DNA of 36,678 bases from Armatimonadota bacterium (GTDB taxonomy: Bacteria > Armatimonadota > UBA5829 > DTLH01): the NCBI GenBank assembly GCA_029551395.1, contig JAKPFN010000064.1, positions 1 to 36,678 of the forward strand, read 5' to 3'. The position numbers and the translations under genes are program-made. Position 1 is the stretch's first letter. Every line of letters begins with the position of its first letter. A model generated the notes under the pieces. That model searched no databases. It saw only the letters and a program-made list of their open reading frames with translations, and was not told where the DNA came from. This document shows, piece by piece, positions 1 through 36,678 of this stretch.

Positions 1-4
1 TCTG

Positions 5-140
5 CCAGGTTAGCTCCCGCAGCCAAACGGTACAATCTAGCATTATTCACCAAAACCATGCGCCCTGCTTCTCGCCTGCGGGAACTGGATTGCAGCAGAT
101 TAAAAAGCTAGAGGAAATTTGGCGTTCCCGCAGGATAAAA
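5..140 (+). repeat. Dispersed hairpin repeat, copy 1 (truncated by the window edge)
   Basis: This 136-bp block is closely similar to 889-1025. It holds one complete hairpin: CCTGCGGGAAC (75-85) pairs perfectly with GTTCCCGCAGG (124-134) across a 38-nt loop. It also holds the right arm GCTCCCGCAGC (13-23) of a second hairpin whose left arm would lie before base 1. I do not recognise the family. The arms do not fit the integron attC core (RYYYAAC/GTTRRRY). Confidence 0.85.
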
Positions 141-259
141 AGGAGTACATACCTCTGCTGGAACAGATACGAAAGGACTTACGTGCCAAGCGCGACACTG
201 CGCCTAAAGTATCGCTTGCAGAGGTAGAGTGGGCGCTCAAGATACTCAAGAAGTCGTAA
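119..259 (+). pseudogene. Small ORF or gene remnant entering from the hairpin repeat
   Basis: This frame is open from just inside the right side of repeat copy 1 to a TAA at 257-259. It encodes about 46 residues rich in Lys, Arg, Glu and Leu, including EYIPLLEQIRKDLRAK and EVEWALKILKKS, which look like real amphipathic helical protein. The only possible start in the window is a TTG at 119 with GAGG four bases upstream; the frame is closed by a TAA just before that. Either it is a very small gene that uses the repeat for its start, or it is the 3' end of a gene cut off when the repeat arrived. The peptide is not one I recognise. Confidence 0.4.
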
Positions 260-365
260 GAGCGTATCAATGCACCAACCATAGCTACAAATGCCTGGCG
301 ATGAGCGAATGCAAGTTGCCAGGCATTCGTCAGTCCTTTCCGATGCATTGCAGGATACGATAGGT

Positions 366-749
366 ATGAAGAAGGAACAAGATAAAGAAGCCGAAGATTG
401 GCTTGACCAGCTTTATAAGGATTTGGCAACAGAGCCTTTATACCAGAAGTCACCGGAGGATATACCAGACCGTGTGGCGATGGAGATTAGTGGCTACACG
501 CCCGAACTACAGGAGGCGGTGAGAAGAGTGATCGGCAAGTGGCTCCAGAGTCCAGACCCGAACAAAGTGGACAACGCTCTCGATTTGGCCTACAGGCTAA
601 AGACGACCGAGCACCTGCCTATGTTGGAGAGGTTGTATGAGGATATTAGGTTGGGCCGTTCTAGCTTGCCTAGCTTCTGGCATACCTCTTCTCACGAAGT
701 TGCTGATTCGGTTAGGCTAATAATCGAGCATCTGTCTGCAAACGAATGA
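366..749 (+). CDS. Hypothetical small soluble protein
   Basis: This 127-residue protein starts at ATG 366 (MKKEQDKEAEDW), preceded by purine-rich AGGATACGATAGGT. The frame is open further upstream to an ATG at 291, but that stretch lacks the helical character of the rest. The protein is acidic and mostly alpha-helical, with no membrane segment, signal peptide or cysteine cluster. The segment around VDNALDLAYRLKTTEHLPMLERLYEDI resembles HEAT-like helical pairs, but I assign no family. It lies between two copies of the hairpin repeat and is followed within 20 bases by a strong terminator, so it is probably transcribed alone. A small accessory-gene product is the safest reading. Confidence 0.55.
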   Translation: MKKEQDKEAEDWLDQLYKDLATEPLYQKSPEDIPDRVAMEISGYTPELQEAVRRVIGKWLQSPDPNKVDNALDLAYRLKTTEHLPMLERLYEDIRLGRSSLPSFWHTSSHEVADSVRLIIEHLSANE

Positions 750-764
750 TGCGACTGCGATAAG

Positions 765-802
765 AGACGGAGGGGGGATATATGGTTCCCCTCCGTCTAT
801 TT
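765..802 (+). terminator. Intrinsic terminator after the 366-749 gene
   Basis: AGACGGAGGGG (765-775) pairs perfectly over 11 bp with CCCCTCCGTCT (788-798), with a 12-nt loop, and is followed by ATTTTC. It lies 15 bases after the stop codon of the gene at 366-749. Confidence 0.8.
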
Positions 803-847
803 TCGATTGTGATGATGGATATAAGCTCATATACAAGTATTTAATAT

Positions 848-1025
848 GCTGCGGGAGCGCCGTGTATAGGAAGGCTGATGGTTATCTACCAGGTTAGCTC
901 CCGCAGCCAGACGGTACAATCTATCATAATTCGTCTAAAACCATGCATTCTGCTTCTCGCCTGCGGGAACTGGATTGCAGTAGATTCGATAGCCGGAGGA
1001 AATCTGGCGTTCCCGCAGGATAAAA
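848..1025 (+). repeat. Dispersed hairpin repeat, copy 2 (two tandem hairpins)
   Basis: This is the fullest copy. Hairpin A pairs GCTGCGGGAGC (848-858) with GCTCCCGCAGC (897-907). Hairpin B pairs CCTGCGGGAAC (960-970) with GTTCCCGCAGG (1009-1019). Both stems are 11 bp and perfect, and both loops are exactly 38 nt. A and B differ at two stem positions, and each change is matched by a compensating change in the partner arm. The part from 889 on is closely similar to copy 1 (5-140). The short ORF that can be read through it at 878-1063 is probably not a gene. Confidence 0.85.
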
Positions 1026-1150
1026 AAATGTCAGGGCTACTAATAGCTTATACTGGACGGTAGCCTTTGTTGTAAGCTGCTTTTATGGTGCTGAAACTGC
1101 TTTGGTTGAGTACTGGTCCAGTCCTGAAGCCGCAAAGTAGGAGGTATAGC

Positions 1151-1534
1151 GTGTCTTACTCACTTAGTAAATATGGCAACTTGATAATAACGCTTACGGC
1201 ATATTGTGGAGCTGAAATGTTATTCTTGTTGTTTGGATTTGCTGTACTGCCCGTCAGTAACACTGTAATGCTAGTTCTGACAATGGTCGCAGTAGCAAGT
1301 CCTTTTCTCGGTGAAATCGTTGAACTTAAAATTGCTCCATTAGATCACTTCAATAGGAGCTGGTTTCGACAGCCATTGGTTCGCGGCAGCGTCTACTTTA
1401 CCCCCTTATCATTAGCCTATATTGGTCGTATCTATCATTCGATGTTAATTATATCGGTTGTGGTGTTTGCGAGCATTGTCTTACGTGTACTATATGCGGT
1501 TGTTTTTACCACAATCAAAAATAAGCAGGCTTAG
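1151..1534 (+). CDS. Hypothetical four-helix membrane protein
   Basis: This 127-residue protein starts at GTG 1151, chosen because AGGAGG (1139-1144) sits six bases upstream. A longer frame from 1085 has no ribosome site. The product is strongly hydrophobic, with about four membrane segments: roughly residues 8-32 (LIITLTAYCGAEMLFLLFGF), 36-55 (NTVMLVLTMVAVASPFLG), 80-95 and 98-122 (MLIISVVVFASIVLRVLYAVV). It ends in a short basic tail (IKNKQA). I recognise no family. It lies between repeat copies 2 and 3 without conserved neighbours, so it looks like accessory DNA. Its dependence on a GTG start and absence of context leave the function open. Confidence 0.55.
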   Translation: MSYSLSKYGNLIITLTAYCGAEMLFLLFGFAVLPVSNTVMLVLTMVAVASPFLGEIVELKIAPLDHFNRSWFRQPLVRGSVYFTPLSLAYIGRIYHSMLIISVVVFASIVLRVLYAVVFTTIKNKQA

Positions 1535-1577
1535 GATGAACTCGCAGAGCTACACCAAATCAGTTTATATGTTCTAT

Positions 1578-1637
1578 GCTGCGGGAACTGGATTGTGCAA
1601 GATCGATTAGCTGTTGGAAATCTGGCGTTCCTGCATC
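1578..1637 (+). repeat. Dispersed hairpin repeat, copy 3 (single decayed hairpin)
   Basis: GCTGCGGGAAC (1578-1588) faces GTTCCTGCA (1627-1635), again across exactly 38 nt. The loop starts TGGATTG and ends GGAAATCTGGC, as in the B hairpins of copies 1 and 2. One G-C pair has become G-U and the outer end no longer pairs. It begins 43 bases after the stop of the membrane-protein gene. Confidence 0.75.
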
Positions 1638-1816
1638 TATGAAAAAGCGGTTATTGTCAAGACCCGTTATTGATAAACAGCTGTTATGGCCGGCTTTTTA
1701 GTGCTGGCAAGCATCTATTCGCTTTCAAAAGAAGCAAGATGTTCTATTCGCATTGGGGCCGGTCAATCAGCATAACGACGTCAATGCGTCCTGCGGGAAC
1801 ACGACCTCGCCCCATA
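1638..1816. other. Non-coding flank downstream of the IS110 transposase
   Basis: No gene is visible. The stretch holds a near direct repeat (1707-1722 GCAAGCATCTATTCGC and 1734-1751, the same with a 2-base insertion and small changes) and an orphan hairpin-repeat arm CCTGCGGGAAC at 1790-1800, 17 bases from the transposase stop. No partner arm lies at the expected distance. This flank could hold the end of the insertion sequence and possibly its bridge RNA, which is inference. Confidence 0.4.
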
Positions 1817-2854
1817 TCATCTTGCCTGGCCAGTTAGAGCTTTGCGTATTGACTTGCCATCCGGACGATATGGCTCCATTCTTACAAGCATAAAGTAAAT
1901 AGCAACCAGCAGTTCTCTTGCCGCTGCCACTATTGCCTTATTGTGCCCTTTCTTTGGCAGCAGCCTCATATACAGGTCCCTTACCTTTCCATCCTGTCTT
2001 ATTGCATGTTGAGCTGCTTCTACAAGAATCCACCTCAACCATCTTGATCCTTCCTTGGTGATGCGTCCTCTACGCACTGTTTCTCCTGAGGAATCCTCAG
2101 ATGGATGTAGTCCTGAATAGCTGACTAGACTCCCAGAGCTATAAAACCTGCTAATATCTCCTATCTCGGCTAACACAACAAGTGCGGTAAACTCCGCTAT
2201 ACCTGGAATGGTAGTCAAAAGCATTGCACGAAGGTCCACATGTGCCCTGTGCTTTATCTTCTCTTCAAGATGTGCTATCTGCCTTTCTATCGACTCAAGC
2301 AACTCAAGGTTTGAGATAATGATAGTTTTGGCAGTATCATTTACCTCCAGAGCCTGCAGAAACTGCCTTCCCTTCTTGCCAAACAAGTCCGTATATCCGT
2401 GCTTTATCCAGTTACTAGTGAGGATCGCATGGATACGGTTCTTGATTCTCGTGGACATCCTTCTCAATGACGCCCTGCTTCTCACCAACTCCCTTAGTGC
2501 TCGACAGTCAGTTGATGGAACATATGCTTCCGGCAGCAGATCCCCTTTAAGCAGCATTGCGAGTCTCAGGGCATCATTGCGGTCTGTCTTCACTCGTGAC
2601 ATACCTATAAGTCTGGCTTCTCTAGCATGGCAGATATGAACATCATGCCCCATCCACACAAGTAGGTCGTAGATCATCCCCCAGTTGTGGGTCGCTTCCA
2701 ATGCTACGCTGACTGGTTGGGTAAACCGTCCGAACAATCCAGTCAATGACTCTTTGTCATTGCCAATCCTACACTCAATTGTCTTTGCACCTGATTCATC
2801 CAATGCACAAACCTGAAGTGTCCTCTTGTGTACATCCATCCCAACGTATAACAT
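1817..2854 (-). CDS. IS110-family transposase (DEDD recombinase)
   Basis: This 345-residue protein belongs to the IS110 family, whose members recombine DNA guided by a bridge RNA encoded in the element's non-coding ends. The start is ATG 2854, with GGAGG eight bases upstream; a GTG at 2884 lies above that ribosome site. The RuvC-like N-terminal domain carries the acidic set D7 (VGMDVHK), E53 (ALEATHNWG) and D91/D94 (KTDRNDA). The middle is helical and probably coiled-coil. The C-terminal Transposase_20 domain contains TTIPGI, LVSYSGLHPSEDSSGE (with serines where the catalytic Ser is expected) and a basic RRGRITKEGSRWLR stretch. Length is normal and no frameshift is seen, so the gene may be active. 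Element ends cannot be fixed because this family usually lacks terminal inverted repeats. Confidence 0.95.
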   Translation of the reverse strand: MLYVGMDVHKRTLQVCALDESGAKTIECRIGNDKESLTGLFGRFTQPVSVALEATHNWGMIYDLLVWMGHDVHICHAREARLIGMSRVKTDRNDALRLAMLLKGDLLPEAYVPSTDCRALRELVRSRASLRRMSTRIKNRIHAILTSNWIKHGYTDLFGKKGRQFLQALEVNDTAKTIIISNLELLESIERQIAHLEEKIKHRAHVDLRAMLLTTIPGIAEFTALVVLAEIGDISRFYSSGSLVSYSGLHPSEDSSGETVRRGRITKEGSRWLRWILVEAAQHAIRQDGKVRDLYMRLLPKKGHNKAIVAAARELLVAIYFMLVRMEPYRPDGKSIRKALTGQAR

Positions 2855-2889
2855 ATTCTTGGCCTCCTTTGGGTCTTGTTTCACCCCAA

Positions 2890-2907
2890 GTGTAGCTCAT
2901 GCTACAC
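2890..2907. repeat. Perfect palindrome just upstream of the transposase
   Basis: GTGTAGC (2890-2896) and GCTACAC (2901-2907) form a 7-bp stem with a 4-nt loop, 35 bases upstream of the transposase start. It may be a subterminal inverted repeat or a hairpin in the leader or bridge RNA of the IS110 element. Nothing decides between these. From here to 3027 no gene is seen. Confidence 0.5.
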
Positions 2908-3027
2908 ATGGAGGCCACTAGCTTTTTCATTACATCAGCATAGAAAACAGAGCCTTTAATTGGAGTATGCCCATTGAATGTCTGCTTGTCAATATCTTAG
3001 ACACAAATCTATAGAATATATTTCAAT

Positions 3028-3062
3028 AAAAAAGCCCGGAGCAAATTCTTTACTCCGGGCTT
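3028..3062 (-). terminator. Intrinsic terminator of the hydrogenase operon
   Basis: On the minus strand a 10-bp perfect stem (3053-3062 with 3032-3041) encloses an 11-nt loop and runs into six T residues. It lies 24 bases after the hydA stop. It also separates the hydrogenase operon from the insertion sequence. Confidence 0.93.
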
Positions 3063-3085
3063 ATAACCTCGCTGCTATATAACAG

Positions 3086-4861
3086 CTACTTTACTAACTC
3101 TTCGACCTTCTCGCACTCACATGATCCTGCTGCAGGATACTTCTGCCGCTTCGTGTAGTGAGTGTGCAGGAGTTCGTGGCTCTTGTGAGACAGCGGTTTA
3201 GTGAGGAACTCCTCGTAAAGCGCTATTACGGCGGGATTCTCATGCGATTTCCGGATGGTCATCGCCTCATCCTCGTCATAGATACCTTTCATACGAGCCA
3301 GACGGATCTCATTGGTCGTCGGAATTGGCTGGCCGCCTCCTCCAAGACACCCGCCTGGGCAGCACATGATCTCGATGAAGTGGTAATCAGCCTCACCGGC
3401 TACTACCTTGTCCATCAGCTTCCGTGCATTCGAAAGTCCGCTTGCCACAGCAACCTTTACGTCAAGATCACCGACCTTGACAGTCGCTTCCTTCACTCCC
3501 TCGAGTCCACGAACATCAGTAAGGTTCACGTTCTCAAGAGTCTGACCGGTCACGACCTCGTATACGGTCCTGAGAGCAGCTTCCATAACACCTCCGGTAG
3601 CTCCGAAGATGACTGCAGCACCAGTCGAGATGCCAAGCGGATCATCAAACTGACCATCCGGCAGGCTTGTGAAGTCCATACCCATCTCACGGATCATCTT
3701 TGCGGCTTCGCGAGTGGTCAGAACCGCATCGATGTCCGGTCCGGCGTTCGTTGCAGACATTTCCTCTCGTCCAGCCTCATACTTCTTAGCCGTACAAGGC
3801 ATTATCGAGACAACGTAAACATCCTCTGGCTTAAGTCCCATCTTTTCCGCATAATAGGTCTTTGCCAGAGCGCCGAACATCTGCTGAGGACTCTTGCAAC
3901 TCGATACATGCGGCAGAAGCTGCGGATAGAAGTGCTCGATGAACTTGATCCATCCCGGTGAACACGATGTAGTCATCGGAAGCACTCCGCCATTCTGCAG
4001 CCTATGCAGCAGCTCATGGCCTTCTTCCATAATGGTAAGATCAGCCGAAAAATCAGTATCGAATACCTTGTCGAAGCCCATCTGCCGAAGCGCAGTAACC
4101 ATTTTGCCTGTTACGCGGGTTCCCGGAGCCATTCCGAACTCTTCGCCAATGGCTACTCGGACAGCCGGAGCCGTTTGGACCACTACATGCTTCGTCGGGT
4201 CAGCAAGTGCCTTCCAGACTGCCTCTGTGGAGTCTTTCTCATACAGCGCATTTACAGGACAGACTGTAATACATTGCCCGCAGTTGACACACGCGACCTC
4301 TGAAAGCTCTTTTCTGAGAGCCGGCACAACCGCAGTATCAAAACCTCTCTCCACCGGGAAGAGAGCACCAACGCTCTGCACCTGATGGCAGACCGTTACG
4401 CACCTGCGGCAAAGTATGCACTTGCTGCTGTCTCTGACGACACTCGGCGATGAAAGATCCAGTGTTGCTTTAGGCATTGCACCCTCAAACCTGGACTTGT
4501 CAATACCAAGCTGCCTTGAAACCGCCTGCAGTTCGCAGTTCAAGCTGCGTCCACAGATTGTGCATTCCTGCCTGTGTGCTGAAAGCATCAGTTCCACAAC
4601 TGCTCTTCTTGCAGACCTGACTCTCGGAGTGTTGGTCTTGACCACCAATCCCTCACTTGCAGGATATACGCAGGATGCTACAAGGCCGCGAGCGCCTTCG
4701 ATCTCCACAAGGCAGACCCGGCAAGCGCCAATCGCGTGAACATTCTCCAAATAGCACAGTGTTGGGATGTGTATCCCTGCGGATTTCGCTGCCTGAAGGA
4801 TTGTGCTGCCCTTCGGCACTGTTACTTGCTTACCGTCTATAGTTAAGGTTAAGTTCTCCAT
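3086..4861 (-). CDS. hydA: [FeFe] hydrogenase catalytic subunit HydA (NAD-linked, bifurcating type)
   Basis: This is the 591-residue cytoplasmic catalytic subunit for H2 formation and uptake. The start is ATG 4861 (MENLTLTIDG), with GAGGTAA six bases upstream overlapping the hydB stop; a frame from 4891 lacks this. Domains in order: plant-type [2Fe-2S] domain with C36, C47, C50 and C64; His-Cys3 [4Fe-4S] motif (HRQECTICGRSLNC); two 4Fe-4S motifs (CILCRRCVTVC, CVNCGQCITVC); H-cluster domain with L1 TSCSPGW (C300-S301), L2 MPCTAKK and L3 CCPGGCLGGGGQP; and a C-terminal small-subunit-like domain. Length and layout match the HydA of trimeric HydABC enzymes. The L1 motif has Ser where the classic TSCCP has its second Cys; I recall this from NAD(P)-linked enzymes such as HndD but cannot verify it here. 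It is the last gene of the operon. Confidence 0.96.
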   Translation of the reverse strand: MENLTLTIDGKQVTVPKGSTILQAAKSAGIHIPTLCYLENVHAIGACRVCLVEIEGARGLVASCVYPASEGLVVKTNTPRVRSARRAVVELMLSAHRQECTICGRSLNCELQAVSRQLGIDKSRFEGAMPKATLDLSSPSVVRDSSKCILCRRCVTVCHQVQSVGALFPVERGFDTAVVPALRKELSEVACVNCGQCITVCPVNALYEKDSTEAVWKALADPTKHVVVQTAPAVRVAIGEEFGMAPGTRVTGKMVTALRQMGFDKVFDTDFSADLTIMEEGHELLHRLQNGGVLPMTTSCSPGWIKFIEHFYPQLLPHVSSCKSPQQMFGALAKTYYAEKMGLKPEDVYVVSIMPCTAKKYEAGREEMSATNAGPDIDAVLTTREAAKMIREMGMDFTSLPDGQFDDPLGISTGAAVIFGATGGVMEAALRTVYEVVTGQTLENVNLTDVRGLEGVKEATVKVGDLDVKVAVASGLSNARKLMDKVVAGEADYHFIEIMCCPGGCLGGGGQPIPTTNEIRLARMKGIYDEDEAMTIRKSHENPAVIALYEEFLTKPLSHKSHELLHTHYTKRQKYPAAGSCECEKVEELVK

Positions 4862-4865
4862 TAGC

Positions 4866-7800
4866 TTACCTCGTTTCCAGGCTGCACGCATCGCAGCGCA
4901 GACATCTGTTGGCTTCTTTAACAGCCTCGTCTCTGGAGAATCCCAACTCTACCTCTGCCTTCGATGACCGTTTTTCAACTGAAAGCGTCGGCATCTTGGC
5001 TCTTGGAGTCTCCACGATGTCGTCAACATCCTCGGGAACACCGGGGATTACGATGTCTTCTATGTCAGATGGTATCTCACCAGTCCCGCCAAGGAACCTG
5101 TCGATACCCTGAGCAGCCTTCACACCTGCACCGATCGCTTCAATGACCGTCGCAGGACCAGTAACTGCGTCACCTCCGGCAAAAATACCTTCTGCAGAGG
5201 TTTTACCTTCCAGTCTATCAGCCCAGATCTTACCACGCTTGGTTTCCAGGGTGTTGCCGCCAAGGAAGTCCAGTTCAGGCTCCTGGCTGATAGCGGATAT
5301 GACCGAATCAACCGGCAAGTCGATTATAGCGCCTTCGACCGGTTTCGGACTCCGTCTGCCGCTCTTATCGAACTCTCTCAGCTCAAGAAGCTGGCACTTC
5401 AGAGTCTTGACCTTGCCGTTCTCACCAATAATCTCTGTTGGGGCCATGAGGAACTTGATCTTGATCCCCTCGAGCTCTGCTTCGTGGATCTCATACGGAT
5501 CAGCGGGCATATCCTCGCGAAGCCTTCGGTAGACGATGGTGACTTCCTTCGCGCCCAGCCGATGAGCTGTTCTGGCAGCATCGATAGCAGCGTTACCGCC
5601 GCCGACAACCGCCACCTTCTCACCAACTGAGACAGGTTTACCAAGCTGAACATCCCGCAGGAACTTGATCGAGTCATATACTCCATCCAGATCCTCACCA
5701 GGGATTTCAAGCGTCCAGCTCTTGTCTGCACCAACTCCAACGAACACCGCATCAAAGCTCTTCTTGATATCTTCGAACGAGATATCCTTTCCGACTCTGG
5801 TGTTGGTCTTAATAACCACGCCCAGATCCTCGATAGCCTTGATTTCCTGTCTGAGAACAGCCTTCGGCAGCCTGTACTCGGGGATACCCCACATCAGCAT
5901 ACCGCCTGCCTCGGGCAGAGCCTCAAAGACGGTCGGGCTGTGACCCATTCTCGCAAGATGGAAGGCCGCCGTAAGTCCGGCCGGACCGCCGCCGATGATA
6001 GCAACTGTCTTACCGGTTCTTTCCGGTCTGCATTTGACTGCCGGCAGTTTGTTTTCTTTGAGTTCCAGATCAGCAACGTATCTCTTGAGATTGCGGATCG
6101 AAAGAGGCTCATCAATCTGGCTTCTGCGGCATTTGTTCTCGCATGGCGCGTTGCAGACTCGTCCGCATACGGCTGCAAACGGGTTGTGGTCGCGGACGAT
6201 ACGCAATGCTTCGCCGAACCTGCGCTGGGATATGAGCGATACATACTTCGGAACGCTCGTTCCTGCCGGGCAGGTATGCGAACAAGGCGCTTCGAACAAA
6301 GAACTGCACACGCAGGCAGGACACTTCTTATCCCGAACATGTGCTTCATATTCATCCCGGAAATATCTCAGGGTTGAAAGTACCGGGTTCGGAGCTGTCT
6401 GGCCGAGTCCGCAAAGTGCAGAGTCCTTAATCCTCTGGCCGAGTTCCTCAAGCAGCTCGATATCGCCTTCCTTGCCTTCTCCATGAGCAATCCGGTCTAG
6501 AATCTCAAGCATTCGCTTGGTTCCAACGCGGCAAGGTGTACATTTTCCGCAAGACTCATCCTGGATGAAGTCAAGGAAGTATCTGGCAAGGTCTACCATA
6601 CATGTATTCTCGTCCATGATGATGAGACCGCCGGAACCCATCATAGCACCGAGTTGAATCAATGAATCGTAGTCCATCGGGACATTCAGGTGCTCTTTGG
6701 GAATACATCCGCCGGAAGGACCGCCTGCCTGGGCAGCCTTGAACTTCCTTCCGTTACCAATACCGCCGCCTATATCATAGATAATCGTGCCGAGGTCGGT
6801 TCCCATTGGGACCTCAACAAGACCTGTATTGTTGATATTGCCTGCAAGGGCGAATATCTTGGTTCCCTTACTCTTCTCTGTTCCAATCTTAGAGAATTCA
6901 TCGGCGGTCATGTTGATAATAAGCGGAACATTCGCGTATGTCTCAACGTTATTCAGGACCGTCGGGCTTTCCCACAGACCGGAGTGTGCTGGGAACGGAG
7001 GTCTCGGGCGAGGCTCACCACGCTTACCCTCTATGGAAGCCATCAAGGCTGTTTCTTCTCCGCAGACAAACGCACCGGCGCCCATTCTGATCTCCAAATT
7101 GAACTTATGGCCAGTTCCAAGGATGTTATCGCCAAGAAGTCCATACTCTCTGGCCTGAGAAAGCGCATGCTCAAGTCTCTCTATGGCAAGCGGATACTCT
7201 GCTCGAACATAAACGTAACCCTGAGATGCTCCGATTGCATAACCACCAATGATCATGCCCTCGATGACCGAATGCGGGTCACCTTCAAGAAGACTTCTGT
7301 CCATGAACGCGCCTGGGTCACCTTCGTCAGCGTTGCAGAGGATATACTTCTGCTCTCCCTTTGCATCAGCAGCAAACTGCCACTTCAGGCCTGTAGGGAA
7401 GCCGCCGCCGCCTCGACCGCGCAGCCCACTCTTCTTGATCTCTTCAATGACCTGTGCGGGAGTCATCTCTGTCAATACTTTCCCAAGCGCAGCGTAGCCG
7501 TCTCGGGCAATATATTCATCAATGTTGCTGGGATCTATAACGCCGCAGTTTCGAAGCACAAGCTTCTTCTGCAGCTTGAAGAACGGGATATCTTCGATTG
7601 TTCCGCCAACACCATCGCCTTGTCCGTTCTTATGAACCAGGTCTTCGACGACTCTACCTTTTAGAAGATGCTCTTCGACTATTCGGACGGCATCTTCTGC
7701 TTTAAGCTTCTGATAGAACGTGCCCTCAGGGGCAACTACAATAACCGGTCCCAGATCACAGGAACCAACACATCCCGTCTGGATAACCCGGATTTCATTC

Positions 7801-7916
7801 TCTAATTTATTTTTAGCAATCTCGCGTGTAAGTGCTTCTGCAACCGCGTGGCAGCCGGATGATACACAGCCTGCACCAGCGCAGACTAGCACGTGAGATC
7901 TGTAAAGCTTCTCCAT
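4866..7916 (-). CDS. hydB: HydB/NuoF-like flavoprotein fused to an NfnB/GltD-like NAD(P)H oxidoreductase
   Basis: This 1016-residue fusion should be the NAD(H)-handling subunit of the hydrogenase. Residues 1-90 are a thioredoxin-like [2Fe-2S] domain (C12, C17, C49, C53). Residues 125-530 are the NuoF core: GRGGGGFPTGLKW and CNADEGDPGAF for FMN and NADH, then SCGKCTPCRVGTKR near 453 for 4Fe-4S. Residues about 532-635 are a cysteine-rich Fer4_20 domain (CPACVC, CSHTCPAG, CGRVCNAPCENKC). Residues about 637-1000 carry an FAD Rossmann motif (IIGGGPAGLTAAF) and a second dinucleotide motif (VVGGGNAAIDAAR) followed by VYRR, as in GltD and NfnB, which use NADPH. A final CLRCDAC suggests one more metal site. 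Ordinary HydB is about 600 residues, so the C-terminal half is an addition. The hydA ribosome site overlaps its stop. Confidence 0.93.
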   Translation of the reverse strand: MEKLYRSHVLVCAGAGCVSSGCHAVAEALTREIAKNKLENEIRVIQTGCVGSCDLGPVIVVAPEGTFYQKLKAEDAVRIVEEHLLKGRVVEDLVHKNGQGDGVGGTIEDIPFFKLQKKLVLRNCGVIDPSNIDEYIARDGYAALGKVLTEMTPAQVIEEIKKSGLRGRGGGGFPTGLKWQFAADAKGEQKYILCNADEGDPGAFMDRSLLEGDPHSVIEGMIIGGYAIGASQGYVYVRAEYPLAIERLEHALSQAREYGLLGDNILGTGHKFNLEIRMGAGAFVCGEETALMASIEGKRGEPRPRPPFPAHSGLWESPTVLNNVETYANVPLIINMTADEFSKIGTEKSKGTKIFALAGNINNTGLVEVPMGTDLGTIIYDIGGGIGNGRKFKAAQAGGPSGGCIPKEHLNVPMDYDSLIQLGAMMGSGGLIIMDENTCMVDLARYFLDFIQDESCGKCTPCRVGTKRMLEILDRIAHGEGKEGDIELLEELGQRIKDSALCGLGQTAPNPVLSTLRYFRDEYEAHVRDKKCPACVCSSLFEAPCSHTCPAGTSVPKYVSLISQRRFGEALRIVRDHNPFAAVCGRVCNAPCENKCRRSQIDEPLSIRNLKRYVADLELKENKLPAVKCRPERTGKTVAIIGGGPAGLTAAFHLARMGHSPTVFEALPEAGGMLMWGIPEYRLPKAVLRQEIKAIEDLGVVIKTNTRVGKDISFEDIKKSFDAVFVGVGADKSWTLEIPGEDLDGVYDSIKFLRDVQLGKPVSVGEKVAVVGGGNAAIDAARTAHRLGAKEVTIVYRRLREDMPADPYEIHEAELEGIKIKFLMAPTEIIGENGKVKTLKCQLLELREFDKSGRRSPKPVEGAIIDLPVDSVISAISQEPELDFLGGNTLETKRGKIWADRLEGKTSAEGIFAGGDAVTGPATVIEAIGAGVKAAQGIDRFLGGTGEIPSDIEDIVIPGVPEDVDDIVETPRAKMPTLSVEKRSSKAEVELGFSRDEAVKEANRCLRCDACSLETR

Positions 7917-7949
7917 TGCCTTTTTACATTCTCCTCGTTTATTTGGCCG

Positions 7950-8480
7950 CTACGACCTGCCATTTGTGTACTTGGCGATGATACCGGGAATCTTATCCAG
8001 CTTCACTCGCCTGTAGATATCAGCACCTACTGTTACAACCGGAGCCAATCCGCAGGCTCCTACACAACGGTTAACCTCAAGAGAGAATTTTCGATTCTCT
8101 GTTGTTCCGCCTACGGCTACCTTCAGTTCCTTCTCAAACTGCTCCAGAACTTGTTTTCCACCACGGACATAACACGCAGTCCCGAGGCACACTCTGATAG
8201 TATGCTCACCTCTAGGCACTGTGTTAAAAAATGAGTAGAACGTTATAACGCCATTTACTTCCGATATCGGTACATTCAGCCCTTCGGCTACTTTAATTTG
8301 CACGTCCTCCGGCAACCATCCAAAAAGCTCCTGTGCCTGATGGAGCACCTGAATTAGAACGCCTTTCTGCCCTTTGCAAGTCTCGATTATCTTATCGAGC
8401 TTTTCATAGCGCTCTTTTTCGTCGGCTGCTACCTGTTGTGCTTTTTCTTCGCATTCACACGTATGCGTTGACAACCGCAT
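7950..8480 (-). CDS. hydC: HydC/NuoE-like [2Fe-2S] subunit of the hydrogenase
   Basis: This 176-residue protein is of the NuoE/HydC type, a thioredoxin-fold [2Fe-2S] subunit that docks with the NuoF-like subunit and passes electrons between flavin and HydA. Ligand motifs are CLGTACYVRGG and NRCVGACGLAP. The N-terminal helical bundle (VLIQVLHQAQELFGWLPEDV, GVITFYSFF) is typical. The ATG at 8480 has AGGAGG only two bases away, which is tight. A TTG two codons later (8474) would sit eight bases from the same site and could be the true start. The gene lies 33 bases before hydB and 15 bases after the ferredoxin gene, so all are co-transcribed. Confidence 0.94.
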   Translation of the reverse strand: MRLSTHTCECEEKAQQVAADEKERYEKLDKIIETCKGQKGVLIQVLHQAQELFGWLPEDVQIKVAEGLNVPISEVNGVITFYSFFNTVPRGEHTIRVCLGTACYVRGGKQVLEQFEKELKVAVGGTTENRKFSLEVNRCVGACGLAPVVTVGADIYRRVKLDKIPGIIAKYTNGRS

Positions 8481-8495
8481 TACCTCCTGACTCTA

Positions 8496-8861
8496 CTACT
8501 CTTGTGTGGCAACGACCCACTCGCCCTGGATCTGCCCATTGATGATATGACCTGTGACTATGGTGCGAGCTTTCTCGGGAGTCACAAATCCATAAGTAAT
8601 CGGCGCCTCACCTGACTTTATTACGTCAACTGTAGGCTCACGATCACAAAGGCCTTTACAGCCTGATTGCGTGACTGTAACGTCTGTGACTGAGTTCTTC
8701 TCGAGTTCATCGAGGATCGCAGCCATTACTTCTCTGGCTCCAGACGCGATTCCACAGGTACCCATGGCGACTACCACCTTGCAATTGTGCTCGCCTTCGC
8801 GCACCTTCATCGCCTGGAGCGTCTGTTCCCGGATCTTTTTTAGATCCTCCAGTGTTTTCAT
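8496..8861 (-). CDS. Thioredoxin-like [2Fe-2S] ferredoxin (HndB/HymA-like)
   Basis: This 121-residue thioredoxin-fold ferredoxin is of the kind found beside NuoE/NuoF genes in NAD(P)-linked iron hydrogenase operons (HndB-like). Cysteine motifs MGTCGIASGA and SGCKGLCDREP provide the [2Fe-2S] ligands. The protein normally begins M-K-T/S-L-E-D/E-L-K-K-I-R, which selects ATG 8861; an ATG two codons earlier (8867) is the alternative. AGGG lies nine bases before the chosen start. It probably serves as an additional electron-transfer unit for HydABC. Its exact role is not settled for this family. Confidence 0.9.
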   Translation of the reverse strand: MKTLEDLKKIREQTLQAMKVREGEHNCKVVVAMGTCGIASGAREVMAAILDELEKNSVTDVTVTQSGCKGLCDREPTVDVIKSGEAPITYGFVTPEKARTIVTGHIINGQIQGEWVVATQE

Positions 8862-8886
8862 TTGCATCCGCCCTTTCGTAGGTATT

Positions 8887-8943
8887 GGGTGTTAAGCATC
8901 AAAAGCCTTGTGTTCGGCTCTCAACGACTGACACCAAACACCC
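8887..8943. repeat. Intra-operon inverted repeat
   Basis: GGGTGTT (8887-8893) pairs with AACACCC (8937-8943), with an inner AGCC/GGCT pair. It fills the only larger gap (84 bases) in the second half of the hydrogenase operon. No T-run follows on the minus strand, so it is not a classic terminator. It could be an mRNA processing or stability hairpin between the regulatory and catalytic halves. Confidence 0.5.
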
Positions 8944-8945
8944 AT

Positions 8946-9494
8946 CTACGGAATCGTACCTATTTGGCCGATTCCCTCGTTCAAATAGTCTTTCAGCCAT
9001 CCAAGAACTGGTGGAGACTGTATGGGAACATCTCCCAACTCCCTCCTGACATCAGCCATATCCAGACAGAATAACTCTCCATTTACAGTCTGCTCATATC
9101 TAATATCAAGCTCCGGGTTAGCTGCGACTAAACTGATTATTGTGCTGATTATGTCGCCAAACGGCATACGGTCTATATGTGAAAGCCTGAATGTTGCCTC
9201 AATTTCGGTCCCTTTGCCAGGCTCAGACCGGATTTGCACGCCGCCTTCACACATCTCGCTTGCCGCGACTAACATCGGGATTCCGAGACCAACCTTCCGA
9301 GTCGTTCGCGTTGTGCAAAACGGACTACGGACCTTCTCTATCATCTCTGGCGACATCCCTCTGCCATTATCCTTTATATATATATGAAGCAAATCCCGAT
9401 TGTTGTCAGCCTCAGCGCCTATCACAACGCGGGTTGCTCCTGCCGCAATTGAATTTTGCACAATATCTAAAATATGCAGAGAAATCTCTCTCAT
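8946..9494 (-). CDS. GHKL (histidine-kinase-like) ATPase of the hydrogenase operon
   Basis: This 182-residue protein is a stand-alone HATPase_c domain. N-box: DIVQNSIAAGATRV. G1 box: DNGRGM. F/G2 region: SPFCTTRTTRKVGLGIPML. There is no dimerisation-phosphoacceptor domain, so it is not a full sensor kinase and could phosphorylate a protein in trans. Small GHKL ATPases like this recur beside [FeFe] hydrogenase genes in anaerobes. The C-terminal 60 residues (PFGDIISTIISLVAANPELDI) form a small extra domain. The start at 9494 has no strong ribosome site, and translation may be coupled to the upstream PHP gene, 30 bases away. The target is unknown. Confidence 0.85.
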   Translation of the reverse strand: MREISLHILDIVQNSIAAGATRVVIGAEADNNRDLLHIYIKDNGRGMSPEMIEKVRSPFCTTRTTRKVGLGIPMLVAASEMCEGGVQIRSEPGKGTEIEATFRLSHIDRMPFGDIISTIISLVAANPELDIRYEQTVNGELFCLDMADVRRELGDVPIQSPPVLGWLKDYLNEGIGQIGTIP

Positions 9495-9524
9495 TATACT
9501 AAATAAACAGCACTAAAACCGTAT

Positions 9525-10310
9525 TTATGATTCAGAATCCGCGCTGGAATACCCTCCGCCCACCGTCCGGCACTCTTCGACGCATCTTCCATCCAAACGT
9601 TCAAACGCCAGCTTGATCTCTTGCACACTCCGGTGCTCCAGTTGAAACACTGTGCGGCACGATCCGATATCTGCCAGCATATGTGCATCAGAACTGGTTA
9701 TTACAGCCCGTCCTTCCAGGTCTGGATGCTGCTGTCTTGCTTTTTGCTCTGTACTTCTTCTCGAGATCTCTACCGCAGGCAGATTGACTCCCTCCGGTAT
9801 AAACCCCAAAACCCCGTACAAGCCATAACCGCGCCTGTCTACATGTGCTGGTATAGCAATTCCAGACCGCGCTTCTGCTTCACTTACTATCTCGTCTATA
9901 GGAAGCTCTGTCGAGGCCAGTAGAAGCCTCTCGCAATATTTTACAAACTCTGCATCTGTTGTAACAACCATCTGCTCGCCAAGTTTTTCAGCCTGGTTCG
10001 GCAGGTTTGGCAGCGATGCGTAAACAAGTTCCTGCATCGACTCAGCATCATCAGCTTTATCGAACAAGCAAAGAACGTGTACTCCTTCAACCGATTCACA
10101 CTCGATACCTGGAAGCACCTTTAACGGACTTCCCTTGGCTGCTTCCATCACCGCTCGAACGTTCTCTGCTGAGTTATGATCTGATATCGCAATCAGATCC
10201 AACCCAACCTCCACCGCGCGCTCGATTATAAGCGGTGGAATCATCTCTATCTCTGCGCATGGCGAAAGCAGCGTGTGAATGTGAAGATCAGCTTCGTATC
10301 TAGCCGGCAT
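9525..10310 (-). CDS. PHP-domain phosphoesterase in the hydrogenase operon
   Basis: This 261-residue protein belongs to the PHP family, metal-dependent phosphoesterases related to the PolC/DnaE PHP domain and TrpH. Metal-site motifs are visible in order: DLHIHTLLSPC, ISDHNS, PGIECES, PAHVDR and SSDAHMLADIG. Its start is ATG 10310 (MPARYEADLHIHT), which overlaps the end of the preceding DRTGG gene by 11 bases and implies translational coupling; a longer frame to 10346 is less likely. The substrate is unknown. PHP proteins recur in hydrogenase clusters with GHKL ATPases, so one idea is a phosphatase or nucleotide phosphoesterase acting in the same signalling branch. That is inference. Confidence 0.85.
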   Translation of the reverse strand: MPARYEADLHIHTLLSPCAEIEMIPPLIIERAVEVGLDLIAISDHNSAENVRAVMEAAKGSPLKVLPGIECESVEGVHVLCLFDKADDAESMQELVYASLPNLPNQAEKLGEQMVVTTDAEFVKYCERLLLASTELPIDEIVSEAEARSGIAIPAHVDRRGYGLYGVLGFIPEGVNLPAVEISRRSTEQKARQQHPDLEGRAVITSSDAHMLADIGSCRTVFQLEHRSVQEIKLAFERLDGRCVEECRTVGGGYSSADSES

Positions 10311-10647
10311 TAGTACGCAAGCCCATATTATACAGCCTGCCAACAACCTCGAATGCAGGCAGGTCGCTCACAAACAGAGAAACGTTTTCCTCTTTTGCCT
10401 TCTCAATGGTAGCATCATCGGGACGGAGTCCGCCTGCCACGATCACTCCGGCCAGATTCAGAAGCGATGCAACTGCCACGATATTCAGATGCTTCTGGTT
10501 AGTAATCCAAACATCGCCTTTTTTGGCCTTTGCAATCACATCAGACATCAGATCGGAAGTATAACCGCCGGTCACTTCTACCGAATCGAGATCACCACCG
10601 CATAAGTGCTCCAGATTAAGCTCATTAACTACTTGTCGAAGTTTCAT
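10300..10647 (-). CDS. DRTGG-domain protein 2
   Basis: This 115-residue protein is essentially a lone DRTGG domain, a small alpha/beta ligand-binding fold also found in phosphotransacetylases and CBS proteins. It starts at ATG 10647 (MKLRQVVNELNLE), 23 bases inside the end of the HydS-like gene in another frame. Features are LMSDVIAKAKKGDVWIT, the hydrophobic strand-helix VASLLNLAGVIVAGG, and a C-terminal FEVVGRLYNMG. It is a paralogue in pattern of the 12451-12921 protein: LMSDVLAF versus LMSDVIAK, and VIIVRNKRPDES versus VIVAGGLRPDDA. Function is not established; a ligand sensor for the operon's signalling proteins is plausible. Confidence 0.8.
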   Translation of the reverse strand: MKLRQVVNELNLEHLCGGDLDSVEVTGGYTSDLMSDVIAKAKKGDVWITNQKHLNIVAVASLLNLAGVIVAGGLRPDDATIEKAKEENVSLFVSDLPAFEVVGRLYNMGLRTNAG

Positions 10648-11998
10648 TTTGCTCTGTATTGTTCCGTGCTGTGCCCATAGACGGAGGAACTGCCGCTGCA
10701 GCAAGCAGCAACTCTTCCGCAAGCAGTTGAACCCTTTCCCTAAGTCTAAAAACGCAATCAGTTTCGGATGCCAGACCTCGCACTACATCTTCAGCAAGCG
10801 CTCTGCAGTTCGGCGCACCACACGACCCGCAGTCAAGTCCCGGCAGTTCTTCCACAATCTTCTCCAGCGTTGCTAATTTTTGTATAGCAAGCGCCATATC
10901 ATCGTCCAGCTTCAGCATAGGTCTTGGAGTAATTGGCTTATCAAACACATACAGTCTATCTTTCGCAAGATCATCGCGCATCCGAGCTACCTGTTCTTCG
11001 GTCATTTCCTGTCTGGCAGGTGATGATGCCAGCATTCTCTGCCTGCGCCTGGTGATGAACGGGTTCTCTACTGTCAAGACTCCGCCTACACATCCTCCAA
11101 CACATGCCTGTGCTTCAATATAATTGATCTCCGCCAGTTTACCGCACTCTATATCATCAAGAATATTGATGACATTATGTATGCCATCAACCGCAAGATG
11201 TTTATCTGCACCTATCGACAGATTTTCACCACCTGCTCTGCCCCATCCTATACCAAGTCCGGAACCTGTTCTGATAGCTTTACCAACAGCTTGTTCATCA
11301 CTCTCAGGCCGAGATATTATCTCTCGGATTAAAGGGAACACCAGCGAGATAGAAATTGCCCCATCTACATAAGCTTTCTCAGTCCCTGCAGGCTGCTTGA
11401 CTGCACTGACTTTACCAGGACAGGGAGAAATGAAGAATGTGCCTATCTCGCTCTCTTTTAGCCCTGTACGCTTGGAGACTTCAGCCTTTACAAGCATACT
11501 GGCAACTTCCATTGGCGTGACAACAGGCGCGATATGCTCTACCAGGTTTGGGAATCTTACCTGAATCAACCGAACGACCGCTGGACAGGCAGATGATATC
11601 AGCGGCTTGACTTTTGTTTGTTGTATGATCTTCCGAGTCTTCGCAGCAACCAGGTCTGCAGCATACGCTACATCCATAACATCATCAAAACCAAGCTGGA
11701 AAAGAGCTGTTATAACTTGCTCAGGTGTTGTGCCTTCTCTAAATTGACCATACAACGCTGGCGCCGGCAGCGCTATCTTATGCTGGAAATTCTCAAGAAT
11801 CTCCAGACCATCTGCTACTACATCTTTGGCTTTATTCGGGCAGATACGAACACACTCACCGCAGTCGATGCAGCGCGTCTCGAGAATGTTTGCCTTACCA
11901 TCTCGAACACGTATTGCCTCTGTAGGGCAGCGTTTAATGCAGTTAACGCATCCCTTGCACTTACTTTCTATCAAATGGACAGAATGAAAGTACTGCAT
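10625..11998 (-). CDS. HydS-like putative sensory [FeFe] hydrogenase
   Basis: This 457-residue iron-sulfur protein carries two N-terminal 4Fe-4S motifs (CKGCVNCIKRCP, CIDCGECVRICP), an H-cluster-type domain, and a C-terminal 4Fe-4S motif (DCGSCGAPNCRALAEDVVRG) of the PF04060 kind. The three H-cluster loops are altered but keep the cluster ligands. L1 is SSACPAV, with C138 kept but Ala137 where catalytic enzymes have the proton-relay Cys. L2 is SPCPGK instead of MPCxxK. L3 is CVGGCVGGV, keeping CxxxC. Loss of the relay Cys is the hallmark described for HydS-type sensory hydrogenases. There is no PAS domain. SD AAGG lies four bases before ATG 11998. A sensing role for H2 or redox state is the best inference; low-rate catalysis is not excluded. 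Confidence 0.85.
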   Translation of the reverse strand: MQYFHSVHLIESKCKGCVNCIKRCPTEAIRVRDGKANILETRCIDCGECVRICPNKAKDVVADGLEILENFQHKIALPAPALYGQFREGTTPEQVITALFQLGFDDVMDVAYAADLVAAKTRKIIQQTKVKPLISSACPAVVRLIQVRFPNLVEHIAPVVTPMEVASMLVKAEVSKRTGLKESEIGTFFISPCPGKVSAVKQPAGTEKAYVDGAISISLVFPLIREIISRPESDEQAVGKAIRTGSGLGIGWGRAGGENLSIGADKHLAVDGIHNVINILDDIECGKLAEINYIEAQACVGGCVGGVLTVENPFITRRRQRMLASSPARQEMTEEQVARMRDDLAKDRLYVFDKPITPRPMLKLDDDMALAIQKLATLEKIVEELPGLDCGSCGAPNCRALAEDVVRGLASETDCVFRLRERVQLLAEELLLAAAAVPPSMGTARNNTEQNETSTSS

Positions 11999-12004
11999 AA
12001 TACC

Positions 12005-12448
12005 TTACCGGTTCATAAAAACCATCTTTAACGTGGTGCCGACTCCCGGCTCAGATGATATCTCTAACTCATCTGCACAGGACTGCATATTGGGCAGCCC
12101 CATTCCCGCACCAAATCCCATCTCTCTGATCTCATCGCTTGCAGTCGAGTATCCCGGCTGCATTGCCTTTTTGATGTCGGTTATTCCTGGCCCATCGTCT
12201 TCTACCAGTATGGTTACTGCATCTGGACTGATATCCAACGTTATCCGTCCGCCATTACTGGCATGAATCACCAGGTTCATCTCTGCTTCGTAACTGGAAA
12301 CCGCTATTCTGCGGATGATCCCCTGGTCTACACCAATCTGCTGCAAGATACGTTTGATCCTGCTTGAAGCAGCTCCCGCGCTCGAAAAATCCCGGCCTGC
12401 AACATCGTAAGTCTCTTTTAAGCCTTCTGCGCGGTTGCTTACTTCCAT
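12005..12448 (-). CDS. RsbW/SpoIIAB-like anti-sigma-type ATPase
   Basis: This 147-residue GHKL ATPase is of the RsbW class, serine protein kinases and anti-sigma factors. N-box: EAEMNLVIHA. G1: VEDDGPGI. G2: GFGAGMGLPNM. The start is ATG 12448 (MEVSNRAEG), with GGGGGA five bases upstream, two bases after the stop of the preceding DRTGG gene; the frame also runs back to 12478. The HydS-like gene begins only six bases after it, a pairing that suggests the hydrogenase-like sensor signals through this kinase. No matching anti-anti-sigma (STAS) protein or sigma factor is encoded in the window, so its partner must be elsewhere. Confidence 0.85.
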   Translation of the reverse strand: MEVSNRAEGLKETYDVAGRDFSSAGAASSRIKRILQQIGVDQGIIRRIAVSSYEAEMNLVIHASNGGRITLDISPDAVTILVEDDGPGITDIKKAMQPGYSTASDEIREMGFGAGMGLPNMQSCADELEISSEPGVGTTLKMVFMNR

Positions 12449-12450
12449 AA

Positions 12451-12921
12451 TCAATCCCCCAGTCCCGGCGCACCACACGTCATTTCGCCTGGTTTTGCCG
12501 GTTCGATTTTCTGGCTGGACTCGTCTTTCGCGTGGACGCTTCCATTACAACCTTTAAGCCCTGCTGCAAATAACATCCCGCAGCATTCGTATAACGGATA
12601 AGGCGATAAAAGTATAGGCAGCCCTTTGGAACAGGCAAGTTCTACCATAGACTCATCAGGACGCTTGTTTCTTACGATGATGACAGCCTTGAGATCAAGC
12701 ATTTCCGCAGTACGGACTACCTGCTGATTGGTTAATCCTGTGAGCAGAATAGATCCTGGTAGTGTAAACGCAAGTACATCGCTCATGAGATCGCATCCAC
12801 AAGCTGTAGTAACCTGCTCATCCAGTTTATCCTCACCGCAGATGACTTCCGCGTTCAGGATCTTACAGATATCGGCCAGTGTCATTGTAGAACGCGCCTG
12901 TATTCCAGCGCTGTCGTTCAT
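12451..12921 (-). CDS. DRTGG-domain protein 1, first gene of the hydrogenase operon
   Basis: This 156-residue protein resembles the 10300-10647 gene, with a DRTGG-type fold: MTLADICKILNAEVICGED, CDLMSDVLAFTLPGSILLTGLTNQQVVRTAEML, DLKAVIIVRNKRPDES. A Cys-containing tail follows (YECCGMLFAAGL, MTCGAPGLGD) and could bind metal, though no standard motif is complete. The start is ATG 12921 because AGGAG lies seven bases upstream; an ATG at 12945 lies above that site. As the promoter-proximal gene it should be made in the same amounts as the kinase and HydS-like protein that follow. Function is unknown; a small-ligand sensor is a guess from the domain. Confidence 0.75.
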   Translation of the reverse strand: MNDSAGIQARSTMTLADICKILNAEVICGEDKLDEQVTTACGCDLMSDVLAFTLPGSILLTGLTNQQVVRTAEMLDLKAVIIVRNKRPDESMVELACSKGLPILLSPYPLYECCGMLFAAGLKGCNGSVHAKDESSQKIEPAKPGEMTCGAPGLGD

Positions 12922-13071
12922 ATTGATACTCCTATTGATTTTCAACTATGATGTAGCAGCAAGGCATATACATGTACGGTCATTTGGTCAGCTGAAAATC
13001 ATCCTGGACTTTCAGGCAATACTCATACAGCATTTGCATGCTTGACCGCGGCCTCATTGCCTAAAAGTTTA

Positions 13072-13100
13072 TAACTATGAGTTCTGCCAATTGAAGTCAA
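13072..13100 (-). promoter_or_regulatory. Candidate sigma-70 promoter of the hydrogenase operon
   Basis: On the minus strand TTGACT (13100-13095) and TAGTTA (13077-13072) are separated by exactly 17 bases. This gives a leader of about 145 bases before the first gene at 12921. An alternative start point near the Rex operator (13231-13248), using its TTGTGA as a -35, is possible but has a poor -10. Apart from these elements, 12922-13230 shows nothing I can name. Confidence 0.45.
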
Positions 13101-13230
13101 TAAAATCCAGAGCTTCTATAGTGCACAAGCACGCTACCTCTACTGGCAAAACTCAACAAAAATCCGAACAGGGCTTAATTAAACGAGTATTTCCTTAATC
13201 ACAAGACATACTATGGTAACATATTTATAC

Positions 13231-13248
13231 CCGTGATATTTTTCACAA
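13231..13248 (-). promoter_or_regulatory. Rex operator upstream of the hydrogenase operon
   Basis: On the minus strand this reads TTGTGAAAAATATCACGG, matching the Rex consensus TTGTGA-N6-TCACAA at 10 of 12 fixed positions. It lies between the terminator of the upstream gene (13260-13281) and the hydrogenase operon. A Rex repressor is encoded at 30085-30705 and has a similar site in front of it. Rex leaves DNA when NADH is high, which would induce hydrogenase as an electron outlet. Confidence 0.75.
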
Positions 13249-13259
13249 GGCCCTACCCG

Positions 13260-13281
13260 AAAAAAAGCGTCCTAAGACGCT
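13260..13281 (-). terminator. Intrinsic terminator after the PHP/lipid kinase pair
   Basis: On the minus strand AGCGTC-TTAG-GACGCT forms a 6-bp stem followed by seven T residues (13266-13260). It lies about 180 bases after the PHP gene stop. The stretch between holds a second small palindrome, GTCTGG/CCAGAC at 13312-13329, and no gene. Confidence 0.75.
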
Positions 13282-13461
13282 GTCTTATTATAAATGATCA
13301 CGCACGGTTAAGTCTGGTCTATGCCAGACCTATGCCAAAATCAGTATAACTCAGCACGGACTGCCTGTCAACGACTGTCGAAGCAACTTAGCGGGGATTT
13401 ACGAGGAAAATTCAAAAACTAAAGAAAACTGGTATAGAAACTCCACCAGATGCTAAAATCT

Positions 13462-14136
13462 CTAAGAAAACATCTCACCTCTAAAACTTTTCATTTTACT
13501 CTTTACACTTTTTCTAACTCTGACCCACCACGTAGACAACAAACTCGATGCCCCAGTCTTAAATTCTGCCCTCGATAGCTTCTCCAGGAAGTCTTGAGGC
13601 CCTTCAAACGGCTCCATGATATTCAACGCTGCACCAATCGACGCAACATAGTGTGAATCGCTGCCCACAGCGCCCAGTTTATGATGTTTATCTGCAAACC
13701 TTTTCGCTCTCGTGTTGTAATGAGCTAAACTGATTTTGGAATTATAGATTTCAATGACATCTACCAGGTCGAGTATCTCTCTAAGATGCCTTGCGCGTAT
13801 CCTGTTGACCTTAAGCCGGTCAAACGGATGCGGTACATAGACCACACCGCCTTGTTTCTTTATCTCCAGGCAGGTTTCCCTGAGATCCTGATTTGGCTCG
13901 ATTTTTTCTTTCAGAAATAATCCGACAATCTCCCCATGACTGGTAGAAATCTCCTCGCCAACAATCACTTTCAAATCCAGCGCCTCTTTTTGGAGTCTGA
14001 GAGCACCTTCAATAGTATCATGGTCAGTTAATCCGATTGCCTTGATGTCGTGCTGCCGACAGTATTGCGCTATCTTGTCTATATGGCTCTCTGAACAGGC
14101 AGAATAGTCGGAATGTATATGCAGTACAACAATCAT
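13462..14136 (-). CDS. PHP-domain phosphoesterase next to the lipid kinase
   Basis: This 224-residue PHP-family protein has the metal-site motifs LHIHSDYSACS, LTDHDT, VGEEIST, VPHPFDR and GSDSHY in the proper order. It is unrelated in close detail to the PHP protein of the hydrogenase operon. The start is ATG 14136, whose A is the last base of the lipid kinase stop (TGATG), so the two genes are translationally coupled; a frame to 14172 is overlap only. The last 30 residues are very basic (VRVRKSVKSKMKSFRG) and might bind membrane lipid or nucleic acid. The pairing suggests a phospholipid or phosphosugar substrate, which is inference. It is followed by a terminator. Confidence 0.85.
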   Translation of the reverse strand: MIVVLHIHSDYSACSESHIDKIAQYCRQHDIKAIGLTDHDTIEGALRLQKEALDLKVIVGEEISTSHGEIVGLFLKEKIEPNQDLRETCLEIKKQGGVVYVPHPFDRLKVNRIRARHLREILDLVDVIEIYNSKISLAHYNTRAKRFADKHHKLGAVGSDSHYVASIGAALNIMEPFEGPQDFLEKLSRAEFKTGASSLLSTWWVRVRKSVKSKMKSFRGEMFS

Positions 14137-15014
14137 CAGGCTTTTTCCTTGGGGACAACAATATTCAGACACCTGGGCAGTACCTGAATAGTCTTGGGAG
14201 TATACCCTACCGGTTGGGCATCCGCATGAACTTCTATCTCTTCTTTTTCTCTCACTGCAGCTATCTCGATTCTCTTAGCTTTTGTAGTATAAGTCTTCGG
14301 CAACTGACTGAGTGTTCCTGACATCGCCGCCATTCCATATTGCATTATCTCAATCTTATTCAGACTGCCGACTATAACTACGTCCAAAAGGCCATCATCA
14401 ACCTTTGCATCAGGAGCTATCATAAACCGTCCGCCATACATAGGTGTATTGGCTGCGGTCACCTGGGTTACTTCTTCAAGGTAAGACTCACCATCAATAA
14501 CGACTCTCATCAGTTGAGGTTTCCACTCAGTATATGTGGATATTACCGCTGTAGCAGCATCCATTCTATTCTTATCTTTACGCTCTCCATATATATGGAA
14601 AGCACGAGCATGCAGACCTACTCCTGCAGCCTGAGAAAACACATTTCCGTTTACCTTGCCAAGGTCAATATCTTTGCTGTATCCTTCTGCAATGATATCT
14701 ATTGCTGAATCGACATCAGAAGGTATACCCAGAGCATTTGCAAGATGATTTGCAGTTCCAAGCGGGATAATCGCAAGCTGAATGACTCCGCACTGTCCTG
14801 CATTTTGGAGCAGTGCGTGTACTGTACCATCTCCACCTGCGGCTATCACTCGTCCAGAAGCTCCCGCTGCTGCCTGGATCATTTCCTCTTCTGTGCCGCA
14901 ATGAGGCAACTCAACATTTATCGCCTTTTTACCGAGTTTCCACAACAGTGTTTTAGCTGTAATGCCAAGTTTTCTGGCCCCGCCTGCATTCGGATTAAAA
15001 AGTAGAACGTCCAT
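14136..15014 (-). CDS. Diacylglycerol kinase-family lipid kinase (YegS/DgkB-like)
   Basis: This 292-residue protein belongs to the DAGK catalytic-domain family, which phosphorylates lipids such as diacylglycerol, phosphatidylglycerol or sphingoid bases with ATP at the membrane face. The N-terminal nucleotide-binding part has NPNAGG (about residues 8-13), the signature AAGGDGTVHALL (around 56) and PLGTANHLANALG (around 83). The C-terminal beta-rich part has AAGVGLHARAF, APDAKVDDGLLDVVIVG and a terminal VHADAQPVG, all typical. Length is normal. GAGG lies ten bases before ATG 15014. It is the first of two coupled genes. The exact lipid cannot be told from sequence. Confidence 0.92.
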   Translation of the reverse strand: MDVLLFNPNAGGARKLGITAKTLLWKLGKKAINVELPHCGTEEEMIQAAAGASGRVIAAGGDGTVHALLQNAGQCGVIQLAIIPLGTANHLANALGIPSDVDSAIDIIAEGYSKDIDLGKVNGNVFSQAAGVGLHARAFHIYGERKDKNRMDAATAVISTYTEWKPQLMRVVIDGESYLEEVTQVTAANTPMYGGRFMIAPDAKVDDGLLDVVIVGSLNKIEIMQYGMAAMSGTLSQLPKTYTTKAKRIEIAAVREKEEIEVHADAQPVGYTPKTIQVLPRCLNIVVPKEKA

Positions 15015-15201
15015 TCTTATTAGTCCTCACTATTACTATAGCCGAGGTCCACCTGCCCCAAACGTCTTGTTCCGTTTGCAAGTTAGTAACTTTATCGCGC
15101 ATTAAAGATTGTAGTTTCAAGCTTGCTCAGTGTGGGAAACGCAACCATCGGGTACATAATTAGGGACATCCTGACCAAATATGTATGGAGGCGATAAGTT
15201 C

Positions 15202-16062
15202 ATGTACACAGGCGAACCTGAAAGACAGGAACGAGATTGGCTGCAGGAAAGGCCAAATGACCTTAAACGACTCGACCAGATGGAAGGATGGCACATTTCA
15301 GAAGGCGATCCGGACATCCGGGGCTGGTCTATTGTAGATCAGGACAACAAAAATGTCGGTAAAGTAGACGACCTTTTTATCAGTGAAAAAGCACAGCAGG
15401 CAATATTCATGATCGTCACCCATGGTGGTGTGTTTGGAGTGGGCGGCGAAAAAACATTGATTCCACTAGATCATGTAAGTATCGATCGCCAAAACCAGCA
15501 AATCAAAGTACATATGTCTGGAGACCACATCAAAAACGCGCCCAAGTATACTACTGATACGCGCGACTTTGGCCAGTTCTATGATTACTGGAGTGGTATA
15601 CGCCGACCTGAAGAGTACGAAGGCCGAAGGATGGAAGAGGCTGAAACCCGTGGTATGCGTGAAGAGCGAGTGATTCCGGAAGTTGAAGAACATCTGGAAG
15701 CTAGAAAGCGTGCTGAAGAAATTGGTGAAGTCGAAATCCGCAAGAAAGTGGAAACCCATCCTGAAACAGTCCGTGGTACAGTACGCAAGACCAGAATTCG
15801 TGTCATGAGAAGAGAAGTTAAGCCTGGACGGGCACCAGAACCTGGTGAACAAGTGCTGCGTGAAGGTGAAACCATCCATATTCCGATTGTAGAAGAGCGG
15901 CTTGAAGCTGCTAAACGCGGCGAAGTGACTGGAGAAGTTGTCATCCAACCTGAAACAATCGAAGAGGAAAAGGAAGTAACCGGTGAAGTCCGCAAAGAGC
16001 ACGTAGAGGTTGAGCGAAAAGGTGGCGGCACAGTCGAAGAAGAAGAGGAAGAAGGTAGATAG
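15202..16062 (+). CDS. PRC-barrel and DUF2382 (YsnF/AvaK-type) stress protein
   Basis: This 286-residue soluble protein starts at ATG 15202, chosen for GGAGG ten bases upstream rather than an ATG at 15181 without a site. Residues about 35-105 form a PRC-barrel (GWSIVDQDNKNVGKVDDLFIS, ALD-type strands). From about 130 on there is DUF2382, seen as two similar highly charged stretches (VIPEVEEHLEARKRAEEIGEVEIRKK and IPIVEERLEAAKRGEVTGEVVI), each followed by a strand rich in Arg and Val. The tail is a run of Glu. DUF2382 proteins are linked to general stress responses, without a defined biochemical activity. The gene stands alone and ends in a strong terminator. Confidence 0.9.
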   Translation: MYTGEPERQERDWLQERPNDLKRLDQMEGWHISEGDPDIRGWSIVDQDNKNVGKVDDLFISEKAQQAIFMIVTHGGVFGVGGEKTLIPLDHVSIDRQNQQIKVHMSGDHIKNAPKYTTDTRDFGQFYDYWSGIRRPEEYEGRRMEEAETRGMREERVIPEVEEHLEARKRAEEIGEVEIRKKVETHPETVRGTVRKTRIRVMRREVKPGRAPEPGEQVLREGETIHIPIVEERLEAAKRGEVTGEVVIQPETIEEEKEVTGEVRKEHVEVERKGGGTVEEEEEEGR

Positions 16063-16113
16063 GACAAGGCGGCACCTTCTGATATAAGCATACGACTGTA
16101 ACTGAACATAAAC

Positions 16114-16150
16114 AAAGGCCCTGGACTAAACTTGGTCCAGAGCCTTTTTT
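16114..16150. terminator. Bidirectional intrinsic terminator
   Basis: AAAGGC and CTGGAC (16114-16126) pair with GTCCAG and GCCTTT (16135-16147), with one mismatch and an 8-nt loop. Six T residues follow on the plus strand, and a T-rich stretch (TTTGTTTA) on the minus strand. It serves the DUF2382 gene and probably the convergent prepilin gene. Confidence 0.88.
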
Positions 16151-16199
16151 ATTCAGGGTACAATTAATTCGTTATTTATTCTTAGCAACTTACAGGGCA

Positions 16200-16916
16200 C
16201 TACTTATGGTCACACACTGTGACTGCTTTATATACCGGGTACCACATCCCTGAGTCACGTTCAGTAATCATCTGTTTGAAGTGCATCCACTTTGCATGTC
16301 CATCGAGAAGCAGCACAGTCGATCCTTCGTAATGGACATCATTTGGAAGATCCTGCTGATGTCCTGGGGTAACCATAAAAATACCGTCATTTATCCCTTT
16401 TGGGCTTGTGCTATTTTGTGACCCACGAGATTCATGAATCAGAAGGAGCATCTTGGTTTCTCTCTTAAACGTACATGCATCTTTTTTTACTCTGCAAAGC
16501 TGTTCATTCATTGAGTAAGATAGCTGGATTTTTGCAGGATCCAGAATGTATTTACCAATCTGACTTCTATCGGATGGACAGGCGAAAATCTTCGAGTTTC
16601 TCACATAAGGAAATACTTGGCTTCTTTGAAGTAGTAAGCTGCCGCCTTGATCGAATGGAGCTGTACATCCACACCAGTTGCCAGTGCCAGAAGGAGTTTC
16701 ATTAAATCCAACCCATCCAACAGCAGGCATAATGCCGTTGTTATCATCTAAATACTGATGGAAAGCAGTACCTAACTGCCTGAGGTTTGATAAACACTGT
16801 GATTGTCTTGCATGCTCTTTTGCAGTAGCAAACACCGGAAAGAGGATCGCTGCGAGGATCGCTATAATAGCGATTACAACAAGCAGCTCAATAAGCGTGA
16901 ATCCACGTCTATTCAT
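16200..16916 (-). CDS. Type IV pilin-like prepilin with H-x9-DG motif (DUF1559-like)
   Basis: This 238-residue secreted or surface pseudopilin has a class III leader [21 protein letters not shown], with prepilin peptidase expected to cut after Gly5 and to methylate Phe6. The 20-residue hydrophobic stem doubles as membrane anchor and assembly helix. The next stretch ([30 protein letters not shown]) is characteristic of a lineage-expanded family in Armatimonadota and Planctomycetes. Near the C-terminus [13 protein letters not shown] gives the H-x9-DG motif of the family. Five or more further cysteines may form disulfides outside the cell. It stands alone behind its own good promoter. Such proteins are usually present in many copies per genome, with unknown individual roles. 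Confidence 0.92.
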
Positions 16917-17006
16917 CTGTCTAGCCCCCTGTTTTCTTTTTCAATCCTTTAGCACCAGTTGACGAGTCCCCGCAGCCCATCAATCAGTTGCATCATTATC
17001 AATTTT

Positions 17007-17035
17007 GTTATAGCACGTCAGCCATACCTTGTCAA
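17007..17035 (-). promoter_or_regulatory. Sigma-70 promoter of the prepilin gene
   Basis: On the minus strand a perfect TTGACA (17035-17030) is followed after 17 bases by TATAAC (17012-17007). The ATG at 16916 lies about 85 bases downstream of the predicted start point, with GGGGG eight bases before it. The rest of 17036-17420 is AT-rich and shows no gene. Confidence 0.8.
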
Positions 17036-17420
17036 CACAAAATGAGAGCGTGTAACATTAAATTATTGCTTTTTATCAATATTATCTTCAGAAATGATAT
17101 TTAATATAGTTGATAAATAAAAATGCACTATTAAGTATTAAGTATCGTTCTATACCTAGAACTCTATGCTTCTAAAACATTATGAAACCACAGCCAGAAA
17201 CCGTTTTTAGATACTATATATTTTCCCAGACGGTAGGAAGTGACTAGTAGAAGATGATAATTCTATCTGACGAGCGGTAATGTTGGTTGAGACTCATAAC
17301 TAGGCATCGGCGCAAAAAGATTGTAACGCCGCATATAACACTCCTAATGCATGCACGATACATATAAAGCCTATTCCCTCCTCATCACTCATAACTCGTC
17401 ACAAACTTTTGCCTGCCTTC

Positions 17421-17663
17421 TTGACGTGAAAAAGGCTTCGTGATAGCATACTACGCCAGTATAATTATTGGGATATTTCCAATAACCCTGGAGATGTCTG
17501 TAAGACTTCCCCAGGGTTGCTGTTTTAGCTGGCTGTTCCTGCTGCCAATAATCTACTAGGAGTAAATCTCTCTTGATTGGTTGGAACCCGGTAAGGACGT
17601 TTATCGTCTACCGTATGGCAGGGTTGCAGCCTGCATTATGAGGAGAAGTAATAGAGGTAACAG
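17421..17663 (+). promoter_or_regulatory. Promoter and structured leader of topA
   Basis: TTGACG (17421-17426) and TAGCAT (17444-17449) are 17 bases apart. A second -10, TATAAT, lies at 17460-17465. The roughly 200-base leader can fold into TTATTGG/CCAATAA (17465-17471 with 17479-17485), then AACCCTGG/CCAGGGTT (17484-17491 with 17511-17518) running into GCTGTTTTA like a weak terminator. Further hairpins follow around 17588-17612 (CGGTA..GACG with CGTC.TACCG) and 17619-17635 (GCAGG/CCTGC). The topA ribosome site GAGG follows. The two first stems share two bases, so they may compete. I do not recognise a known riboswitch. Confidence 0.5.
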
Positions 17664-19931
17664 ATGGGGAAGTCTCTCATCATAGTCGAGTCGCCGGCAA
17701 AAACACGCACACTCAAGAACTTCCTCGGTCCGAACTACAGGATCGAGGCATCTATGGGACACGTGCGTGACCTGCCAAAGCGTGATTTCGGTGTGGATGT
17801 CGAAAAAGAGTTCACGCCTACCTACGAAATAATACCTGATCGCAAGGATGTACTTAAACGGCTGAAGGAAGCAGTCAAAGAAGCAGATGAAGTATATCTG
17901 GCATCAGATCCTGACAGAGAAGGCGAAGCTATTGCCTGGCATCTGCTGGAAGCGCTGAAACTGAAGTCGGCGAAACGCATACAATTTAATGAAATAACTA
18001 AGCAAGCTGTTACGCATGCGCTGGTTGAACCGCGTACCATAGATATGGACAGGGTGAACGCCCAGCAGGCACGTCGCGTGCTTGACCGTATCGTTGGTTA
18101 TAAACTCAGCCCGCTTCTTTGGCAGAAGGTGAAGAAAAATCTGTCTGCCGGACGTGTCCAGTCAGTCGCTGTAAGACTGATATGCGACCGCGAACGGGAA
18201 ATCAATGCATTTGTATCTGAGGAGTATTGGTCAATAGTCGCCAAACTCTCTCCTCAGGATCGCGTGGAACCGTTTGATGCCAAACTGGCACAGATAAATG
18301 GTAACAAGGCTGAGGTATCGAACGAAGAAGAAGCCCATTCAATCCTTCGCGAGCTTGAAGGAGCGCATTATGTCGTCTCCAAGATCACTGAGAAAGAACA
18401 GAGGCGCAATCCTGCCGCACCGTTCATCACAAGTACGCTCCAGCAGGAAGCTTCTCGTAAGCTCGGATTCTCGGCCAAGCGCACAATGCTAACAGCACAG
18501 CAGCTTTATGAAGGTATAGAACTCGGAGATGCCGGTCATGTTGGTCTAATTACTTATATGAGAACCGACTCAACTCGTGTAGCAGAAGAAGCTCAGGCTG
18601 AAGCTCGTGAATACATCGAGATGACCTACGGCAAGGAGTATCTTCCATCCAAACCGCGCCAGGTAAGGAAAAAAGGTGCACAGGATGCGCACGAGGCTAT
18701 CCGGCCTACTTCCGTGCTGCGCCATCCTGATGAAATGGAAAAGTACCTTAGCAAGGAACAGGCAAAACTGTATAAATTAATCTGGCAGAGGTTCGTCGCA
18801 AGCCAGATGAGCCCTGCTGTCTTTGATGTAGTCACGGTGGATATCGCTGCTGGCCGGTTTACGTTCCGATCTACAGGTTCTACCATCAAATTCCTTGGTT
18901 TCAAGGCAGTCTACACTGAAGGCAAGGACACTTCGGAACTGACGGATGAGGAGCGGCCCCCCCTTCCTAAGCTCAAGGTTGACGAAAATCTGGACCTTCT
19001 GGAACTGACTCCTAACCAGCACTTCACTGAGCCGCCTCCGCGTTACACTGAGGCCACTCTGGTCAAAGCGCTGGAAGAAAAAGGGATCGGTAGACCGAGT
19101 ACATACGCTACAATCATCTCGACTATTCAGGACCGTGGTTACGTCATCCTTGAAGAAAAGAAATTCAAGCCGACTGACCTTGGATGTGCCGTTACAGACT
19201 ACCTTGTCGACCATTTCCCGAAGATTATGGACGTTGCGTTCACCGCTTCAGTCGAAACCGAGCTTGATAGCGTCGAAGAAGGGAAATTGGAATGGCACAA
19301 ACTGCTTCATGATTTCTACGGCCCGTTCGATAAGGCGCTGTCCCAGGCCCAGTGGGGACCTGAAGGAACAGACCGCACTTGTCCTGAATGTGGGCGCAAG
19401 ATGGTCGTCAAACAGGGACGTTTTGGCCCATTCCTTGGCTGTTCAGGCTACCCTGAGTGCAAGAAAATCATCAAGGTAGAGCGTGAAAAGATAGCAGCCG
19501 TCCAGCCGAAGGAGTCTGACATAGACTGCCCGAACTGCGGACGCAAGATGCTTATCCGCGAAGGCCGCACAGGCACATTCCTTGGCTGTTCAGGCTATCC
19601 TGAATGTAAAACGACTATGTCTATGGACAAAAAAGTCGGCATTAAGTGCCCGGTCTGCGGTGAAGGCGATGTAGTCGAGAAACTTTCTAAGAAACGAAAG
19701 TTATTCTACGGCTGCAGCAGGTATCCCGACTGCACCTTTGTCAGTTGGGGTAAACCTATTGACCGGCAGTGCCCGAAATGCTCTTCAGTCCTCGTTGAAC
19801 AGCGTTGGAGAGGCCGATTAACCGGCTATAAGTGCTCCAAAGCTGAGTGTGACTATGAAGAAAAGCTGACACGGGCCAAGAAAGAGGAAAGCGGCTCAGA
19901 GCAGGAGGAAAGTCAGGCTCTCGCTTCCTGA
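17664..19931 (+). CDS. topA: DNA topoisomerase I (type IA)
   Basis: This 755-residue enzyme relaxes negative supercoils by transient single-strand breakage. The N-terminal Toprim domain has LIIVESPAKTRTLK and the acidic DPDREGEAIAWHL. The active-site tyrosine is Y298 in GLITYMRTDSTR. The C-terminal part has four zinc-ribbon repeats of the CPxCG...GxFxGCSxYPxC type, starting TCPECGRKM, DCPNCGRKM, KCPVCGEGD and QCPKCSSVL. The last one is divergent and ends KAECDYEE. Length is normal for a bacterial TopA without extra domains. GAGG lies six bases before ATG 17664. It is transcribed alone, from its own leader to a terminator at 19943. Confidence 0.97.
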   Translation: MGKSLIIVESPAKTRTLKNFLGPNYRIEASMGHVRDLPKRDFGVDVEKEFTPTYEIIPDRKDVLKRLKEAVKEADEVYLASDPDREGEAIAWHLLEALKLKSAKRIQFNEITKQAVTHALVEPRTIDMDRVNAQQARRVLDRIVGYKLSPLLWQKVKKNLSAGRVQSVAVRLICDREREINAFVSEEYWSIVAKLSPQDRVEPFDAKLAQINGNKAEVSNEEEAHSILRELEGAHYVVSKITEKEQRRNPAAPFITSTLQQEASRKLGFSAKRTMLTAQQLYEGIELGDAGHVGLITYMRTDSTRVAEEAQAEAREYIEMTYGKEYLPSKPRQVRKKGAQDAHEAIRPTSVLRHPDEMEKYLSKEQAKLYKLIWQRFVASQMSPAVFDVVTVDIAAGRFTFRSTGSTIKFLGFKAVYTEGKDTSELTDEERPPLPKLKVDENLDLLELTPNQHFTEPPPRYTEATLVKALEEKGIGRPSTYATIISTIQDRGYVILEEKKFKPTDLGCAVTDYLVDHFPKIMDVAFTASVETELDSVEEGKLEWHKLLHDFYGPFDKALSQAQWGPEGTDRTCPECGRKMVVKQGRFGPFLGCSGYPECKKIIKVEREKIAAVQPKESDIDCPNCGRKMLIREGRTGTFLGCSGYPECKTTMSMDKKVGIKCPVCGEGDVVEKLSKKRKLFYGCSRYPDCTFVSWGKPIDRQCPKCSSVLVEQRWRGRLTGYKCSKAECDYEEKLTRAKKEESGSEQEESQALAS

Positions 19932-19942
19932 AAAGATAATCG

Positions 19943-19973
19943 GGGCGGATTAGTAAAAAACATCCGCCCTTTC
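19943..19973 (+). terminator. Intrinsic terminator after topA
   Basis: GGGCGGAT (19943-19950) pairs perfectly with ATCCGCCC (19962-19969), with an 11-nt loop, followed by a short T-rich run (TTTCCTT). It begins 11 bases after the topA stop. Confidence 0.78.
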
Positions 19974-20107
19974 CTTCTATATATGCAGTACACATTTGAC
20001 TTCGCCTACCGATTGCCCTCTTCGTTCATCTCTTATGTAATGCCGATTCCAATTATCTGCCCTGAAAAACATTTCTTCGATTAATATATAATCATGTAAA
20101 CTACTTG

Positions 20108-22825
20108 ATGAGATTTCTCGTCTATCATAACAGTGACATGGACATACTCAGACAAAAGCGGACAGCAGTTATTATATTGATTATTGTTGCGGTGTTTGCA
20201 ATCGGATGGTTACTGGCTCGCATGCTCACCAGGCCAGATGCCCGCCAGTCTTCCAGACCGGTCGACACTGCAGCAGTCGTTGTCACATCTATAGAAGACA
20301 TCCATCTGCGGCCTCCGTTTAAGAAAGTCTGGGGAATAAGCGGAAATTACCTTATCCAGGATTTCGTAGTTGTCAAAGACATTGTCTACCACTGCGGCGA
20401 TAAACCTTATGGCGCTATCGACCTGACTACAGGCAAGCAAATCTGGGAAAACACGCTCCCCGACAATAACCCCAGCTCAGGTATCGCTTCAGACGGCCGA
20501 ATGGTCTTCGTCATAGCCAGAGATTGGCAGTTAATTGTCTGCGATGCTGAAACAGGCCAAAAGCTCTGGAATCGTCCTATAAGAGGCCATTCCAGTCAAC
20601 CGATGATTCACCAGAGCATACTCTACTGCGAGCTAAATCCTCTGGAACTGACTGCAATCGACGTTGAAACTCAGAAGACTTTGTGGTCGGTCAATCTGAA
20701 GCCAAAATCACCGATTCCCTATGTCCTGACGATGGATAATATTAACAGTCCGCAGATTCTATTCCGTCCCATTCTCTGTGGAAGAACCATAGTGGCTGCA
20801 ACATCATCCGGTGAACTTATAGGACTTGACTATGAAACCGGCGAAATCCTATGGCGCAGACCCGTAGACCGGCCAAAAGATGGCTCTGATAACTGCTACA
20901 CCGGAGTAGCAACCGACGGAACCCGTATCTACTTCACGACTCATAACGGTCTTGTTGCAGCACTTGATAGCGAAACAGGCAAAACCGATTGGCAGTTCGT
21001 GGATCCTGCAGGAATCCCTGACCAACCTGCCGTTGGCTCAGGCGTCGCAGCTTATTCGAACTACTCCGGTACTCTCGTCACCCTGGATGCTGCTTCTGGC
21101 CGAAAATTGTGGTCTGAGAAGCTTGAGATTGACCCAACATCGCATATCGGCGCGGCTGTTATATACGAAGGACAGGTTATAACAAGCGTGCATAATGAGA
21201 TTATTTCGTTCGATGTTCGGGGAAACAAACTCTGGTCATGGGAAGGCCCGGAAGACCTGAATAACCAGCCATTAGCTATCTATGGAGATGGATTTTTCCT
21301 TAACGGTGAAGAATTCAGCAGATATACCGTTGGAGAAGACCCTCGCATTCCCAAAGACAAGGCTGAACGCATTAAACTTGCCACGCAACTATCGAAACGG
21401 CTGGATAAGCTCACAAATGATGAGAAATATATCCTCAGGAACCTCGGAGATGAGGCTTTCGAGGTGCTTCTGCCAATTGCCAAAACACAATTACAGCACT
21501 ACAAGACTCTACTGGAAGCAAGTAACAGCGAGGATTCCGACAAGCGCAAACAGACTCTCAGCAGGCTAAATAACCTTGCGGTGATTCTTCTTAAAGTAGC
21601 TGGAAAGCACCGGACATCGGATGTTTTATCTCTTCTCGATCTTACCAGCGATGCTTATGCTCGTGAATGGTTCATCAGGTGGCTGATTGATAACGGCAGC
21701 GACCGTCTGAACATTCCATATTTCATCAAACTGATCAAGAACAACAGATTAATCTACGAAACACACGATTCCACAGTCCAAATCATCCAAAAGATAGCCA
21801 GGTCAAGTTCTCCCGAGGCTGTGCAGTTCATGATCGACCAGTTAAAGGATGAGTCAGCAGATCCAAGAGTCCGGCTGTATGCGTTTGCAAATCTGGCGAA
21901 TGTCGGAGGCAAGGCTGGTCAGAATGCCGTGATTGACATAATGAGTAAGGCAAATCGCACTGCATGTTCATTTGCTGAGTTCATGATGCTGGACACTCTG
22001 CAGCCAGTTCCCCGCAGTGCCAGTAAGGAAAGCTGGGGAAGCCGGGGTGTCAGGTCTGAGGTTCTTGCTGTATCAAGAGACAGATCTGGCAATCTTTGGG
22101 CACTGGCAGCATCATCAGCAATCGGGTCTAACCAGGATTTATGGTTGTTGAAGCGGACTGGAGGAAGTTGGAGCGATCCAATCTTCACTGGAGCCGAATA
22201 TGAGAACCTCGGTTACCTCGACTGGACGACCGGACTTGTCCCGCAGGCAAACACATTAGCCAAAGATTCTGATGGCGACGGTTGGAGCGACTTGATTGAG
22301 AAGCGTATAGGCACAGACCCGGCGGTGAAAGATTCAGATGGTGACGGGCTGTATGATTCTGAGGATATGAACCCGCTGGTTGCGCCGAGGAAACTGACAG
22401 ACACTGAGCAGGTAGTTGCAGCTGCTTTCAGAACTGTGGTTCGATTCTCTCCCGGTATGCATGTGCCTTGTATTGTGGATTATTCTGGGATTCCTGGTTC
22501 GAAGCCCTTTGAGCTGCCTGGGAATAACTCTGCAATTATCCCGTTGGCACAACAAGGGGAGAATTCGTTGAGAAGCAAGTTCGGACAGGGAGTTTGTATA
22601 ATCAAATTCTCTCATCCCCATTATGATTTTGCCGGAAACGAGACCTTTGGCAGGAATAAACCTGCTGTCTTATGGAACAAATCCCACACAGAGGCAAAGG
22701 TACATATAAGCATATTGTTCGATAACAGCCAGCCAAGCATCAGCTACGATGTCCACCTGAAGAAATTCAACACCCACTGGCTGCCAATCGGGTTAAAACA
22801 AGGCTACTACGGGCGGAAGTATTAA
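20108..22825 (+). CDS. Membrane-anchored PQQ-like beta-propeller protein with helical repeats and TSP3-type calcium loops
   Basis: This 905-residue protein starts at ATG 20108 or possibly ATG 20138 (MDILRQKRT); neither has a clear ribosome site. A single membrane helix (TAVIILIIVAVFAIGWLLA) anchors the rest outside. Residues about 70-415 are a PQQ/BamB-like propeller, with repeating blades such as AIDLTTGKQIWE, VCDAETGQKLWN, GLDYETGEILWR and ALDSETGKTDWQ. Residues about 430-640 are HEAT-like helices. Near residue 720 two thrombospondin type 3-like calcium loops occur (DSDGDGWSDLIEKRIGTDP, DSDGDGLYDSEDMNP), then a beta-rich end. True PQQ-dehydrogenase catalytic residues are not evident, so binding or assembly is more likely than oxidation. 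Confidence 0.85.
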   Translation: MRFLVYHNSDMDILRQKRTAVIILIIVAVFAIGWLLARMLTRPDARQSSRPVDTAAVVVTSIEDIHLRPPFKKVWGISGNYLIQDFVVVKDIVYHCGDKPYGAIDLTTGKQIWENTLPDNNPSSGIASDGRMVFVIARDWQLIVCDAETGQKLWNRPIRGHSSQPMIHQSILYCELNPLELTAIDVETQKTLWSVNLKPKSPIPYVLTMDNINSPQILFRPILCGRTIVAATSSGELIGLDYETGEILWRRPVDRPKDGSDNCYTGVATDGTRIYFTTHNGLVAALDSETGKTDWQFVDPAGIPDQPAVGSGVAAYSNYSGTLVTLDAASGRKLWSEKLEIDPTSHIGAAVIYEGQVITSVHNEIISFDVRGNKLWSWEGPEDLNNQPLAIYGDGFFLNGEEFSRYTVGEDPRIPKDKAERIKLATQLSKRLDKLTNDEKYILRNLGDEAFEVLLPIAKTQLQHYKTLLEASNSEDSDKRKQTLSRLNNLAVILLKVAGKHRTSDVLSLLDLTSDAYAREWFIRWLIDNGSDRLNIPYFIKLIKNNRLIYETHDSTVQIIQKIARSSSPEAVQFMIDQLKDESADPRVRLYAFANLANVGGKAGQNAVIDIMSKANRTACSFAEFMMLDTLQPVPRSASKESWGSRGVRSEVLAVSRDRSGNLWALAASSAIGSNQDLWLLKRTGGSWSDPIFTGAEYENLGYLDWTTGLVPQANTLAKDSDGDGWSDLIEKRIGTDPAVKDSDGDGLYDSEDMNPLVAPRKLTDTEQVVAAAFRTVVRFSPGMHVPCIVDYSGIPGSKPFELPGNNSAIIPLAQQGENSLRSKFGQGVCIIKFSHPHYDFAGNETFGRNKPAVLWNKSHTEAKVHISILFDNSQPSISYDVHLKKFNTHWLPIGLKQGYYGRKY

Positions 22826-22881
22826 TCCACTAATTGCATAAGCCCAAAGCAACGGTTTTATATTCATATATAGATGATGCT

Positions 22882-22958
22882 GCCCCTCTACCAATGAGCT
22901 TTTATGATGTACCCGGTTCTGGGTATACCCGCGCAGATATATCATAAAAGACAGGGGC
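22882..22958 (+). promoter_or_regulatory. Folded leader that can sequester the ribosome site of the next gene
   Basis: Three nested stems lie directly before the ATG at 22963. GCCCCT (22882-22887) pairs with AGGGGC (22953-22958). CTTTTATGAT (22899-22908) pairs perfectly with ATCATAAAAG (22941-22950). TACCC (22910-22914) pairs with GGGTA (22921-22925). The outer stem contains AGGGG, the only Shine-Dalgarno sequence, five bases before the ATG. The fold would block translation when formed. No known riboswitch class is recognised. Confidence 0.6.
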
Positions 22959-22962
22959 AAAT

Positions 22963-24387
22963 ATGAACAAGCTAGACCAATCCAGGATATTCCTGTGGAT
23001 TCTTCCTGTATCTGCGTGGGCTGTTATCTCAATCTTGTCTTTCTTCATTCCTGCTGCAGGGGATGATTGGTATTCATCGACTCCTATTGTGGATTTCTCA
23101 TGGCGGTTGTTTCTGCCTAAAAACACTTTCTGGCGTCCAATCGAGCCTGCCTTGAGACTGCTGCTTGGACAAATACCGTTCGCTTTTCCATATCTAAACC
23201 ATCTGCTCATTGTAATAGCTCATGGGCTTACAGCTTATATCATTTCGAAGATAACTGGATTTGCAGGGCTAAGTAAGAGAACGACAGCCCTTGCTTGTGC
23301 AGTGTTCTTGATATCACCAGCAGTATGCGCGACTGTTTTCTCGGTTGACGGCTTTAATCAAGCATGGTCAACTGCGCTTGGATTTTTATCGGTCTGGTCG
23401 TATCTGAGGTTCAAGCGTCCGGGGAATATCATCGGATGGCTCTCTTTTGCCATGATAGCGACACTGTTCAAAGAGTCCGGTGTTGCGTGGTTTGCCGCTG
23501 CCCCGCTAGTGGCTGTAGCTATTGAAGGCAGACCGATTCTCAATCGCTCGCAAATGTCTCGGATAGGATGGAGCGTGCTTATCGGAGTCTGCGGAGCATT
23601 ATTTTACCTTGCACTGCGGTTTGCATTAAGAGCCAACATAGTACTCGGGTCGGAATCCGGGAGGTATTCCATGCATTTATCCCCGATTGTCTGGCTGAAG
23701 AACATAATACTGCTTGTGGGGCTATCTACCACAGCAATCGACACACTGGCCGTCTTCCTGCCTCCGAGGAATATCGTCCTGGCAGCAGCCAGCTTCGCTG
23801 CTTCGCTTCCTCTTATGGTACTGACTGCCCTTGGTGTATCGAGACACCGTCAAAGAGCAAGAATACTGCTTCTTATAACATCCGCTGCGGTTGTGAGTAT
23901 GCCTCATCTGCTGATAGAGCACCCAGGAGAGATGCATGCTTACCCGACATTCGCAGTTTTAGCATTACTGATGGCATTTGCAGTCGATGACCTTGTGGTA
24001 TCTTCGCGCCGGAGCATTGCGTTTGCCATAGGATTGTTCCTGTTGGCATCGATCGGAGTGGGGATGCATAAATGGCAATTGATGTATAGTCACAGTTTGA
24101 CTGCTGTTCCTGTGGCCCGATCTATCGATGCCCAGACAACCGAAAAAAAGCCTGAGACTGTTTTAGTTGTAATAGTTAAGGACAACTTGCCGGGTTACTC
24201 GGTCTTCTACCAGGACCCAGCCAAAGCATCAGCCTGGGGGATGTCTGTTATTGAATTATGGGAATGGAAATACCCGAAAAAGTTCCTCTATGCCGATGAT
24301 AAAAATTCCGCCGGCCAACACTACGATGCGATGTGGGTAGTATATCCGAATGGCAGAGTAGTAGTTAAGCCAGGAGGAGTGAATTAG
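22963..24387 (+). CDS. Polytopic membrane protein, GT-C glycosyltransferase-like
   Basis: This 474-residue protein has about ten membrane helices and a soluble C-terminal domain of about 80 residues. The layout resembles GT-C fold lipid-linked glycosyltransferases (PMT/ArnT-like). It has a first helix, then an extracytoplasmic loop with AAGDDWYS, where acidic residues would be catalytic, WRPIEPALRLLLGQ, and a cytoplasmic loop with IATLFKESGVAWF, which echoes the SKE motif of those families. Next come paired helices and HLLIEHPGEMHAYPTFAVLALLMAF. The C-terminal part (VLVVIVKDNLPGYSVFYQD, YDAMWVVYPNGRVVVK) looks periplasmic. The exact family is uncertain. Its ribosome site lies in a strong hairpin. 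Confidence 0.65.
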   Translation: MNKLDQSRIFLWILPVSAWAVISILSFFIPAAGDDWYSSTPIVDFSWRLFLPKNTFWRPIEPALRLLLGQIPFAFPYLNHLLIVIAHGLTAYIISKITGFAGLSKRTTALACAVFLISPAVCATVFSVDGFNQAWSTALGFLSVWSYLRFKRPGNIIGWLSFAMIATLFKESGVAWFAAAPLVAVAIEGRPILNRSQMSRIGWSVLIGVCGALFYLALRFALRANIVLGSESGRYSMHLSPIVWLKNIILLVGLSTTAIDTLAVFLPPRNIVLAAASFAASLPLMVLTALGVSRHRQRARILLLITSAAVVSMPHLLIEHPGEMHAYPTFAVLALLMAFAVDDLVVSSRRSIAFAIGLFLLASIGVGMHKWQLMYSHSLTAVPVARSIDAQTTEKKPETVLVVIVKDNLPGYSVFYQDPAKASAWGMSVIELWEWKYPKKFLYADDKNSAGQHYDAMWVVYPNGRVVVKPGGVN

Positions 24388-24493
24388 CGGGATTGACATT
24401 GAACAGAATTAATCTGCTGATATGCTTAGGCGCGTTTTTCCCGCCGGACCAAATTCCCTGCACATCCCTGTGCGTCAAGCCAAGTTCCCCCCA

Positions 24494-24540
24494 ATTCCGC
24501 ACTCCGTACTCCGCATTCCGCATTTGGAGGATTCCGCACT
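24494..24540 (+). repeat. Short degenerate tandem repeat (CCGCACT/CCGCATT units)
   Basis: ATTCCGCACT, CCGTACT, CCGCATT, CCGCATT and, after a 9-base gap, ATTCCGCACT occur in succession between the membrane-protein gene and trmFO. It is simple slippage-prone DNA with no coding capacity. Confidence 0.6.
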
Positions 24541-24567
24541 TATATCGTTCATATATCGTTCTTTAGC

Positions 24568-24596
24568 TTTACTCTTTGAGCTTTACGCACTACACT
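24568..24596 (+). promoter_or_regulatory. Candidate trmFO promoter placing the start point at the ATG
   Basis: TTTACT (24568-24573) and TACACT (24591-24596) are 17 bases apart. Transcription would begin about six to seven bases on, at or next to the trmFO ATG (24603). Together with the lack of any Shine-Dalgarno sequence, this fits a leaderless mRNA. Confidence 0.45.
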
Positions 24597-24602
24597 GTCT
24601 CT

Positions 24603-25913
24603 ATGGAATCTAACAGACTAACAATAATCGGTGGTGGGCTTGCAGGATGCGAAGCAGCATGGCAGGCAGCAGAACGCGGAATAGATGTGACGCTCTTCGA
24701 GATGCGTCCGGTGGTGATGACTCCCGCGCATGAGTCTGGATTGCTCGCAGAACTCGTATGCAGCAACTCGCTCAAGTCCGAACTGCTTACTTCGGCACAC
24801 GGAGTACTCAAAGCGGAAATCAGCAAGCTGGGGTCGCTCGTCATCTCGGCTGCCAAAGAGACTCGAGTCCCCGCAGGTCAGGCTCTCGCCGTAGATAGAG
24901 AAAACTTCGCCTCACTAATCACCCAACAAATAGAAAACCACCCGAAAATCAAGGTAATCCGGGAAGAAATCAAGTCGATACCAACGGATAGACCGCTCAT
25001 AATCGCCACCGGGCCGCTCACGTCAGACGCTCTTGCATCAGACATCGCCCCGCTGACCGGCTCTGAGTATCTGCACTTCTACGACGCCATCGCTCCATCC
25101 ATCGAAGCCGATTCCATAGACCGCAGTAAATGCTTTCAGGCAGCCAGGTATGACAGAGGCAATGCCTACATCAACTGCCCGATGACCAGAGACCAGTATT
25201 TCGAGTTCCGAGATGCCATCCTCGCAGCCGAAAAGACTCCTTTGCATGATTTCGAACAAAAAGCCCAGTTCTTCGAAGGCTGCCTTCCCATAGAAGAGCT
25301 TGCATCACGCGGCCCAAAGACACTTGCGTTCGGCCCGATGAAACCGGTCGGCATCAGGCATCCCAAAACAGGTGAAAAGTACTTCGCAGTCGTCCAACTG
25401 CGCCAGGAGAACAAAGAGGGAACTGTCTACGGCCTGGTCGGCTTCCAGACAAGGCTAAAATGGCCGGAACAAGAGCGGGTTTTCAAGATGATCCCCGGCC
25501 TTGAGAACGCCAAATTCGTCAGGTTCGGCCAAATACACCGAAACACCTATATAGACTCACCGAAGCTGCTATCCCCTACCCTTCAGCTTCGTTCTGATAA
25601 CCAACTGTTTTTCGCAGGTCAACTGACAGGAGTGGAAGGCTATGTGGAATCCGCAGCAACGGGAATCATCGCCGGGATAAACGCTTCGCGGCTGCTGGAA
25701 GGTAAAGAACCTGTTGTCTTGCCGAAAGTGACGATGCTAGGCTCGCTCATAAGCTATATCACAACAGCACCAATTAAGCAGTTCCAGCCGATGAACGCAA
25801 ACTTCGGCATCTTCCCGCCACTCGATGTCCCGGAGAAAAAAGACGAGATCAAACGCGCCAAGATGGTCGAAAGAGCACTGGCAGCACTCGATGAATGGCA
25901 GAAAGAGTTATAA
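24603..25913 (+). CDS. trmFO: Folate-dependent tRNA (uracil-54-C5)-methyltransferase TrmFO
   Basis: This 436-residue flavoprotein methylates U54 of the tRNA T-loop, using methylenetetrahydrofolate as carbon donor and NAD(P)H with FAD as reductant. The FAD motif IIGGGLAGCEAAWQAAERG sits at the N-terminus, followed by FEMRPVVMTPAH, LVCSNSLKSE and GVLKAEI, which are TrmFO hallmarks. Cysteines in FFEGCLPIEELASRG and YINCPMTR are typical of the family, as is the end region TGVEGYVESAATGIIAGINASRLL. Length is normal. The start is ATG 24603; the frame is open back to 24576 but family alignment begins at MESNRLTIIG. No ribosome site is present. It converges on the HD gene with 13 bases between. Confidence 0.96.
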   Translation: MESNRLTIIGGGLAGCEAAWQAAERGIDVTLFEMRPVVMTPAHESGLLAELVCSNSLKSELLTSAHGVLKAEISKLGSLVISAAKETRVPAGQALAVDRENFASLITQQIENHPKIKVIREEIKSIPTDRPLIIATGPLTSDALASDIAPLTGSEYLHFYDAIAPSIEADSIDRSKCFQAARYDRGNAYINCPMTRDQYFEFRDAILAAEKTPLHDFEQKAQFFEGCLPIEELASRGPKTLAFGPMKPVGIRHPKTGEKYFAVVQLRQENKEGTVYGLVGFQTRLKWPEQERVFKMIPGLENAKFVRFGQIHRNTYIDSPKLLSPTLQLRSDNQLFFAGQLTGVEGYVESAATGIIAGINASRLLEGKEPVVLPKVTMLGSLISYITTAPIKQFQPMNANFGIFPPLDVPEKKDEIKRAKMVERALAALDEWQKEL

Positions 25914-25926
25914 CCTCTCAAAGCTC

Positions 25927-26595
25927 CTACAGGTCAGTTCCGTTGATAACCAGCCTGAACTTGTAACCGAAGAAATCTGCAGCGCGGCGGCACATAAGCA
26001 TTCTGATCAGGAATATCTCGAAGTATTCCATCACGCTCGCAGCCTGAGAGTCCGTCGTCAGTTCAAGGTTGATTGTTTTCGCATCCTGGTCTACCCGAAG
26101 CTGAGATTGCTGCACGGCATGGTTGACTCTGTCATGGATGTCGAACGCCATAGGATTCGGGTTCTGGACTCTGGACTGATGTACATCAGCCTTGTCTGCA
26201 AGTATAAGCGCAGCCGCAACAGGCGACACCGGTGCGCCAAGCTCTTCTTCATGGTTCCCGATGGCCGAGATAATCGTCGCAATCTCCTCGGTTGGCATCC
26301 CCATCTTGGTAAGCAGAGTGAATGCCATGACAGCGCCTGTTTCACAGTGGATATGCCGGTTGATAGTGTTTCCGATATCATGCAGATAGCCTGCGATTGC
26401 AGCCAGTTCCGATAACCTGCCGTCAAACCCCAACTCGCGGGGGATTCTTCCTGCTGTCTCAGCCACAATCCCTGCATGCCTGAATCCATGCTCTGTGTAA
26501 CCGAGCGCATTCATCTGTTCATTTGCCTTTGATATGTATGTCCTGACATCATCATTCCTGCGGATGTCATCAAGCGTGATTATCTGTCTTTCCAT
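25927..26595 (-). CDS. HD-domain metal-dependent phosphohydrolase
   Basis: This 222-residue protein has the HD superfamily set: H in GFRHAGIVAETA, HD in AGYLHDIGN, a following H in HIHCETGAVM, then GNHEEE, and D in LADKADVHQSR. The start is ATG 26595 (MERQIITLDDIRRND), with GGAAGG four bases upstream; the frame continues to 26691 but overlaps tgt. It lies 25 bases after the tgt stop, so the two are co-transcribed. HD hydrolases act on nucleotides, phosphorylated metabolites or cyclic dinucleotides; nothing here identifies the substrate. The C-terminal 60 residues (LELTTDSQAASVMEYFEIFLIRMLMC) form a separate alpha/beta part. Confidence 0.88.
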   Translation of the reverse strand: MERQIITLDDIRRNDDVRTYISKANEQMNALGYTEHGFRHAGIVAETAGRIPRELGFDGRLSELAAIAGYLHDIGNTINRHIHCETGAVMAFTLLTKMGMPTEEIATIISAIGNHEEELGAPVSPVAAALILADKADVHQSRVQNPNPMAFDIHDRVNHAVQQSQLRVDQDAKTINLELTTDSQAASVMEYFEIFLIRMLMCRRAADFFGYKFRLVINGTDL

Positions 26596-26620
26596 ATTAC
26601 CTTCCTGCTGCTCTGCGACC

Positions 26621-27796
26621 TTATTCGGACATTCGAGGCTGCCCGTCACCGACTTCTGCACGGTGCTTTCGATATTTGGCGAGGAACTCACGACGATACT
26701 CCTTCAGCCGGTCTTCTTCTATCGCCTGCCGTATACCAGCCATAAGTTTATAGTAGAAATACAGGTTGTGATAAGTTGCAAGCCGCGCTGCCAGTATCTC
26801 ACCAGACATATAGAGATGCCTCAGATACGCTGCACTATAATTCTGGCAGACTTTACATTCACACTCAGGGTCAACAGGGCTGAAGTCCTCCGTAAACCGA
26901 GCGTTCTTTATATTTATCCGCCCGTAGGTGGTATAGAGCGACCCATTTCGGCCAAGTCTGGTCGGGAGAACACAGTCGAACATATCCACCCCGCGCCAAA
27001 CCGCATCCAACAGGTCTTCAGGTGTTCCAACGCCCATCAGATAGCGGGGCTTCTCTCTTGGAAGCTCCGGAACAGTCCAATCCAGCACATCCAGCATAGC
27101 CTGTTTAGGCTCTCCGACCGATACACCGCCGATCGCAATACCTGGGAAGTCCATATCAACAATCGCACGGGCACTGACCTTACGAAGATCCTCATAAGTG
27201 CTGCCCTGAATGATGCCGAAAAGCGCCTGCGGAGTCCCGCTTCCACCTTGTGAGATACTTCCTGATGCCTGCCATTCAGCTTTGCACCGTTCAGCCCAGG
27301 CATGAGTGCGTTCCATCGCCGCTTTGGCCTTCTCATGGCTTACAGGATACGCCACACACTCATCGAACGCCATGATAATGTCCGCGCCGATTGACTTCTC
27401 TATCTGTATTACGGTTTCTGGCGAGAAAACGTGCGTTGATCCGTCGATATACGACTTGAAAACTACCTCATCCTCACCGATCACCCTCAGATGCTCCAAG
27501 CTGAACACCTGAAAACCACCGCTGTCTGTGAGAACCGCATTCGGCCAGGACATGAACTTATGGATTCCGCCTGCCCGTTCTATGACTTTGTGTCCGGGCC
27601 GAAGGTAGAGGTGGTAAGTGTTCCCCAGGATGATCTTGAACCCGATCTCCTGAAGTTCCTCCTGGGTCATCGATTTGACTGTCGCCTGAGTTCCCACAGG
27701 CATAAAAACTGGTGTTTCGACAGTAGCATGAGGCAGTTTAAGAATCCCCCGCCTCGCCCTGCATTCCGTGCTTTCAGATATTATGCTGAATTCGAT
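26621..27796 (-). CDS. tgt: Queuine tRNA-ribosyltransferase (tRNA-guanine transglycosylase), probable AUC start
   Basis: This enzyme exchanges G34 for preQ1 in tRNAs with GUN anticodons. The TIM-barrel core has DSGGFQVFSL (base-binding Asp), MAFDEC, GGVSVGE, LMGVGTPEDLL, the nucleophile region FDCVLPTRLGRNG and the zinc site CECKVCQ...H. The first ATG (27703, MPVGTQATVK) would delete about 30 conserved residues and has no ribosome site. In the same frame upstream the sequence reads EFSIISESTECRARRG, then VETPVFMPVG, which matches the conserved Tgt N-terminus. That part contains no ATG, GTG or TTG. GGAG lies eight bases before an ATC at 27796 (five before ATC 27799), and TAA at 27833-27835 closes the frame. 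I therefore place the start at ATC 27796 (391 aa). Confidence 0.9.
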   Translation of the reverse strand: MEFSIISESTECRARRGILKLPHATVETPVFMPVGTQATVKSMTQEELQEIGFKIILGNTYHLYLRPGHKVIERAGGIHKFMSWPNAVLTDSGGFQVFSLEHLRVIGEDEVVFKSYIDGSTHVFSPETVIQIEKSIGADIIMAFDECVAYPVSHEKAKAAMERTHAWAERCKAEWQASGSISQGGSGTPQALFGIIQGSTYEDLRKVSARAIVDMDFPGIAIGGVSVGEPKQAMLDVLDWTVPELPREKPRYLMGVGTPEDLLDAVWRGVDMFDCVLPTRLGRNGSLYTTYGRINIKNARFTEDFSPVDPECECKVCQNYSAAYLRHLYMSGEILAARLATYHNLYFYYKLMAGIRQAIEEDRLKEYRREFLAKYRKHRAEVGDGQPRMSE

Positions 27797-27831
27797 GATT
27801 TTTTCTCCGAAATAACAATTATCCCGGCCAT

Positions 27832-27861
27832 ATTATACCACCACAGCCAACCTGACGTCAG
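27832..27861 (-). promoter_or_regulatory. Promoter of the tgt-HD operon
   Basis: A perfect TATAAT lies at 27837-27832 on the minus strand, with CTGACG (27861-27856) 18 bases upstream. The start point would fall near 27825, leaving about 28 leader bases before the ATC at 27796, with the GGAG site in between. This fits the upstream non-AUG start, not the ATG at 27703. Confidence 0.65.
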
Positions 27862-27956
27862 TAGGGAGAGAGCATGAGTAACGAGTGAAAAACAAGTTCG
27901 GGAAATACTCTATAAGCATAAAAGCAGGCAAGGGATCAATCCCTGACTCCTGGCCA

Positions 27957-28928
27957 CTATCCACGGAATCTGTAGTTTTTCACATTCAACGCCTTCCAAA
28001 GAAGTCCTGGGTGCTTTGATATTGCTTCTATCAGTTCAGGATCATCAGTCAGAAGATCCGCTCTTATCTCTCCTGCATCCAACAGCTGGTCTAGGAAGTC
28101 CATCTCTGTCTTGCGTAGGGGAAGGATGATGCTCAACCTCTCGCGGCACTCATCCACGAGGCGTTTGGCCCAAGTGTACCGGTCTTCTATCTTGGCAAGT
28201 GCCTTACAGCTTAGGACAGGTATTAACTGACTCTCTAATTCCCGCACATCGAAACCGACATTATCTACCGTTATCTTTCGCCAGTCTTCGCGGTTGATGG
28301 CACCATAGACGACGAAAGCCAGCCGCAGCTTTTCCACATCAAGCAGGTCAAATGTGAGCAGTCGATGAGCATCGTAGAGATCTCTTCCAGCATGACGCGA
28401 GAAGAGCGCTGCTAGTTTCCCAGCTAATATCTCGTGGATATCCATCACCGGAACACCGACAACTGAATAGCTGCCTACAGAACATGAGTCCATCGGTGTC
28501 ACTGTAAAGAGTGGGACGCGATACATGTAGTTTATATCGAGCTGTAGTACGCCAGTTGGTGTAACAACACTTCTATAACTCAGGTTATACTTTCCTCCAG
28601 CATGGTCTGACGGACTTCTCGTGATTCTATAACCTTCACGACTACATATCGCAGTTATTGCCTGCTCTATCTTCGGCCTGTCGGCTTCCATGCCTTCCTT
28701 ATCCACACAGCCAACATAGTTTAGATCGATATCAACGGACAGCCTAGGCACATCAAGGAGGAACAGGTTTAAGGCTGTGCCACCCTTCAATGCCAATTTG
28801 CCTCTAAGCTGCGGATGAGTGTTCAACAGGTCAAGGAGGGACAGGAGATGGATGACCTTTTCCAGTATCTCTGGTCTATAACCAGTTGATCTGGCCTCTG
28901 ATGTCAATCGCTCTATCGAAAGCCTCAT
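27957..28928 (-). CDS. abiEii: AbiEii-type nucleotidyltransferase toxin
   Basis: This 323-residue protein belongs to the AbiEii/DUF1814 nucleotidyltransferase toxin family. The pol-beta-like site is visible as LALKGGTALNLF, followed by the acidic pair in RLSVDIDLNY. Further family motifs are VMDIHEILAGKLAALFSRHAGRDLYDAHRLL and the basic helices near the C-terminus. In studied systems AbiEii stops growth by nucleotide transfer to RNA (tRNA for related MenT toxins). Its ATG overlaps the stop of the antitoxin gene by four bases, the usual arrangement of type IV AbiE systems. No truncation is seen, so the toxin is probably intact. It could act in phage defence or genome maintenance. Confidence 0.9.
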   Translation of the reverse strand: MRLSIERLTSEARSTGYRPEILEKVIHLLSLLDLLNTHPQLRGKLALKGGTALNLFLLDVPRLSVDIDLNYVGCVDKEGMEADRPKIEQAITAICSREGYRITRSPSDHAGGKYNLSYRSVVTPTGVLQLDINYMYRVPLFTVTPMDSCSVGSYSVVGVPVMDIHEILAGKLAALFSRHAGRDLYDAHRLLTFDLLDVEKLRLAFVVYGAINREDWRKITVDNVGFDVRELESQLIPVLSCKALAKIEDRYTWAKRLVDECRERLSIILPLRKTEMDFLDQLLDAGEIRADLLTDDPELIEAISKHPGLLWKALNVKNYRFRG

Positions 28929-29719
28929 TGTTCTTCCCAGCTTCGTTTAAGCACGGTATCGGGTACCACCAGGTTCCACTTGGATATCAAAGTGTTGCTC
29001 CCCTTGTGTGACCTGTCAAAATAGTGTGGGGACTTTGGACGGAGTCTGACCAGACGCTCCAGGTATTCGTCATCAACCATCAACTGCCCCCTGTGCTGTT
29101 CCAAAAAGAATCCTACCTTTGCAGCAGTCGTGGCATTCCCAAGCAGTTCCACGTACCGGAATACTACAGCAAAGTCGAAGTACTCTATCATCTCAAGTGA
29201 ACGCCATATCTCCTCCCAGCCCCCAGCAAGCTCTGGCCGCTGCATCACATCCACCATTGTCCGTTCCAGGCTCGTCACCCGCAGATCCTCGCCGTGGGAG
29301 TCTTCAGTATTCACCCCATACATCTCCTCACCTTTCTTTACTAGCGACTGTGGAAAAAGGACTGGCTTGAAGGTCTGGCCTTCATATTCAAACGGCCGGA
29401 GTCGTGAATGGGATAGGTAGATATAACTGCTCCAGTAGGAATAAGCCTTACCATAGAACTGAAGAGCAGTGTGATACGCTAGTACTGAGTCAGGAGCCAT
29501 CTTTGAACATACCAGGTAAGGGTCAGCTACTACCGTCTTACCGGGAGGTGTACTCAGATAAAGTGCTTTACGTATCTGTTTTACCCGACCTGTGCCAAGA
29601 TGATATTTCAACAACTGCCGGCAACTTGTGGGCTTTGCATTTTGATGACTGCGGCAGAAATCATCAAATTCCTCGATGCTAAACACGGTTTTTGCATTCA
29701 GAAACGCTTGCGTCTTCAT
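28925..29719 (-). CDS. abiEi: AbiEi-type antitoxin and autorepressor
   Basis: This 264-residue protein corresponds to AbiEi antitoxins: an N-terminal winged-helix domain (FSIEEFDDFC...RQLLKYHLGTGRVKQIRKALYLS), then a larger domain that neutralises the toxin. Typical family traits are DPYLVCSKMAPDSVLAYHTALQFYG, LSHSRLRPFEYEG, and VTSLERTMVDVMQRPELAGG. In studied AbiE systems this protein binds inverted repeats in its own promoter and represses both genes. Here two identical-layout palindromes lie upstream (29756-29774 and 29843-29859), in line with that. AAAGGGA lies six bases before ATG 29719. The stop overlaps the toxin start, giving coupled translation. Confidence 0.88.
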   Translation of the reverse strand: MKTQAFLNAKTVFSIEEFDDFCRSHQNAKPTSCRQLLKYHLGTGRVKQIRKALYLSTPPGKTVVADPYLVCSKMAPDSVLAYHTALQFYGKAYSYWSSYIYLSHSRLRPFEYEGQTFKPVLFPQSLVKKGEEMYGVNTEDSHGEDLRVTSLERTMVDVMQRPELAGGWEEIWRSLEMIEYFDFAVVFRYVELLGNATTAAKVGFFLEQHRGQLMVDDEYLERLVRLRPKSPHYFDRSHKGSNTLISKWNLVVPDTVLKRSWEEQ

Positions 29720-29755
29720 GCTCTGTCCCTTTGCACTTGATAATATGCACTTATA

Positions 29756-29774
29756 AGTATAAATATATTATACT
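29756..29774. promoter_or_regulatory. AbiEi operator 1, overlapping the abiE promoter
   Basis: AGTATAA-ATATA-TTATACT is a perfect 7-bp inverted repeat with a 5-base spacer. On the minus strand TTGACT lies at the right place for a -35, and TAATAT within the palindrome for a -10 (17-base gap), so a bound repressor would block transcription of the antitoxin-toxin pair. Confidence 0.65.
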
Positions 29775-29842
29775 ATTTGCTACTTGTAGTCAAATACACT
29801 ATCGGGTTGAGATTGACATAACTTGATAGTAAACATAGATAA

Positions 29843-29859
29843 GTATAATAATATTATAC
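29843..29859. promoter_or_regulatory. AbiEi operator 2
   Basis: GTATAA-TAATA-TTATAC repeats the layout GTATAA-N5-TTATAC of the first site, 86 bases away. A third half site, GTATAA, occurs at 29880-29885. The spacing suggests looping or several dimers on the AT-rich upstream region. Confidence 0.55.
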
Positions 29860-29976
29860 CATGCGATGCACATCATCAAGTATAATTACACTAAACTACC
29901 CCGTATTTTCTCCAACAATTCTTGGTTTTCGGATTACATATCAAGTAGAGGGTGTATCATGCAGCTTCATGAATGT

Positions 29977-29997
29977 GTGAATAACTCAGCTATTCAC
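29977..29997. repeat. Unassigned palindrome between abiE and rex
   Basis: GTGAATA (29977-29983) and TATTCAC (29991-29997) form a perfect 7-bp inverted repeat with a 7-base loop. It lies about 90 bases beyond the rex stop and has no T-run, so it is not an obvious terminator. No gene is seen from 29720 to 30084. Confidence 0.45.
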
Positions 29998-30084
29998 TGA
30001 GGAATAAGCGTCAAAAATACATAACCAACTATATCGGATCAAAATAAATCTCTATATCTCCTTGGCCCCTATCCATATTACTTC

Positions 30085-30705
30085 CTAGGATTCCGTCAGA
30101 TGAAACGCCAGTACAGCAAGCTCTTGCCCGAAGTCTACATTCCGAACAACAACGTCTTCCGGGAGTCTGAGGATAGCCGGAGCAAAGTTGAGTATCGCTT
30201 TGACACCTGCTTCCACCAGTTTGCAGGCTACTTGCTGGGCAGCAGTGGCAGGTACTGCGATTATCCCTATCTGCGCCTGCAATTCGGTGTTCACTTCTGC
30301 CAGTTCTGCTATGTCTCTAATCTCAAGGTCCCACAGTTTGCGGCCGATCTTGTTGTAGTTATTATCGAAGACGGCGACGATGTGGAAATTCTGCGCTTTC
30401 AGTACCGGGAAGCCGATCAGAGCGCTTCCGAGGTTGCCTGCGCCGACGAGCAGCACGCGCTGAGCTTGTTCCACCTTCAGGATTCTGGCAAGACGGGCTT
30501 TAAGCTCCTCGACATCGTAACCAATTCCCGGCCTGCCGAACTCGCCAAAGTAAGACAGGTCTTTACGGAACTGAGCAGCATTGATACCGGTAGCTTGTTC
30601 AATATCGCTTGATGATACCGTGTCTATCTTGCGGCAGTTCAGCTCGATAAGAGCCGTCAGGTAAGTTGCCAGTCTTTCGAGGGTTGGAATAGGTACCTTA
30701 TTCAC
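30085..30705 (-). CDS. rex: Redox-sensing transcriptional repressor Rex
   Basis: This 206-residue protein is a Rex repressor, which binds DNA when NAD+ is abundant and lets go when NADH rises. The N-terminal winged helix contains VSSSDIEQATGINAAQFRKDLSYFG and the GRPGIGYDVEEL linker. The Rossmann domain has LLVGAGNLGSALIGF (near residue 87), VAVFDNN and IGIIAVPATAAQQVA. A C-terminal swapped helix (VDFGQELAVLAFHL) completes the dimer. Length is standard. The start shown is GTG 30705 (MNKVPIPTLERL). GAGGTG lies about 20 bases upstream, too far, and an in-frame ATA at 30720 would have better spacing. A Rex site at 30761-30778 implies autoregulation. Confidence 0.96.
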   Translation of the reverse strand: MNKVPIPTLERLATYLTALIELNCRKIDTVSSSDIEQATGINAAQFRKDLSYFGEFGRPGIGYDVEELKARLARILKVEQAQRVLLVGAGNLGSALIGFPVLKAQNFHIVAVFDNNYNKIGRKLWDLEIRDIAELAEVNTELQAQIGIIAVPATAAQQVACKLVEAGVKAILNFAPAILRLPEDVVVRNVDFGQELAVLAFHLTES

Positions 30706-30760
30706 GTTGTTTTTAGGTATCGAGTCACCTCATAGGCCATAGGTTATTCGGCTGTGATGT

Positions 30761-30778
30761 TTGTGCCCAATTTCACAA
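30761..30778 (-). promoter_or_regulatory. Rex operator upstream of rex
   Basis: On the minus strand TTGTGAAATTGGGCACAA matches TTGTGA-N6-TCACAA at 11 of 12 fixed positions. It lies 56 bases before the rex start and in the divergent interval shared with the antiporter gene at 30951, so it could affect both. It closely resembles the site before the hydrogenase operon. Confidence 0.8.
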
Positions 30779-30950
30779 CAGTAACTGAAGTATATCATTC
30801 AGTTTAATCGATTGCAAGCAGGTTGAGGACGATGGAACTAGCCATTCTCTTGTAGGAACTGGCGGGATTATCTAGCTGACTTCCTTACAAAGGACTTGGC
30901 CACCCAACACTAAAAATCTTCTAAATGCATCTCTTTACAAAATAAAAACT

Positions 30951-32501
30951 GTGCTTCAATCAGTCATTCGCTCACGATTGACTCTGCTTTTATGGGGGTA
31001 TTCATTTCAATATAATCTGGAGATATACAACCAAGTGCAACCTGCAATTGATTCAATAGAACCAATAATCTTCATTGGAGCACTGCTAGTTTTAATCAGT
31101 ATCGTCGTAAGCAGAGTTTCTGCACGGCTTGGCGTACCTGCCTTGCTATTATTCCTCATCTTAGGTATGATTGCCGGTTCTGAAGGACCTGGAGGGATCG
31201 ATTTTGATGACCCTGAAATTGCCAGATCCATCGGTGTTGTTGCTCTTGCGCTTATACTCTTTGCTGGTGGCCTCGATACCAACTGGCAAAGCGTGCGTCC
31301 AGTGCTTTGGCATAGTCTGAAACTTGCTACAATTGGAGTCCTGCTCACAGCCCTGTTATTAGGATGGTTCGTAAGCATCGTTACCCCATTTTCACTTCTA
31401 GAAGGACTTCTGCTTGGTTCGATTGTTTCATCAACAGACGCTGCTGCTGTGTTTGCTGTGCTCAGGTCTAAAAATGTAAGACTTCGCGGCAATCTTAAAC
31501 CATTACTTGAGCTTGAATCCGGCAGTAATGACCCAATGGCCGTTTTTCTGACTCTAGGGTTTATCGGACTTATTACAAAGTCAGTGCCTTCACTTATAAG
31601 CCTTGTCCCAATGTTTGTCCTGCAGATGCTGCTTGGTGCATTGATTGGATATATTGCAGGCAGAACTATGATCTACATCGTCAACAATTTGAGGCTCGAA
31701 TACGAAGGTCTCTATCCAGTGCTGACTTTTGCGCTTATTCTAATCTTCTACAGTGGTGCAACTATCATAGGAGGCAATGGCTTCTTAACGGTTTATCTGG
31801 CTGGAATCATAATGGGCAACAATGAGTTTATACATAAACGAAGCCTGATTCGTTTCCATGACGGAATTGCGTGGTTGATGCAAATCTCGATGTTTTTAAC
31901 CCTTGGCCTGTTTGTCTTTCCATCAGAATTACTGCCGTTAACAGGGATTGGTCTTCTGGTCTCTGTAGTCCTTATGTTTCTTGCCAGACCTGCAGGTGTA
32001 TTCATTACACTCATTTTCTCATCAATAAATCTCCGGGAAAAACTGCTTATTTCCTGGGTAGGACTGAGAGGCGCAGTCCCTATTATCCTTGCCACATTTC
32101 CACTTACTGCTGGAATAGAACAGGCGGATATGATTTTTAACCTGGTGTTCTTTATTGTTCTTACATCCGCGCTTTTCCAAGGCTCATCTATCCCGATAGT
32201 CGCCAAATGGCTGCGTGTCGATGCTCCTTTGGAACAAGAAGAGGAAGAAACGCCAAAAGCTGAAGAAGGTAAGCCTATCATATACAGGCTGGGTGAAATC
32301 CGTGTACCTGAAGATTCTAATCTGGTAAATAAACGAATTGTTGAAGCTAGAATACCTGAAGCAGTAGAAATTGTCTTGATAGGTCGAGGCAACCAAATCA
32401 TCACTCCTACCGGCTCCACAATCATTAAACCTGACGATGTGCTTTTAATACTAGCTGATGAGGATTCTCTTAAACAGCTAATGGAGATGCTGGAACCGTA
32501 A
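30951..32501 (+). CDS. NhaP2/CvrA-type K+/H+ antiporter with C-terminal TrkA_C domain
   Basis: This protein of up to 516 residues is a CPA1-type cation/proton antiporter of the inner membrane, about 12 helices, closest in pattern to NhaP2. Family stretches include GVPALLLFLILGMIAGSEGPGGI, LILFAGGLDTNW, GSIVSSTDAAAVFAVLR, LELESGSNDPMAVFL (the Asp of the ion site) and SWVGLRGAVPIILATFPL. Residues about 445-515 form a TrkA_C (RCK_C) domain (GEIRVPEDSNLVNKRI) that binds a regulatory ligand. The start is doubtful. GTG 30951 has no ribosome site; GTG 31035 (MQPAIDSIEPIIF) fits family length better and has GGAG 12 bases upstream. It begins the antiporter-stress block. Confidence 0.9.
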   Translation: MLQSVIRSRLTLLLWGYSFQYNLEIYNQVQPAIDSIEPIIFIGALLVLISIVVSRVSARLGVPALLLFLILGMIAGSEGPGGIDFDDPEIARSIGVVALALILFAGGLDTNWQSVRPVLWHSLKLATIGVLLTALLLGWFVSIVTPFSLLEGLLLGSIVSSTDAAAVFAVLRSKNVRLRGNLKPLLELESGSNDPMAVFLTLGFIGLITKSVPSLISLVPMFVLQMLLGALIGYIAGRTMIYIVNNLRLEYEGLYPVLTFALILIFYSGATIIGGNGFLTVYLAGIIMGNNEFIHKRSLIRFHDGIAWLMQISMFLTLGLFVFPSELLPLTGIGLLVSVVLMFLARPAGVFITLIFSSINLREKLLISWVGLRGAVPIILATFPLTAGIEQADMIFNLVFFIVLTSALFQGSSIPIVAKWLRVDAPLEQEEEETPKAEEGKPIIYRLGEIRVPEDSNLVNKRIVEARIPEAVEIVLIGRGNQIITPTGSTIIKPDDVLLILADEDSLKQLMEMLEP

Positions 32502-32548
32502 ACCTTTTAATTCTAAACATAATCAGCACAGCATTATGGAGATTGAAA

Positions 32549-33448
32549 ATGGCAAGGTTAGATAATTTGATGGTAGGAATAGACTTCTCACCTAGGTCGT
32601 TTGCTGCTGCTCAGATGGCTGTTGCGCTTGCTGCACCAACAGGAGCATCAGTAGAACTCGTCCATGTGGTTGAGACACAGTTATCAGACTCCGATGCTTT
32701 AATCTTGGGATTGAGTGTGAAAGATCTCCAGAATTTGCTTATCAAAGAAGTAGAAGTTACGCTCGACAAATTAGCTGAACAGTTGGAATACCAGAACCTC
32801 CATAAGACCATAACAGTCGGCAGTCCGGCAGTGGAACTTGCGAGGTTATCTGAGGAACATCGCTCTGATATCCTCATTGTTGGAGATACGGGAGCTGAGT
32901 CTTTGACGCTTCCTAGGGGCGTTGGGGCTACTGCTTACCGGCTTGTGGAACATGGCCCCCGCTATGTACTCGTTGTCAAGGCTGGTTATAGCGGTAAAAT
33001 ACGCTCAGTTGCTGCCGCCATCAGCTTTGTGCCAGTGGCAGATGACGTCATGCGGCAGGCATATCTCATCGCTCGGCTCTTCAAGGCAGAGCTTCATGTT
33101 GTTCGAGCCATTCCAGATATAACAGAACTACGATTCCGAATCGCTGTCCTTCCATTTGACCTGGAGCATATAATAAGTGAGTCAGAAAATTACAATAAAC
33201 TACGACTTGAAGACTTTGTCAGCAAATACAACATCGATGATGTAGCAGTAAAAATCTCCATTTTATCCGGCAAGCCTGGTCAGGTGCTCGTGGAGTATCT
33301 TCAGAATGAGAATATCGATGTTGTTGTAATTGGCACAGGTACATCTTACAGAGTCGCAGGCTTCCCTATTGGAAGCACTACTCACAGCGTGTTGAACCGC
33401 ACACTCTCGAATGTTTATGTAGTCAGATCATTGGAAACTGCGCCTTAA
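32549..33448 (+). CDS. Tandem universal stress protein (two UspA domains)
   Basis: This 299-residue cytoplasmic protein has two Usp domains, about residues 1-148 and 150-299. The start is ATG 32549 (MARLDNLMVGIDFSP), with GGAG seven bases upstream; the frame is open to a TTG two codons earlier. Domain 1 ends ILIVGDTGAESLTLPRGVGATAYRL, where the ATP-binding G-x2-G-x9-G(S/T) pattern is blurred. Domain 2 ends VVVIGTGTSYRVAGFPIGSTTHSVL, which keeps it better. So domain 2 may bind nucleotide while domain 1 is structural. It sits 47 bases after the NhaP2-like gene and is probably co-transcribed. Usp proteins beside antiporters often regulate transport in response to stress (inference). Confidence 0.9.
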   Translation: MARLDNLMVGIDFSPRSFAAAQMAVALAAPTGASVELVHVVETQLSDSDALILGLSVKDLQNLLIKEVEVTLDKLAEQLEYQNLHKTITVGSPAVELARLSEEHRSDILIVGDTGAESLTLPRGVGATAYRLVEHGPRYVLVVKAGYSGKIRSVAAAISFVPVADDVMRQAYLIARLFKAELHVVRAIPDITELRFRIAVLPFDLEHIISESENYNKLRLEDFVSKYNIDDVAVKISILSGKPGQVLVEYLQNENIDVVVIGTGTSYRVAGFPIGSTTHSVLNRTLSNVYVVRSLETAP

Positions 33449-33516
33449 CTACTTAAGCCTTATCGCAGGTTACACGATTGCCTGAAAGAAATTGGTTTAC
33501 AGCATCAGATTCATAT

Positions 33517-33546
33517 TTGGCGAGAGTCATCTGTATCCTGTATAAT
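33517..33546 (+). promoter_or_regulatory. Candidate promoter of the KefB-like gene
   Basis: TTGGCG (33517-33522) and a perfect TATAAT (33541-33546) are 18 bases apart. The leader to the start codon at 33876 would be about 320 bases and contains the CGTCATGC repeat cluster. Confidence 0.55.
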
Positions 33547-33598
33547 TAAAGTGGCGGCATCAGTTTATCTATTGGGTTCATGTTATGCTGCAAATAAC

Positions 33599-33716
33599 AC
33601 GTCATGCTGAACATAATAAATTATGCCGAACATAATAAATGCGTCATGCCGAACTCAATACGTCATGCCGAACTTGATTCGGCATCTCTTTTTAGATCCT
33701 GAAACGAGTTCAGGAT
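33599..33716. repeat. CGTCATGC(C/T)GAAC repeat cluster with two hairpins
   Basis: Three direct copies of CGTCATGC(C/T)GAAC, plus a degenerate ATGCCGAAC copy, are followed by two perfect 8-bp hairpins with 5-base loops: ATGCCGAA/TTCGGCAT (33665-33685) and ATCCTGAA/TTCAGGAT (33696-33716). Short intergenic elements with these exact phrases occur in many unrelated bacteria, as I recall. No gene is seen in 33449-33875. Confidence 0.75.
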
Positions 33717-33875
33717 GACGTTGAATACTTTTCGGGATGACGGTTACACATCTTAGGATGGTAGGGCACAAGGAAGTTTTGTGATAAATGACTCGCTAAA
33801 ATCAGCATTTTTATTCAGAGTTCTTGGAATTGGCTGCTCCGGTTTCCAGAAATGCATACAATATAGGAGGGCACA

Positions 33876-36251
33876 TTGACATTATCTCTCCACAGCTTGT
33901 TTGAGGAGATGGCATTGCTCCTGCTCGCTGCAATGGCGGCAGGAGTTCTTGCAGTTCGTTTACGTCAACCACTCATCATTGCATTCATCATTGTAGGCAT
34001 AATCTCAGGGCCAGTTGGATTCAACATTATCCGATCTACAGAGCAACTCACTTTTCTCGCGGAAATGGGTTTATCACTCCTGCTCTTTGTAGTCGGATTA
34101 AAGCTGGATCCGCAGTTGATCCGTAGAATGGGTACTGTCTCGCTCGCAACCGGGCTGGGACAGATGACCTTTACAGGTCTTATTGGTTTTACAATACTGC
34201 GGCTTATTGGTATGCCGCTGGTCACATCTATATATGTTGCAGGCGCACTTACTCTCTCCAGTACAATCCTCATTGTCAAGTTGCTTTCCGACAAACGCGA
34301 TACGGATTCTCTCTATGGTCGAATATCTATTGGATTCCTGATTGTAGATGATATTGTGGTCATAATGGCAATGATTGCATTGAGCGGATTCTCTGGAACA
34401 TTGACCGTGTCTCCAGCTATGCAAGCATTGCTGATCATTTTGAAAGGTACTGGGCTGTTCCTGAGCGTTTGGGCATTGAACAAGTTCATCTTCCCCAAAT
34501 TCCTTCCCGTCGTATCGCGTTCTATAGAACTACTATTGCTTTTTGGTATTACCTGGGCAGTTGCGCTTGCTGCAGCCAGCGAACTTCTCGGTTTCAACAA
34601 GGAAGTCGGCGCGTTCATAGCTGGTCTGTCATTGGCATCGACTATGTATCGCGACCTGTTGACCACAAAGCTTGCCAGCCTTCGGGATTTCCTATTGCTT
34701 TTCTACTTCCTTGAACTAGGCAGCCGTCTTGACTTGCATGCAGTAGGCTCGCAAATCTCGATTGCAATTATTTTGTCGCTCCTCGTTTTGATTGGCAAGC
34801 CGTTCATCGTTATGTTCATACTGGGAAAAATGGGATACCGCAAACGCACCGGGTTCATGGCTGGTCTTACTGTAGCACAGATAAGCGAATTTTCGCTCAT
34901 TCTAGCTGCTATGGGAGTTGAGGTAGGCCATTTGGATCAGAATGCACTTGGCTTAATAACCATGGTGCTTATGATAACTATGGGCATAGATGTCCATTTG
35001 ATCACACACGCACAGTCATTATACGATCGAGCACGCAATTACCTGAACATTTTCGAGCGTAAAAACTCATTCCAGGAAGATGATAGTATAAAAGACCTGA
35101 TAGATATCGGCGATGATTGCGTTATTTTGATTGGACTTGGCCGCTATGGAAGCAAGATTTTTGCACAGCTTACCAGCCGAGGACGTAAGACTATCGGTAT
35201 GGATTTTGATCCTGAGACAGTCAAGGCATGGAATGCTAAAGGCGAAAAAGTAGTATTTGGAGACGCTGAAGACCCTGATTTCGCACACTTGCTTCCGCTT
35301 TCCAAAGCACGATGGGTGATAAGCTCTATTCGCGATAACCACCTCAACAACAGAATCATCACAGCTCTGCGCAATGAAGGCTACAAAGGACTCTTCGCAT
35401 GTGCTACTGAAGAATCACCAGTTCCTTCCAGCGAAAGACTCGACGAGAATGTTGACCTATTGTTTGATCCGTTTGAGGACTCTGCTGTTCAAGCTACCGA
35501 TCTTATTTTTACTACTGAGGAAGAGATTACAAAAAGAGCAATGGAAAAGCTAATTGATTCTATGTCTGATCACTATATCATCTGCGGTTACGGACGTATG
35601 GGTCAGCAGATTGTGAAGGACCTCACCCGCTATAACATTCCATGCGTGGTAGTAGAGTGGAACCCGGAACAGCTTCCAAAACTGCGCGAGCAGAACATCC
35701 CTCATATAGAGGGAAAAGCAAGCGAAGACTCTATACTTTTGAAAGCCGGCATCCAACGCGCAAAAGGTCTGATCGCAGTTGCACCATCCGATGAAGAAAA
35801 TGTCTTTATAGTCTTGACGGCCAAAGTCCTCAACCCAAGGTTGTTCATTGTGGCTCGCTCGATTCTGAAAGGCAACGAAGACAAACTCAAACACGCTGGA
35901 GCTGACATGGTAATGTCACCATACGTCTTAGGAGGCCGTCGTATGGCTGCCGCAGTCATTCGTCCTGAGGTCATGGACTTCCTTGATCTTGTAGTGCATA
36001 CTGATGGTCTGGAAACGGAAATGGCAAGCATCACAGTGCCGCAAGACTCTCGATGTATAGGGAAAACTCTTTCAACCCTTAACCTGTGGGAAAAGGCTGA
36101 AGTGACGCTGCTGGCAGTGAAGCGGTCAGGAGAAGACCTTCATGCTAACCCAAGCCCTTCATTCGTCATACATGAAAACGATGAACTGATTGTTATGGGT
36201 ACACCATCTCAGATAAACGCTGCCAAAGAACAGATATCAAGCTGTGACTGA
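33876..36251 (+). CDS. KefB-like cation:proton antiporter with two RCK_N domains and RCK_C
   Basis: This 791-residue CPA2-type antiporter starts at TTG 33876, with AGGAGG five bases upstream, so the TTG start is well supported. Residues 1-380 are about 12-13 membrane helices with IIAFIIVGIISGPVGF, ALTLSSTILIVKLLSD and ELLGFNKEVGAFIAGLSLAS. Two cytoplasmic TrkA_N (RCK_N) Rossmann domains follow: VILIGLGRYGSKIFAQL near residue 413 and YIICGYGRMGQQIVKDL near 565. A TrkA_C domain occupies about 705-791 (ITVPQDSRCIGKTLSTLNLW). Classic KefB/KefC have one RCK_N; the doubled arrangement recalls TrkA. NAD(H) binding could tie K+ efflux to redox state. It follows the Usp gene but has its own promoter and a long leader. 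Confidence 0.93.
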   Translation: MTLSLHSLFEEMALLLLAAMAAGVLAVRLRQPLIIAFIIVGIISGPVGFNIIRSTEQLTFLAEMGLSLLLFVVGLKLDPQLIRRMGTVSLATGLGQMTFTGLIGFTILRLIGMPLVTSIYVAGALTLSSTILIVKLLSDKRDTDSLYGRISIGFLIVDDIVVIMAMIALSGFSGTLTVSPAMQALLIILKGTGLFLSVWALNKFIFPKFLPVVSRSIELLLLFGITWAVALAAASELLGFNKEVGAFIAGLSLASTMYRDLLTTKLASLRDFLLLFYFLELGSRLDLHAVGSQISIAIILSLLVLIGKPFIVMFILGKMGYRKRTGFMAGLTVAQISEFSLILAAMGVEVGHLDQNALGLITMVLMITMGIDVHLITHAQSLYDRARNYLNIFERKNSFQEDDSIKDLIDIGDDCVILIGLGRYGSKIFAQLTSRGRKTIGMDFDPETVKAWNAKGEKVVFGDAEDPDFAHLLPLSKARWVISSIRDNHLNNRIITALRNEGYKGLFACATEESPVPSSERLDENVDLLFDPFEDSAVQATDLIFTTEEEITKRAMEKLIDSMSDHYIICGYGRMGQQIVKDLTRYNIPCVVVEWNPEQLPKLREQNIPHIEGKASEDSILLKAGIQRAKGLIAVAPSDEENVFIVLTAKVLNPRLFIVARSILKGNEDKLKHAGADMVMSPYVLGGRRMAAAVIRPEVMDFLDLVVHTDGLETEMASITVPQDSRCIGKTLSTLNLWEKAEVTLLAVKRSGEDLHANPSPSFVIHENDELIVMGTPSQINAAKEQISSCD

Positions 36252-36390
36252 TCACGCATAGCTTCAATGCTTTAGCGCAGTTGTTCAGGCTGTCTCAAAA
36301 ATGGTCACTCATCAAGTGTCACATATAATTCATTACAAAACAGATCAGAATCAGACTCTGATAAATATGCAGGAAAACACCATCTACCTA

Positions 36391-36508
36391 GTGTGGAGTG
36401 CGGCGGCTAGACGCCGCTTTGTTTTCCGACTATAAATGAGCTTACGAAATACAAAGCTAAGCTATCGGCAAAAAACAAAGCGGTCTCAAGCAGCCGCACT
36501 CCAAACAC
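36391..36508. repeat. MITE-like element with long imperfect inverted repeats
   Basis: The left arm (36391-36429) begins GTGTGGAGTGCGGCGGCT and contains CGCCGCTTTGTTTTCCGA. The right arm (36465-36508), read on the other strand, begins GTGTTTGGAGTGCGGCTGCT and contains CCGCTTTGTTTTTTGCCGA. The two pair over about 40 bases with small gaps around a 35-base centre. It has no coding capacity, so any movement would need a transposase supplied from elsewhere. The left arm alone can also form a GCGGCG/CGCCGC hairpin. Confidence 0.7.
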
Positions 36509-36564
36509 CTGTTCGCTAAAATATCCCAGAAATATCCCCGCTTTTTCTGTACTTTTTGCCCAAG

Positions 36565-36591
36565 TTGTTGTCTTATAATTATGGACAACAA
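36565..36591. promoter_or_regulatory. Palindrome overlapping a TATAAT box
   Basis: TTGTTGTC (36565-36572) and GACAACAA (36584-36591) form a perfect 8-bp inverted repeat with an 11-base centre that contains TATAAT. This is the layout of a repressor site over a promoter, for a gene beyond the window. The binding protein is unknown. Confidence 0.5.
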
Positions 36592-36678
36592 TAATCTCTG
36601 ATGGTTGGGGATCTACTCACCGAGTAATATCTCATAACAAGGTCGAAAAAAAACCTTGTATACAGCAGTAAACAAAGG

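Follow-up and report, generated by a model that had tools for sequence, protein, structure and literature searches.

Where does translation of tgt begin when its frame holds no canonical start codon ahead of the conserved N-terminus? The question is raised by the minus strand of the window (the whole 36,678-nucleotide stretch analysed, part of a source genome of 3.58 Mb in 165 contigs), for which an initial annotation had proposed a start at an AUC codon. The locus was analysed in its own sequence and in that of its relatives.

Anatomy of the tgt locus

The following features were assigned in the window:

26621..27796 (−): tgt, queuine tRNA-ribosyltransferase, 391 aa counted from AUC; Pfam and PDB matches
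27794..27796 (−): AUC proposed as the start, 8 nt downstream of GGAG; aligned with the start of relatives, and the coding signature starts here
27797..27799 (−): second AUC, a less likely start, 5 nt after GGAG; not the aligned position in relatives
27805..27808 (−): Shine-Dalgarno (SD) sequence GGAG, matched by GGAG, AGGAG or AAGGAG in 11 relatives
27833..27835 (−): in-frame TAA within the −10 box, the upstream limit of the tgt frame
27701..27703 (−): earliest ATG of the frame (the Met in FMPVG), in the conserved core; rejected as start
27832..27861 (−): sigma-70-like candidate promoter, CTGACG-18-TATAAT, 10/12 matches in a promoter scan, TG preceding the −10 box
25927..26595 (−): HD-domain gene (PF01966), 25 nt after tgt, with its own ATG start

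In a Pfam search the TGT domain was full-length (PF01702 profile positions 1–356 of 357, E=4e-164), and TGT structures in the PDB aligned from query residue 5 onward. The conserved Tgt N-terminus was encoded between the in-frame TAA (27835–27833) and Met 27703, a segment with zero ATG, GTG or TTG in frame, just as the initial annotation had described it; its further statements, that GGAG lies eight bases before ATC 27796 and five before ATC 27799 (found at 27808–27805), that a TATAAT box lies just upstream (the promoter-like site spans 27861–27832) and that the TAA limits the frame, were likewise borne out on this strand. Read from 27796, the predicted N-terminus was (Met-)EFSIISESTECR. Judging from the promoter-like site, the transcript would start about 25–30 nt before the AUC. 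The tgt leader folded no better than shuffled sequences (z −0.12), an Rfam search of the window and of L001 gave no riboswitch (including preQ1) or leader family at tgt, and searches for phage DNA and viral contigs gave no match.

The HD-domain gene, which had been paired with tgt from the outset, is its downstream neighbour in family f5 and in most of the order, and is likely co-transcribed with it; its ATG stands after an AGGAAGG site. On the other side, an AbiEii-type nucleotidyltransferase gene (PF08843; 27957–28928, −) is the immediate upstream neighbour of tgt, from which it is separated by a terminator-like hairpin bearing a T-rich tail (27929–27945, −), and is itself preceded by an ORF of 264 aa without a Pfam match (28925–29719). 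No relative of the AbiEii-type gene was seen at the other tgt loci compared.

Start codons of tgt in relatives

Start codons were compared in relatives, as the initial annotation had suggested. The order, which belongs to the Armatimonadota as do the named outgroups of the Tgt tree, was sampled by 19 genomes, of which 18 gave a tgt match; phylum members outside the order were represented by best matches. The codon aligned with ATC 27796 was AUC, AUU or AUA (AUH) in 12/18 loci of the order (ATC in 7, ATA in 3, ATT in 2), distributed over families f1, f2 and f3 and genera g1, g2, g3, g4, g5, g8 and g9, and the same fraction, 12/18, was without a usable canonical start. GGAG, AGGAG or AAGGAG stood 6–9 nt upstream of the AUH codon in all 12 genomes, the SD being AAGGAG in f2 and the shorter GGAG in the window. 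Because 12 separately assembled genomes share an AUH codon, the AUC start is not due to chance. At the same position canonical codons were present in g10 and g6 relatives (ATG in L019 and L029, GTG in L031), and ATC 27796 was chosen over ATC 27799, a choice that the initial annotation had left open, because it is 27796 that stands opposite the AUH, AUG or GUG start of the relatives in the alignment. In genus g7 and family f5 the Tgt start was an ATG 6–8 codons further upstream, and the residue at the 27796-aligned position was Leu, Phe, Val or Met. Five relatives had canonical in-frame codons at least 17 codons upstream, with no coding signature there.

These relatives also bear on the possibility of a sequencing or assembly error, by which the true base would give ATG, or the A run would have lost or gained a base so that the frame of an out-of-frame ATG (ATGGCC) belongs to tgt. 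Draft genomes do contain errors, and an AAAAAA run directly precedes the ATC, where one extra A would join both frames. However, the AUH codon recurs in eleven other genomes, without the A run, and the out-of-frame ATG sits directly after TATAAT and so probably lies outside the transcript made from it; an error of either kind is therefore extremely improbable.

Boundary of the coding region

Differences at codon positions 1/2/3 were determined among the 12 AUH loci. Upstream of the SD they were flat, at about 0.7 for each position, and the SD stretch was devoid of a coding pattern; codons 0 to +3 gave 0.08/0.12/0.57, and codons 2–30 overall 0.26/0.22/0.63. This switch at the AUH codon indicates that coding begins there, by which Met 27703 is rejected and a longer protein becomes unlikely.

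A start at Met 27703, with the 31 codons upstream untranslated, would be the choice of a gene finder limited to ATG, GTG and TTG, as it is the first canonical in-frame start. It is contradicted by the coding pattern of codons 2–30 and by the alignment of PDB homologues from residue 5, and the equivalent ATG in G004 and G002 has no SD, which leaves it with almost no probability. The N-terminus could instead lie further upstream at another non-canonical codon, with the Ile internal, and the ATG 6–8 codons further upstream in f5 and g7 speaks for such an arrangement. The space for it is small, however: the in-frame stop and the AUH codon are 2, 4 and 7 codons apart in L007, L010 and L015, the frame reading TGA CTG AAA ATA in L007 (with only CTG and AAA between stop and ATA) and TAA GGA GAC AGA GAC ATC in L010. 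As the coding signature is absent upstream, the SD occupies that stretch, and g10 and g6 have ATG or GTG at the position of the AUH codon itself, an upstream start is considered quite unlikely. A start of tgt at the AUH codon aligned with 27796 is thus strongly supported by the relatives, through both the aligned AUH, AUG or GUG codons and the coding boundary, and on these comparative grounds is held to be highly probable.

Rarity and history of the probable AUH start

Across bacteria 118 tgt loci could be scored; a canonical start near the N-terminus was missing in 15 of them, namely the 12 of the AUH clade, two f4 loci and L038. In f4 (L032, L033, L034) it was L032 and L033 that had no canonical start near the N-terminus, and the tgt frame overlapped a TPR-like gene upstream of it, at that gene's end; in L038 (AVDCRST_MAG63), with no nearby canonical start, a CTG stood at about the expected place. 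On the Tgt protein tree the AUH state corresponded to three changes. The tree fits a single ancestral gain that was lost again in g7 and in g6/g10, and AUH seems to be the original state of the order, although it may have been gained more than once. A literature search with partial coverage found no report of an AUH-start tgt gene. As judged from sequence comparison, tgt very probably adds a new gene to those with a weak start of this known but very rare kind, and the start has been kept in many genera of the order.

Other non-canonical starts in the order

An ortholog scan compared 780 kb of G004 with 1.42 Mb of G002, part of each of these two genomes of the order, and yielded 346 reciprocal-best ORF pairs without overlaps; it was confined to pairs with aligning N-termini. 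For the 285 pairs with at least 60% identity, a shared canonical start with SD was found in 211, a canonical start without SD in 66 and none in 8. By its margin for an SD-placed AUH common to both members of a pair, tgt ranked first, and the sole clear non-canonical starts among these reliable pairs were tgt and rpsF. The scan's remaining AUH candidates, among them a PfkB-like gene and an HD-domain gene, were rejected because their SD was weak or a canonical start was close by. As a positive control, infC across the order had AUA or AUC, as expected; inspection of the IF3 alignment by eye gave nothing obviously unusual.

For rpsF (S6), no ATG, GTG or TTG properly spaced after a strong SD was found in L278 (G000:C143, the source genome itself), L268, L269, L270, L274–L277, L279–L281, L283, L286 and L288, and the near-cognates at the start position were ATA, ATC, ATT or ACG. 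In f1, including the source genome, this was ATA at 8 nt; in f3 an in-frame TGA followed by ATA or ATC; in g7 ATC, ATT or ACG; and in g3, g8, g9 and g10 ACG at 8 nt, in some then ATA. In f5 and g6, GGGAGG was followed by ATG (GTG in L284). The near-cognate start of rpsF is treated as a lead because in f1 and most of f2 translation may instead begin at an in-frame GTG that overlaps the SD. A common scheme, in which infC, rpsF and tgt share weak near-cognate starts in the order (AUH, perhaps ACG in rpsF) as an IF3-sensitive group linking the supply of ribosomes and the queuosine modification of tRNA to the level of initiation factor, is speculative and rather improbable.

Proposed explanation

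The initiator fMet-tRNA would read the tgt AUC (27796) through a third-base mismatch. The SD GGAG, 8 nt ahead of it, would position the start, and the short leader would be transcribed from the gene's own promoter. During descent the AUH codon would have persisted, with A, C and T exchanging at its third base, except in g6 and g10, where AUG or GUG would have taken its place, and in g7, where an AUG further upstream would have done so. IF3 would discriminate against the AUC, and the Tgt level would be low and vary with IF3 or initiation conditions. The start and anatomy of this explanation, with its regulatory half taken as an inference, are held with good confidence. By analogy, the weak start is likely to lower Tgt output; that the AUC acts as a regulated, IF3-sensitive control has about an even chance at best. 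The suggestion in the initial annotation that queuosine synthesis and the HD gene could be held down by inefficient initiation would fit published AUH starts elsewhere, and for the HD gene it would need translational coupling or polarity because that gene has its own ATG after AGGAAGG.

A serious rival, given substantial weight although somewhat short of even, is that the AUH start is real and unregulated, a product of near-neutral drift tolerated because little Tgt is needed. Some laboratory bacteria can do without Tgt. The AUH codon was lost in g6, g7 and g10, and it is dispensable for tgt in the order, since these three genera do without it. On the other hand, seven genera have retained AUH, its third base varied but was never G in the AUH set, and the SD has persisted, all of which is still compatible with drift. 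Gene finders restricted to ATG, GTG and TTG would cut Tgt short in this clade, and an AUH start in a tRNA-modification gene, alongside AUH infC and near-cognate rpsF, would offer a comparative handle on the selection of weak starts for regulation.

Comparison with known AUH-start genes

In Escherichia coli, pcnB has an AUU start, a case other than infC. The infC gene for IF3 (AUU, AUA or AUC) has an AUH codon after an SD as tgt does, and its AUH start is present in this order as well; infC, however, controls its own product, whereas Tgt is a tRNA-modifying enzyme without known feedback on initiation. IF3 discriminates against AUU, AUC and AUA starts (PMC4611024). In S. aureus, AUA and AUU starts gave about 10% of the AUG reporter output in poor medium, and the ccpN start gave up to 30% in rich medium (PMC13009471). 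The S. aureus genes ccpN (AUA) and cvfC1 (AUU) combine a lineage-conserved non-canonical start with an SD, as does tgt; their starts lower output and were shown by ribosome profiling, whereas that of tgt is supported by comparison, and they are other genes in another phylum, with extended SDs as against GGAG in the window and AAGGAG in f2 (PMC13009471).
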